Notes under the pieces: model-generated
Databases searched by the model: none
Told to the model about the DNA's origin: nothing
The model's input: only the letters and a program-made list of their open reading frames with translations
Made by a program: the position numbers and the translations under genes
From: Darksidea phi
Lineage: Eukaryota > Ascomycota > Dothideomycetes > Pleosporales > Lentitheciaceae
NCBI GenBank assembly: GCA_030770425.1
Contig: JASJFT010000007.1
Span: forward strand, 4,245 to 68,244
Direction: 5' to 3'
Length of the DNA: 64,000 bases
In this document: positions 1 through 64,000 of the stretch, piece after piece
How positions within the stretch are numbered: position 1 is the first letter of the stretch
Layout of the letters: each line of letters begins with the position of its first letter

Positions 1-89
1 ATATTTTTTTTTATTTTTGCACCGGTACCCCGTAAAAATGGGGGGGGTTTCTCTCCCCGCTGCCACCCGAACCCCCTTTTTTTTTTTTT

Positions 90-129
<40 letters not shown>

Positions 130-3054
130 CAGACCCGAGACTGGCGAAATATCCGTCAATCTAAGCCTACAATTGAGAGAGTATGGATGATCATGCTGGT
201 GAATCCGACGACGTCAAGGGGAGCGTTTTCTTCTTTTGGCTGCCGCATAGAATGGCTGGCGGATACTATGAGAGATTTGCGGTCGAGAGTCTCTCAATTG
301 AAAAGGGCTGCGCGTAGACTTCGATAGCTTCAGCGTCCGGTTTAATCGCCCTTCATATCGGGTATCAGAATCGACCCGTAACTTTCGCGGAGATGAGGCT
401 GCTCACTCACGCCGCCTCTTAGCGGCGGCGTATGTGCCGTACGCCCACGGTCACAACCCCAGCACCTAGCCACGCATTAGGAGGGTCAACATAAGAGGCT
501 ATCATATCGGCCTTAGTTTCGGCCTTTCGTCGTTTCATTGGAAAGGTTGTTGCGGTTCTAGAGCCTCTGTTGACATGACTTTATCCCGTACGAAGACCTC
601 GCGAACTATTACCCATCCTCTTCCTCTTGAGTCAGCGATTCTAACTGGGGACAGGACTCTGTACTACACAACAACAATTTCCCGTCATGATCCTTACACG
701 ACGCCGTGCCGTTCGTATCGCACGTACTGCATGTCCGACCCACCTGTCACCGTGCAGACAACTGCAGATCACTGCCCGCCATGCATGCGGCAGGTACTAT
801 GGCTATCGTTGCGTGTTTCGCTCGTGTTGGTATGAGCGTGTATGAGGTAAGAGCGGTTTTCGCTCCATTGTTTGGTTCCCGAAAACCGAAAAGGGCTAAA
901 TTTAGGCCGACATACATACTGAATTACATAGGCCAATTCGGCAACGTTGGAAGATAATCCAGTGATGGGCATGCTGTTTGTTTGATGTGGAGGAGGTAGT
1001 TTTTGGGTAGATGAAGAGCTGGGCGCTAAGGGGGTCGGAGTCCGGTGTGGGAAGCTGTACGGATATTGGAAGGTTGATGGCGAGAATATGAGAGTAGCGA
1101 CGAGAGGAGTTGAGGACGGGTAGGCGATAGAAAACCATCGGACAGACGATGGAAGACATTTGCGATTCCGACGTGATGTCGTTGTTTGATAATCGATGGT
1201 ATATCCGTCTTGTGGGCAACGCGGCGAGTTTCGAAACGCTCCTTACCGCAACAGCTAGATCCTTCGACTCCTTAGCGTCAAATTTCAGGTCGAACCCGGG
1301 GCTCTGGTTAGGAAAGGATCCTTATGTGTCGTGTGCGCAAGCGTGGCATCCTCATTCGTAAGAGCAGCCACCAGGGATGGCTGTTGACTCTGGTGTGTAC
1401 AGTGGATGGGTGCTAGTCCGCTGCAGACGATGAAAGCCATCCGCACATGAATCTGCAGGCCTGCGCATCCCTGAGTCAGTCGCAGGATCAACGCAATGGA
1501 AACGCATGAATTCGTCCACCATGTCGAACACGCTACTCAACACATACCCGAACAAGAGAGGCTGGCTAACGGAAAGGGAATTCGAAACTTGGGCCTCTCT
1601 TGCAGGCTGCGGGGAAAGCTGGCGAGAGCAATCCGTGGCAGCGCCACCTCTGCAATGTCATGACTCGGCAGCAGCGCAGGTCGGTCGAAGGCATGATGAG
1701 GAGCTGCACGGCGAGTGTGGGGTAGGCGGTTATGGGGACATGACTCCGCTAGCCTTGCCGAAGATTGCACGAAGTTGAGCGGGTCTCGCTGCGGTGTGCC
1801 TGGTCATCGGAATTCGCATAGGAGGTTCCCGTCGAGGGTGGAAATGCCGGTCGGTGGTGGTGGTTGTGCCGTGGTTGCGATCCGCCTAGCACGCCGACGC
1901 GAAGACTTTTTCTTTTGTGGCACCAGGGCAGACGGCCCACCTGTTGGTCGAGCAGAGGCCGGACTGAGGCTGAAGACTTGAAACGAAGAGCAGGCGAAAG
2001 CAGGCGAAAGGCATCGGAAGGCGTCGAGCGTGCATATGCGGTGGACGGCGGATCTGCCTTCTACGTTCTGCCGCAGAGGGCAGATCGACGCGGAGACATG
2101 CAGCGCCACCCACTGAGATTCCAGTCTGCCCGGCGCTCCACGTGGCGGGCGTGCGGCCGGCATTGCCCGAGCTGAGACGAGACGCCCGCATACACACGCA
2201 TACGGAGCTTCTGCTGCGTGCGCTGGCTATTCGTCGGCGAGCCACGTCCTGGGCCGCCGGGCAGCACGCGGCGGGCTTTGGGTGTTTCGGAAGCAGCAGG
2301 GCAGGGCTGCAATATCAGACGGGAGCGCGACGAGGAGCGCTGTCGCCGGCGTCTCGTGGCGCCCAGGATGGCCGGCGTGGTTGCAGCGTGGTGGCAGCGT
2401 GGTGGCAGGCCGGGCGCGAAGCCGACGCTGACTGTGCCTTCGGTGTGCGACGCAATACACGTGAAGAGGCCTCTCTATCGGCCCTCAGCCCGGCCGTGCA
2501 GGCGGGCGAGCCTGCTCAGCATACATCTCCACGCAGCACGCAGTACGCAGCACGCACCGCGCGCCAGGCAGCACGCAGAACGCAGCGCATGGCGCACCGC
2601 ACAGCACTCGCAGGCGGCGCGCAGCAGGGAGTGCCGCAGCCGACGCAGCATAATAAATACATGTACATATCGGGCTCGTCGCTCTCTGTGGGCATGCCTC
2701 GCAACGTGGTCACCCCTGTCGGCGCACTAGCCCCATCGTGCATTATCTTGACCCAGAGCGCCGTCCACTCAGGCTCCCGCTAACAAGCTAAGGCCCACGA
2801 CACTGCTGCTCTCCTTTCCCCCCCCTACAACACCACCACCACCACCGCCCACCGCGCCACCCGTCTGCGTGTAGATATACATATCCCGCCCGCTGCCGCC
2901 GATCCCCAGCTCGCCTTTTCGCCCCGACTCTGGCCTTCGCTCGACCTCATCCCCGCCCCGCTCGCCTGGCCGCCCAACCCGCAACCCACCCTCTTATGCA
3001 TTCCTAATTCGCCCCAATCTTTTCCTCGCGAGGCCACAGCCATTGCAGCTCGCA
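1..3054. other. sequence-end low complexity and gene-free DNA
   Basis: The first ~130 bases are short homopolymer blocks ending in a T tract of about 45 bases (near 82-126). This resembles poor contig-end sequence and the blocks around the N gap near 46.5 kb. From ~130 to ~2700 no open frame looks protein-like. The part at 2500-2600 is a loose repeat of CAGCACGCAG-like units. The last ~250 bases before the kinase ATG are C/T-rich with short ACC repeats, as expected for a fungal promoter and 5' leader. No RNA gene was seen. Confidence 0.6.
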
Positions 3055-5028
3055 ATGGGTCAGAACAATGGGAAGCCGGTGGTCTTCACCGACCAAGGTC
3101 CGTCCCCCTGCCCCCGGCCTCTCCACGGCGGCTGCTAGTCCGTGGGAATATGCTAACCACCTCTCCTAGTCAACCTCAACCACTTCCGCCTGCTGCGCGT
3201 CGTCGGCAAGGGCGCTTTTGGCAAGGTGCGCATCGTCGAGCGCAAGGACACCGGGCTCACCTTCGCGCTCAAGTACATCAGGAAAGACGAAGGTCAGCGC
3301 TACGCTCGCCTTTGCGCTGTCACAGCAGCGCACTCCCCGGAATCCAATGCTGACGCCGTGTCACAGTTGTGCGATCGGAGAGCGTCCGCAACATCATCCG
3401 CGAGCGCCGCATGCTCGAGCATCTTAACCACCCCTTCCTGTGCAATCTCCGCTACAGCTTCCAGGACATCGAATACCTGTAGGTGATGCCCGCCTCCCGA
3501 AATGCGGCATGCTGACGGCCGGCAGATACATCGTGGTTGATCTGATGAATGGCGGCGATCTTCGGTTCCACATCTCGCGGAAGACCTTCACAGAGGAGGC
3601 AGTGCGCTTCTGGATAGCACAGCTTGGCTGCGCGGTCCGGTACATACACCAACAAGGCATTGTGCACAGGGACATCAAGCCTGATAACGTGCTCCTTGAC
3701 TCTGAGGGCCATGTCCATCTGGCAGACTTCGTACGTCATCGCCCTTCATGGGAGGCGCCAAGGCTAACAGATATAGAACGTCGCATCCGACTTCACACCG
3801 CACAAGCCGTTGACGAGCAAGTCGGGCACGCTCGCCTACCTCGCCCCCGAGGTCTACGAAGGCAAGGGATACTCGTGTGAGGTCGACTGGTGGTCACTGG
3901 GCGTGCTCTTCTACGAGTGCATCTACAACAAGGCATGTCCATCGCCGCAAGACGCGCTCACGTTGCTAATAAAGACAGCGCCCATTCGAGGCCGGAAGCC
4001 ACGATTCGCTCGCGCAGAAGATCTCCAAGGGAGAACCGACATACCCCGTTACCAATCCGCCCGTCTCGATGCCGTGCCTGCATGCCATAAGCTCGCTCTT
4101 GGAGAAGGACCGGAAGAAGCGGATAGGCGCTATCAGCTTCGAATCGTTTATCGACAACCCCTTCTTCCGCCCGCTCGATTTCGGTGCGTTGGAGCGAAAA
4201 GAGATTCCGCCCGTCTTCGTGCCCTCGAGCGATAAGACAAATTTCGACGCAACGTACGACCTGGAAGAGCTGCTTCTGGAGGAGGCTCCATTGGAAGCAC
4301 GAGCACGGAGACAGAAGCCTCGCGAGGCGCTGAAGGACGATGCCACGGACGCTGAGATCCGTGCCGAAGAGCTGCACAAGATGATTGAGACGCTGTTCGA
4401 GCCGTTCAACTACACCACCGTCGCCGACCAACGTCCCGCCGCTGTCGTTGTGGCCGATCCCGCCACTTTGACCAATGGCTCAAGGACAAGCAACAACAGC
4501 AACAGCGAGCACACGCCGACTTCGTCAGCGTCGGTGCAAGATCCATGGAATCGTCAGACATCGAAGCATTCCCAGGAAGGAGAACTGCGTCCCACTCGTT
4601 CGGTCGGCACTGCGCGGTCAGCAACACATTCGCCAAGTGGCAGCCCGCCTCTCCCCACGGCCCAGCTGAACCAAGCAAGGACCGGCTCACCTTCATCGCA
4701 ACGTGGGGAAGGCGGCGACTATTTCCCAACCGATGGCTCCAGTATGGTCAATGCACCGTCTTTCTCTCGTCCGATGAACAACCGCCGAGGAGGCCCGCAG
4801 CGGAGCACCAGCATGGGCGGCGGAGTACAGGTAGTTCTCAACGAGACCGGCTCGTGGTCCGATATGGCTAATCAAAGCTCTTCGCTTTTACAGAATCCCA
4901 GTGCAGAGAAGCCATCAGGCATGCTTGGCTTCCTCAGCCGCAAAAAGGGCCGCGATAGGAGCCCCAAAGCGAAAGAGAGGGGCGTGCTCGGAAAGGAGGG
5001 AGCTAGAGTCATCATCAGCAACACTTGA
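3055..5028 (+). CDS. YANK/STK32-type AGC serine/threonine kinase
   Basis: Six exons: 3055-3097, 3170-3292, 3367-3478, 3526-3730, 3777-3932, 3979-5028, giving 562 aa. The protein starts MGQNNGKP, a possible N-myristoylation signal, then VNLNHF as in animal STK32. Kinase motifs in order are GKGAFGKV, catalytic HRDIKPDN, ADFNVAS (DFN instead of DFG, typical of the YANK family) and APEVYEGKGYSCEVDWWSLG. The C-terminal ~270 aa are Ser/Thr/Pro-rich and likely disordered after the short YANK tail (DATYDLEELLLEE). Intron 5 (3933-3978) has a GC donor and is needed to read YNK-RPFE. Substrates are unknown. The N-terminus suggests membrane attachment, which is inference. Confidence 0.9.
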
Positions 5029-7740
5029 TGGCTCCCTTCTGCGACTACTCGACGGCGTGACGATTTCCCTTTCGCATATTTTCGAACTCGATATACCTGC
5101 GCGGAGTTTTGGCGTAATCGGCAACATACCACTTCGCGCTTTCGGCATCCTTGGTTGCGGCCGTTTCGATTTTGGAAACCCATTTTGCATAAAATCTCAC
5201 TTGCATGCATTTCGACAGCGTTTCTGATGGTCTGCGTTGCTGGCCAAGGTTTGCGGAGCGCAGATACTTGTGCATATTGTGCGTATATGTTGGATGGTCT
5301 GCGGTACGCTGGGACGCAGCAGCTCCATCCCGGCGGCGGGAAGACATGAGAGGAAGTTCCGACCTTTAGAGAAAGCCATGTACATTTCAGGAGGCGATGT
5401 AAAGAGCAGCGAGGTTGTTCTTTCTGGCTATCTGCACGCGATTTGTAAGAGAAGGACGAGGGACTATACTATCAAGATATCACCACAACTTCAAATACCC
5501 AACTTTTTGCCCTTGACATTACTATCCCACTGCTTGGACTTCTGGACTGGGTGTGCTGGTTCACTCTACAGGCCAGCATTGCTAGGCAGTCGCGACTAGT
5601 GACAAACAACAAAATCACTCGTGCTTGCGGCGCGAAGCGTCAAAACAGAAGTCGGATCGAATCCCGCTCTCGGAATGACATATTCGGAAATCACACCGCT
5701 CCAACCCTTTTCTAGATCTACCAGGCACGCCAGGATACCGATGTTAGTACCAAACATGTCGGATGGCAGGCTGAACCTTCTACCGCAGCTAGCTGGGAAC
5801 TTCCTTCTCCTAATGCCGATAAATACTTGGGTAATCCATGGTGGGACGGGGCAAGGATGATGGCACCGGAAGCGGGAGTGCGTAATGTGTTAGCTCGGAA
5901 TACTAATGTCATGGCAGGTTGATCATCCATCATCGTACAGTGATTTTACTTCGAAGTTGGAAACAATTGAAATGTAGCAATTGTGGTTTTGGGACGATGT
6001 TTACAAGCCAAATTATCAGTCCCGTGCCTTCTCTTATGGGTGGAATTAGGGTCCTCAAGATGTACCGAGGGAATTATGCAGAGGAAGACTTTGGCTGGGA
6101 GATGCCTGATAACTTGGATTGCGGTTTTCTTGGCCCCCTACCATACCAGAAGGTTGCTATCGCCAACTTTTCATCGCTGCGGACTTTCCCGCTCACTGCC
6201 TCGGCTCCTTTAGTCCTTTGCAGCTCGATCGCCGCTTGGGAGGCTGATCAATCTCTTCTCAGATGTATACCTCTCTTGCTCGAATCAAAGATTTGCACTC
6301 GGTTATCCAATGATAACATTTTATTTTTCTACCTCGGTATAAATTCTATTGGTTTGTACCTTACCCTCGGCGTTTGGAGAAAAGATAGTACACGGTTCGA
6401 GGGGTCATTCGAGAAAGGGGGCATACGAGTAGCAGAGTATTCACCGCACAGCCGCGCCGACTCACTGGCTCTCGAGTGGGAACCTTCATCGGATGTGGTT
6501 CTACAACCGCCTTCTTTCCCGTACACTCGCCTATACATGCTAAAGAGGTAGAACCCCGCGCACACGTCTCTCCAGACAACGACCCAAACAGAAAGTTCAG
6601 AACATAACAACACTCTCTACCCAACATTTTGTAGACCGACCGATTCAACAAAGCCTCGCCATCGCCAAAGTAGATCTAGATACATACTTTAGTTCCGGGC
6701 CAGGCTCAACTTTTCCTTTAGCCCCTTCCTTCCTAAAAAGGCCCCCATCGACCATCTTTCCCCCTCCCGGGAGGACAATACGGCCGTATTTCCTCTCTCG
6801 GAGTATCCACGGCATCTTCTAGAAACCCTTTTCTCGCTCCGCTGTTTAGCAGGCAGCGCGAACAAAAATATACTTTAACGCTCCGACTAGCACCCACGGC
6901 GGATAAACGTGCTTTTCCCACTCCTCGCAGCGGACCATACCGAACAGAGTTTCGGCGGTCCCGCAGTTTGTCCGAAGCACGACACGCAGATAAATTAATA
7001 GTCTCCCCCTTCCTCCAAATGCGGCGAGCCATTCGGCACGAGGCCGAAAAGCCAAGCAAGTTACCGACGCCTCTGTCGTCGTTCTGGTGGCGGCCCGTAG
7101 TACGACCGAACTGCCCGAGGGGGGAAGTAGCTTGGTTCCACCACTCCTACTACAAAAAATACAACGTAGAATTAGGACAAGACTAGCCTTGGTTGGGTTT
7201 AGAATCGGTTAGGACTACCTTTCTCGCGAGTGTATATCCAAAAAGCGTGTAGCGATCTTCGTACCTTTGCTTCGCCGTGTTGGATGGTAGAGTTCTGCAA
7301 TGGGTGCTCGGAGGCTTCCGCGACGAGATCCCGAGAGAAGGTAGGACGAGCCGAGATTTAGGGCAATTGGCTCCATTGGATGTATCGAGGGGAGCAATCC
7401 TCGCCGTGGACTGAGATTTGTGGTGGTGGTCGCGGACCTATTTCTCGTATATTTGCTCCGAAGTAAACGAGGCGGAGACGAGATGGAACCGGGCCAGGGT
7501 AACGTCTTTTCTTCTGGAATAGAATTGAGAAATCTCCTTTAAAAGAGACGAGCTAATTTGGCGAGTTTGTTCATGGGCAACGGGCTTGTGAGTTTAGTTG
7601 AAGAAATATTCTAATACTTCGTTGGCTAACAGGACAATCAAACTCCACTCTCCGATTTACGGTAGCACACACTTAGCAGTCAAGGTAGGCTAACCAATCG
7701 AGAGTAACTCTTATTTCAGGTCTAACCTCAATCCACCATT
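5029..7740. other. intergenic, no convincing gene
   Basis: This is 2.7 kb between the kinase and the TAPT1 gene. The longest open frame is 210 codons on the + strand (5919-6551). Its product has no recognisable motif and no intron or codon signature that would make me call it. The stretch is richer in A+T than the flanking genes. Nothing else is supported. Confidence 0.5.
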
Positions 7741-10670
7741 CTACCAAATTCTCTTAGCGACCATAGCATACCTCGATACATGTCCAAAACTAGTCCCCCT
7801 CTCACGCTCCTTCTCCTCCTTAACCCTCGCTTTCTCGTCCCTCTCCCTCAAATTACGTAGACTATCAGGGTCATCATTGTAAATCCACCTTCTCTTCTCC
7901 TCATCTACATCCACAGTGCCCCACCCACCTAGTCTCTTCCCACCTGTGTCTGTATTGATTTTTTCCCTCTCTTTCATACCCTTGTATCGCTCCCGCGCGA
8001 GAGTGAGCAAGAACATGCCGAGTAGTATTTTGAACGCAAGGAAGAACAGATATGCAATGAGGAATACGATGAGCATAGTCGCGCCAGCGATAAGATCGTC
8101 AAGCGTCCAGAACGAAGGGCTATACCACGGTTGGTTCGGGGTAGAAGGAAGCGCGGAGCGGCCGAGGGCACGACGGAAGATTTGGTCTATGTGCGCTAGG
8201 GCGGCTGTTGTGGTGGGGGAGGATGAGGTAGGCGTGTCGGTGAGGGAGGTGGAGGTGCTTGGAAAATGGAAGGGAAGCGGCATGTGAGTTGCTATGAACA
8301 TGTGGTAGGTTTGGATTGTGGCGCGAATGAAGAGGCAGCTAAGGGGGAGGACCGGGAGGCCTAAACGGCGTGTGAGATTGGGGTCAGTGAAGGCCTGTCG
8401 GATTTGTTAGTTGTGGCACGACAATTAGTTGGTGATCAGAGGGGACATACGTCAGAATAATAGTCCTTGGCCAGGACATCGAGAAACTTGCCATAGATCT
8501 CCGGCTTCACCTGATTGAATTTCGTGATGTAGGCATGCTTCAACCAATCGACAAACATCTCGCTACCCAGCACCAATAAGAACGGATTTAGCACTTGCCC
8601 AATCCACTTCGGGAAGATGGTGAAGCTCATCGGCAAGAAGCTTGCAGCTGTGAAGGGTGCTGTAGTTGTGGCATTGCTGCCACCAAGCCCACTACCCCAC
8701 CAGGACTCGCTGCCTCGGATGCTGAGACCGCCCACTTCGACAATGTTGCGCATGGCGATAATGAGAAGCATGAGCCAGAGTTGGAAGCGCTCGACGATAT
8801 CCGCGCAGGTGATTTGAAAGAGGTTCTCCTTTTCGAACCTCTTGAAGACGGTGCCTTTGATCTCGACGAATTGATTGGACATGAGAAGTGTTAGGAGAGC
8901 GTTGGAATACGAGTTTACTGCCACATTGAGCGTAATAACCTGGTAGAAGAGGGCAGTCGCATGTCCAACGTTGTAGACAAGCGCAAGTATGAACATCCAG
9001 AACGGACGTAGGACTTTGCTTCGTCCATCCGGCTTTCGATCAAGCGTTTCGCGCGAGAAGAGGCATTCTAAGACATCCTGCCCAAGAGCGGAGAGCAAGC
9101 GATCGCAGACTTCGAGGACATTGTAGATGACATAAAGCTTGATGGCCGATTGGCCGCGAATACCGTGGTACATTCGACTGGCGTCGAAGCGCATGAGGAC
9201 GGCGCAGCTCGAAATGACGAGAAGACCCTTTAGAATGTCTGCCTTATGGCTCGGCAGAAGAGCGGAAGGTGTCGACTTCGTCCTGCGATGTCGAAATCGA
9301 TTTCGCGCTCGTTTAGGTGGAGCATCCTTGAGATCTGGGAACTTGAAAGTCATAGCAGTAGCGCCATTCTCTCTTGCAGTTGTCGTAGCTGCAGAGTTGG
9401 GACTAGGGAGCAAGCTTCTTGACGGCGGCTCCTCTTCGGCAGGTGTATTCAAGATTGGAGCCAGGGCATCTGTGTTTCTCCTCCGTCTCCATACTCTGGG
9501 TAGCCCGCTCAACACGAATTTGCAGATATCCCGTCCCTCTTTGACAATCGTGGAGCCCCACCATCGAACCAGGATACCAACAGCAATGAGGAAGCGCAGC
9601 GGGAGAATAGTAAGAATATGCATCCAAGCATCCAGACAGGCCAAAGCTCCGAAACCCAAAATACTTTCCAGCTTGGGTGGAAGAAGCAAAAAGTCGACCA
9701 AGCGATCATACTTGATCTTTGAAGACTCGTAAGGGAAATCGGAAGTCGAAGGCCGGTATATGTACAGCGGTGAGGGCTGAGCTGCTGACAACTCGAGCGA
9801 GAGAAAGGTTGGCATGGACATCGGTGGAAGAGGCATCTGAGCTGGCATAGGTGATGGCAGGTCGCGGTGCCTGTCCTGTGGTAGCGCTTTCAGTGTCTCC
9901 CTTGACTCTCTACTGCTTTTCTGGTCTAGGTTGAGGGGAGCAGGAACATGCTTAGAAGACCGGCTCTCGTCACCCTCGTATCCAAAGCCTTGCCCCTGGC
10001 TTCTCTGGCTCGACTGCTTCCTGCGAACTGACGGCGCCCCAGTGGCAGATCTCGCGTTCATGGAGTGCCGGCTGTGCCTTTGCTTCAACTCCTCTGCCTG
10101 CCCCCTAACGACGATGTCCTTCTCCTGTTGCGCATCGCGCGTGCGCGATCTGCTCCGCCTCTTCTCCTGTATGCGGTTGGGCTCGTGGATGGGCTCCAGC
10201 TGAACGCCTAGATCCTTGTTCCTCTCCTGGGCGTCTACATCCCCCTCCGGTGCGCTGCCCTCCAAAGTATCTTCTGGGATGGGTGTCGCCGTACGAATGG
10301 GTATACTGGCAGGCTCATTTGCTAGTTCATGGAACTGCTTTGGGCTAAGCTTCAATACCTTATCGTGCTCCGACACACTACTCCTCCGCCTCACGTCTCC
10401 CGGTCGTCTAACTTGTAGGACCGGCCTCGATTTTTCGCTAGTGTCCGAGAGTACCGCTTCGTCGTTCGTACTAGGTCTCCGGCTTCGCTCGAGAGGACTC
10501 AATGCCCCATTGCCATTCACCCTGGCTTCGTTCGCATCATCTTGCTGCGCGATCGCCAGCTTATGATCAATCGATAATGCCACATCTTCGGGCTTGGGGG
10601 TCACGGCGGGCGTGGGAAGTTGTTCGGTCACATGGACTTCGTAGTTTTTCTTGGTATCTGCCCTGCTCAT
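7741..10670 (-). CDS. TAPT1/EMP65 (DUF747) family membrane protein
   Basis: Two exons (10670-8451 and 8394-7741) with a GT-AG intron at 8395-8450 join KDYYSD to AFTDPNL, giving 957 aa from the methionine of MSRADTKK. An in-frame ATG at 10817 would add 49 residues. The first ~300 residues are charged, Ser/Arg-rich and likely disordered. The conserved core starts near YDRLVDFLLLPPKLE and carries several hydrophobic segments, including LTILPLRFLIAVGILV, with FKRFEKENLFQITCADIVERF and FVDWLKHAYITKFN typical of the family. Yeast Emp65 acts with Slp1 in ER protein quality control and animal TAPT1 is tied to cilia and glycosylation, so ER membrane location is likely. Family is well supported; precise role is inference. 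Confidence 0.88.
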
Positions 10671-11960
10671 AGCGGCTGGGGGCTGCTCGGGTGAATTAGG
10701 AGCATGATGTTGACGCTTGCTTTGAGCAGCGCAGTAGATGTTCCCCTCGAGCTTTGACGCGCCAAGCCTCGGATGAAGCCTGCTAAAGTCCGATATCGAT
10801 AGACAAAGCCTGTTCACACTTTAAGCTGTTATATCACTCGAATTCTTCGGGATGAAATACCTTTTTGTGTTACCTTTTTGGTTATTCCGCGAGTTTGACG
10901 ATGTGATGGCTGCTACTCATTCGATATCACTCGAATTCATACTTACAATTTGGCCATTGCTATGTTTAATAGCGCCCAGAGATGTGAAGGTCTCCGACAC
11001 AGTCTTCATGACTCGGGCGAGGAGTACAGGTGCAACATACAGTCATGTTGTATAAGACTATGTACATTCATGTTTTAGAAGTGCGTATACACTCTGCTAG
11101 CAGAAATTTACACGTCTCTACTAGATTAAATAACCTCTAGGCAGCGTAGAGATCAGATTGTACACTCTTGAACAGACTATAGCATTCCGGTATAGACGAG
11201 ACGAATCGGTGCCCCGCACGGCACCGGGGCCTAATAACTGTATATAGATTTTACTCTAGTACTGTACACTCTGCTGGTAGAAATCTATACCGCAATTTTC
11301 TTCAAACTTAAATAACCCATAGGTAGATTATTTATCAAAGACTATTGGGATACATGGTATACAGAAGAGCCATGCCGCTCCTAAACCCAACACTCCCAGT
11401 ATACGAGACTGTACACAGACTTATGCTCTAGTACTATATACTAGACTGGCAGAAACCTATTCGGCAATCTTCTTCAGAATTAAATAACCAATAGATAGTA
11501 TTATCTATCGAAAGCTATCATGACACGTAGTGCATAGAACTACGTAGCTCTTAATAGACTTGATCAGGAACCATCTATTCAACTAATTTCTTTGCGTCCA
11601 CCATATGCTACCCGCCCAAGCACCCAGGTAATATTCCAACCCAGCTCCACACCCCGGAGGGAGTGCCTTTGTTCGTATTCAGCCCATCCCCATTTTGCTC
11701 GGGTGGTATTGAAAGCCCACCTCGTCGACACTAAAAACCGCCCAAGCAGTCGATAATACAAGGTCGGCAGACCTGGAGGAATTAAAACAAAAAGAGACAA
11801 CAAGAAGACCTAGAAGGAAAGAGAAAAAGAAAACATGGTCTGGTAAGCTCAAGGAGACTCGTTCGCGTCAAACCTGAATTCAACCGAGGAGGTAGTCAGG
11901 AGCAGTGTTAACCAATCTGGGAAAAGTAAGAAAAAATATAGCCGTCTAAAATGCACAATT
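10671..11960. other. intergenic, AT-rich
   Basis: This holds the TAPT1 5' leader and the 3' side of the PEPCK gene. The middle is A+T-rich and contains the three-copy degenerate repeat listed separately. No open frame looks coding. Confidence 0.5.
11080..11522. repeat. degenerate ~180-bp tandem repeat, three copies
   Basis: Three copies can be lined up by eye. Each has a block like CTCTAGTACTGTACACTCTGC then TGGTAGAAATCTA (near 11081-11113, 11253-11290, 11424-11459), followed by TTAAATAACC with TAGGTAGA or ATAGATAG (near 11126, 11308, 11480). Spacing is about 175-182 bp. Copies differ at many positions, so this is an old duplication or remnants of a repeat family. No coding potential was seen. 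Confidence 0.6.
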
Positions 11961-14083
11961 CTAATGCTTGGGGCAGCAGCATACGTGCGGACCGGCTTTC
12001 AGGACTTCTTCGGTAGCCTCATCTTCATACTTCTTGAAGTGCTCCATGAACAGCCTCCCGAGTTTCTCAACCTCGCCCTTGAAGTCGGCGGTGCCGTTCC
12101 ACGACTTGGAGGGGTTGAGCAGCTCATCGGGGACGTTGGGACATGACTTGGGTACAAAAAGGTTGAAGGTTTCGTAGGTCTCGTACTCGGCCTTTGCGAG
12201 CTCGCCCGAATGGATGGCATCGAGAATGGCGCGAGTATACCGCAGAGGACATCTTTTTCCTCCCTGAGTGGCTGCCGCACCGACCCAACCGGTGTTCAGG
12301 AGCCATGCGTCGGCCTTGTGCTCCTCAATCTTCTCCGCCAGCATCCTTGCATAGCGCATGGGGTGTAGGGCCAAGAAGGGCTGGGCGAAGCAAGAGGAGA
12401 AGGTCGCTTGGGGTTCTGTTACACCTTGCTCGGTTCCAGCCATCTTAGAGGTGTAACCGGAGATGAAGTGGTACATGGTCTGCTCCTTGTTGAGCTTCGA
12501 GATGGGAGGTAGCACACCGCGGGCGTCGCAGGTGAGCAGGATGATGTTCTTTGGGTGCTTGTCGGAAATGCAAGGAATTTTTGTGTTCTCGATGTACTCG
12601 ATAGGGTATGCGCAGCGGGTGTTCTCCGTCAGGGTGTCGTCGTCATAGTCGACAACACGTGATACCGGGTCGAAGACGACGTTTTCCAAAATGGCGCCGA
12701 ATCGAATAGCGCCGAAGATGTCGGGCTCCTTCTCAGCTGACAAGCCAATGCACTTGGCGTAGCAGCCGCCCTCAATGTTGAAAACACCGGTGTCACTCCA
12801 GCAGTGCTCGTCGTCGCCGATCAATGCACGCTTGGGATCCGCAGACAGCGTAGTCTTGCCAGTGCCAGAGAGGCCGAAGAAGACCGTGACGTCTCCGTTT
12901 TCGCCCTCGTTCGCAGATGAGTGCAGGGTAAGGACGTTGTGCTTTACGGGCATCTCGTAGAAGAGCACGGTGAAGATTCCTTTTTTCATCTCGCCCATAT
13001 GGAAGTTAGCTTCGTTCTCAATGATGTGATGAAACCCAGAAAGCAGACTGAACGCACTCACCAGCATACTCGGTTCCGAGGATAACCATCTCCTTCTCGG
13101 CGAAGTTGATAGCGACGGAGGTTGATGAGGTCATGCCAGCGGTGTACCTGTTGGCGGGGAAAGCGCCGGCATTGTATATGACATAGTCGGGGTGGAAGTG
13201 CTCGAGCTCTTCTGGTGAGGGCCGGATCAACATATTGCGCATGAAGAGGGCATGGTAGGCGCGCGCGCAGACAACGCGCACACGGATCCTGTAGCGCTCA
13301 TCCCATCCGGCAAAGCCGTCGACGACGTAGATGCGATTCCGAGTGTTGAGGTAGTCGATGGCACGCTCACGGTTGATGCGCCAAACCTGATGCAATGGTT
13401 AGCGACGAAAACCAATTCGCACGTGATGAATTTCCGTAAGAGGAGCTGAAAAGCGGCGTGCATGAGTGGCAATGCGGGGAACGCTACGCTTGCAGGCGGC
13501 TTGCAGGGGTCTCGGCATGGACGACCTCACTCGGCTACCGCACCGTTTGCGTGACGTCTGCTGATGGCTCCCGAGCAGCCAAGAGCGTCGACGGCGAGGA
13601 TCGGGGAGAAAATGAGTTCTTACATCAGTAGTCATGGGCTTGTTGACGGGGCCCCACCACACGTCGTTCTTTGATGAGTCCTCTTCTACGATTCGCTTAT
13701 CCGAGGGCGAACGGCCGGTCTTGGCTCCCGAATATGCTGAGAGAGCACCAGACGCCGTGATGGCGGAGCCGGATTCGTAGACCAGAGCATCTTCGTAGAG
13801 GGCGGCAACGGAGGGATTTGCAACCTAGAGCGGGTAGACTTGTTAGCGGGCAAGCAGAGGGGGCAGTCGGGAGCCGGGGCTAGCGTACAATGGCAACGCG
13901 GTCGTAGTCGATGTGTGCTCGGTCGTGGAGTTCCTCCTCGATCTCGGTGTGGTCGTGTTTGGACGGTCTGGCAGGGTTGGGTCAGTCTCGCCTGGAGCCA
14001 TTGCCTCGAGGACGAGGGAGGGGAGGGACTCACTGGACGCCGGCCGGGTGGAGGCCTGTCTTGTTGACGCTTTGGGAGACCAT
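11961..14083 (-). CDS. PCK1: phosphoenolpyruvate carboxykinase (ATP)
   Basis: Converts oxaloacetate and ATP to phosphoenolpyruvate, the committing cytosolic step of gluconeogenesis. Exons: 14083-14034, 13967-13889, 13824-13624, 13386-13062, then a last exon ending 11961. Landmarks are [38 protein letters not shown], the kinase-1a loop [16 protein letters not shown], metal-binding GDDEHCWSD and the adenine-binding [10 protein letters not shown] region. The start at 14083 is favoured because an upstream in-frame ATG (14224) overlaps the TATA box. The last internal intron lacks an AG at the expected place: either a GG acceptor at 12995-12996 or an upstream AG giving five extra residues (exon from 13009, 567 aa in total). 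The end, AGPH then VCCCPKH, is also unusual. The enzyme identity is certain. Confidence 0.95.
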
Positions 14084-14212
14084 GGTGCCGATGGACGCGG
14101 ACAAGGAGGTGGAGTGGTAGTTGGAACGCTGCTGTTTGGACACCTGGTGACGGACAAAGTCTTGGGCCAAGGGCGCGGGGCTTGCTGTTCGAACGACGGG
14201 AGCTTGCTGTCC

Positions 14213-14218
14213 TTTATA
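14213..14218 (-). promoter_or_regulatory. TATA box of the PEPCK gene
   Basis: On the minus strand GCTTATAAAGGA holds a perfect TATAAA 130 bases before the chosen ATG. It overlaps an in-frame upstream ATG (14224), which argues that this upstream ATG lies outside the transcript. Confidence 0.6.
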
Positions 14219-14290
14219 AGCCATTCTGGCGACGACGCTCCGAGTCCAAAGACTGAGGCCGGGCACTAGTCTGGGATGCGAGGGCGGCCG

Positions 14291-14295
14291 ATTGG
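14291..14295 (-). promoter_or_regulatory. CCAAT box upstream of the PEPCK TATA box
   Basis: The minus strand reads AACCCAATCGGCC about 75 bases upstream of the TATA box. CCAAT boxes at this distance bind the HAP/NF-Y complex in filamentous fungi. Function here is inferred from position only. Confidence 0.4.
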
Positions 14296-14299
14296 GTTG

Positions 14300-15266
14300 C
14301 CGTCGTAGATGGCTCGACTTAGCAGGGCGGCCTGTGCGGGCGAGGGCTCTGCGCGGGAGATGTCGGAAGGTGGCTGCGATGCTCGGGACCGGTAGGAGCG
14401 GCAGAGGAGAGCTTCGGCAGCCAGTCTCCAGCGCCCGCGCCAGCTTTATGGGGCTTGGACCGCGGGCCTGTGGAAGAGGGCACATCAGCGAGGGGACGAT
14501 GCGGTCACAAACATGTCATGGCCGACAGGCGACATGCGACATGCGGCCTGCAGCCTGCGGCCTGTCGTCTTCACATGACGTCCCGTCCCCCCGCCCAGTC
14601 GACTCCGTCACAGCCGGGATGATGAACGGAGCAGTCGAGGCGCTGGCGTCGGCTTTGGTGCGGGGAGAGGCCATGACGTCGCCCGGAGCCCGGATGCCCA
14701 GCCGCCAACCGCCAGCGCCCAGCCGCCAACCGCCAGCCACAATACCTCAGCTCGCCGCGCCCACCTCCCTTCTCGTGACGGCGGCCACAGCGCGAAGACG
14801 CTTCATCCCGTGCGACAGAACCAGCTGCCCATCCGCGGCCTGCTGCGGGGCGTCGCAGCTTCATCAAACAACCCCGTCCACCGTTACGGAGAGCCCTCGC
14901 TCCGGTGCCACCTCGCTGCGCTAGACGAACCCCTGCACCATGATCGCACTGCTCGATCCAAGACGATTCACAAGATTCGCAGTCCTCGGGCAGACGGGAG
15001 CGCCGTGGCCTGACACTGTGCACGCAGCCGAGCTTGATGGCTGTTGATCCGGGAATATCTTTTTGATGCCGAGACATCTGCCATGCCATCTACGCATATC
15101 CCGGACGCGACCACGGGGGCATGTGGAAATCGCGCAGCTACAGCGACCCGCACCTGTCAAACCAGCACTCGGGAACGGCAAGCTACGACCGATGGTCTGC
15201 TTCACGATCCGCGGCCGGTACAAACCGGAACCACTATGCTAATTCTCGCCGCCTTGAACGAACCCT
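14300..15266. other. intergenic between PEPCK promoter and ABC transporter 3' end
   Basis: GC-rich sequence with small direct repeats: CAGCCGCCAACCGCCAGC occurs twice near 14699-14738, and CGACATGCG/GCCTGC units lie near 14520-14565. Open frames here are overlapping by-products of the high GC content. No gene is supported. Confidence 0.5.
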
Positions 15267-18200
15267 CTACGCTCCATCGCCGCTCTGTCTCTTCTTCAGC
15301 TCCTCCTTGTTCTTCCGCGCCCCGGCCTTGAACACGCCCTTGATCCTACCAAGTCCGCCAAGATACAGCCATGTGCAGACAAACACCACCGCGAAGTTGA
15401 AAAATATGAAGATCCCTGTGGACTGTAAGTATCTAGTACCAGGATCCGCCTTGTACACGCCAGAACGTACACATGATGCCAAAATTCCGCCACGTGTGGT
15501 TCGCAAAGACATTGAATGATGCTGCATATGCCTCCCCAGTAGCGTATTGGCAGAACCCACAGTCCCCGTTGGGCTGCGTCTGGACATACCCACCGCTCTG
15601 CTGCGCAAAGTTGCCGGCGTACGCCTGACAATCTTGGCCTGGTGGCGGTGCGAATATTGCCAATTCGCTCTCGGCGCATTCGATGACCTGGCCTGAGGTA
15701 AGCAGGCCAAGGAACGCCTCCAGCAGGTAGTGGAACGGCGTTAGCCAGTACATCCAGCTTCGCCAGAATGTCGGCAAGCCAGCGTAGGGAACGACAACGC
15801 CGCAGAATGAGACGACTGTAAAAGAGTCAGCCTGGATGCTATCTGTGTGCGGACAACTTACTAAACGTAAAGAACAGCGGCACAAGCAAAGAAGCTAGGA
15901 GCTCATTCGGGGCGAAGGAAGCGATTGCCTGCCCGAACCCAAGGTAGTAGAGCTCGAAGACCATAACGAAGACCCACACGCTCGCGGACGTGTAAGTGTC
16001 GCGTGGAAACCCTGCGGCCCAGTACCAGCAACACCCTAAAATCGGTCAGATACATCTTACTCAAACCCGCGCAAGCCATAATATGCCTTACAGTAAATAG
16101 TCCCAGATAGGATTCTGTAGGGCACTTCGCTAAGGATAGCACCCCACACCATTGCTGGCCACGAGTAGATTTTGGCACTTCCCTCGCGCGACTCGTACAC
16201 GTCTCGGAAGTGCAGAAACCGGGGCTGGAGTTGCTGGATGAGCGGCGGGGAGATCGTGAGAGTCATGACTGAAGTACGCATGCGGTTAGCACAGGCCGAT
16301 GCCGTATAGTCGCACGATGATCATGCGAGCCGAGCCGAGACGAGATCGCTAACGCGGAGCTGGCTTTACTTACAGACTGAGAAGAGACGCGATTGCATGT
16401 CGATCTGGCTATTACCAATATTCCAGAATGTGAAGCTGTTGAACAAGCCCGTGAAAATATGGAGCATGAAGACCCCGGTTACGTACGGGGGATCCCTCCA
16501 CATGGCGACGAAGCTCCGATGTATAACGGTATACATTTGCGTGGCCAAAGGCATGGCATACACTCGGTCATCTTTGCTTTGATCATTGGAGGCGCCGCGC
16601 CGGTCAGCGATGATATCCTGAATCTCGCGGCTGAGCTTTTCGTTCTCCGGAGATGCTGCCCATACGTCGCCCCAATCTTTGCCTTTGTAATTGGGATCGC
16701 CAGCCCCGATAACCTCCAGCATGTACTCTGCGGGATTCGCCTTGGGAGGACATTTTTTCGCACCGTTATTCTCGAGGTAGTCGAGAAGCGTGCGGCTGTC
16801 GTGTCCAAGCTCTCCGAAGTAGACGGTACGGCCACCTGACTTGAGGAGGAGCAGTTGGTCAAAGTTCTCGAAGAGGACAGAAGACGGCTGATGGATGGTG
16901 CAGAGAATGGCCTACGATGGACATATGTCAGTATTGTTTTACCTGGTTGGCCCCCCGCGGCCACCCAGATAACTCTACGAAACCCAACCCTAATAGCTTG
17001 CAACCAGATGTACGTACCTGACCAGCGTCGGCAAGCTTCCTCAAAAACCGAACGATGTTAAAGGCAGCACCGGAGTCTAATCCAGAGGTAGGTTCGTCCA
17101 AGAACATCAACAGCTCGGGCTTGCTAGCAAGCTCGACGCCGATGGTGACGCGCTTTCGTTGCTCCTGATTCAGCCCGCAGCCCGTCCTGCCAATGGCGGC
17201 ACCTGCAATATCACGCATCTCGAGTAGGTCGATGATCCTCTCAACGTAATCATATTTCTCCTGGATGGGTACCTCTTTTGGTTGGCGAAGCTTAGCCGAG
17301 AATTGCAAAGCCTCCCTCACTGTGGCAGTGGGCTCGTGAACATCCATTTGTTCAGCAAAGCCGGTAGAGCGTTGGAACGAGGAAGGAAGCGGCCGTCCGT
17401 CGACGAGAAAGTCACCACGCACAACTCCAAAGTTGACGCGCTGGGCCAAAGCGTTGAGTAACGTAGTCTTTCCAGCCCCGGAAGCGCCCATCAACGCAGT
17501 TAGCTTTCCAGGCTTGACGTAGCCCTGGACGTCTTGGAGGAGCCGTCTTTCGCCTTTCTCGTATGGGATCGTGTAGGTGACGTTTTGCCAAGTGACTAAG
17601 AACCGAGCGTTAGCTGAATCTCCGTGGCTAATGTGATAGGGAGTCGGGATGCCATCAGATAGCGATCCTAAACTAACTTACAGATGGTCTCATTTTTAGC
17701 AACTCCTCGAACTTTCTTGTCGGTGTTGTCGCCCTCCAAACCTTCCTTTGATGCATCGGTAGGCTCCTTCTTCCCAGCCTCAATATCTCCGGGCTGAGCC
17801 TTGACCTCCATGGCTTTTTCGACTGTCTTGGGTACCTGGCCCCTCTTAAAGATAGTAACAGCACCACCACCCTTGTTGGGCTTCTGGATCTCCATCCCGA
17901 AAGCTGTGAGGCATACAAAGAAAATAAAGAAAGCGCAGATGAACCCGACTATGCAAAACGCGTTAGTCATATTAGATCGAGGCAGCTGTAGGAAGGGGGC
18001 GGCAAAGGGAGTCTACAGAGGAATCGCACTTGATACATACAGTTTCTCCAAAGGTGCGAGCGAGAGTATTGAAAGGCCACTGAGATGTAGTCCGCTCCGT
18101 TTACGGTTAGTGAGCCAGGTGTGCTGCCTTGGAGAGCACACGACTGATACTGTTCCTCGGCGTTCGGTAGCTGTGGTACACTGCACAAGTTAACGATACA

Positions 18201-20919
18201 GTTAGCAGATGTTTGAAAATTGTCGGAAATTTCCACACATATTTCACGATTTTCGAGCAGCTTAGTTTCTACGGTAACTGGCAGGGTTGGGGGAGGCAGA
18301 GAGCTTACTGCGCACAAGTTAGCACATGACCACCACCATTCGTACCGCACACTTGCCATATACGGAGGTATGCATTGCATCTCCAAGTTGTAGAACTCGT
18401 TGGCGAGAAGAGCCTCAAAACCATATTGCACAGGATTGATCCAACGTAGCCAAGAAAACCACGGATGCATCTTGCTTGGAGGAATCAAGTATCCTGTGTA
18501 GACGACAAGAGCCTGTATAGCTACACCAGTAATCCTCGTGGCAATGTCCAACGATCCGACAAGAGAGCCAATGGCACGGAAGAAAGCGTACATCGTCATG
18601 GTGATGATCCACAAGAATAGTATCGAAATGAAGAACTGCGAAGCGGTACGCTGCAGGTTCGCCATGAAGTAGACCACGATATTGAATATGAAAACCTGGA
18701 CCAGGACTAGCGGGACGTCGACAACAGTTTGAGCGATAGCGTAAGCGGCAGGTCGGTAGAAGGAGAAACTCTTGTGCTTGAGCAGGATCGGTCGCGATTC
18801 GAAGGCAGCCGTGAGTTCGGCCAAAGCGAGGAGAGCGTTGAACAATAGCATGAAGAATATGACACCACCGCGTGGAAACGCTCCCGCCGCTGTTGGTTGT
18901 AGATCATAAAACAGGGAGCCGACGATAAGTGCTTGGAACAAGATGCCTCCCCATTTGCCTGCGAGCGACAGTTGATCCCCGATCATAACCTTGAATTGTC
19001 TATTCGTGCATGCCATCACCTGCTTGTGGAAAGAAAGGGTAAAGTTTTTCTTCTGCGTCGCTTTAGTCATCACAGCGTTGCGCTCCTCCAGCATGCGCTT
19101 CGTTTCTCGCTCGAACTCTTTGATCTCGGCAAGGTTGTCCTGATGTTGCTGGCTTTCCGCGAATGCTTTTGCGAACTGCGGGCCGGACCTGGGAATGCGA
19201 TTTTCCCAACCATCCTTAATGTGACGCTCGTGCTCGTCGACAACGGAGGTGATGAAGTCAGCCGTGGTCCAACGGTCTGGTTGGACGAATCCAAGATTCT
19301 TGAAGTAATGCGCGGCGCGTTCCGCGGGGCCATAATAGCAGCAATGTCCTTCATGGATGAGGAGCACTTTGTCAAAACACTCGTAGAGGGATTCGCCAGC
19401 CTGGTAGAGTGCTACCGCTGTGGAGATATGTGCCATGTTCGTGAGGGCGCGCAAGCTCTGCACGTATTCCAAAGCTGTGCTAGCATCCAACCCTCGGGTT
19501 GAATTGTCCCATGTCTGCACAGAGGCCTACAACTAGTTAGCAGATCCCCTATAGCAACACTGCTGCCATCAATGAGAGCCAGCCTTGATGCCCTTGGTAC
19601 TATTTATGGTTGTTCTTACCTTTGTAATCAGAGCCTCAGCAATACTGACACGCTTCCTCTCACCCCCCGATACGCCACGTACGAACTCGTTGCCGACCTT
19701 CGTTTCCATTGTGTGTTCAATCCAAAAGAGTTTCGAGACAACTCTAAGGAACTCGTTCACGTAGTCTTTCCGGGACTCGCCCTCGTTTCTCGACGCTTTC
19801 CCAGGTGTTTTGGTCTTCAACGCAAATTTGAGCGTGTGCTTGACCTTGAGCGTAGCATAATGCATATCGTCCTATAGAGTAGGCGAAACAGTCAGCAAAC
19901 TTCAAACCAGTAATCACGTCGAAGATGCTCACCTCAGGGTTATACAGAACTTCACTTCGGAACTTCTTCGTCATCTCTTTTGCATCCGTGCCACCGTACG
20001 CGACATCACCAGTAATCTCTTCGTAGCCGAATCTTTGGTTACCTATGACCTTTAAGAAGGTCGAGCAGCCGGCACCTGGACGACCCAAAACCAATAACAT
20101 CTCGCCAGGTTTTATGCAGCCCGAGAAGTCGTCAATGAGCGTGCGTACTGGAGGCTTTCCCGCAGCCTTGCGTGGGCCCTGTGTTACAAGATTCTTGATG
20201 AACCGAGGGACGCTGAGGAAGATGTCGCCCACCGAGGGCTGCAGGGCGGCGCCAACACCCATGCCCTTCACGGTGAGTTTCTTGAAGATAACACCGTGAT
20301 GTCTCGTTTTCTCTTCGTCAGAGTTCTCTTGGCGCGTGCGTCCGAACATTCGTGACACCAGCCTATTGATTTGTTCCTGTTCGTCGTCGTCGCTTGATGC
20401 TGTGGTCTGAGTTCTTGTCCTGCTGAAGCTGCTTGTCCGTCGTCTTGATATCGCACGGAACAAATCATCTTCAGTGATAGGTTTCGACGATTTCGTCTCG
20501 AGGGGCGGTCGGACGGGGGCTTCAGAAGCTGTTTTAATAGCTGCAAACCCTCCCTCCTCTTCTCCATCGCTCGTATCGATGGACTCACGGTGGGCACCGA
20601 CCTCCTCATCACGTGGTGCCTGAACAGACGCCTCCTTTTCTCCGTGAGAGGGAACCGCTGTGCTACCACCTGAAGACGAGTATTGTGCGGATGCTCTGTG
20701 AAATGGGGCCGTAGGACCACTGCTCCCGATCGTTGAGTAATCAAGGTAGGTACCAGTGTTAGAGGATTCAGGTTGCGGCGTTGTCGAGTTCAGGCGGCTG
20801 CTATTGGTATGTTGAGGGCTGCCGGTGTAGGACTGGTGTCGGTTAGAATCGGCGGGTGTACCTGTACAACCTCCTGGAAGCTCCTCAACATGAGGCGTGG
20901 GTCTATCAATTTGTGCCAT
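15267..20919 (-). CDS. full-length PDR/ABCG multidrug transporter, SNQ2-type
   Basis: ATP-driven plasma-membrane efflux pump. Eleven exons fit in frame: 20919-19933, 19871-19620, 19526-18346, 18180-18041, 17948-17682, 17595-17018, 16911-16374, 16268-16092, 16035-15862, 15815-15471, 15415-15267, giving 1595 aa. Layout is NBD-TMD-NBD-TMD. NBD1 has the degenerate Walker [10 protein letters not shown] (~279) with Cys for Lys, signature [10 protein letters not shown] (~396) and WDNSTRGLD in place of the usual Walker B/DEPT. NBD2 has canonical GASGAGKTT (~979) and [14 protein letters not shown], with signature [12 protein letters not shown]. This asymmetry is normal for fungal PDR pumps. The ~200-aa N-terminus is Ser/Thr-rich. 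All motifs and frames are intact, so the gene should be functional. Substrate is unknown; azoles, phytoalexins or self-made toxins are family possibilities. Confidence 0.93.
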
Positions 20920-22114
20920 TGCGGCGGGTTCAAGCTACTGTAAGAGTTATGATTGAATCCATTGCATATGTTACGTCTCACGTACCAGTGCTGGAATGAC
21001 TGGATATCCAGTCAGAGGACGTGATAGCGTTGTTCAGACCACCGTCCTTTTCGTGCTTTGGTATTCACGTGAGACCTGGGAGCGAGCCAAAAAAAGAAAC
21101 AACAAGGCGTTGCAGAACTTTTCGGGCGCGCGTAACGAGGAAGTGCAAACGCAAGTGGCAGTCCGACTGGAGACGGCATATTTGAGATTAATGATGTTGA
21201 TAGGGATACTTGGCGATGTCGAAGTGTTGATGTCATCGCGGGTCGGCCGATGCTCCGTCCGTGTTAAAAGACGACCGACAAGTGACTTTTCACCGTAAGC
21301 GTCAATGCGATTACCTTAAACCTGAAGGCTAGCTCCTGAAGCGAATGACTGGCACGGATAGTCGGTGTTTGCTAGAATCCGAAGTGCGGGAAGCCACGAG
21401 ATCTTCGATCCGATCGCCCAACGGTTTCAATTTCGTCATCGCGGGACTCCGCGGGCAGCGAGCATATGAGACGCCAAGAGATGCTAGATAAGCAGCATTT
21501 CCTCTTCATAGGCTTCTCTGTGATGAGCGTTCATCCTTGGTGATGACTGGAAGTCGCGGTGTCCTTTGCTCGCCGCCTCGAGGAATATGTATGGATGGGA
21601 AGACTAGTCGCATGCCAAACCCCGAGCCGCAAGCTTAGGTAATTCTGGTGTTATACCAACAGAGCTTCGCACTCCACCTCTCCACAGTCGCTAGCTTCCA
21701 CGTATTATACCGGGTTCCACTAGCTCCCGTCCCCTTGACCTCATTGCCTTCTCTATTGAACCCCGCTGAAACTCATACATCGCCGCCGCGATCATTCTCG
21801 GTGCAAGGGTATTACCTTCGCGCGCTGCTTCACAGGCGCTTAATGGGCACCGTGATGAGAGTTGTTAAAGCCCAGATTGAGGACGGACGGCGTTGACAAC
21901 ATCTTGGTTTGAAGCGCGGTGGAACTTGGAAGAGAGAGGCATGCCAAAAAGAGCGACGCGATTCTCTTCCCCTCGTCAGCAACTTCGTCGCACTTGGACA
22001 ACGGCGATTAGCCTCTGCTTTCTACGGCATGCACTCCTGACACGAGCATACATTTAGCGCGCTCCCGACGCTTTGGTGTCAACGCTTAGCACAATACGAC
22101 CACTTGTTGTTTAG
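20920..22114. other. intergenic, ABC transporter promoter side
   Basis: About 1.2 kb upstream of the transporter and downstream of the bZIP gene. No open frame looks protein-like and no clear regulatory repeat was found. Confidence 0.5.
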
Positions 22115-23230
22115 TTATTTGATCTTCAGCGCCCGTACTCCTCTCTCGCTCCTTCTTTTATTTGCCATCATGATAACCTTCTCATCTAGGCACCACCACC
22201 AGTTCTGATAAAAGCGCTCACCCACTTCCCATGCCTCTTCCACCAGCTCACTCTCCTTTCCCCACCCTGCCATATTACCATGGACTCTTATGCCATCGTT
22301 AAAATCATCTAAATCCTGCATTATCCTCATAACAGCCTTCCCTTGGCTTTGACTTCCGGCGTCCTCATTCTGGGCAATGGGTGGACGTAGCGCAGACGGT
22401 AACGCCAAAATGCATATTAGTTTCTCGCGTACCGAGGGCCAGGGGAGGGCATCGAGCATTGGATGGTGTGGGACTGTCATCTGAGCAGGAGTGGGGTGGA
22501 GGTTTGGCGGAAGATGCAAGGAGGGAACGAGTGGGAGAGTGTGCAGGTAGTTGGGGTCCCAAATGTTGCTTAAGAGGTTGAGGGCTGTGGCGATTGTAGT
22601 GAAAGCTCGGATGGCTGAGAGGATGGGGACGCTGAGTTGTGCGCCGTCAGGGCTTATTAGAAAATTGAGATCAGGCTGTGATGATGAGGAAGACGAGCGG
22701 GTGGGGATGCTGTTTGCCGATGTTGGCGATGCTGGGATCGGACTCGGGAGGCTACACATGTCTGACTGGGATAAGTCCGTGGCTGATGTTGCGATAGACA
22801 GATTACTTACTGAGGTCTCCGAATAATTGCACATCTAGTGGATCCTGACCATAGTCCATCTCGGGGAACCCGACGACCTCTGCCTGTTGTATGACCTCTT
22901 CTACGGCTTCAAACTCTTCGGAAGTGGGTTCGGATGATGAGCCCGTGGTAAGTTGTAGCTCAAGTTGGACACCTTCATTCTCCACTTGATATGGTTGTGG
23001 GAGAGTCGAGCTTCTGGCCTGAGCTTCCAGAGCCGCAATCTTCTCTCTTCGCCTTTGACCTGCAGAAGTCATCAGCAATTCTGTCAAACATGTTGAAGAC
23101 CGTTAAGAAAAACGTCTGACATACGATATCTTCTTTGAGCTAGAATGTTCAACACCCGCTTCCGATCCGGATCGCCCGCATTAGGCACATTTTCCGGCGT
23201 CTTGGTCTTCTTCCTTCGTTCTACAGGCAT
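22115..23230 (-). CDS. bZIP transcription factor with C-terminal DUF3425
   Basis: Three exons (23230-23125, 23059-22811, 22761-22115), 333 aa. Splicing exon 1 to exon 2 builds the basic region RKRVLNILAQRRYRQRRREK followed by IAALEAQ, the fungal bZIP class in which the RRYR-QRRREK junction is split by an intron. The C-terminal third has the DUF3425 landmarks HPMLDALPWPSVREKLI, DDFNDGIRVHG and WWWCLDEKVIMMANKRRSERG. The middle is Ser/Pro-rich. The heptad leucine zipper after the basic region is short. The start at 23230 was chosen because MPVERRKK leads into the basic region; upstream in-frame ATGs (e.g. 23380) read like leader sequence. Target genes are unknown. Confidence 0.85.
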
Positions 23231-23733
23231 GTCGTTATGTTCTAAAACGGTGACGTTAAGATCTAAGTAAAGATTCCTGGATAGCGCTGGGTGAGGGTGG
23301 ACATATATCCGAGGCAAAGAGAGCATAACGTTATGGTGAAGGAAGAGGCTAGGCCAGAGTTGGTATGGTGCATGGAGCAATAATCTCTCCGCACCTTCTT
23401 TCGGTATAATACGCGAGATACGTGACGGAGGGAAGCTGAATCTGAGGAATAACGAAAATCGATTGGACAGCTATTGTTCTTGAATCCGGCCATCTGGCCC
23501 TGAAAACGCAGCATAACGGGCGTTGCCATCGGGCAAGGTAGAATGTTGTTAAGCTCGCTGACTCGTATTAGGTTGCAGCATGTGTTTCTCATGGCCGAAG
23601 CATGACCACAGTTGTGCGTTGAACAGGCACTGCAATATAGAGAAAGCTATTAAAAGGCGTCAGGAAGGCATGCCCCTCAGTTGAGCTATACAATCAGACA
23701 CCTACCTATCCAACTCACATTGAGCTCAGAACC
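23231..23733. other. divergent promoter region
   Basis: About 500 bases between the bZIP gene (-) and the small membrane protein gene (+), probably both promoters. No clear TATA box or repeat was seen. Confidence 0.45.
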
Positions 23734-24264
23734 TTGATTAAGAGAACTGTTTCCTCTATCTCCGCTGTTGCATACCCCACACCGGCATCGAACATGGCCC
23801 CATCAACCATCTCTCACGATCAAACCTCCCCCCTCATCCCACCTAAGCTCGTCAACGAACAACTCACCTCGCCACTTTCCCCACCAGCAACGACAGCTAT
23901 CAAAACCCTCGCAGCCATACGCGTCGGTCTAGGAGCCGCCTGCCTTTTCGCCCCACGCTGGAGCTTCGGCCTCTTCCAGCTTGCGGTCCCACAAGCATCA
24001 AACACCATCGTCCGCATCTTCGCCGTCCGCGAGGCCATCCTCGGGGAGCTACTTTTCACCGCCGAAGACAGGAATCTGCCTGATGGAGGAAGAAGGGAGA
24101 TGAAAAGGGCGCTTTGGAGTAATGTCGTTGCTGATGCGGTGGATATCTGCAGTGTTGGATTTGCAGTAGCGACAGGCAGTATGGGGAGACTGCCGGGAGC
24201 GTTGCTTGCAGGCGGGGCAGCGTTCGGGGTTGGGCTGGGCGCTTTGGGGTTGAGGGGATTGTAA
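23734..24264 (+). CDS. small hydrophobic protein, DUF4267-like
   Basis: Intronless frame of 176 codons; a second ATG at 23794 gives MAPSTISHDQ and 156 aa. After a Ser/Pro-rich start, the protein has hydrophobic stretches IKTLAAIRVGLGAACLFAP, VRIFAVREAILGELLF, VVADAVDICSVGFAVATG and ALLAGGAAFGVGLGALGL, suggesting four membrane segments. The RVGLGA..LFAP and R..A.REA..G spacing resembles DUF4267 proteins of fungi; this match is from memory and tentative. It could also be an unclassified integral membrane protein. Coding status is likely from composition. Confidence 0.65.
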   Translation: MIKRTVSSISAVAYPTPASNMAPSTISHDQTSPLIPPKLVNEQLTSPLSPPATTAIKTLAAIRVGLGAACLFAPRWSFGLFQLAVPQASNTIVRIFAVREAILGELLFTAEDRNLPDGGRREMKRALWSNVVADAVDICSVGFAVATGSMGRLPGALLAGGAAFGVGLGALGLRGL

Positions 24265-24755
24265 GGTGTCTGGTAAATGATGAGGGGTGTATAGACTGAA
24301 TGGCGTGTTAGCTGGGGGTGATGCGATGCTCTTATCAGTTCCAATCGGTGTGGCTTGAAATCACCATCTATAATCTCACGTAGGTGCATGGGTGTTGCAA
24401 GGCGTTATGTATTGGAGTCGAAGGTATCCAGGCTGAGCGATGCGAAGGCGGTACCCAAATTCAAAGTATAGAACCGGTAACCATTCTTGCAAGATACGGC
24501 ATAGATGACGGTGTCGTCTTAAGAATCAATTGGTGTTGAATGCCCAGATGATTGTATAATCTCGTGACAACGTGTGGAATTTCAACGCGTAGAGGGGCGC
24601 TACCGTTGCTGTGGGGATGCCAAGGCGGCCGCCTAGCGCTAGAAACAAACAGGGTGAGCGCATCTTCCACACATGGGCAACGCCAAAGGAGTTGGTACGT
24701 CTTCTATATGCCCTAGTGACAACGACAATACTAAAGGGTCATTTCCCCTCAGTCT
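24265..24755. other. intergenic
   Basis: About 490 bases between the small membrane protein and the SNF2 gene. Nothing recognisable was seen. Confidence 0.45.
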
Positions 24756-27700
24756 ATGAGTATCGGCCCTAGAAAACATCGTGCCCCCTTCCGACCGGTC
24801 GACACCATCTCGTCGCCACAGAAACCGGACTTCAAGACGCCACAGCATAGCTCGTCGAAGGGCGAGGAGGAGTGGTATCTGTGGGAGGGTGAAAGCAGAT
24901 ACAGCGTCGGGTCTTTTCGAAGCGACCGCTCCGCAACAAGCCTTCCAGGCAGCTCCAGTTCACTTTTCGAAGAGGGCCGCAGCCTGTCCCAACTTCACAC
25001 CCCACCTTCGGCCCTCTGCTCTCGACACACGGCAGCACACAATAAGGACAAACCAAGGAGGCTACACAAAATGGTTCGGGAAAGAGAGCCTCCTGCGGCG
25101 CAGGCTCGTACACAAGCTCCCGCTCAGAAGCCTCTACAGGAGCTGGTCAATACAGCGCCAGAGTTCGGCCAAACAAGCCCTCTCCGGAACCCCCTTAAGA
25201 AGGACGCGCAGAAAGATTCGTACGCCCACTTGTTCAACGTGCCCAAGCCAGGCCAGCCGAGGCCAGAGTTCCACAGGGACCCCGTCCGCATGCCCTCCGA
25301 ATACTCCTCCAACTCTCAAGGATCCGCAGTCCAGGGACACCAACATGTCTCCTCACAGCAAAGCGCTCCGTCGCATCCATTCCAGGCTGGCCCTCCCAAA
25401 GTAGGTTCGCGTCACAGCAACGCTTCAGCGGGTTCTGATGTTTTTGAGATCCCTGCATCCCAGTTTCAGCCCCGGCAACCATACCAAGGCGTTCCGGTAC
25501 CTATGCCTATGAACCCCCCTGGGCGCAGCATACAACCGGCACCACGGCCAGTGTATTCTTCTATGGGACATGCTAACGGATTTCAGCCGTTGAATCAACC
25601 CTACCAGAACCCTTTCCATAGCTCTAGGAAGACCGTTATTCTGGACGACGCTTTGCCGAGGCGGCCCGCCGATGGAGACGATGATAACTTTGATCCTGAT
25701 GTTGAGATTCGTGCCCAAGGCCAGGATTTTGGGGCGCCAGACATGTATGCATACGTGGACTCTTCTAAGGCGAATGAGAACATCAAAGAGTTGCTTGAAG
25801 GCGCTTTCGATGACGAGAATGAGAAGATCCCCCGAACGCGTGGCCGACAGAAGAAGAAACAGCTGGAGGAGGAGGCTGATGTGAAGAAGTCGTTAGCAGC
25901 ACGCCTAAAAGCCCTGGAGGTCGAAGAAGCAGAAAAGAATACTCCAGTTGAGGAAGAGGAAGATGATGAAGAGGAAGACGATGGCACTGTTGAGGGTATG
26001 AAGGTCAAGCTGTTGCCTCATCAGGTCGATGGAGTCTCGTGGATGATTGAAAAGGAGACCGGCGCCCACAACAAGCGAGGCAAGCTTCCTAAGGGCGGCA
26101 TTCTCGCCGACGACATGGGCCTCGGCAAGACTATACAATCCATTGCATTAATCCTTTCTAATCCGCGTCCGGAGAAGGACGTGGAGCCGGAGAACAAGAA
26201 GAACAAGATCCTTCCAACCGTGGGCAACGGCACGCTCATCGTTGCACCGTTGGCATTGATCAGACAGTGGGAGGCCGAAATCAAGGACAAAGTCACAAGC
26301 TCGCATAGCCTCAAGGTTCTTGTTCACCATGGCCAGAATCGCACAAAGTCCATGGACAAGCTCAAAACGTATGATGTCGTCATCACAACGTATCAGGTCC
26401 TCTCATCTGAACACGCAAGCTGCGGCGAAGGCCCTAATGGCCTGAAGAAGGGTTGCTTTGGTATCCACTGGTATCGCACCATATTAGACGAGGCGCACTC
26501 CATCAAGAACCGGAACGCGAAGATGACCAAAGCTTGCTACGAGATCAACTCTCACTACCGATGGTGCTTGACGGGTACCCCCATGCAGAACAATCTCGAC
26601 GAGTTGCAAAGCTTGATTAAATTCCTCCGCATACAACCCTACTGCGATTATTCCAGTTGGAAAGACTCCATCGCCGGCCCCATCAAGAACGGCAGGGGAA
26701 ATCTCGGTATGAAGCGACTGCAGGTCTTTCTGAAAGCGTTTATGAAGCGCCGAACAAAAGACGTACTGAAGAAGGATGGGGCCTTGAACTTTGGCGGCAA
26801 GTCTAAGGATGGCGAGGAGAAGGGCGGTTTCCAGATCGTGGATCGCAACATCGAGACCGTGATCGGAGAGTTCACCGCCAAGGAGCGAGCGTTCTACGAC
26901 CGCCTCTCCAATCGTGCTGAGTCCCGTCTTGAAGAGATGATGGGAGGAGCAAAGCAGGATTATATCGGAGCTTTGGTGCTATTGCTTCGTCTACGACAGG
27001 CTTGTAATCACCCCAACCTCACGAAGAGCAATGTCAAGGATGATAAAGACGCTTTGACGACCGGTTCCAAGCCTGCTGTTCCAACTGGCCTTCAAACTCC
27101 CCGCAAGTCAAACGACGCTGATGCTGACGATCTTGCGGATCTGCTTGGCGGCTTGAGCGTTCAGACAAAGCGATGCGATATCTGCCAGATTACACTGAAC
27201 CGTGACAACGCCGCCACAGGTGCAATTCGGTGCAACGAGTGCGAGACTGATCTCAATGTCTCGACGAAGAAATCAAAGAAATCGAAGAAGGCGCACAAAC
27301 ACAAGCACAACGACCGCAAGGAGAAGCACCAAAAGAAGCCGAATATGGCAGAAGGGGAGAAAGCAGCAGCAGCACCTACAGCCTCACGGCAACGTCGCGT
27401 GATTGTTGATAGCGATGACGAGGATGAAGGCGAGTGGCTAGTACCAGAGGACGAACAAGGTACTGCTGACCTTGGCAAGGCTGGTGGTACGGACGATGAG
27501 AACGCAGAGAATGGTGGCGATACCTTAAACTCAGTTGATTCGGACTCGTTTGCAACCGATGATAAGGATAGCGTGGGCTCATTCGTTGTTCATGACACAG
27601 ACAGCGATGACGATAGGCTCGTCGTCCGCAAGAAGCAGTCGAAGAAGCCTAAGATCATCAGCCTTGATTCCGATGACGATTCTGCTTCAGGCAGCGAGAC

Positions 27701-28546
27701 TGACTCTGAAGAATCCGAACCCGAGAGAGACTCAGAGGACGATTCAGAGACTGAAGACTCGGATATCGAATACAATGCTTCAGACATTACGCCTTCTACC
27801 AAGATCCGCCAGCTCTTGTCAATCCTAGAAAAGGAGACTCCTGATCATAAGGTTATCGTCTTCTCCCAGTTTACCTCGATGCTCGACCTTATTGAGCCTT
27901 TCCTCAAACGTGGAGGCTATAACTTCACGCGCTATGACGGTAGTATGCGCAACGATCTCCGCGAAGCTAGCCTTCACAAGCTGCGCAACGATAAGCGCAC
28001 CCGGGTGCTTCTCTGCAGTCTGAAGTGCGGTAGCTTGGGGCTCAATTTGACAGCTGCCAGCCGCGTTGTTATCATGGAGCCATTCTGGAATCCTGTGAGT
28101 CCTTGGCCCGGTTGTTAATATCTTCTTGTCCATATATAATTTGCTGACACGTGCAATAGTTCGTAGAAGAACAGGCAATAGACCGCGTCCACCGCCTCAA
28201 CCAAACCGTCGACGTAACAGTATACCGCCTCTCTATCCACAACTCTGTCGAAGAGAAAATCCTCGCCCTGCAAGAGTCCAAGCGCAAACTTGCCAATGCT
28301 GCTATCGAAGGCGGCAAGGCGATAGGCAAGCTGAGCATGAAAGACATCCTCAACTTATTCAAGCGAGACGCTGAGTACGATCATCGTCATGTTGACGATG
28401 ATGAGGACCGAGGGCTTTTCTCTAAGACACGGGTACTTGAGAGTCAGGGGAGCGGTGAGGAGCGGAGTGAGAGCACGGAGAAGAGGCGCAAGGCGGGGAG
28501 TTTAGGGTTGAAGAGGCAGGAGCACAGTGTTTGGGGCAGGCGGTGA
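24756..28546 (+). CDS. SNF2-family ATPase, Uls1/Rrp1/Rrp2-like
   Basis: Two exons (24756-28094, 28160-28546) join PFWNP to FVEEQAIDRVHRLNQT, 1241 aa. The N-terminal ~400 residues are Pro/Ser/Gln-rich and then acidic. The ATPase core has LLPHQVDGVSWM, Walker A ADDMGLGKT (~450), DEAH (~578), and LTGTPMQNNLDELQSLIKFL. The second RecA lobe starts near 1033 (VIVFSQFTSMLDLIEPFL) and ends with RVHRLNQTVDVTVYRL. Between the lobes lies a ~250-residue insert with a Cys4 pair (CDIC at ~807, then CNEC) and long acidic/basic tracts. Such proteins remodel chromatin or displace repair factors and some are SUMO-targeted ubiquitin ligases. A proper RING was not seen. The start is uncertain: an ATG at 25071 with good context is also possible. 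Confidence 0.9.
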
Positions 28547-29318
28547 ACATTATGTGGCTGTGCGTGGACGTCGATGGCCTAGTACTCGGGTACGGCGCCG
28601 CAGTGACGTATACGTGGATGTAATGCCTCGATGATGACATGGATGGCTTCGGTGAATGGCGTTTTGTAAAGGGCTATAGATGTTTACGGCTGGCCACTTG
28701 GAGAGATGGGATGTATCTGGTATTCATCCTTACATCGTTGATCTCCATGTATGATCCAGTACTCCACTTTTGACGCTTCGGCTTACCGTACCATTTGACG
28801 AACTTCTTTTCGTAATCTACGGTCACAATGGATTTCTACATTGTACAACATCACGCGGCCATTCTCAAATTATATGTAGGAGCCTGATATATTAGACGGT
28901 CCACAGAAAGATATGTTAGATATTTGACATTCACGGCTATGAGAGACTATGCCATGTTCCGTCCAAGAGACCATCCATAACGCGAAGCGGAAGGGTATGT
29001 GTCAAGATCTTCATGCTAACGTAAAGGAGCTATGAAGATTCAAGTCGAAGGTATCATCTCCATTGCCAATGACATTCTACCACCCGTAAGGGACAGAATC
29101 CAAAGGACTCCGTACCCATGAATATCCAGTGTTGTGAAGCTGTTTTCCATACCCGCAATTCTCCCTTCCTTCAGTACGAAACCTCCGAACGAAATATTGA
29201 AACCCGGATGAGACAGAAAACGGTAAATAGAAAGAGGTCTACGTGAAGCTCCACTACCGCCACTTCTCTACTCTTTACTCATCCGGTTGAACCCGGCTGT
29301 AACGCTGCAATTCGAAGC
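28547..29318. other. intergenic
   Basis: 3' flanks of two convergent genes. A+T-rich with scattered short frames. Nothing supported. Confidence 0.45.
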
Positions 29319-29999
29319 TTAAATGCCTTTGTCCTTCGAACCCATACGCAGGACCGGCCCATCGCGCCTCTTTGGCGTACGTGGAAAAGGCTTGTTAGCG
29401 AAGATGGCGCGGAGCTTGGGGTTCTGGACCTTGAGTTTGATGATGTCCTTGCCGCGGTACAAGTTGCCACGGTTGCCCTGAATGCCTTTAGGCTTGTTGG
29501 CAAGCTTAATGGGCGGGGTGCCGGCCGTGGACTTGGGCGCAGTCTCGGGTTTAGGGGTGGGTGCCGGACGGGAAGCTTGGGACGGTTCGGTCACCTGGGT
29601 GCAGAAGAGCGAGCTGCCTTGATCAGCCTGGGTTTCTTGGGAAGGTTTGATCACCTCATCGCGGAAGAGCGAGCTGCCTTGATCAACCTGGGTTTCTTGG
29701 GAAGGTTCAGTCACCTCATCGCAGAAGAGCGAGTTGTCTTGGTCAGCCTGGGTTCCTTCGGTGCAGAACAAACCGGTGGTATCGTTGGAGTTGTCCTGCG
29801 AGTTGATGGTGTGAGTGCCAGAGTTGACTTGCGAGCCATCTTCGTACGTTACGCGGTCAATAAGACGAGCACGCGGCGGACCACGCTCTTGATTCCCATC
29901 GCGACTCTTGTAGCGCCTACGGTACGTGCTGGAAGCACGATTGCCGTCCTCGAGGTTGTTGGTGAGGCGGCGGACCCCATGGGCGGTCTCGCGAGCCAT
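29319..29999 (-). CDS. orphan protein with ~20-residue tandem repeats
   Basis: Intronless frame of 226 codons starting MARETAHGVRR. I do not recognise the family. Residues ~80-145 hold three imperfect 20-residue repeats of the form Q.DQGSSLFCDEVTEPSQET, encoded by a 60-bp minisatellite. The N-terminal third is Arg/Asn-rich and the C-terminus Lys/Arg-rich (KPKGIQGNRGNLYRGKDIIKLK), so the protein is a low-complexity acidic centre between basic ends and probably disordered. No signal peptide or membrane segment. The antisense strand is also open here (29577-30008) because the repeat unit is a multiple of three; the minus frame is preferred for its less repetitive, charged ends. Confidence 0.55.
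   Translation of the reverse strand: MARETAHGVRRLTNNLEDGNRASSTYRRRYKSRDGNQERGPPRARLIDRVTYEDGSQVNSGTHTINSQDNSNDTTGLFCTEGTQADQDNSLFCDEVTEPSQETQVDQGSSLFRDEVIKPSQETQADQGSSLFCTQVTEPSQASRPAPTPKPETAPKSTAGTPPIKLANKPKGIQGNRGNLYRGKDIIKLKVQNPKLRAIFANKPFPRTPKRRDGPVLRMGSKDKGI
29581..29760. repeat. 60-bp minisatellite inside an open frame
   Basis: Three consecutive 60-bp units differ by a few substitutions and share GAAGAGCGAG(C/T)TG(C/T)CTTG(A/G)TCA. No indels are visible, so the reading frame is kept in every copy. Confidence 0.85.
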
Positions 30000-32509
30000 G
30001 CCGCTTGATATTCCTATTTGCTGTAGGGAACCGTTGGCGGCCAGTTACAGGAACGAGTTGAGTTGTCAACAGCCACAAATTTAATACGTGCCGCATACAG
30101 TCGGAAACAAGTCGGCCCGGGACGCGATATCACGGTGGTGAAAACGACAGGAATGAACCTGTTGATACGAAAAGGTGCCAGTTGCCATGGTGAAGTGTTA
30201 TGCGGTGAAATGGCGGTCAGCCTGATTGAGTGACCATAAGGGTCAGTCTCTGACCCGGCTCAAAGCGAGGCTAGGCAAAGCCTACGTGAATAAGCATTCA
30301 TAGCTTAGATTCGCTTGCATGTTGTAGTTATCGAAATTTGCTAGGCCTGTAGACGTCGATGCAGGCGCCTTGGGAGGCGCACAACACTCAAGATCCTACG
30401 TACCGTGAGTTAACGCAAAGTCTAGACGCGCTTTAACTCGTATAACGAGCGAAAGCGTACATAGAATGTTGTCTTAGTACTTAATATACGCTCTAGCGTT
30501 CTTATCGCCTTCATTGTCAAGGCCAAGTCCAGACCAAGACGACCCTCTCCTTCTCAGCTGTTTCGCCCTCTATCGGTTCCAACAGTGCATTTTCTGATCC
30601 CCTCAAGGAATCTTCGCATTCAGGCCGCCGCCGTGATACAAGGTCTATTTGATAATGAACACCTAAATGGTACGTACATGGCGGTCCACATCCTCATCCG
30701 AGGCTAACACAACTGTCTTGTTGAGAGAGTTTCTGTCCGCTACAAGATGATTTGACCCTTCTAGTTTTTAATTCTTGGGATTTCGGAAACCATGTAATGT
30801 GAAATTTTTGTGGATTCGACGATGGCTCGCAAAAACTTGCACTTGACTCATATCGATGTCTAGGGCGATTCGCCAGAATTAAGGTTATATGAGCCAATGG
30901 GAAACGTGCACCACTTTGTAAACGAGTAATCGATGTGAAAACGCCTTTGATGGGGGATTTATAATATGAAAGAGTCGCGTAGAGAGTATTAAAGGAGGTA
31001 GTGTCGCTGGGGTAGCACCGGGGGGAACGTCCTCAAATCACAGCATCAAATCGAAGCTAGGGCAATGAAGATTAACCCGAGGACCAACCCGAGGACCGAA
31101 CTCATTGTTACTCGAAGGCGAACCTTCCTTAAAGTATCACTATCATTGTTTTGCTCGAGTGTCTAGCACGAAGATGTAGGAATGTTAAAAGGCGCCAACT
31201 GATGACTACATGCGTTACGGCGCGGAATAAGCGGGAGCCGCAGCTTTACCCTTGTTTGGGGAGGAGGTATGCAACTAGCGGAGATAGCATACCCAAAGCA
31301 AGAACTCGATGGAAGTGCCGTTTGTTCGTTTCCAAGGTACAGCACGGTAGCCACGACAAGCCTTGAATGACGAGATACTCATCAGACCGCTTTTATCTGC
31401 GGAAAAGGGTACTATAGTCTACTAATTACATATGCACCCCATCTACATAACATTTAGAGTCTGGTGCTGTTACCTTCGCTCCCGCGCAGTAATTTAAATA
31501 GTGGGTATGAAAGCCCTGAACTACATAACAGTTTCCAAAAATTCTCGCTTTCTCTATAGACCTTTGTAATATAGCCCTATTTTTCCTAGTACTTTATATG
31601 TGGAATGTACAGTCTGCCACGTGTAGCGCAGTATGGGAAGTTGAGTGCTCTGATTTCTATATAAGCTACGTATCAAGCTATATATACAGAGGGTGTCCCC
31701 AGCACAGGCCACCTATGGACTGAGCTCGATCAAACGCTTCCTTAATTTCTCAATATCTCCCAGCTAATCCTCGCTCTCAGGGAAAATCCTCATCAAACGG
31801 AGTCTCGAGGCGTTCTATATACGGACAGAGCCGTGACATAGTCCCTATGATTAGGTCGAGCGAAATCAGAATCCGTACCGCCTACATGACACTAGAGGCC
31901 CAAGTAGGAGGACCAGGATGAACGAAAAGCTGTATGAGAAGGTATCAAATGGCGTTAAAGGGGCCATAGAGCATTGCGGTAATCCTAATAAAAGAAAAAG
32001 GGCGCACAAGACGCTCGCAAAGGCTTTAAAAGCACCGAAAATGAGCACTGACGTCTGCTACATATACCGCAATACCGCATGGTAAGGGTAATCAGGATAC
32101 GCAAAGTGGAGGACGGACCTTGAGTCTAGCTGTTCTGTTGGATACACCTGTACATGGTAAAGGAAAAGGGGTGGAAATGACTAAGTTATTTTAGCGAAAG
32201 CCGCGAGAGATTTTTGGAGTGCAGGATACGAAGTCATTGGAGGTAAGGAGGAGGGATAAGCACGGGTAGACGCGGATGGACTCAATCTGGCAGGATCGGA
32301 AAAAAGGCGTAGATAGGAGACGGGTTTAATGGCGATGCACGATTTATAAGAAGCGAGCTGAACGGTGAAACAAGCTCCATCTACTATGAATATCAAGATT
32401 GCCTCTGCCTCTATGCGAATGCAGAACATGCAAGCGCTATGAATATAGCGAGGGTAATGGAAACAACTCAACCGCCAACGCGGAAAAGTATTGCTCATCC
32501 CAAGCTAAT
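30000..32509. other. intergenic, gene-poor
   Basis: About 2.5 kb with only short open frames. The segment 31400-32100 is A+T-rich. A + frame near 31864-32080 reads basic (NPNKRKRAHKTLAKALK) and might be a fragment of an old coding sequence, but I cannot name it. No tRNA or repeat was recognised. Confidence 0.45.
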
Positions 32510-33538
32510 CTAGTCACTGCCCAACCGCTTCTGTTCGATCAACCTTTCGAACTCAGAGTAGACGTCCTTTGACATTGGATACGTGTGCTCCGGCGCCGGG
32601 TATGCCCGACTCTTGACCTCGGTCTTATACTCTGATATCGCTCTAAAGCTCTCTTCCCATACATTGCCGTACTGCTTGACGAACTTGGGAAGGAACCGTC
32701 CAGGCGGGAAGTATCCTAGCATATCGATTTGCACTAGCACTTGACCCGAGCAGCCGTTGCCGGCACCAATGCTTATCGTCGGAATGCTGAGTTCCTTAGT
32801 TACAAGAGCTGCAACCTCTGCAGGCACAGCTTCCATGACCATGGCATAGGCCCCGGCTTCTTGTACGGCGAAAGCATCTTCGAGCAGCTTCATTGCGGAA
32901 GCGGTGCTCTTACCCTGGACGCGAAAGCCGCCGAGAGAATTTTGTCGTTGCGGCGTAAGACCAATATGGCCGAGCACAGGGATGCCGGCAGTGGTAATCT
33001 TGGAGATGGTTGGTGCCATCTCCTTCCCACCCTCCAGCTTGACAGACTTGACACGCCCTTCTTTGATCATGCGGATAGCGGACTCCAAGGCTTGCTCGGG
33101 CGCGATCTCGTACGTTCCCATGGGAAGGTCTCCAATGGTGAAGGCACCTTTGGTGGCACGGGCCACGGACCGACAATGCAACAGCATCTCCTCCATTAAA
33201 ACCTCGCTAGTATCCTCCATTCCAAGGGCGACCATGGCCAGACTATCCCCAACCAGGATCATATCTATGCCGGCATGGTCGGCAACATGTGCGCTCGGGA
33301 AGTCGTGCGCGGTGATCATAGTAATAGGTTCATGCTTCCGGTACAGACTCTGGAGGGTGTTGATGGTAACTGGTTTGCGCGCATTGGCCGGCGCGGCGCT
33401 GAGGGGTGAATGAGAGCTCCATCGGACCTGAGCGACAGGTAACAGGGTTGGCGACGCCGACGACAGCAATGGGCGAAAAAGCAATAACGACGACGTTAAC
33501 CGTGAGGATGTTTGGAGCGTGTTCATCGTGGCACGCAA
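32510..33538 (-). CDS. panB: 3-methyl-2-oxobutanoate hydroxymethyltransferase (ketopantoate synthesis)
   Basis: Intronless, 342 aa. The enzyme adds a hydroxymethyl group from methylene-tetrahydrofolate to 2-oxoisovalerate, the first committed step to pantothenate and coenzyme A. Conserved stretches are ITMITAHDFPSAHVADHAGIDMILVGDS (metal and substrate-binding DS), EEMLLHCRSVARA, GTYE, VKLEGG, PVLGHIGLTPQ, VMEAVPAEV and SIGAGNGCSGQVLV. The first ~45 residues are Ser/Arg/Leu-rich with no acidic residues, as in a mitochondrial presequence, which matches the known location in fungi. A second ATG four codons downstream (33526) is equally possible. Length is normal for a fungal PanB with presequence. 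In yeast the gene is ECM31. Confidence 0.95.
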   Translation of the reverse strand: MRATMNTLQTSSRLTSSLLLFRPLLSSASPTLLPVAQVRWSSHSPLSAAPANARKPVTINTLQSLYRKHEPITMITAHDFPSAHVADHAGIDMILVGDSLAMVALGMEDTSEVLMEEMLLHCRSVARATKGAFTIGDLPMGTYEIAPEQALESAIRMIKEGRVKSVKLEGGKEMAPTISKITTAGIPVLGHIGLTPQRQNSLGGFRVQGKSTASAMKLLEDAFAVQEAGAYAMVMEAVPAEVAALVTKELSIPTISIGAGNGCSGQVLVQIDMLGYFPPGRFLPKFVKQYGNVWEESFRAISEYKTEVKSRAYPAPEHTYPMSKDVYSEFERLIEQKRLGSD

Positions 33539-34505
33539 CAGCGCAATATGGCTACCAAAGGGAAATTTTTGAGTGTGGTGAATTTGGTGCTAGCCCAGGG
33601 AGCAAAAGCAGAAAAGGTGAATTTCGGCATTTTTAGGGCGAAGGGCGGGCTTTTATGAGTCTGCTTCGTGATGATGTTTGCGCAGTAGATGTGATTCTGC
33701 TGGTGTTTGTTGGAAAGCGATCCCTCGGTCCGGCGAAGCCTGTCAGCTCGCCCAGACCGCTTCCCTTTGTCGGTCTGGCCTAACATTCTACGGCCGCGCC
33801 CACCCGCCGTTCGACGTCAGGCTGGTAAAGATGATGGACTTCGGAGTCTGAGGCGTGGTGCTTGGGTCTGTGGGCGGCATGCTGCAGATGTCAGATGTCA
33901 GAAGTCGAATGTCGAAATGTCGAATGGCCGTGATGTGCACGTGCTCTCGTGTCGCATAGCGGAACCCCAAGGATGGCTAGACCTGTCTCGATATGGGGTC
34001 TCGCGGTGCTCTTGTTCACTCATATAATGTATGTACTTTGGGGGTAGCAGCATTGATAATTCTTGACATGGTGTGGCTGCTGCAGTGGCGTCTGCTTCTC
34101 GGCGCTACCTGACCAGGGTTGCATGCACACGTTGTGAGCGTGACTACCCGGCTCGTGACGACCCTCGAGCGTCCTCGAGCCTACAACACTCACTCGGCAG
34201 CTTTCTTTCCCGGTTATTCCACCAACACATCGACGACACCCGTATCCACAGTCGGAACCTTCCTCTCGCCAGAGGCGACTCGCACGTACCCCCGCCAACA
34301 AAGCACCTACGTAGCCAAACCGCCCCTCCGCTATCGATTGCCCCACCGCCAACCTCGCCATCGCATCTCTCCTCCATCATCATCACCACCACACAACACC
34401 TACACCGAGCTCAAAGAGCCAACAGCCAAGAGCCTCCGACGGGAGCAAAGTCAGATATACACACAAGCAGCGAGCACCGACGTGAACGACGGCTAGTTGC
34501 CTACG
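33539..34505. other. divergent promoter region, PanB and UBC8
   Basis: About 970 bases between divergent genes. A short degenerate repeat of ATGTC/AGAAGTCGAATGTCGAAATG lies near 33890-33926. The last ~150 bases before the UBC8 ATG are CA/CT-rich, as in a fungal 5' leader. Confidence 0.5.
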
Positions 34506-35535
34506 ATGAGCAGCCCAAAGCGACGGATCGAGACGGACGTAGGTGATTCTGGACACAACACGATTAAGACGTGGATGAATGCTGACGGATGGCTTGCTTC
34601 TGCTTTTAGGTCATGAAGTAGGTTCAACATGCCCCCCGACACATGATCTGGTATGCTAACGCGTGCATAGGATGTACGCTAATCACGATGCACTCCTCTC
34701 AGATGCCGGTGACTGATGCATAGCAGGCTCATGAGTGACTATGAAGTCACTTTAGTCAACGACAACAGTGCGGTTGCCTACGATGCTTCTTGTGACTTTT
34801 GCTAACTGTGCCTTCAGTGTCCGTCCTGCCGCCGTCCATCCCATCCTTGTACCGACACGGTCTTGCTAACACGCTTCAGGCAAGAGTTCTACGTTCGATT
34901 CAAAGGCCCCGAAGAGAGTACGTGACCGTGCATGCTACAAACTTTGGACTTGGCTGATTGGGACAGCACCCTTCCAAGGCGGCGCGTGGAAGATTCACGT
35001 CGAGCTCCCCGATCAGTATCCCTACAAGAGCCCCAGCATAGGCTTCGTCAATCGAATATTTCATCCCAACATCGACGAGCTGTACGTTCCTCCCAAACTT
35101 GACACTAAGGCACAATGAGTGGTGGAATGGCGTGGGCAGGACACCGTTGCTAATCGTGATGCAGCTCAGGCTCCGTGTGTCTGGACGTCATCAACCAAAC
35201 ATGGTCACCTATGTATGACATGATCAACATTTTCGAGGTTTTCCTACCACAACTTTTACGATACCCCAACCCCACCGATCCACTCAATGGGGAAGCGGCT
35301 GCTCTACTGATGCGGGAGCCGAAGAGCTACGACGCCAAAGTGAAAGGTATGTGGCAGCCGCCCAAGCTACGTGTAATACCTCTGACAGACTCTAGAATAC
35401 GTAGCAAAGTACGCTTCAAAAGACGCATCCGAAGACTCGGACAAAGACAACGATGACGATGACGAGATGAGTTCGGTCGGCAGTTATGAATCTGGCGACG
35501 AAGACGAGGCAGCGGGAAACATGGAAGACATCTAG
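34506..35535 (+). CDS. UBC8: ubiquitin-conjugating enzyme E2, UBC8/UBE2H type, with microexons
   Basis: Nine exons fit: 34506-34538, 34610-34617 (8 nt), 34671-34673 (3 nt), 34727-34767, 34818 (1 nt), 34880-34917, 34967-35081, 35165-35346, 35396-35535; 561 nt, 186 aa. The product runs [33 protein letters not shown], then [18 protein letters not shown] and [13 protein letters not shown]. The active-site Cys is in SGSVCLDV. The C-terminus is acidic ([12 protein letters not shown]), as in UBE2H. In yeast Ubc8 is the E2 of the GID ligase that removes gluconeogenic enzymes. Without the 1-nt exon the frame is lost before QEFYVRF; without the 3-nt exon one residue of the conserved N-terminus is missing. 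All introns are GT-AG. Confidence 0.92.
34671..34673 (+). other. 3-nt microexon (GAT) of UBC8
   Basis: It lies between an intron ending GCTAAC-GCGTGCATAG (34618-34670) and one starting GTACGCT (34674-34726). Reading AA+G AT+G CTC gives K-M-L, which fits the spacing of yeast VMKLLMSD and human VVKLIESK. Direct splicing from AA to GCTCATG would stay in frame but drop one residue. Confidence 0.75.
34818..34818 (+). other. 1-nt microexon (T) of UBC8
   Basis: Intron 34768-34817 ends TTGCTAAC-TGTGCCTTCAG and intron 34819-34879 starts GTCCGT and ends TTGCTAAC-ACGCTTCAG. Each has its own branch point. The codon ATG of NDN-M-QEF is assembled as A + T + G from three exons. Confidence 0.75.
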
Positions 35536-36040
35536 GCGTGTCTCCAGATTGGTCTCATGAGCGATTCATCCTATTGCATTACATATTCGGGCAAGGACGG
35601 ATCGAACGGATGTTCAAGGCGCATATTGGCGCTTAGTGTTCCTGCATCGGTTGCATTATATATATCCCCATGATACTTGATCTTAGCTCATAGGTTTCGG
35701 ATTCAAGTTTGGATGGCTGCTGTGGGCCATGAGCGGATTACTAGGATCGGAAGGCTTTCTGGTCTGGTGTTTGTCTAGAATCTGAATGAATTCAATTCCA
35801 AGTTTATTGACTCGTGTTCACGGCGAACAAGCAGGCTTTAGTCGGCCCCGCATATGGAGAAGAGCCGCCTCCTGGGTCGTTTGCATGCCTATGCTACCCT
35901 CTTCGTATTGCTAGCGTAGTTGGTTCAATTGAGTATCCAGTCCCTAACTCGAAACTTCTCGTGCCCTTGACGTGTTGCCTTCGTTCGACTGCCTGGAGCA
36001 TCACCTGTAACCTTCTTTGCATGCGACCTCCATACGGTCC
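35536..36040. other. convergent 3' flanks of UBC8 and ATG12
   Basis: About 500 bases between convergent genes. No gene or repeat was seen. Confidence 0.5.
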
Positions 36041-36730
36041 TCACCCAAAAGAAGGTGACAGAGCATACCCCACCACCAACTCGTCGCCTTGCTTGAAACA
36101 CTGCACCAAGTTAGCAGCCTCCTTCTTCTTATACTCTCCTGCCTGTCCACCCAACCCCTCCCCAATTTTCAAAAAGGAGAATGACCAAACTCACCCTCCA
36201 CAAATTCCCCACCCCTTCATCCAAACCCGGCGCAAAGACATTACCTATATAGCAAAACACGCTCTCATGGGGTTTCACACCCAGCTTTTTGCGTATGTAG
36301 ATGATGATGGCCTCGAAGCGGCGGTCTGTCGCAGCGTAGAAGACGCGCGTTTTCAGTTGGGGCGCGTTACCGATGGGTTGGAGGCGGATTTTTACTGCGT
36401 GAGTGTCAACAGAAGTGTGGTTGGAGGTAGGAAGGAGGGTGGGGAAGGAGGAAGGATTGCTTGGACAGAGACATCGTGATAGAAGGAAGCATGAAGGAGA
36501 TGTGAAAGTACATTTTTCTACGGCGGAGAAAAGAAAGATTCTTTGAAGAGTAGGGTCCAGTCCGGCACGTGGACAAACTTACCTTTCTCAACTCCCAAGG
36601 TCCCCGCCATCTCCAACGCCTTCGATGCATCTTTGGGAAGATTTGTCAACACGACCGACGCTGCCATGGTAAGCGGCGCCTCCGCATTATCGTCATCTTC
36701 TGGTATCCGCTCTTCTGGTGGGCTCGACAT
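36041..36730 (-). CDS. ATG12: autophagy ubiquitin-like protein Atg12
   Basis: Three exons (36730-36583, 36394-36195, 36100-36041), 135 aa. Atg12 is joined through its C-terminal Gly to Atg5 and the conjugate drives Atg8 lipidation. The N-terminal ~50 residues are acidic and flexible (PEERIPEDDDNAEAP). The ubiquitin fold starts at VKIRLQPIGNAPQLKTRVFY and continues RRFEAIIIYIRKKLG, ESVFCYIGNVFAPGLDEGVGNLW, then CFKQGDELVVGYALSPSFG with the required terminal Gly. The second intron (36101-36194) has a clear GCTAAC branch point. Start chosen at MSSPPEE; an in-frame ATG at 36841 gives only leader-like sequence. Length and motifs fit the family well. Confidence 0.93.
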
Positions 36731-37501
36731 CCGAGCGGGGGAAGAGTTGGAGTCGTGAACGCTAAATATAGAACGTTGAAATGAGAATGCAGTTGACTTG
36801 TGACAAGGGGTATAGTAGATTAGTCCAGTCGCTAATACCATTTCACGATTTGCTTTGATGCGTGAGCATGAAGCAGAGAGGCTGCTGGAAGGAGAAAGTG
36901 ACGCACCCGAACGAGGTTTGCCTGGCCAATCAGAGCCCCGGACGGCGAATAGCAGTCACCACTCCATGTTGAAATGGGAACAAGGTGAGGTGAACAATAT
37001 CCACTCTCGCATTGATACGTAGCTATATAGCTGATACGATAGCGATATATAACTTGATCCACCGTTACAGCACAACCATGACCACATCCTACAACGATAT
37101 CCGCAAACCATACTCAACGCCAACACTCCCAAAGCACCTGCTAGCCTCATCGCAACATGTGTGCAGCAGCAACGGCTATCACTATCCATAACAGACGAAA
37201 CAGGATGTAGTAGGTATATACAACTGGACTTATGCATCATAGAACCATCAGGAATCGGCTAGTACGGCTACCTATGAAATAAACAACAAGCCACGCATCC
37301 GGGAATAAAAAGAGTTTTTGCGCCTCGAGATAAATGCTGCAGGTCGCCAAGATGATATGTAACGGGTATTCGCGAATTAAGACACGGATCCATGCGCCGG
37401 AGGGCCGAAAGAAGTGAAGCAGGGGAGGAAAGAAATTATGTCATACGGATTATGTCGCGTACGGTATACCGTGGGGTCGATGTAATTTTGTCATTATAGG
37501 C
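36731..37501. other. intergenic
   Basis: About 770 bases upstream of ATG12 and downstream of DBF4. Only short frames; nothing recognisable. Confidence 0.45.
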
Positions 37502-39445
37502 TCATTCGCGAGAAAGCTGGGCCAACAGCTGGTCAAGCTCCTGCCAGTTGTCTGCGGCTACTGCGAACTTGCGGTGCTTTCGTGATAGTACGTGCTTAGT
37601 CTCAAGTTAGCCAAAGTCAGAGTCAGCTTAACCGAAGGGTACATACCTCATCAAAGTCATTAAATTTCTCCCTGCAGTTTTCGCAGTAGCCGGGCTTGAG
37701 CTCTTTCTCAACGGTCCTCCTCCTGCGAATGACTGGAGCTTTCCGGGCCTGCCTCTCGGCCTCGATGGAATCCTCGCGTATATATCCGAGCGTCTCCTGC
37801 GCCTTGCGTTTGGCTGCTCGCGTAGGCTGCGCAAAGTCCCCGTTCAATGCCGCCCTCATATCGTTCATCACCGATGAGTGCCCACTGTTGGTGTTCGCTG
37901 ACGGAACATTTTTTTCTAAGACCTTCCTCTTCAACTGATTCACTTCTTTGCTCTGTCCTGCGCGAGCGCCCGGGGCGGCAGAGGTGGATGATATCATCTG
38001 AGACCGGATGGCGGAGGTTATGTTGGATTGCTGCAGTCCAGAGGCAATGGGCTCACCGCCAATGAAACGAGGCATAGTACGAAGACTGGCTTGGGCACTG
38101 CCAAACATTGGAGGCATACCATCGGTGTTCGCTCGCTTCGGGGGGACCATGTTCGAGGCCTCGAGAGGCTTGTCTCCCTCCGTCTTGATAGACAGCGCTG
38201 GGGCGCTAGGACGTCGAGCGAGGTTGTTGATTTCTCCTAGAGCACGCTTCTCCTCCATAGCCGTCGCGGCTCGAGTACGCGGTGCCGCCGCCGCTGCTTT
38301 GCGTGCCCGCTGCGCTTCCTGTTCTTCTTGTTGCTGTCTCCGAGCATGATCACGATCCTCCACGAATGGGCACTTTCCAGTGCCAGAGATACGGAACTGC
38401 GGCCACTTGCCGTCTTCCTTCTTTGTGACCTTGGAGTACTCTCGAACCATGACTGGTCGTGTGGTCTCATCCATGTCGTGGACGTAAATGTAGTAGCCAC
38501 GCAGCGGAATCAAGTCCTGCGATGCGACTGAGTAGTCGCGGTCGTTCAGCTTCTCATTCTCGAGCAGTTTCTGGAGGTCGGCTTGGCGGCCCCTTGCCTG
38601 GGGAACAGCAGCAGCGGGACGCGTCCCGTGATGCGGTGCCTCTTCCCCAGTAGCTGTATTGAACATGGCATCCATCATCCGTTGAAGCTTGTCCACAGGC
38701 CATATTTTCATTCCCAGGTCCTTGGCTTTGTACAGAATATCGCCATGATTGTTGTTCTTCTGGAGTGCGGTATCGAAGACTGATTTCTTGGACTCGAGCT
38801 GCGCTGGATTGACGGTGCCCTTAGCAGTCGACGACGAGCTGGAGTCAATATCGGCGGGAATAGGACGCGCGGTGATAACATGGGTGACTTCGCGAGAGAA
38901 GAACTTGGCTTCGCGCTACATTGAAGTTAGTGTTGCGATTTGTGATAAGCAGATGCACTCACAGAGCCCAACGCATAGGCCTGCTTCCAGATTTTGTACT
39001 TTAGATCCTCCGGAATGCTCTCGAAATAGAAGACAAAGCGCGGGAACTGTGTGCGATAGTGCTTCTGCCATTGCCGGATCTGATCAAGATTCTCATTCGC
39101 AGCTCGCTGAGTCCTGTCGACAGGCTTCAGTGCAGGTTTCTGGCCCTTTTCATCTCGAGCTGCCTCCAGCTTCCTGGTCAGTGCCGTAGTTGGAGCCCCA
39201 CTCCTGCGGACAAGTCCAGAACGGCGCGACTCAGCATCGTCGACCTCGACCATGGGCTTCTTTGCGGGGGGTTGTCCATACAAGAGGTCGCGTTGCTCAC
39301 TGGCATGGGAGCGCTGGCGCTTCCCACCCACGGCAGTCGCGCGTAACGGCGAATTGGTGGCATTCTGGAGGTTTGCGAGGGGCACGCGACGGTTGGCCAT
39401 GGCGTCGATGACCTGGGGCGAGGGCGGGACAGCTACTGCTGCCAT
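37502..39445 (-). CDS. DBF4: Dbf4/Dfp1-type regulatory subunit of Cdc7 kinase
   Basis: Three exons (39445-38963, 38915-37647, 37594-37502), 614 aa. Activates Cdc7 to fire replication origins; the Aspergillus homologue is NimO. Motif N, a BRCT-like region, is FPRFVFYFESIPEDLKYKIWKQAYALGSREAKFFSREVTHVI. Motif M includes GYYIYVHDMDETTRPVMVREY and WPQFRISGTGKCPF. Motif C, a CCHH zinc finger, is assembled across the last intron: PGYCENCREKFNDFDE then HVLSRKHRKFA. Near the N-terminus RRVPLANLQN fits the D-box RxxLxxxxN, in keeping with APC/C-driven turnover known for Dbf4. An ATG at 39400 (MANRRVPLANL) is an alternative start. Alanine/arginine-rich linker in the centre. Confidence 0.92.
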
Positions 39446-40282
39446 GCGAAGCAATACCTGCGGCCGAGGGGACGGAGAAGGAGGACGAAGGTGGAGGGGC
39501 AGGTTAGGGTTTCCGAGCTCTGACGCGACGTTACGGGCACGTCGACGTTTCTTCAGCAACGCGAGGCAGCCATACTGGGGGTGGTGGAGCTCTGAGGGTG
39601 TGTGAGAGGGCGGACCGGGCACAATTGAGCGAAAGAAAGGCGGGTCTTGGTTCTGTTGCTCTTGTGTCTCGGGCTGGGAAGCGTGAGTTCCAAGGTTTGT
39701 TGTGTGGCTGGCATGAAGTGAACCATCACGCGCAATTAGCGCGGGGCCCGTGCATCGCCTGTCGCGATTTGCTACGGCAACCCAGCGAGCATCCTGGTCA
39801 CATCAACATGCCATGGTCATGGTCATGGTCAGGGTCACGGCCGTGGTGATGGCGATGGCGATGGCGATGGCGATGACGATGGCGATGACGATGGCGATGG
39901 CTATGGATAGCCGTGGGCGCGAGATCTGACTTAGTTTCCCTCCCTATATACAATCAGATAGTCTCCTTTGCCGAACGCGATACAGGGACGCTCCTTCCCT
40001 AGTACGTCTGCCCGTTCTTCTCCTTATCCGAGGGAACAACGAGCATCGATATATCAAACAGCCACCAGTTGGCCGTCAATGTTCAGCCTGCCGTTGTTTA
40101 CAAGAGCCATGCGACAGGTGACAAAACCGAGCTCGGGGTCTCCATGACCTCATTGATGAATCCCAGGGCTGTCTTTCACCGGGCGCCCAATGCTCGCGCC
40201 ACTCTATGCAAGACCACACTCAAAAGCCCCTCCTCAAGCCCTTCCTTTCCGTGACCAAAACCACCCAAACTTACACTCAACC
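39446..40282. other. divergent promoter region with hexanucleotide array
   Basis: Lies between DBF4 (-) and the orphan coiled-coil gene (+). It contains the ATGGCG array listed separately; otherwise nothing recognisable. Confidence 0.5.
39808..39906. repeat. ATGGTC/ATGGCG hexanucleotide array
   Basis: About 16 units of six bases: first ATGGTC copies (near 39811-39830), a degenerate stretch, then GATGGC and GATGAC units to about 39905. It lies outside the coding exons, about 360 bases upstream of DBF4 and 380 upstream of the next gene. Confidence 0.85.
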
Positions 40283-41134
40283 ATGGCTTACCGTCCACAA
40301 GCCGTCCCCCGTGGCTGGAACTCCTACCGCCCGTCACACGAGCCAATCTCCCGCGACGGCGATCGCCCATGGCACCCAGACACCGACAGACACCGCCTGT
40401 CATATCGATCTACCCTCCCCGAACCTGAAGGCCCATTGCCTCTGGGCCACGACAACCCAAACAACATCCCTGTAGCCCGCCGCGAATCGCGCCCAATATC
40501 AACGCCCCTCCACACTCCCGTCCCCGACCAGCTGGACGATAGCCTCCCCAAACTATGGGATGCCGATCTGGACCATCTCATGGGCATCACTTCTCGTGCC
40601 TACCAACTCGTTATCAACTACGAGAAGCAATCCATGGGCGGGAAGCGTTGGACACGTGAAGAGATCGATCACATCCACCACGCCGGCAGACATCTGGAAC
40701 GCGACATGCGCGCTCTCCGGCACCTACGCCACATGGCCGCGGAATCTGCGCAGGATGATCGTCGCTTGAGGGAGCAGATCGAAGACGCTGTGGCTAGCAT
40801 GCGAGAGTACTGCGCTCACATCCAAGCCATCATCAAGGAGTATGAGCGAGTCCCTGAGAATCAAAAAGAAAAGCTATCGGGGGCCGGTGCTCAGTGGAGT
40901 CCTCTTGGTTTTGAGATTAAGGGCGCAGCGGGAGGTCGGCGTCGGGGCGAGACAAGAGCTGGCGGCAACGGACAGCATCTGACTGGGGTCCGAGATCGAG
41001 ACGAGCCACTGGAGGATGGAAAGTATCAGGAAAATGGTGAGGCTAGACCTCAACGTCTTTCTAGTACGCCTGATACTAAGCCTTTCTACAGGCGCCGAGA
41101 ATTCGCACAATTAGGAGATATGCACTGGCCGTGA
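40283..41134 (+). CDS. unrecognised charged protein with helical centre
   Basis: Intronless, 283 aa from MAYRPQAVPRGW; the ATG sits in a strong context (CAACCATGG). I do not recognise it. The first ~110 residues are Pro/Arg/His-rich and likely disordered. Residues ~110-215 are helical and charged (DLDHLMGITSRAYQLVINYE, REEIDHIHHAGRHLERDMRALRHL, REQIEDAVASMREYCAHIQAI), suggesting a coiled coil or helical bundle. The last ~65 residues are Gly/Arg-rich. No signal peptide or membrane segment. Continuous frame and amphipathic pattern make it a likely real gene, conserved perhaps only among related fungi. Confidence 0.65.
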   Translation: MAYRPQAVPRGWNSYRPSHEPISRDGDRPWHPDTDRHRLSYRSTLPEPEGPLPLGHDNPNNIPVARRESRPISTPLHTPVPDQLDDSLPKLWDADLDHLMGITSRAYQLVINYEKQSMGGKRWTREEIDHIHHAGRHLERDMRALRHLRHMAAESAQDDRRLREQIEDAVASMREYCAHIQAIIKEYERVPENQKEKLSGAGAQWSPLGFEIKGAAGGRRRGETRAGGNGQHLTGVRDRDEPLEDGKYQENGEARPQRLSSTPDTKPFYRRREFAQLGDMHWP

Positions 41135-43006
41135 CGCGAGCGCAAACAAGGTGGGAGGTTAGTCATTGGAGATGAGATCGATGTGGTTCTGCAAGCCGGA
41201 TAGGCGCAGGGTAGGCGAACACGTTAGGCGCTACTGGAGTGGTTCTTTCCGCACTTAAGGGATACGAAAACGCGTTAGGTAGTGCAGGAAGTACCGACCC
41301 AGGCTTTGCGGGATCTGGTATGGTGCTGAGATTTGGTGCTACGTGCATCCATCTTCTATCTAGACAATTATAGAGGCCATAGCTGTGAATGCTCACTGCT
41401 CATGACTATAATCTGGGCGTAGTTTTTTTGGCCTTACTAATAGAACATGCATTTTGTGAGATTCGGTTGATGAAGAACAATCTAACTGGTACAGTCCATC
41501 CAGATACTCTTCCAGCATCTCTGCATTGTTGGTCAATTTCACCAAGTACCGAACAGTCTATACCAATTACATCACACACCTAATCACTCCTCATCACCGG
41601 AAGCGTGTGGCAGTGCGTAGAGCATGAGACAAGGCGGGGTTTGGGCTGCCTGAGGCATTATTAGCCTAGCAATGCTGCGACCAGTCAGCAAAGCCAGCTT
41701 TGCTGATAGATGTCCAAGGTTGAGCACGGTTGTGGTCTTGAGATCCTAGAAGATCCCAGATCTGGGGGTTCCATCAGTCAAGTAGGAATCCAACAGCGAT
41801 ACAGCTAAGTCGTTCCTGGCTGTTTTCCGCAATGAGGTCTTTTTTCCACCTCTGCTCTAGCATAGCGTCTGGTATACGAATCCATTTAGCTCGACTCTAC
41901 ACCTCTCACGTACATGCAAGACTTGCTTAGGTCTCCCTGTCGCGCCAAACGTTCTCGTTCGTTAAATAAACATTGCCTTCGATGCCCGCATTATGTTCGG
42001 AAACTGAGTTGCCTGCGAGCTCAACCTCTTCTTGTTCTTCGTTAGTACTACATGTCGGCGACCTTGGTGAAGTCCACCCAGGCACCTTCTTGAACCGCTT
42101 AGGAAGCTTCCCTTTCCGCGTCCAACTCGCACCGAAAACAGCCAAACAAAAGCGGTGAAAACAGTACGTATTCGGCATCTCAAGACATGGCTTTACATAA
42201 ATCATCAAGTCGTTGTAGTGTCCTATCAGTGTGTAACAAAGTGCGTGGAGCAAAGGACCATAAAAAGCTATTAGGACTTTTATTACCCTTTATAGAGAGT
42301 CTGTTGCGCAAGAAAGATACCTGCTCCTAGACTAGCATACGAATCGAGTTAAATATACAACATAGTAGAACATAGGTATGTATGGGCCTACAAAAAAGCT
42401 AACTGTAGAGTGTAATAAAGCACAAATGCGCACAGATCTACAAGTACGTATAAAACACCTAACGTCGTCGATCGAGGAAGAGAAAGAGCGCGAAGCAATA
42501 ACGAGCATGCTATTAGATCTAGGACTACCAGACAGGGGTATGGTTAGGCTCGAACACATGCGACCGGCCAAGGTCGAAGAATCGTGGGCCCAGCGCGGGC
42601 TTGGTGGGTAGGGCGTGGGGTAAGCACAGCCCAGGCCGAGTGCTGCGAAGTAAGGCGAAATCGTAAATCAGCCACAAGGGCGTGTTGTAGTACCATAGGC
42701 CGAGTTCGAGAGCGTACGTCGTGGCTGGGATGGCGAACTGATTTTAGTAGGACAAGTTCTAAGTCATTGTTCAATTAATGAATACACTACAGGCTATACA
42801 GGCTCATGGTATCGAGAGCAGTCTATGAAGGGTATCTTTCATCATCCAGCACTGTCTGACTATAAATGTAGACAGCCGTAAGCCCACCGTAAATGCCTAC
42901 ATCTCGTAAGAAAGGCCGTCGTAGAAAAAGGAACTAGTAAAACATTTAGAGAAGAGAAATTGTAGCCGCCCTTGCTTGTAAGCACCAGTCTCCCAAGCAA
43001 CAGCGT
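41135..43006. other. intergenic, AT-rich, possible retroelement remnant
   Basis: About 1.9 kb, A+T-rich from 41400. Open frames at 41927-42253 (-) and 42378-42611 (+) have no known motif. Near 42800 the text GGCTCATGGTATCGAGAGCA resembles the tRNA primer site of copia-type elements, but no paired LTR or reverse transcriptase was found. Nothing firmer is supported. Confidence 0.4.
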
Positions 43007-44257
43007 CTACTTGAGCACAATGTTGTTCTTCTTGACCGGATTCCGTGCCTTCCAAGCATCCTCATGTATCCTCGCGATGGCAACTCTCTCTGCATAACCC
43101 TCTTCCATGTGCTGGATCAGCATCACGTTCAACATCTTCCACCCTCCATCTTCGTCGAAGACCTTCTCGTCGAAATCGGAAATCTGCTGGTCCCAGATGA
43201 ATCGCTCGCCGTCCCAGATGGGAGTTCCAGGAGGGTGTGCGGTAGTGGTAGCGGGCCGCCTTGTGCACGCCTCAGGTTCGCAAAAGCGGCTGCGAGATAG
43301 GAGGACAAATTCAAAGGTGCTGGGTTCCGAGATGTGTACGTCGATGAGGTTGCTATAGTCCATGACGACGCCACATTGTTGATTGTTACTGTCTAGTAGC
43401 TCCGAGCAGGGGATTTCTTTACCGTCCATGGTCAGCTGCTCTAGTTTGAACTCCTTGGCAGATATCGTGAATGCGCTAAAGCGTAGTGTATTCGAGTCGT
43501 CCAAGGGAGGTTCACCTGCAACACCGCGAGGGGGTTGAAAGTGAGGGTGATACGCTATCCGGAGCCGCTCCTTCGTTGCTCGCCTCATTGTGTAAGGTGC
43601 AGATTCGGGGCCAATCTGAAAGCTGCCGATCTCCGATTTGAAGTAATCGCCTTTCACCTTGCGAACATCGGGGCAATTGGTAGGGTCGAAGGGAAAGTTT
43701 ACCGCTCCTTCCCAACCTATCCAGCTCCATGACGGTTCTATGACATCCACAGGCTTTCTAAACATCCGCTCTGCGGGACACCAGAGTAGTGCTAGATCAA
43801 TCACTGATTCTGGCAATCCGTGGACAAATTGTCCACCGCATTGCTTGGTAAGAATCTTGCAGATTGTGGCGAACTCCGCAGATTGGTACGATTTGTCCTT
43901 CGATATTTGATTGGTGACGAGTTGGTTGTACTTATCGAACCCGTTGGTCCAACCTTCCACTTGCTTGAAGTCCCTCGCCTGCAGGGACCCTGTCTCAAGG
44001 CTGACACTGGAGGGCGACCTCAACCTGTTACCGAGTCCTCGGATTATCCTTCGTCCACGCGAAGAGGTCGACTTTATTGAGCGCGATTCTTCGCTTTCGC
44101 TAGATCTTGATATTGGCTTCGGTACAAGAAGGCCTCCGGGATTGGGACTCGACTCCTCTCGCCGAGGAGATTTGCTGCTTTTCCGAGACCATGGGATCCA
44201 TGAAGGCGATAGCCCTCGCGAGGAGGGGGCTTCGGAAGGCATGAGGAGGAGCGACAT
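43007..44257 (-). CDS. HET-related protein, C-terminal half only
   Basis: Intronless, 416 aa from MSLLLMPSEAP. The C-terminal ~290 residues look like the part that follows the HET domain in fungal incompatibility proteins: QFVHGLPESVIDLALLWCP, VIEPSWSWIGWEGAVNF, and the ending LNVMLIQHMEEGYAERVAIARIHEDAWK. The N-terminal HET core, with its usual YVALSYCWG-type motif, is absent; in its place is a ~90-residue Ser/Arg/Lys-rich stretch. No HET core is visible upstream on this strand within 700 bases. It may be a truncated paralogue or a distinct short class. Full-length HET proteins trigger cell death on non-self fusion; without the core that role is doubtful. Confidence 0.6.
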   Translation of the reverse strand: MSLLLMPSEAPSSRGLSPSWIPWSRKSSKSPRREESSPNPGGLLVPKPISRSSESEESRSIKSTSSRGRRIIRGLGNRLRSPSSVSLETGSLQARDFKQVEGWTNGFDKYNQLVTNQISKDKSYQSAEFATICKILTKQCGGQFVHGLPESVIDLALLWCPAERMFRKPVDVIEPSWSWIGWEGAVNFPFDPTNCPDVRKVKGDYFKSEIGSFQIGPESAPYTMRRATKERLRIAYHPHFQPPRGVAGEPPLDDSNTLRFSAFTISAKEFKLEQLTMDGKEIPCSELLDSNNQQCGVVMDYSNLIDVHISEPSTFEFVLLSRSRFCEPEACTRRPATTTAHPPGTPIWDGERFIWDQQISDFDEKVFDEDGGWKMLNVMLIQHMEEGYAERVAIARIHEDAWKARNPVKKNNIVLK

Positions 44258-44673
44258 CAGCTGTAGGGGGTGTGCAGAATTCTTTAAGAAGGCGAAATTG
44301 GGAGAGCGTTGGTAAATGCTGACAAGGAATGACTGCGCGGAGACTGTGCTAGATAAGTGATTCACCGCTGTGGTGGCTGCGCCTCACTCCGGTATGCCTC
44401 GAACACTGCCGAATTGTTACACACAAGAGGCGCGCTGATGGCCAGCGCAAGCAAGGAGCGACGCGGAGCTTGGTGTGCGTGGCTGTGCACGGTGCAGATG
44501 ATGTCGGGCGTGGGTCTAGCCAACCAACCGTGCCCCTGTCTTTTGGACAAGTCACTCGCTGCAAGACAAATGGCGACAGCTCGTTGCGCGCGTCGGCTAA
44601 TTCGAGGTGTGGTTGATAGTGCCCGTCACGATAGCTCTGTCCATCTCCCGCGTACGCGATAGACACGCCTAGC

Positions 44674-45141
44674 TCAGCGCTTCTCGTTTGCTAGATGGGA
44701 AGGGGCTGTCGTGAGCAAGGAGAGGATGTCTGGCGCGAGTTGCCACCGAGAAGTTTGACAATGTGCTCCAACTGTTTCGTCGATGGTGTGGCCGTTGGGC
44801 AAGATTTGGTCCGAGTGGAAGTCGACCCATGCGACTTTCCCCTTATCGAGGGCAGAAGCGAGGGCAAAAGCGCAGGGAAGGGCTAGCAATTGGCATCGGC
44901 AGACAATGACTGGCCCGGGAGACCATCGGAGGACGGTCGGCTTGCGAACTGCATCGGGAGATTAGTGAGGGAATCATGTCTCCGTTGACGTTGGATCCTA
45001 GCACCGCCACTCACTCATACCTATTTCCAATTGCCACAGCTGCACTGCCACATCGCGGGGAAAGGCGACGAATGTTCCATACGCAGGCACCAACGACGAC
45101 GCGTCGTTTCTGAGCTTCAAAACCCAGCTCCGCCCAAACAT
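44674..45141 (-). CDS. unrecognised 131-aa protein
   Basis: Two exons (45141-45021, 44948-44674) joined by a canonical GT-AG intron in frame. The protein starts MFGRSWVLKLRNDASSLVPAYGTFVAFPRDVAVQLWQLEI and contains SALDKGKVAWVDFHSDQILPNGHTIDETV, followed by a QLAPDILSLL helix. I do not recognise the family. A hydrophobic patch (CQLLALPCAFALASALD) might be a membrane or core helix. The gene is divergent from the RING gene, with only 53 bases between the two ATGs, so the pair shares a very small promoter. Existence rests on the intron fit and protein-like composition. Confidence 0.5.
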
Positions 45142-45194
45142 CGTCGGCCGAGCTGGCAATTTGCATTTCCTCTCGTCCAATTCTTCTGCAAAAC

Positions 45195-45916
45195 ATGTCC
45201 GGCTACGAAGGCAAGTCCGAGCACTGCCCAACGACTCCAAGCGAGACACTGACGTCGTCACAGTCGAGCACAACATCCCCACCAAGGACGACAAGCCCGC
45301 ACATCCCCCCCGCCGACCAGATCTCAGCACCTTCTTCTCCACCCTCGAGCTAGTCGACACTTCGGACCCACAAGCACATCACAATATCCACGCGCAGCCG
45401 CAGCCGGAGAATGTGGCTGCAGTACACCGCGTACTAGCGAATGCTTTCGCCATGATGCGCGGACGAGCGCCGGACGATCAGAGCAATACCGAAGATGACG
45501 GCGATGATCTCCTGACGCGCATGATCGAGGCGCTTCAACAGAATGCGGATAATCCGCCGACAGAGCTGAGCGGAGTGCCAAACAGCTTCCTGGACGAGCT
45601 GGAGCGGGTGCCAAAAAAGTCGTTGAAACCTACAGATGCATGCCCCATTTGCAGGAATCCGTTCTTGGATGGTGAGTTACGACCAGTCGTGGTTGGGGTA
45701 TCGTGAATTGGCTAACTCGAATCGCGGATAGACGAGTTTCCGCTCGTAGTGGAGCTACCTTGCCACAAAGAGCATCGATTCGACCTGGATTGCATTGCCC
45801 CGTGGCTGAAGCTTAACTCAACATGTCCGCTCGATAGAAAAGAGCTGTTAAAGAAGAAGCAACCACCCCCGCCGCCTGCAGATGACGAAGAAGAATACGA
45901 TGACATGTACGCTTGA
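45195..45916 (+). CDS. RING-finger protein, putative ubiquitin ligase
   Basis: Three exons (45195-45210, 45264-45671, 45732-45916), 202 aa. The RING-H2 lies near the C-terminus: CPICRNPFLDDEFPLVVELPCHKEHRFDLDCIAPWLKLNSTCPLDR, broken by intron 2. It is followed by KKKQPPPPP and an acidic tail. Intron 1 has a GC donor (GAAG-GCAAGT) with a CACTGAC branch site; it joins MSGYE to VEHNIPTKDD. The first ~130 residues are acidic and probably disordered (DDQSNTEDDGDD). Typical of a small fungal RING E3; substrates are unknown. Confidence 0.85.
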
Positions 45917-46389
45917 GACATCCAGCTAGAAGGGTTACCCATTGCTAGATGTTTCGGAGATACCATAGGCATCCGGAGGTTCTCGAGGAGGTCACCGCTT
46001 GTTGTTCGCTCTTTCCTGCAGTATCATCATTAAATGAATGCGTGGGACATTCATAGCTAGCGGTCCGTCACAGCGCCAGCAAAACCCGCTGGGGATACCA
46101 GGTGTACAGACGCTAGAGAAAGAACCAGTTCGTCCAATCGTAGCTCTTTCCCATTAAGTGCTCTCAATAGCATAGCCACTCGCGCGCCTCTGCGACGACT
46201 CCTACTTATGGCGAGGCTGTCTTTGCTCTCAAGCTTCTTCATCAGCTCTTGTCTGTGGTTTAATGGCTGTCGAAGCTCGACTACTCGGTCTTCGCTCCCG
46301 CTTACCACTACATATGTCAATGCAAGAGCGAGTTCGTCCGGTCTGATGGCCCATCCGGACGAGCCACCAAGCAAGCTGGCCACATTACG

Positions 46390-46423
<34 letters not shown>

Positions 46424-46620
46424 CAAAACTAAACCACCCCCCACCCCCCCCCAAAAAAATCTCCAAACAAAAGGGAAAAGAACCCCACAGCAATAATAAT
46501 TTGACGCCCGGGGTGAGCNNNNNNNNNNTTTTAAAAAAAATTTTTTTTATTTTAACTTAAAAAAAAATTCTTAACCCCACATTTTTTTTCTCCCCCCCCC
46601 CCCCCCCGCGACCCCCCGTC

Positions 46621-46659
<39 letters not shown>

Positions 46660-46850
46660 GCCATCCTTCACCACCCCACCAGGCCGCCCAATCATGGTCT
46701 CCTACAATTCGGTACTCTACGCGACTTCGATTATCTGTAGCTCGCCTTGGTCCTCCTTGAACGTTAGGTTGCGCAGGGTTGCTCTTGAATGCAAGCCGCT
46801 GACGACGGGCTTGGTTTGACTTGGTTTGACTCTCCTCATCGAGGGTACCA
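45917..46850. other. assembly gap with homopolymer flanks
   Basis: Ten N at 46519-46528. A run of about 33 A lies near 46390-46422, C-rich and A-rich debris flanks the N block, and a run of about 36 A lies near 46622-46657. The true distance is unknown, and sequence between ~46390 and 46660 should not be trusted. No gene is supported from 45917 to 46390. Confidence 0.85.
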
Positions 46851-47282
46851 TCCATAGAGCCTTACTATAGAAGTCTGGTCCTGCTCTGCCAGCGCGCCTG
46901 TTAGAGGCGGGTACCGAAATGGCTTGCTGCGGCCGACAAGTGTGGGCGCAAATGCCGACGCAAAAGCCTTCGGATACTCCAGCTCTAAGACCGGATCACT
47001 CGCCGGCGTAGACATACACCTTTTGTGACATTGGCATTTGTAACACTTGCATAAGCGGCTCAGTACCAAATGCATCCGTCGGCTCCGGTCAGCTTAGCAA
47101 CCACTTTGCTCCGGGTACACCCTAAAATCCTCAACCACAGTAAGTGCTGGTTTGGGGATTTGGGGCAAAGGTCGGTGGGCTAGAGCGACTATGGAGGTCA
47201 CAGAAGGATTCCAGAGGCATTGCGCGAGCACCTCGCCGCCAATATTGCCGGTTACTCCCGTGAGGATGAGCTTGGAAGGCAT
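46850..47282 (-). pseudogene. broken NAD(P)-binding (NmrA/epimerase-like) gene
   Basis: From the ATG at 47282 the frame reads MPSKLILTGVTGNIGGEVL, a Rossmann GxxGxxG motif, then ALAHRPLPQ and EDFRVYPE, then stops at 47094. A one-base shift continues VVAKLTGADGCIWY and meets a TGA. A third frame carries LELEYPKAFASAFAPTLVGRSKPFRY and LTGALAEQDQ. The order matches one short-chain/epimerase-type protein, so at least two frame changes and one stop have hit it. No intron with good signals repairs it. The 3' part decays towards the assembly gap, so sequence error cannot be fully excluded for the last third. Confidence 0.65.
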
Positions 47283-47819
47283 CGTGACGGCTGGAAATCA
47301 AGACTGTTGGTTCCTCGCCTTTTTTATTTGTTGCTAGCACATTGCTCTGTTGACTGATAGGCTCGGGGTCGGAGCATCTTCGGGCTGTCTGTCATCCTAC
47401 TACATAAAAACTAAACAGCTGGAGCCTTGTCTCCGTGACTTACAAAACACTTTGCTGATAATCTTCGAGGGCCAGCACTTCATGGGCACGCTTCTTCGGG
47501 AGAGGAACCAACATAACCACAACTATGGCGTCCCTGGCGGAGCTCCTTTGCGACTGTCCCGCGAGATAGAATAATCTCCGCCAAGTCGGTGCGGCTTTAT
47601 ACCCAAACCCACAGCGTGCAGCGGCGTTGGGATGACTCCATACGTGCGGACCAAACTTCGGCCGAAAAAGGCCGGGTCAAACCTCCAACTTCTCACTTTT
47701 GCCATCGCAACCACATCCCAACTATGAAAATGGTGCGCTCCCCGTTATCCGTGTGCCTAAACTCAGGCAGCATTTAAATCGAAAACACACTCGTGCTCGC
47801 GCATTTGTGCCGAGCTGTA
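47283..47819. other. divergent upstream region
   Basis: About 540 bases between the broken NAD(P)-binding gene and the Zn2Cys6-like regulator. It contains the inverted repeat at 47535-47583 listed separately. Confidence 0.5.
47535..47583. promoter_or_regulatory. inverted CGG-type repeat
   Basis: TGGCGGAG at 47535-47542 is matched by CTCCGCCA at 47576-47583, an exact 8-base inverted repeat with a 33-base loop. Inverted CGG triplets are the usual target of Zn2Cys6 dimers, although the spacing here is longer than typical. Position 240 bases upstream of a regulator gene suggests possible autoregulation. This is inference. Confidence 0.3.
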
Positions 47820-49934
47820 ATGGACTCGAGAAGCGCCGCCGGTCATGACGCTTCTAGGAAGAGGCCGTCAAATCGCATCCGGGCTTGTTGGGAGTGTAAG
47901 GCGGTTCCTAGGCCAAGGACTGGCACCCGTGTGATGGACAGTGCTAATGTGCGTTGGTAGGCAAAAAGAGGAAGACACTTACCAACTCTACCATAGCCAG
48001 TTTCAATGATTCCAGCAGCACGCTCAACTTAGGCGACCTCAAAGCAGAAAGCGAAGACGGCGTCTGCCCGCTCCACATAGGCGAAGGACTCTGCAAATTG
48101 GAGCAGCTTTTTGAGAAGTTCGTGTGTCGCAAGTTCTCAAATGCGAATGCATCATCAGACAAGCAGCGAGGCTCCACGCCCTCAGTCACCCAAGACGAGA
48201 AGCCGGTCAATTTTCTCGGCCTCCCGCAAATATCAAGCGACGCGCAAAGCATTTCGTCCATCGGTGAAGGCATAGTCAGTTTTCGATATTCCTCCCCATG
48301 TGTCGTACTGCACTAACAGTGACCAGCTTGCGGCGCAGCATGCCACCTGGACCTCTGCACCCTCTATCAGAACACTAGTCGACAAGGTAGACAAGAAGGG
48401 GGCTTCCGACCCAGTCCGTCGAGCACTGGTTGCACTCCTTCCATCTCAGCACGACGCTAATGTGATCTTTGAATCATCTAATGGCTGGATGACACTGGGT
48501 GTAATCTACAGACCAGGCAAAGACTTGTACATCGACAGAGATCCCGATACATACGCTTTGGACATGTCAGCAATATCACAAGAGCGCACAATTATCATAG
48601 CACGTACGCTTCTACATCTTGCCGTCTGCATCGGCACGCTTCCACCCGAATTCCAGCCTGCCCGACTGAACAACATATGGAATCTAGACGCCACTATGGA
48701 GAATTACGTTACTACTGTTACATCGCTAGTCACATCTTCAGATGAACCATTGTTGACTCTTCCCGGACTGGAAACTCTCCTTCTTCTTGCCACCTATCAG
48801 ATCTACAATGCTAATCTCCGGCAAGCCTGGCTTATTGTCCGACGAGCGGTGAACCTCGCGCACCTCATGGGTTTTCATCGCATCGTCGAGCAACCTCAGC
48901 CAATACCGCCAGTCGAGGTCATTGAAAATGCTGCATATATGTGGCGTACCCTTGTCGACTTCGACCGAAGTCTTGGGCTCCACCTACGTCTTCCTTTCGC
49001 CACCGATGACTATCCTGTGGTTGAAGACGGCCCACCATACCTTGTCCACCGAGCTCGCCTCGTTAAGCTCTGTCGACAGATCTCCGACCTCGACCGCGAA
49101 GCCACACCGCAGACGTACGTTCAAGCGCTCGCGCTTGACGAGAAGGTCGAATCAGTGACGAGGGAGCAACCGAAGGACTTTTGGGAGGTGCCAAATGTGC
49201 CGCCAACTGCACGCACTCTAGAGTCGTCTGCGGTGCTCGAAAGACTAATGGTGCAGATGTGGCACTTCGAACTCAAAATCTTTATCCACCTGCCCTTCTT
49301 ACTACGTGCGTCAAAAGAGAGCCGGTACGAGTACTCCAAGGTCACCGCATTACAAGCCAGCCGCAACGTCGTAATGCGCTGGTTTGCACTGCGCAATGCA
49401 GGAATCACACAAGCATGCTGCCGCCTCGGCGAACTAGGTGTCTTCATCGCTGCCGTAACCCTCACCCTCGATATCCTCATCGAAATGTCTACCAAAGAAA
49501 AGTCCGAAGTCAAGAAATCCAAAGCTAGCGACTTCACCATCCTCTGCCGTATCATCTCCGAAATGGAAAACCTAGGCAACACCAGTGCGCGCGAGAAGAT
49601 TGCTGCCCGCAGCGCCGTCGTGCTAAAAAAACTTCTCGGCAGTTTGGATCCAAGTCGAAGAGACGCTGGGAAGAGCAGGTTGACGATTCCTTACTTCGGG
49701 ACGATAGAAATGGATTTCAAAAAATTACCTGTGAGGCCGGCTTTTGATCTCGACTCGGATACGGCGAAGAAGTTGGGTTCTACAGCCACCGGGCAGCATC
49801 TTCCAGTGTTTTCCTTCGTCAGCAATGCGCTGTGGCCAGGGTCCAGCGATGATGGCGAGTGTGAGCTAGATTTTGATATTGTTCTCTTCGATGGGTTGCA
49901 AGATATGGATGTTGAAGGCAACTGGGTGTTCTAG
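47820..49934 (+). CDS. fungal-specific transcription factor, Zn2Cys6-like with partial zinc cluster
   Basis: Three exons (47820-47895, 47961-48274, 48327-49934), 665 aa. Exon 1 ends inside the zinc cluster and the splice gives IRACWECKKRK, the first half of a Zn2Cys6 motif. The expected later cysteines do not follow; the text runs TLTNSTIASFNDSSST. The C-terminal ~530 residues fit the fungal regulatory domain: ETLLLLATYQIYNANLRQAWLIVRRAVNLAHLMGFHRI, then LRLPFATDDYP and HLPFLLRASKESRYEYSKVTALQASRNVV. The end is acidic (DDGECELDFDIVLFD), a possible activation region. DNA binding is doubtful with half a cluster. Target genes are unknown. Confidence 0.82.
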
Positions 49935-50716
49935 TCCTGCTTCTGACGAAAATAGTAGGGGTGTTTCGCAGTTTCACGTTCGTCAAAACTCTTAGCATGG
50001 CGTTGTTTTTCCACATGGGTACCTGGGCTTGGGATAGTGTTCATCCTCGATAGTTTATTTTGGGCATTGATGCGGATACAGAAAGCGGGTTGTATTGGAC
50101 TTTGAACTATTGGCTTTATCGGGGACAGACTTGGGTTCATCAAATTCTGGATCGCCGTTGCTTGTACCACGATAGTCATACAGGTTGGCATACTGAACAT
50201 ATGCCAGTACAGGGACAGCGGACTGTTTTCTGTGTAAAAAGGATGGGGCGAACGAGCCTACATCTGAGATGTGGTGAATCAGTCCAGGGCATGTCGGCTG
50301 TTGATTGGCCGCTTTGCCTCACACGTGATATGGATTTACATTTCCAGTCTTACGCAAATTTAATGACTATCATCTTACAAGTAATTTCGTCTCTTACCGG
50401 CGTGTAGGCCAAATTACTGAGGACAAGCTGTCGCGTAGGCTGGTGAGGCGGCGCGGTAGACTGTCTCAGTGCTGTTGATCGGCGGCCAGACGCCTTGGAG
50501 AGGATTGCAACCCCGAACACCCTTACACTCGCAGGCACACGACACGACAACGTTCGCATCCATCCCACGCCCCACGCTTCCCTTTTCTTTTGGCGCAGCA
50601 GCCGCCTTGAGCCTCCCTGCATGACTCTTTCGTATGTTGCCCTGCCGTCCGCGCTGTCAAAACTGCCTCACCGGAAGCGAGTTTGCTAAGTGCCTCAACT
50701 ACAGCCAGAAGGAGAT
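49935..50716. other. intergenic
   Basis: About 780 bases with only short frames. The last 150 bases before the next ATG are C-rich, as in a 5' leader. Confidence 0.45.
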
Positions 50717-53700
50717 ATGAGCAGTCCGTCGGAACAGCGCAACCTCTTCTGGGACAACGCTACCGGGCCCCTTAAGGCCCAGACGTCAGTCATATCGGGA
50801 ACGACAACACATTGCGGGAATGTGCCGCAGGAGCAGCCGGCGCTCAGCCCGTTTGAAGCCATCATCACCACTTACCCGCCCATCCTCGAGTCCCTCCTTG
50901 CGCAGATAACGACGGCCTCCCTCCTCAATCTCTACCATTCCTCAGTATACTTGCGCGACTTTCTGCGCCAATACCCGCTGGCATGGAAGACGCTGTCGTT
51001 CCGGCTGCCCCAACCCGCCGCCGTTGTCGGGTCTCCGGGCAATGAGACGCCTGATGGCAGGGAGCGCCAGTCGAGAGCATACTCATTTGACGCACTACTG
51101 AAGTCTATAGTACTGCCATACGGCACGCGACTGACGAATCTGGACGTCTGCAACACGGCAGTTTCGGGAACTGCCATTGCTGTTAACATACTGGGACACC
51201 GGGCCAATACGCTTCAGCATCTGTCAGTGCGCGGTTGCAAAAATGTCTCAATCAAGTACCACATCGTACCATTTCTAGAACCGTATTCTATGGAGCATAT
51301 GCCACACTTGGCCAAGGACCTTGCCCTCAAGAGCCTCTATGTCTACCGCTGTCGCCATCACCGCAGACGACCGTACCTTCCTGCTTCTCTCAGCCGCCGA
51401 GATTCCGATTCCGACCCGACGCATCAGCTTATTGAGATATGTCATAAATTAGGGATATGGACTGATACTGCATGGTGTCCAACTCCCGGTGGACGCTGTA
51501 ACAGGAGAAAGGACTACCATGCAGGGAGACCAGCTCCACAGAACAATGAGGTCTGGGTACCCTTTGACCGGCTATGGAGATCAGGCAATCGTATAGGGCC
51601 GGCCGATGGTACAGGTGTGCTTGGCGACCAGGACGGGAGGCTGTGGGAAATATCAGAGACCGGCGAGGACGGCGAGCCGTTGGGGACTGATAGTAGAACA
51701 TTCAAAGGAGAAGGAAAGCATGTGCCGGCGCACCTGCGGAAGAGCCACGAAATGTTCCTAAAAGACGTCAAGTGCGCCCAGTGCAACGATCCTATTGCGG
51801 AACGCTGTGAGTCGTGCAGCGTACGCATGCATTGTATGGGATGCCGCAAGACGCTTTGCGCGAGTTGCGCGTTCAACAGGCCAATACCCAGGAAACGCCA
51901 TAAGACCCGTCACTTTGCGAACCTCGCTTTTGGACCCCTCACAACCCCTGGAAGCACGTTGAGTCAAGCCTCCGGATCGTCCACTTCCTTGCAAGATCAT
52001 GCGCGGGATGCACCAACGCCAAAGACAGACCGGTATTGGTGGGCTCCAGGCGCCACCCGTTCACCCAATATCATGAATGAGAACGCACCAGACGATGACT
52101 CTTCTGACTCGGAGGACGGTGGCAATCTCAACAATGCGCTGCCTCTACCGCCAAATACTAGAGAGCCTCCAAGGCTGAACATGCACTGGTGTTGCCTAGA
52201 GCCCATCTTCTCAGGTGGCGGAGGCATAGCTGTACTGGGCACAGGATTAGGTGGCAGAGGGGCAGATAAGATTCGTGCGGCACCTTTACCGCGGAGCAAG
52301 CAGTTTGAAGATCCCGACTTCTCTAATCAACTGCGCCCCGTGGACTACATTCGGGAGTGTAAAACCAACGGTCTCTACGAATATGTTCTTGGCGAAGACG
52401 TTGATCTCCTGTCTTTTCTAAAGCAGGACAGTCTAGATCTCCAAGCGCAGACATGCCCGCGAGGCCTCTGTAACGATTGTTATCGAAGCTTCCGGTGGAA
52501 AGTTTCTTGCCGGGCCTGCAAGAACCCGATATGTAAAGAGCACGACTTCAGGGCCTTGAAGTTCCGCAAGTGTGGCTATCGAGATATGCACACCGAGCGT
52601 GAACATGTCCGGTCGCACAACGAAGCTCCTCGTCTTGTCATTCCCGAGTTTAATCCGCACAGAGCGTCCATACAAGACCTAGAGGAAACACCGACCGCAC
52701 CTTCATCCATGCACAACCTCTCTTCATCTTTCGTGGATGCTGAGCTTGTAGCGCCCGAAGGAACTCAAATGTCATCATCCCAGATACTCGTCCCGCCCTC
52801 GGCTCCCTCATCCATTGACATGTCCACATCGACCTCGATTGACCACCAACCTTTCGCACCCGATCCTTTCTGGAACACAAGTTCGTTACCTTTTGTACCC
52901 GTTAGCTCTTCGCGTCCCCGCTCGCTTAGTGTTTCCGGTGTCCGTAGTCGTAATGCCGGATCTCGACCGAACTCTCCACGAGCGCCTACATCGATCTCGA
53001 ACCCATTACCGCTTCCTTGCAACCCGCGCCATCCTGTACAGTGGGAGGGGTGTGGAGCTTACTTTTGCCAATATCCCAGACCTGTTGGCGACAACAGACC
53101 TCAATGTCCTGCCATCTTGAAGGAGTGCACTGAATGTGCCGTTTTTGTTTGTGACGTAAGTTGGTTCTCAATTCCAAATCCAAACACTACTGAACCTTCT
53201 CAGCAATGCGTCGCCACTAACCCGACCTGCGCATGTACATACTGCACAGTGAACTACCACTGTCCGACGTGCAGCCGCAAAAAGGACGTCAAAGCCAAGT
53301 GCCGCCTTGAAGCCGAGATCAAAGCGAAGAAGGAAGCTGAACTCCGCGCAAAAGCAATGATGGAGAAGGAGAAAGAAGAGCGAGGGCAGGCAGACGAGAT
53401 AGCGGGAGCTGTTTTTGAGTTCTTCGCGTCTTTGCTTCCGCAGGTTATGGACGACATTGCCCATTCGTCCTCTAGCGCACAAGGGGGTGATACAGATGCC
53501 CGACCGGACTTGCCCGAGACTCTGATCCCCACCCCAGATTCGATCACGGTCACGACAGTCTTTGGTGTCCACGAAGAACCGAGTAACGTTACAGTCATAT
53601 CTGCTTCCGCGCCGCCACCAGCCTACGTCACGTACGAACTTGTCGAGTCCGAAGATGGGCAGATGGAGGATCTGAGTGAGCATCTTGGGCAAGTAGCAAT

Positions 53701-53884
53701 AACTGCAACGGCGACGGAAAACGATGATTTCCCGGTCGTCGTACATGCTCAAGACATAAATGATGATGGGGACGATGGGGACATCGACACAGACGATTTC
53801 GATGCAGAGAGTGCGCTTATTGATGAGTTCATCGATGATGGTACGTTAACACCTACCACAGCTACGATGGTGTCACATCCGTAG
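50717..53884 (+). CDS. F-box-like protein with three cysteine-rich clusters
   Basis: Two exons (50717-53155, 53204-53884), 1039 aa. The frame stays open through the 48-base intron 53156-53203 (GTAAGT...TCAG), but removing it joins FVCD to QCVATNP and completes a CxxC pair, so the intron is very likely real. Residues ~55-95 (ILESLLAQITTASLLNLYHSSVYLRDFLR) look like an F-box and are followed by leucine-rich text (LTNLDVCNTAVSG, LQHLSVRGCKNVS). Cysteine clusters lie near 353 (CAQCNDPIAERCESCSVRMHCMGCRKTLCASC), 580 (CNDCYRSFRWKVSCRACKNPICKEHD) and 800-835 (CTECAVFVCDQC...CACTYCTVNYHCPTC). A charged helix follows (~845-875), then an acidic C-terminus. Probably a substrate receptor in ubiquitin ligation; partner unknown. 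Start at the first ATG, 50717. Confidence 0.85.
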   Translation: MSSPSEQRNLFWDNATGPLKAQTSVISGTTTHCGNVPQEQPALSPFEAIITTYPPILESLLAQITTASLLNLYHSSVYLRDFLRQYPLAWKTLSFRLPQPAAVVGSPGNETPDGRERQSRAYSFDALLKSIVLPYGTRLTNLDVCNTAVSGTAIAVNILGHRANTLQHLSVRGCKNVSIKYHIVPFLEPYSMEHMPHLAKDLALKSLYVYRCRHHRRRPYLPASLSRRDSDSDPTHQLIEICHKLGIWTDTAWCPTPGGRCNRRKDYHAGRPAPQNNEVWVPFDRLWRSGNRIGPADGTGVLGDQDGRLWEISETGEDGEPLGTDSRTFKGEGKHVPAHLRKSHEMFLKDVKCAQCNDPIAERCESCSVRMHCMGCRKTLCASCAFNRPIPRKRHKTRHFANLAFGPLTTPGSTLSQASGSSTSLQDHARDAPTPKTDRYWWAPGATRSPNIMNENAPDDDSSDSEDGGNLNNALPLPPNTREPPRLNMHWCCLEPIFSGGGGIAVLGTGLGGRGADKIRAAPLPRSKQFEDPDFSNQLRPVDYIRECKTNGLYEYVLGEDVDLLSFLKQDSLDLQAQTCPRGLCNDCYRSFRWKVSCRACKNPICKEHDFRALKFRKCGYRDMHTEREHVRSHNEAPRLVIPEFNPHRASIQDLEETPTAPSSMHNLSSSFVDAELVAPEGTQMSSSQILVPPSAPSSIDMSTSTSIDHQPFAPDPFWNTSSLPFVPVSSSRPRSLSVSGVRSRNAGSRPNSPRAPTSISNPLPLPCNPRHPVQWEGCGAYFCQYPRPVGDNRPQCPAILKECTECAVFVCDVSWFSIPNPNTTEPSQQCVATNPTCACTYCTVNYHCPTCSRKKDVKAKCRLEAEIKAKKEAELRAKAMMEKEKEERGQADEIAGAVFEFFASLLPQVMDDIAHSSSSAQGGDTDARPDLPETLIPTPDSITVTTVFGVHEEPSNVTVISASAPPPAYVTYELVESEDGQMEDLSEHLGQVAITATATENDDFPVVVHAQDINDDGDDGDIDTDDFDAESALIDEFIDDGTLTPTTATMVSHP

Positions 53885-55985
53885 GGCCGCCCGTACTTGC
53901 ATTATCGCATTTGAAAAGAGAAATTCAGATTGCGAATCTCGAGGCTTTGGATTTTTTGCGCGTGGAACGATACTTGTAAGCGTATAGGATTTAGGGTAAG
54001 GGAAAGTCTCGCGGTATCTGTTTTCCAATTTGAGCGTCTTGTAGCAGGCGTGGTCATTTATTTATATTAGTTTCCGGGATATTTAGCATGAGATGGCACG
54101 AATGGACATTAGACTGTGCGCGATATCCGGTATGCGAGATATCACGAGATGTTTTGTAATGCATTTTGGAGTTTTGCAATGCAACCTAGACGTTCGAGTA
54201 ACCACGTATGATCCTCGCTTTGGTATATAATGTGAACGTGGTGTTTAGGTGTGAACAAGTTAACACAGGGATCAGGATACGAAGATCGCCATTCTCGAAT
54301 TTGAACGTTGTGTCCAAGGCGGTGCAGAGTGGTGCTTCGGCCGGGTTTTACTTGCGCTTACTACGCTGTGTCTAGCTAATTACTACTTCCCCTCTATGTT
54401 AACGGCAACGGCACTCAGAAGAATAGAAGGATCAAGTTTTTCTCCGATTAGCATGTCGTCCCAGTTCTATTTCTCCAATCACACTACGCTCCACATTTTT
54501 TTCAGGACACGCTCACGCGTGAGATGTTTAGAGGCGCAGGGCTGTGTGCTAACACCTGTGTAGTCGTTTTAACAGCTATGGTATGTTTGTTATGTAGCAC
54601 AGTTCGTTGCATTCTTTCTAACACTTAAGACCTACCCGCACAACTCGAATATACATTCTGAGGCTGCATCTAATCCATTTCAAACAAAAGGTCACCACTC
54701 CTAAATTCCTAACTTTCTTTACTTCCGAAGCGCACCTTATCTTTTCCTCGCTGTCAAGACAATATCCCAGCTGCTCCTCCATCCTCTAGCATATTTTCTA
54801 GGACCTAGGCTAGCGGCTGCAACTACGGTATGGATTGCGTACTATGATATTCGTAGGATTACCTTGTCAAAGGTATTAGTCGTTGCATAAGAGATATGGG
54901 CCATCGATCGTGACCGAGTCGAATGCTAATCATTCTAGCGGTGTAGAGGGGTATGATGAGCAAGTGTCTAGTTTCGGCACGGTTAGGGGAAAAAAAGGGG
55001 GAGTGTAAGTGCTAAAGTATGGTAAGATACTCCGCATCGGAACGCTCTTCGAAGGAATCCTGCATAACGATCCCTTCCTCAGGGGCAGTCTTCCCCTTTC
55101 TTATCCAGAGTACCTAATAATCACGCTTGTAGAAGCGTTTCCTCTACCGCCAAAAGTTAGCGCAATTTCTCCCGATACGTCGATCCCCTTGTCAGTGATG
55201 ACTTGCATTCTAGGCTCGGTTATGCTATTATCTAAATCAAGACGAAGGCAATTTTTATACTGTGGGCGGCAGTGCGGGTTTCGCTACCACTGTTGGATTC
55301 TCTCAACGTTCTGCTCTATGGTCCCAACGCTTGTCCCTTTTCGTCGCCTGTTAATGTTCGAAACATCACCTCGTCGGGGTCGTGAACATCTCTCACGATC
55401 GACAGTAATGTGTACAGCTTTACAGCTCTATTATCATGCATAAGGTGTGGGTATAGCACCTTTACTGTGTACAAACTCCTACTGTTTTGTGCAGACCCTA
55501 CAAAGAGACTCCCATCACGAAAATCCAAACCAATAGCCGCAAATAGTGGCGACGAAAGCTCTGCAAACATCTATTTACGATCCTGTAATGAAGGCGGGGT
55601 CTAAGTACGTACGAACCAGGAAATCACGACATATTACACACCCTCAGCTCAGCCCTTGTTGTCTTGGCCGGATCGGACGGACCGTAACTCGGTGTTCGGT
55701 CCATTTTTTTGCTAGATACACCAATGATGCTGCAGAACATTATAGTTCATTGTTACTTGGTGTGCGGCAAACATAGTAGTTGTAGGGAAGGATGAGCGTC
55801 TGCACAGGGAAACAGGCGAAGCAGGGACTTCTAACTGTACACCCCACCTTGAAATATTTTGCTCTCACTTGCAGAAGTCGTTTATGCATTGTACATCGAG
55901 ATGGCCTGTTAATGACGATGCCTTGGAGAGGGCGCTGCAAGTAGCTGGTCCTGCTAGCTTAATTTCTTTTGCAGAGATTGTGAAC
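53885..55985. other. gene-poor region with possible decayed gene
   Basis: From 53885 to ~55000 nothing recognisable. On the minus strand 55570-55316 reads protein-like (FAAIGLDFRDGSLFVGS, YTLLSIVRDVHDPDEVMF), and about 50 bases downstream of its stop a second open stretch reads CLRLDLDNSITEPRMQVITDKGIDVSGEI (~55275-55110). They may be exons of one old gene, but stops lie between them and no clean introns join them. Confidence 0.35.
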
Positions 55986-57050
55986 CTATTCCTTTGCTTT
56001 CAGAACCTCTCTAACCACCTCAATCACCTTCGGAAACACGGCTTTAGGAGCACCGACAATGCCTTTATTTTCCTTGAGCGTCCGCCCTATGCCAAAGTTG
56101 AGCGGCTTGCCATATGCGTCTGTGACTTCTCCTCCTGCTTCTTGCACAATGACAACGCCAGCAGCATGATCCCATATCTTCTCTTCGTAGGTCTTCTTGA
56201 TGGGTAATCTGAGGTAGAGGTCTCCAGCTCCTCGCGCGATGGAAGCATATTTTGCCTGCGAGTCCATGCGCACGCTAGGCTTGGTGATGCCGAGCTTCTG
56301 GGCAATGTTTGCTTGGTCGCCGTGGTTCGAATGCTCTGCTTCTACGCTCTCACAGAAAGTAGCCTCGCTAATGTTGGTGAGCGGTTTCATGGTTATGTTC
56401 TTTGCCTGTTGCAATGCGCCTTTGCCCAATGGTCGGCTCTGTGCGCCACTGCCCTTCACTGCGCTGAACAGCACGCCCTTGCCCTCGCCAGAGTCTGCGT
56501 CGGCGCCGATGGAGCTGTCCAGCGGTGCCTTATCGTCGATGGGGAGATTGGGGCACCCGATTACGCCAACAGTAGGAACGCCGTCCACCATGAGCGCCAG
56601 ACAGACAGCGTATTGCCCGCCCCGTAGAAAGCCCTTCGTCCCATCGATTGGGTCAAGTGCCCAAATCCTACCTTTCCTCCCTCCTGCACTATTACCCTGG
56701 TCAAGAGCATCCAGCATTGCATCCTTACTCTCGATTGGCCCTCCAATCTTATCCTCTGCTGCACCATCTTCCAGTTTTGCGGCCTGCACCAAGTCCCATA
56801 CCAAATTCCGTAGTGACTCGTTTGCCCGTAGGTCGCTCGCGTCCTCCTCTCCTACAACTTCATCTTCGGGGAATGCGTGTTTTATCGATGCGATAATGAG
56901 GGCTTGCGCACCGAAGTCGCCGATGGTGACCGGAGAGGCATCGGATTTAGTGAGAGTGCCCTTGGAATGCGACGAGAAGACGGATTTGGTGAGGAGAGAA
57001 GCGCGCTGCACCGCCAGAAGTGCTATTTCAAGCTCTTTTTCGTAGGCCAT
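55986..57050 (-). CDS. HAL2: 3'(2'),5'-bisphosphate nucleotidase, HAL2/MET22 type
   Basis: Intronless, 354 aa from MAYEKELEIALLAVQ. Removes the 3' phosphate of PAP (and PAPS) made during sulfate assimilation; in yeast it is the lithium- and sodium-sensitive salt-tolerance target. Metal-site motifs are VVGEED, WALDPIDGTKGF (two Asp of the DPIDGT signature) and IWDHAAG. Other conserved text: SPVTIGDFGAQALI, YAVCLALMVDGVP, ESVEAEHS, MDSQAKYASIARG. The frame stays open upstream to an ATG at 57347, giving 453 aa with a hydrophobic segment (YKYIFLALFILATSFLPFI) and a basic Ser/Arg stretch. This could be a membrane or mitochondrial leader, or a translated 5' leader. The short start is the family norm. 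Confidence 0.93.
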   Translation of the reverse strand: MAYEKELEIALLAVQRASLLTKSVFSSHSKGTLTKSDASPVTIGDFGAQALIIASIKHAFPEDEVVGEEDASDLRANESLRNLVWDLVQAAKLEDGAAEDKIGGPIESKDAMLDALDQGNSAGGRKGRIWALDPIDGTKGFLRGGQYAVCLALMVDGVPTVGVIGCPNLPIDDKAPLDSSIGADADSGEGKGVLFSAVKGSGAQSRPLGKGALQQAKNITMKPLTNISEATFCESVEAEHSNHGDQANIAQKLGITKPSVRMDSQAKYASIARGAGDLYLRLPIKKTYEEKIWDHAAGVVIVQEAGGEVTDAYGKPLNFGIGRTLKENKGIVGAPKAVFPKVIEVVREVLKAKE

Positions 57051-57564
57051 TGGCGCGATTGATCTTTTCGTAGGGAAAAAGGAGCCCGAAATCTTCTGAG
57101 GGGTGACTGCGGGGGAGGGGTAGACGTGCTGGCTCAATTGAGCGAGACGGTTGACGCTCCGGGTGAAGTGGGAGATGAATGGAAGGAATGAAGTAGCCAG
57201 AATGAAGAGGGCGAGAAAAATGTACTTATATGGCGCAAGAAGTGGTTGCATGAGCGGCGTGATAGAGTGGATCAGAAGCGCGACGACTGCGCAAGGCGGC
57301 CTTGGCGCAGCGGTGTCGGGGGTTTGGTAGACGGCGAAGGCGACCAAACATTTGAACCTACACAGCCACTACTTTAGTAGGTGACTGCTAGAGCCCTACA
57401 ACCTCACAGTGGCACACTGGCTCGTTGCCTCAGACAATACTCTGGTACCGCACTCATACAGCCAATCTTTGCCTTAGTAAACAAAGATCGTACAAAGCGC
57501 GCACACCTTCGAGACTTTCTAAGTCAACCTTACAACCACCGGTCCACGTATCCGAACTGCGAAT
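57051..57564. other. divergent promoter region of HAL2 and the C3HC gene
   Basis: Part of it (57051-57347) is open in frame with HAL2. The rest is ordinary promoter-like sequence. No TATA box was identified. Confidence 0.4.
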
Positions 57565-59095
57565 ATGGCTTCGAGTCCCATACAAGCGCCTGCGCTCGCG
57601 ACCACCAAGCGGAAATTCGATACGCTGCTCGATAGACTCACCGCAAGCGCTTCGACCACCTCCCTTGCCAACACCGTTCGCGACAACGCCTCTACAACCT
57701 CCCTTTCTCACCCTGCAACGCCTGAACCCGTGTCGAAGCGATACCGTCTCTCAGATACCGGCATGGACAGCCCACGGGTAGTATCGGGCAATGAGCGGAT
57801 ACAGGCGTTGAAGGACCAGCTCTTCACGCCGGGCAAGGAAGGGGACAGGCGTGTGGGGGCTGGAGTGCGCGTCGTTGGAGCAAACAAGACACCAGCCATG
57901 GCAGCGACCTCTCGAAAACCAGCGAACTATCAGCCATACAGCCAGGACCAGTTTCTCGAGCGGCTAAAAACGTTTGCGAATGTGAAGAAGTGGTCCAACA
58001 AGCCGGATGCGATTGGAGAGGTCGAGTGGGCCAAGAGGGGATGGAGCTGCGACCTGTGGAATACCGTGGCCTGCAAAGGCGGTTGCGAGCAGAGACTTGC
58101 CGTCCGGTTAAGACCCAAGCGGAAAGACGCAGATGGAAAGGAGATTGAAATGAGCGAGGACCTTGCGTTCGACGTTGACGAGGGGCTCGTGGAGAAGTAT
58201 AAAGAGCTCATCATCGAGGGGCATCATGAGGATTGCCTGTGGAGGAAGCGCGGCTGTCAAGGTATGCGTCTCCTCACAATTACCCATTACATCCGTTGCT
58301 GACAAGCGCGCAGAAGACATCTACCATATTCCACTTCCTAATCGAGCAAAGAGCTCAGCAGAATTACTCAGCCGCTACCGCTCCTTCAAGGCCATCGCCA
58401 ATGACCTGCCCGTATTAGAGAACCTCATATATCCGGACCCACGCGTTGAAGACATTCTCAAGCGCGTACCCTTAAGTTTCTTCCACCCCCCGGATTCTGA
58501 TACCACCGAAGGACCTCCTACCTCACCCGCAGATATCGTCGCCTTTCTATTTAGTATATTCGGCTGGACAGGCGTCTTAGAATCCAGGATCGCACTTGCA
58601 GTATGCAATCACTGCTTCCAACGCAACGGTCTCTGGCTCTGTGCCGATGTTCGCCTCAAAGAAATGAGCCAACAACTTAATGTACCCATCGAATCTCTCC
58701 GACTCAACCTCGTCGAGTCACACCGTGAGCACTGTCCCTGGAAGAACCCAGACACCCAGTGCAATCCACCGGATGGCCCAATAGCGAACATGGCTGGCTG
58801 GCAGACACAAGAGTTCATGCTACTAGGAAAGAGGAAGGAGAGACCGCGCACGAACATAGAAAGTGTGGACTTGGGGAGCGAGTTCACGTTTCCGAGGGGT
58901 AGTATGGACAGTGAGCCGAGGAGTCCGTCAAAGGAGGATAAGGATGATGGTCTACATGAGAAGTGGAGAAAATTCAAGGCAAAACTGAGAAGGACAACGA
59001 GTAGGAAGAGCCTGAAAAGCGTCAAGAGTGTTAGAAGTGGTAAGAGTGGGAAGAGCTTGTCTGAGAAGGACAAGGAGAATAAGCCCGCGGATTGA
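57565..59095 (+). CDS. C3HC zinc-finger protein, Rsm1/NIPA (ZC3HC1) family
   Basis: Two exons (57565-58261, 58314-59095), 492 aa. The C3HC domain starts near residue 118 (YSQDQFLERLKTFANVKKWSNKP) and runs through VEWAKRGWSCDLWNTVACKGGCEQRLAVRL, then the zinc-binding HHEDCLWRKRGC. A second related half follows: VCNHCFQRNGLWLCADV and ESHREHCPWKNPDTQC. Family members (yeast Pml39, fission yeast Rsm1, human ZC3HC1) sit at the nuclear basket and influence mRNA export. The N-terminus is Ser/Thr-rich; the C-terminus is basic and Ser-rich (KSLKSVKSVRSGKSGKS). Intron 58262-58313 is canonical. Confidence 0.9.
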
Positions 59096-59648
59096 GGCAC
59101 AAGGACGCGGTTCAGGTGGCAGATAAGCAGTTGGGAGTCACCGTGCAAATGCATTTCTACCAAGTTTATTATTTCAGGTGCAATGCGTAATTTTCCCCCA
59201 CATCATGTATAGCGCACTATGAAAAGAAGAAGGATAGCTTGCAAGTGGGTAAGCAAGGGACAGCCCAAGTATTCATAATCTTGCTAACGGGAGTCTCAGA
59301 ACATGCTGAGGTGTTGACCGAGCCACGGCCCATATTATAGAATTAGGAGGTCCTTGATGGGGTATTACTAGCTCAAGAATCATTCGCAATGTGCATCGAA
59401 GAATACCCGGTGGAGGCTGAGCTGAACTCATGCGACAGAAGGAGTTGGAGCCCGGAGTAGTGGTCTAGCGTAGGGTAGATGAATGTGTATCGTGCCCAAG
59501 TCCGACCCCTAGTGCAGGCTTGATGAAAGCGATGGAAAGCGGATTCAGAGGGGCCTCGATTGTACTCCAGAGAAGACATTGCCATGCCTGTCTCTCGTAC
59601 CAAGGCCCCACGTCTGCACTATTTCGTACTGAGGTTCTTCCTTCGGTT
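59096..59648. other. intergenic
   Basis: 3' flank of the C3HC gene. Nothing recognisable. Confidence 0.45.
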
Positions 59649-60065
59649 CTACGCATGACTCGGAGGTGGCTGCACTAGCTCTGGCAGATCGTATATCGCG
59701 CTCCCTATAGCAGATGCTTCCACCGTGCTAGGTGCATTCTGAGTATACATTGGAAAGGTAGCCTGGCGAAGACAGTGGAGTAATGAAACCCTCCGCATTT
59801 GGTTGTTGCGGAGAGAATATAGACATCTGGGGCGCGACTTGGTAGTTCTCTGCCTGAATTCTTCGCCAGCGCCGGATGCTAGGCCAACGACGGCGATGAG
59901 ACCAAGACCGCCAATGATTACACCGGCCACCCAGGCTTTGCTTGCTTGCCTCTTTCTCGGGAGCGAGTGCAGCGGTGCGAAATCTGCAGGCGTGGAGTTT
60001 GTTGCTGGTGATGCGATGCTATTGTTCGAAGAGAGAGGGAGGGTTGGGGGGGTTTCTATATACTT
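59649..60065 (-). CDS. possible single-pass membrane protein, start unresolved
   Basis: An open minus-strand frame runs from about 60065 to a stop at 59649. It reads ETPPTLPLSSNNSIASPATNSTPADFAPLHSLPRKRQ, then a membrane segment VAGVIIGGLGLIAVVGLASGAG, then a cytoplasmic-type tail ending STVEASAIGSAIYDLPELVQPPP. This is the layout of small fungal single-pass proteins (Ser/Thr/Pro-rich outer part, Gly-rich helix, Pro-rich tail). No ATG lies in frame upstream of the helix, so a first exon must be further upstream, or the gene is decayed. The stretch 59770-59860 reads well in two frames, which is suspicious. I do not recognise a family. Confidence 0.35.
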   Translation of the reverse strand, partial: KYIETPPTLPLSSNNSIASPATNSTPADFAPLHSLPRKRQASKAWVAGVIIGGLGLIAVVGLASGAGEEFRQRTTKSRPRCLYSLRNNQMRRVSLLHCLRQATFPMYTQNAPSTVEASAIGSAIYDLPELVQPPPSHA

Positions 60066-60317
60066 GCAGTTGGAAAATCAGACAAATACAAGAATTTATA
60101 AACGAGGACGAAAACAGGAAGATTGAAGCAGCGCTTTTCATACAAAAAGCGATCATGCCAATGCTATGCATATGAATGATGCTCTATACGAACCCAGCCA
60201 TCTAGAGCTTCGAGTCTAGTGTCTCCGAGTTGCAGCCGAATCATGTAGTTAATTGCAAAATAGATACAAGATTGTGGAAAGAAAACGCCTCAGTACTGAG
60301 TACGATAAACGTACACT

Positions 60318-62043
60318 TCACCTTCCTTCCAACCTCAATCGATCCAAATTCCTTCCTTCATCTCTTCTTGCAACCAGGAACCAAAGACTGCTAAGCCAGC
60401 ATAGAATAACGCCAACCCAGCTGTGCGCCGGCATCTTGAACATACTCAGCATAACAAGCTGGAATGCACTCCGCGGCACCGCCACAAAGGTGGCCGTGAG
60501 AGGACTCGTAGCTTTGACAAGAAGCAATGTAGACACAAAGACAGAAAAAGAGCCCAGTGCCCCCATCCAAATCATGAACCAGAAGAACGGGACATCCAAG
60601 AAAGGAATGTTATGCACAATCTTGCCGACACCACCAGAGATGAGGACAACGGGTGTGAGAAGGATAAGAGAGAGAAGCGACGTATAGTGTAGGACGCGGT
60701 AGTAGGCGCGCGTCTCTTCGCGGTTGGACATGGAGTCTTCGGTAGATGAAGGGTAGCCTGTAAGCACATCGCCTTGCGGGACGAGCCCGGAGACGATGGT
60801 GCGGTATGTTCGAAGAAGCATAATAGGATAGAGGGCGACAAAGAATGAGGAAAATACGCCGGCGACTATTGATTCCTCGGTTACGCGAACGTTTGAGCGC
60901 AGACTGGAGAAGAAGAGGAAAAGCGTGGCAATGACGGCGGAAGAAAGCGTGGAGCCACTGTGGTTTTCTTTTTGGAGAATGCATGAGAAGATGAGGGCGA
61001 GTGGGGTGACACCAATACGAGCAAGCTGGTAGACGGGAAGAGGCGCATAGCTACAGTTGTAGGTTAGTAAAGCGTGGTGAAAGGGATATCAGGAGCACCT
61101 ACGCGAAGGAGAAGTTGCTGAGCACCACTTTGAAGCAGAATATGATGGCCAGTGGAAGCACCTGCTTAGCCACATGCCAATCAAATTCGAACAAGCCGCC
61201 TCCTGCAATTCCTCCAGATCCATTGGTCAACCATCGTGCAAACCGTAGTATTGTGGACCGTTGCTTGGCCGGCGATCTGAATGCTCCTCCAGGCGGCGCA
61301 ACGGGGTAGCTAGGAGCAACGGCAGCGCCCAATCCAAGCTTGCGAAGGGGACTGCTGAGTCCGCGCGTAAGGCTTGCGAAGCCTATAAGAAGGATGTGTG
61401 TAAGGACGAGCTGCAGGTATGATCCTGTGAGCGGGAATGGAAACCTAGCCCTGTTAGCAGCATCTCCAACGCAATGGCACATAATCCCTCACTTGTATAC
61501 GCCCGTCAGCATGATGAACCGGTTCATGAGCAGCAGCCCAAACCCGCATCCACCAACCCAAAACACAAGCAAAGCCACCCAAATCTGCCAGCCCATCCAT
61601 GTCCCAAAAAAGAATCCCCCCAGGCCTCCTTCCCTCCAAACACCCCTCGACGTCCTGCTCCCTCTACCCACATCGCGGCCCACAAGAGGCCTGATACTAT
61701 CTGCAGGTTCGAAATCGTCATCTTCGTCCTCGCTCTGCACCGCACTCCTACTCCTCGGATATGGCGAAGTCGAGCGACTCCCCACATCAATCAGCGGAAG
61801 CACAGGCTGCAACTCATTCAATGAGTGCGAGCTTGAGTGGCTTGTTCTTGCTTCGTCCATTTGCGCGTAATGTTCCACGTCCGAGTGGTCGGTGTCATCG
61901 AGCGAGGAAGCGCTGTGTTTGCGGTGCGGCGTATAGGCTGAGGATTTCTTGGTGGACGAGTCGCGCGGGAAATTGCTTAGGTAGGAGAAGGCGGGGCGGA
62001 AGAGTTTGTTGGCCGTGCGTGTGAAGGGGCGCGAAGAATTCAT
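60318..62043 (-). CDS. drug/metabolite superfamily transporter, TPT/nucleotide-sugar type
   Basis: Three exons (62043-61493, 61444-61103, 61050-60318), 541 aa. The first ~150 residues are Ser/Asp-rich and cytosolic. About ten hydrophobic helices follow, starting at WQIWVALLVFWVGGCGFGLLLMNRFIM, with a loop of ~70 residues between helices 2 and 3. Family-like text includes PLAIIFCFKVVLSNFSFAYAPLPVYQLARIGVTPLALIFSCI, SLRSNVRVTEESIVAGVFSSFFVALYPIML and SPLTATFVAVPRSAFQLVMLSM. These fit Golgi/ER nucleotide-sugar or triose-phosphate-type carriers. The substrate cannot be read from the sequence. Both introns are GT-AG with CTAAC-like branch points. The start MNSSRPF was preferred over an in-frame ATG at 62130. 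Confidence 0.88.
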
Positions 62044-62689
62044 GCTGTTGCCCGCGAGACGGCGGAGAGACGTGAGGAGGCCATGCTGAGCTAAGGTTGT
62101 GATATGCAGTCGTGTACCGTGAAGGCGCACGGATTATGGCCGTTGGATACGCCAAGGCCCGTTGGGCCATGGCAGGGGTTCGCTAGATCCGTATAGTTCA
62201 TCACAATCTCGAATCCTGCTCTATCACTAGCTATGTATGCTTTCATTTAGTCCTACAAAGGAACAATGTCTTGTAAGCAGGTTTCACGAGGGTTGGTGCA
62301 TCGTTCCCATATGCCTGCGTATCCAGCGCACGGCGCAATACAGTCGGTGTAGGCGCAAAAATGTGCTTGATGTAATTAGATTTCTCCTATTTCGTTGTTA
62401 TATCTTATCCCTCACATTTTGATGCTTGAGTACATTCTGACCCCTACATTGGTCAGTCGGATCGTGACAGGACATGCCAATGGACGAACATCTTCAGCAC
62501 CAAAACCGGATAACGCTATATGGTGCTCGTCAAGGCGGATCCAAAGTGTTTGTGCCACGACCACTCAAGCTGATGGCGTTCAATGGCATGTATTTGTAAT
62601 CCTCTGCAGTAGAAGCAAGAGCACTGCGGTATCAACATACACGAAGCACTACTACGCCAGCGGCTATATCGACGAGCTACTCGCCTCCC
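62044..62689. other. intergenic
   Basis: Transporter promoter and unassigned sequence before the laccase relic. No further laccase-like text was found here. Confidence 0.4.
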
Positions 62690-62948
62690 TCCTCTTGATC
62701 CCGCTTGACTACCCCATCTCTGCGGCTACGACTTCTTCATGCTTGAAGTCAGCAGTGGCACTTACTCTTTTTCTACACCTCTCAATTTCGTCGGCCTGCT
62801 GCATCGCGATACAGCGAATGTGCCCAGCGACGGGTCTCCGGTCACCACATTGGAGGCTAACAATCCAGGGCCGTGGTTGAAGCATTGCCATATTGGATGG
62901 CAAACTTTATGTGGAATGTGCGATGCACGTCGTGGAGGAGAAGAGTAA
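62690..62948 (+). pseudogene. 3' fragment of a laccase-like multicopper oxidase
   Basis: The order of motifs is that of the C-terminal cupredoxin domain. LLIPLDYPI is read in one frame, then after a small shift LCGYDFFMLEVSSGTYSFSTPLNFVGLLHRDTANVP, NNPGPWLKHCHIGWQ, and a stop at 62946-62948. Intact laccases have HPIHLHG at the first site; here the second His is Cys and the frame breaks. They also have HCHI.WH at the second site; here the last His is Gln. Nothing matching the first two domains was found upstream. The gene is dead or only a transferred fragment. Confidence 0.7.
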
Positions 62949-64000
62949 CTCATTATTTCCGTTGCTCGATTTCGTGAGATGTAAATGCAGGTGAGAGGTA
63001 ACCTTGTAGGGTTGCAGAACCTAGTATGCGGAATGAGAACATAGCTGAATACTGGTCACCGACATTTGCCATTGATTGACTGGAATGCTGCAATGTTCTC
63101 CGCGGATAATAGCAGTTCTTGGCTCTGTTCCTTTCGCACCAGTAACCTTTTTGATCCTGTGCGGTTCGTCTCTACCCGCGTTTGCTTCATGCCGCCGACA
63201 TTGGGGGACCAGAGCTTCGCCGAAGATGTTCTCGGCTGCCATAAGCGATCCAGTATGCGGGAGCGGTAGCGGCAGGAAGAGTGGCGACCTTCTAACGAGA
63301 GAAGTGGAGCGGGACAGGAATACTGGGCTTTTCTGGTTAGCCCTCGAATTTGTGAGGATAAAGTCCGCATTTGGAGGGTCCATATCTTCTGCGCGATCAC
63401 TACTGGAGTACGTTACCTGTCGATGAAAGCAGATGGCTTATGGTTGAATGATACATCTCTCGCTCACAAACCGCCACTCTAGATCTAGTCTAACTGTGCC
63501 TGGAGCGACTGGGGAAGACCGCTTTGTGAAGCAGTGTCCGCGTGATGAATGTGTAAGTGGCAAGGCAGCCCGCGAGGCACCTGTTCAATGCAGGTACGGA
63601 AGCAAGAGGAGCTTGAGGAAGGAGTTCAAACGCCGCTATCTTCGCGTTATCACGATACCTCACACGATGGAGTACTGTGTTGTCTACCGGCTGCTGCGGA
63701 TGGTGGAAACTTGATAGAATCGGAAGGAGACAAGAGACAAATGGGGCGAGACTTGTTTTGCGGACGTTTTTGAGGTCGGAACGAGGACGTTCGAGGAAGG
63801 TTATTACGGAACCAATCTGCGCCAGGGGTCTCCTGCATGCAGTAGGCGTGGGTCTAGTTCCTCAGGGGAGGGTTCTGATTGCCCCTAGGCTCCCATGCAG
63901 TGTCGTCAATGTTGCCGAAGCTGTTGTATGGTAGAAGCTTAGGGTGCCTAGTACCACAGATATGCACGTTGCTTCGGCAGCTGAAGCGCGTGATTAAGTC
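62949..64000. other. no recognised feature
   Basis: Several overlapping short frames on both strands with no protein-like text. No tRNA, repeat or promoter signal was recognised. Confidence 0.45.

Follow-up and report, generated by a model that had tools for sequence, protein, structure and literature searches.

A one-nucleotide exon in the UBC8 gene of Darksidea phi, probably common to Pezizomycotina

The UBC8 gene of Darksidea phi almost certainly contains a nuclear protein-coding exon of a single nucleotide, T 34818, whose flanking introns 4 and 5 would be removed in turn and which appears, from the gene models of relatives, to be old and shared by most Pezizomycotina. The gene lies in the window, the 64,000-nucleotide stretch of contig JASJFT010000007.1 to which all coordinates refer, in a host genome of 51.35 Mb (477 contigs). 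It has nine coding exons (33, 8, 3, 41, 1, 38, 115, 182 and 140 nt) and eight introns, all GT-AG and 49-83 nt long, and its spliced product is an open frame of 186 amino acids. Three exons of this one gene are very small (exons 2, 3 and 5, of 8, 3 and 1 nt). To either side, the minus-strand ORF at 32510-33538 presumably encodes a ketopantoate hydroxymethyltransferase of the panB type, and the ORFs at 37623-39622, also on the minus strand, presumably a Dbf4/Dfp1-type regulatory subunit. The gene is built as follows (slashes mark splice boundaries throughout):

34506..34538, + strand, exon 1, 33 nt
34539..34609, + strand, intron 1, 71 nt, GTAGGT..TTTTAG
34610..34617, + strand, exon 2, 8 nt, GTCATGAA
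34618..34670, + strand, intron 2, 53 nt
34671..34673, + strand, exon 3, 3 nt, GAT; AA/GAT/G encodes Lys-Met
34674..34726, + strand, intron 3, 53 nt, GTACGC..AGCAG
34727..34767, + strand, exon 4, 41 nt, 3' end AACGACAACA
34768..34817, + strand, intron 4, 50 nt, donor GTGCGG, branch site TTGCTAAC, acceptor CTTCAG
34818..34818, + strand, exon 5 (putative), one nt, T, second base of the Met codon in NDNMQEF
34819..34879, + strand, intron 5, 61 nt, donor GTCCGT, branch site TTGCTAAC, acceptor CTTCAG
34880..34917, + strand, exon 6, 38 nt, 5' start GCAAGAGTTC
34918..34966, + strand, intron 6, 49 nt
34967..35081, + strand, exon 7, 115 nt
35082..35164, + strand, intron 7, 83 nt
35165..35346, + strand, exon 8, 182 nt, contains SVCLDVIN
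35347..35395, + strand, intron 8, 49 nt
35396..35535, + strand, exon 9, 140 nt, acidic C-terminus and stop

The protein scores 136 bits against the ubiquitin-conjugating domain PF00179 (cut-off 27) and its nearest PDB sequences are 8pmq and human UBE2H (8pjn and 2z5d are also in the set), identifying it as an E2 of the UBC8/UBE2H type, presumably a partner of the GID/CTLH ligase. The 8pmq sequence (titled Ubiquitin-conjugating enzyme E2-24 kDa), which we take to be yeast Ubc8, belongs to the same E2 family and has the same Met (NDSMQEF), while human UBE2H, again of this family, has Leu at the position. Among the best 120 of 5720 protein matches, the named relatives of highest identity (94%) are Ascochyta rabiei and Paraphaeosphaeria minitans, presumably both of the order Pleosporales; by this single protein the host is a filamentous ascomycete close to that order. 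Within the D. phi genome the gene has one close copy, itself; a search for a second found none, the remaining matches being at most 48% identical.

The initial annotation described two full introns around a single T at 34768-34879, each with a branch site and a CTTCAG acceptor, and this description is exact: introns of 50 and 61 nt, both carrying TTGCTAAC and CTTCAG, are each complete and leave one base, T 34818, between the AG of the first and the GT of the second. With exon 4 closing in phase 1 (A) and exon 6 opening on a third codon base (G), their join is one base short unless T is used; A/T/G then forms the Met codon of the conserved NDNMQEF, whose frame needs the T. If T is left out the product reads NDNSKSST and translation ends after 65 amino acids. 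Enumeration of every splice path with no more than two GT/GC...AG introns, each of at least 30 nt, across 34727-34917 yields 196 different in-frame mRNAs, and NDNMQEF occurs in exactly one, the T-exon path, in agreement with the earlier statement that only A + T + G restores the ATG of this motif. Scoring against human UBE2H is given no weight here, since the 25 best paths lie close together (558 to 546) and the T-exon path, at 557, falls one point under a path that lacks NDNMQEF.

The enumeration also bears on a stwintron, in which one intron is nested in a splice signal of another and no true exon lies between them. Such units likewise consist of two consecutive introns and are known in Hypoxylaceae and other fungi, according to the available text of the reports (PMC9024468, PMC12403724), but this reading is exceedingly improbable here, since T is retained as a coding base and the nested two-step paths give NDNSQEF, NDNSAQEF and similar sequences, none of the 196 mRNAs containing NDNMQEF by that route. 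The [D1,2] stwintrons of Pezizomycotina, as outlined in their reports, resemble introns 4 and 5 in being two small consecutive introns removed stepwise, but there the donor of the second intron is split, whereas in UBC8 one coding base would stand between the introns (PMC5639578, PMC6616335).

Secondly, the residue encoded across the junction is conserved at the same place in relatives at the protein level. Three protein searches (best 120 of 5720, 5499 and 5348 matches) together gave 312 different proteins; the second and third scored residues from 40 on, which lie past the junction, so that the junction had no effect on their ranking. The proteins were split by hand into 62 environmental ORFs (59 from contigs no longer than 3,272 bases, P0074 on 7,280, P0250 on 5,261, and P0071 with no length), 10 outgroup proteins (two plants, Saitoella, Dipodascopsis and six Lipomyces) and 240 named genome models counted as Pezizomycotina from their names, ten species, as well as Saitoella in the outgroup, having been looked up; related species recur and the records are not independent. 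M stands at the junction in 58 of the 62 environmental ORFs (51 MQE, 7 MSE), the other four lacking the upstream side (one of them begins at MQEF), in 9 of the 10 outgroup proteins (P0001 has L), and in 14 of the 240 named models by a strict count that excludes six NDNSMQE or NDNSLQE models. In the whole-protein search M is found in 44/44 environmental versus 10/66 named sequences, and among first appearances in the second and third searches (residues 40 on) in 7/8 versus 3/96 and 7/10 versus 1/78, respectively.

As controls, intron 7 is right in 239 of the 240 named models, intron 8 in 233 and intron 6 in 187, figures favoured in the second and third searches by the scoring of the downstream part and, for intron 6, lowered partly by models that drop or shift exon 6; in the whole-protein search the corresponding counts are 66, 66 and 64 of 66. 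Intact NDNM[QS]EF is missing from 226 of the 240 models, and 61 are without any NDN-like segment, the error not being confined to this codon. The 14 intact models may reflect intron loss in some lineages, or curation. The environmental ORFs are probably transcript-derived because they are intronless across the junction (58 of 62, 44 of these also from the N-terminus), while one, P0175, has a genomic look. In near relatives, the intronless ORFs P0002-P0005 (92-95% identical) uniformly read NDNMQEF, supporting the T exon as the only one of the 196 in-frame paths that would match their protein. Genomic DNA of relatives was sought among genome contigs, where 156 pattern matches included no relative, and viral contigs gave two weak loci (L010, L011) with short matches.

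Two other ways of splicing the region can be judged against these ORFs. A single 117-nt intron (34768-34884, acceptor GGCAAG) is GT-AG and in frame, would give NDNK-FYVRF with Lys in place of Met-Gln-Glu, and is how 14 of the 240 named models are written; it is nevertheless very unlikely, as this form is seen in none of the 62 environmental ORFs, 58 of which have MQEF or MSEF, and it disregards two branch sites and two CTTCAG acceptors. An exon 5 longer than one base, such as one of 31 nt (34818-34848, donor GTACCG) that inserts about ten residues, also keeps the frame, and some relatives' models do have insertions here, but this version leaves an intron of just 31 nt and all 58 environmental ORFs reading through the junction are free of insertions; we give it almost no credence. 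The one-nucleotide exon remains the preferred reading.

The wrong gene models themselves retain footprints of this exon. R replaces M in 7 named models, 21 have NDN-S-x-QEF (a donor displaced by 4 nt, GTNN/GT, would fit), 14 have NDNK-F and 18 skip exons up to a PF.GG segment, and these groups can be read as ways to compensate one base; the remaining wrong models have longer insertions or lost segments. Where translation runs on after NDNM, 24 of 27 named models continue with TNN and then GNN, as in T/GTNNG (binomial P 1.5e-24 on the residue background, the records not being independent), and three do not fit (P0070, P0235, P0292). A V before QEF or SEF, which is predicted by AG/T/G if intron 5 is spliced out but intron 4 retained, appears in 24 named models, 7 of them with LT (a possible branch site CTNAC) within seven residues upstream, compared with 9 LT in 513 dipeptides elsewhere in insertions. 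Other routes to V before QEF exist, for example in P0162, which falls into both the run-on and V groups and is better explained by run-on.

A third footprint is the translation of both introns. Under a rule requiring S first, R last and 28 to 57 residues, eight models qualify and seven decode to exactly one placement of YAG/T/GTNNG, versus 0.36 expected by shuffling, both introns having a candidate branch site and sizes of 47-56 and 52-67 nt. These seven represent some four independent lineages and come from Parastagonospora nodorum, Fusarium pseudograminearum (two records), F. culmorum, F. flagelliforme (two records) and Aspergillus niger. No such placement exists in the remaining model, from Claviceps africana (P0173). 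Through footprints of these several kinds the relatives' gene models show the arrangement A-intron-T-intron-G. Models P0295 and P0305 show the T-skipped frame, which in UBC8 here reads NDNSKSST. SKSS, GKSS or GKNS segments occur in six public models (P0222, P0289, P0295, P0298, P0305, P0310) and correspond to exon 6 read in the wrong frame when the one-nucleotide exon is skipped, as in the SKSST of the skipped UBC8 product.

The same models bear on an assembly error, a base lost next to a normal 112-nt intron. One missing T ahead of GTGCGG would restore the frame as well, but among the 240 named models, which come from other assemblies, 226 lack intact NDNM[QS]EF and seven decode to AG/T/GT; since the same phase conflict recurs in models from many other assemblies, a base error has only a minute chance of being the explanation. 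In addition, the internal motif CTRAC-YAG-N-GTNNG occurs 8 times in 528,000 nt (both strands, own site counted), or by chance about 0.0017 times per 112 nt.

The footprints of the one-nucleotide exon span seven classes. That of T/GTNNG is found in Dothideomycetes (for example Plenodomus, Hortaea and Aureobasidium), Eurotiomycetes (Aspergillus tamarii), Sordariomycetes (Beauveria bassiana), Leotiomycetes (Diplocarpon), Lecanoromycetes (Kuettlingeria) and Coniocybomycetes (Sclerophora), and the V footprint extends to Pezizomycetes (Morchella snyderi, Geopyxis carbonaria), one species having been looked up per class (for Dothideomycetes Parastagonospora, from the full decode) and the class names of the other footprint species being our assumption. 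One of the three T/GTNNG misfits, Lasallia (P0235), is also from Lecanoromycetes. In Orbiliomycetes (class looked up for Orbilia) both models (P0298, P0304) are wrong and reveal no T by the tests used. Outside Pezizomycotina, the proteins of Saitoella and seven of Lipomyces and Dipodascopsis are intact. The exon is thus very probably common to Pezizomycotina, and an origin in the stem of this group fits the distribution but is not proved by it. The common ancestor of Pezizomycotina dates back hundreds of millions of years.

A second small exon of the gene, the 3-nt GAT at 34671-34673, behaves similarly in the models of relatives. Its Met is kept in 44/44 environmental ORFs covering this exon and present in 44/208 named models, 47 of the 208 being exactly one residue short; as the loss of 3 nt leaves the frame intact, annotation programs can pass over the exon unnoticed. 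Run-on after MKM was flagged in 30 named models, 28 of which continue with TNN and then GNN as GAT/GTNNG predicts, the two exceptions being P0015 (an ordinary variant) and P0125 (a misfit). The GAT exon is apparently conserved and frequently missed in these models.

Finally, the position of T raises the question of how its two introns are removed. Introns 4 and 5 are small, ordinary GT-AG introns for which recognition would be through intron definition. Two splice sites with a single base between them can hardly be occupied simultaneously, so the introns would be excised one after another, the ligated A, T and G forming the Met codon of NDNMQEF. The flanking donors GTGCGG and GTCCGT had been called weak, which fits the small counts available: upstream of 193 branch/acceptor motifs in 264 kb of genome, versus a control stretch, GTANGT occurs 27 versus 4 times, GTCCGT 2 versus 1 and GTGCGG 3 versus 3. 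The initial annotation had argued for ordered splicing on the ground that removal of the first intron places T next to GTCCGT; that reason is not wholly accurate, as T adjoins GTCCGT already before splicing. What removal of intron 4 does alter is the exonic context of this donor, from AGT/GTCCGT to CAT/GTCCGT. The usual exonic context before a donor is MAG, and the change adds one match to it, which would favour removal of intron 4 first. Ordered splicing in itself is plausible. Consecutive removal is argued for plants too, while the plant data, as far as the text of the two reports goes, point to the opposite order (PMC8831610, PMC4674806), the upstream intron of plant microexons tending to go last (PMC8831610). 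We infer that splicing in the form given here is constitutive in D. phi. An origin of introns 4 and 5 as tandem duplicates of one intron was considered and rejected, the local alignment sharing only TTGCTAAC and intron 5 with its middle shuffled scoring as well in 500/500 trials.

A literature search (titles and abstract openings, with few subscription papers) found nuclear one-nucleotide exons in three genes, APC11, VPS55 and CYP621A, among the matches listed, and no report of one in UBC8 among them. Mitochondrial genes are outside the nuclear spliceosome. It is in such genes, unlike UBC8, that the single-base exons of placozoan cox1 (PMC5436844) and fungal mitogenomes (PMC8208691, PMC12308204) sit, as these reports present them. 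The closest case is the Fusarium CYP621A exon, in a paper of February 2026 that calls itself the first in a fungal gene: in its available text this is again a nuclear fungal gene in which AG and GT enclose one base that gene models miss and without which a conserved motif would lose its frame, and the exon is backed by RNA reads, but the base is G and the gene a P450 known from one genus, whereas UBC8 encodes a ubiquitin enzyme and its exon is apparently present in most Pezizomycotina (PMC12940212). The one-nucleotide exon of Arabidopsis APC11 likewise restores the frame, consecutive intron removal is proposed for it, and it was tested with mutated reporters; it differs, going by the same source, in being in a plant gene, with A as the base and 422 nt of intronic sequence in all (PMC4674806). 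The one-nucleotide microexon clusters of APC11 and VPS55 are described as preserved throughout a major clade yet absent from reference annotations, as UBC8's exon appears to be, but they are in land plants (PMC8831610).

Judged from the gene sequence and the proteins of relatives, the one-nucleotide exon of UBC8 is genuine; its kind is known but the gene is new, and it is probably common to more fungi than the published CYP621A case, and the data suggest that it is ancient and routinely overlooked. A speculative and rather doubtful extension is that the exon, already there in the common ancestor of Pezizomycotina, has since been retained as an obligatory two-step splicing checkpoint: because the T-skipped product stops after 65 amino acids, the efficiency of the T step, together with the 3-nt exon, could determine how much UBC8 enzyme is made. 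A one-nucleotide exon is the lower limit of inclusion by the spliceosome, and its apparent sharing across much of a subphylum with model fungi would open to test both the handling of splice sites separated by one base and the reasons for the persistence of an exon of this size. The 226 of 240 named models without the right sequence around this codon offer a ready benchmark for annotation software.
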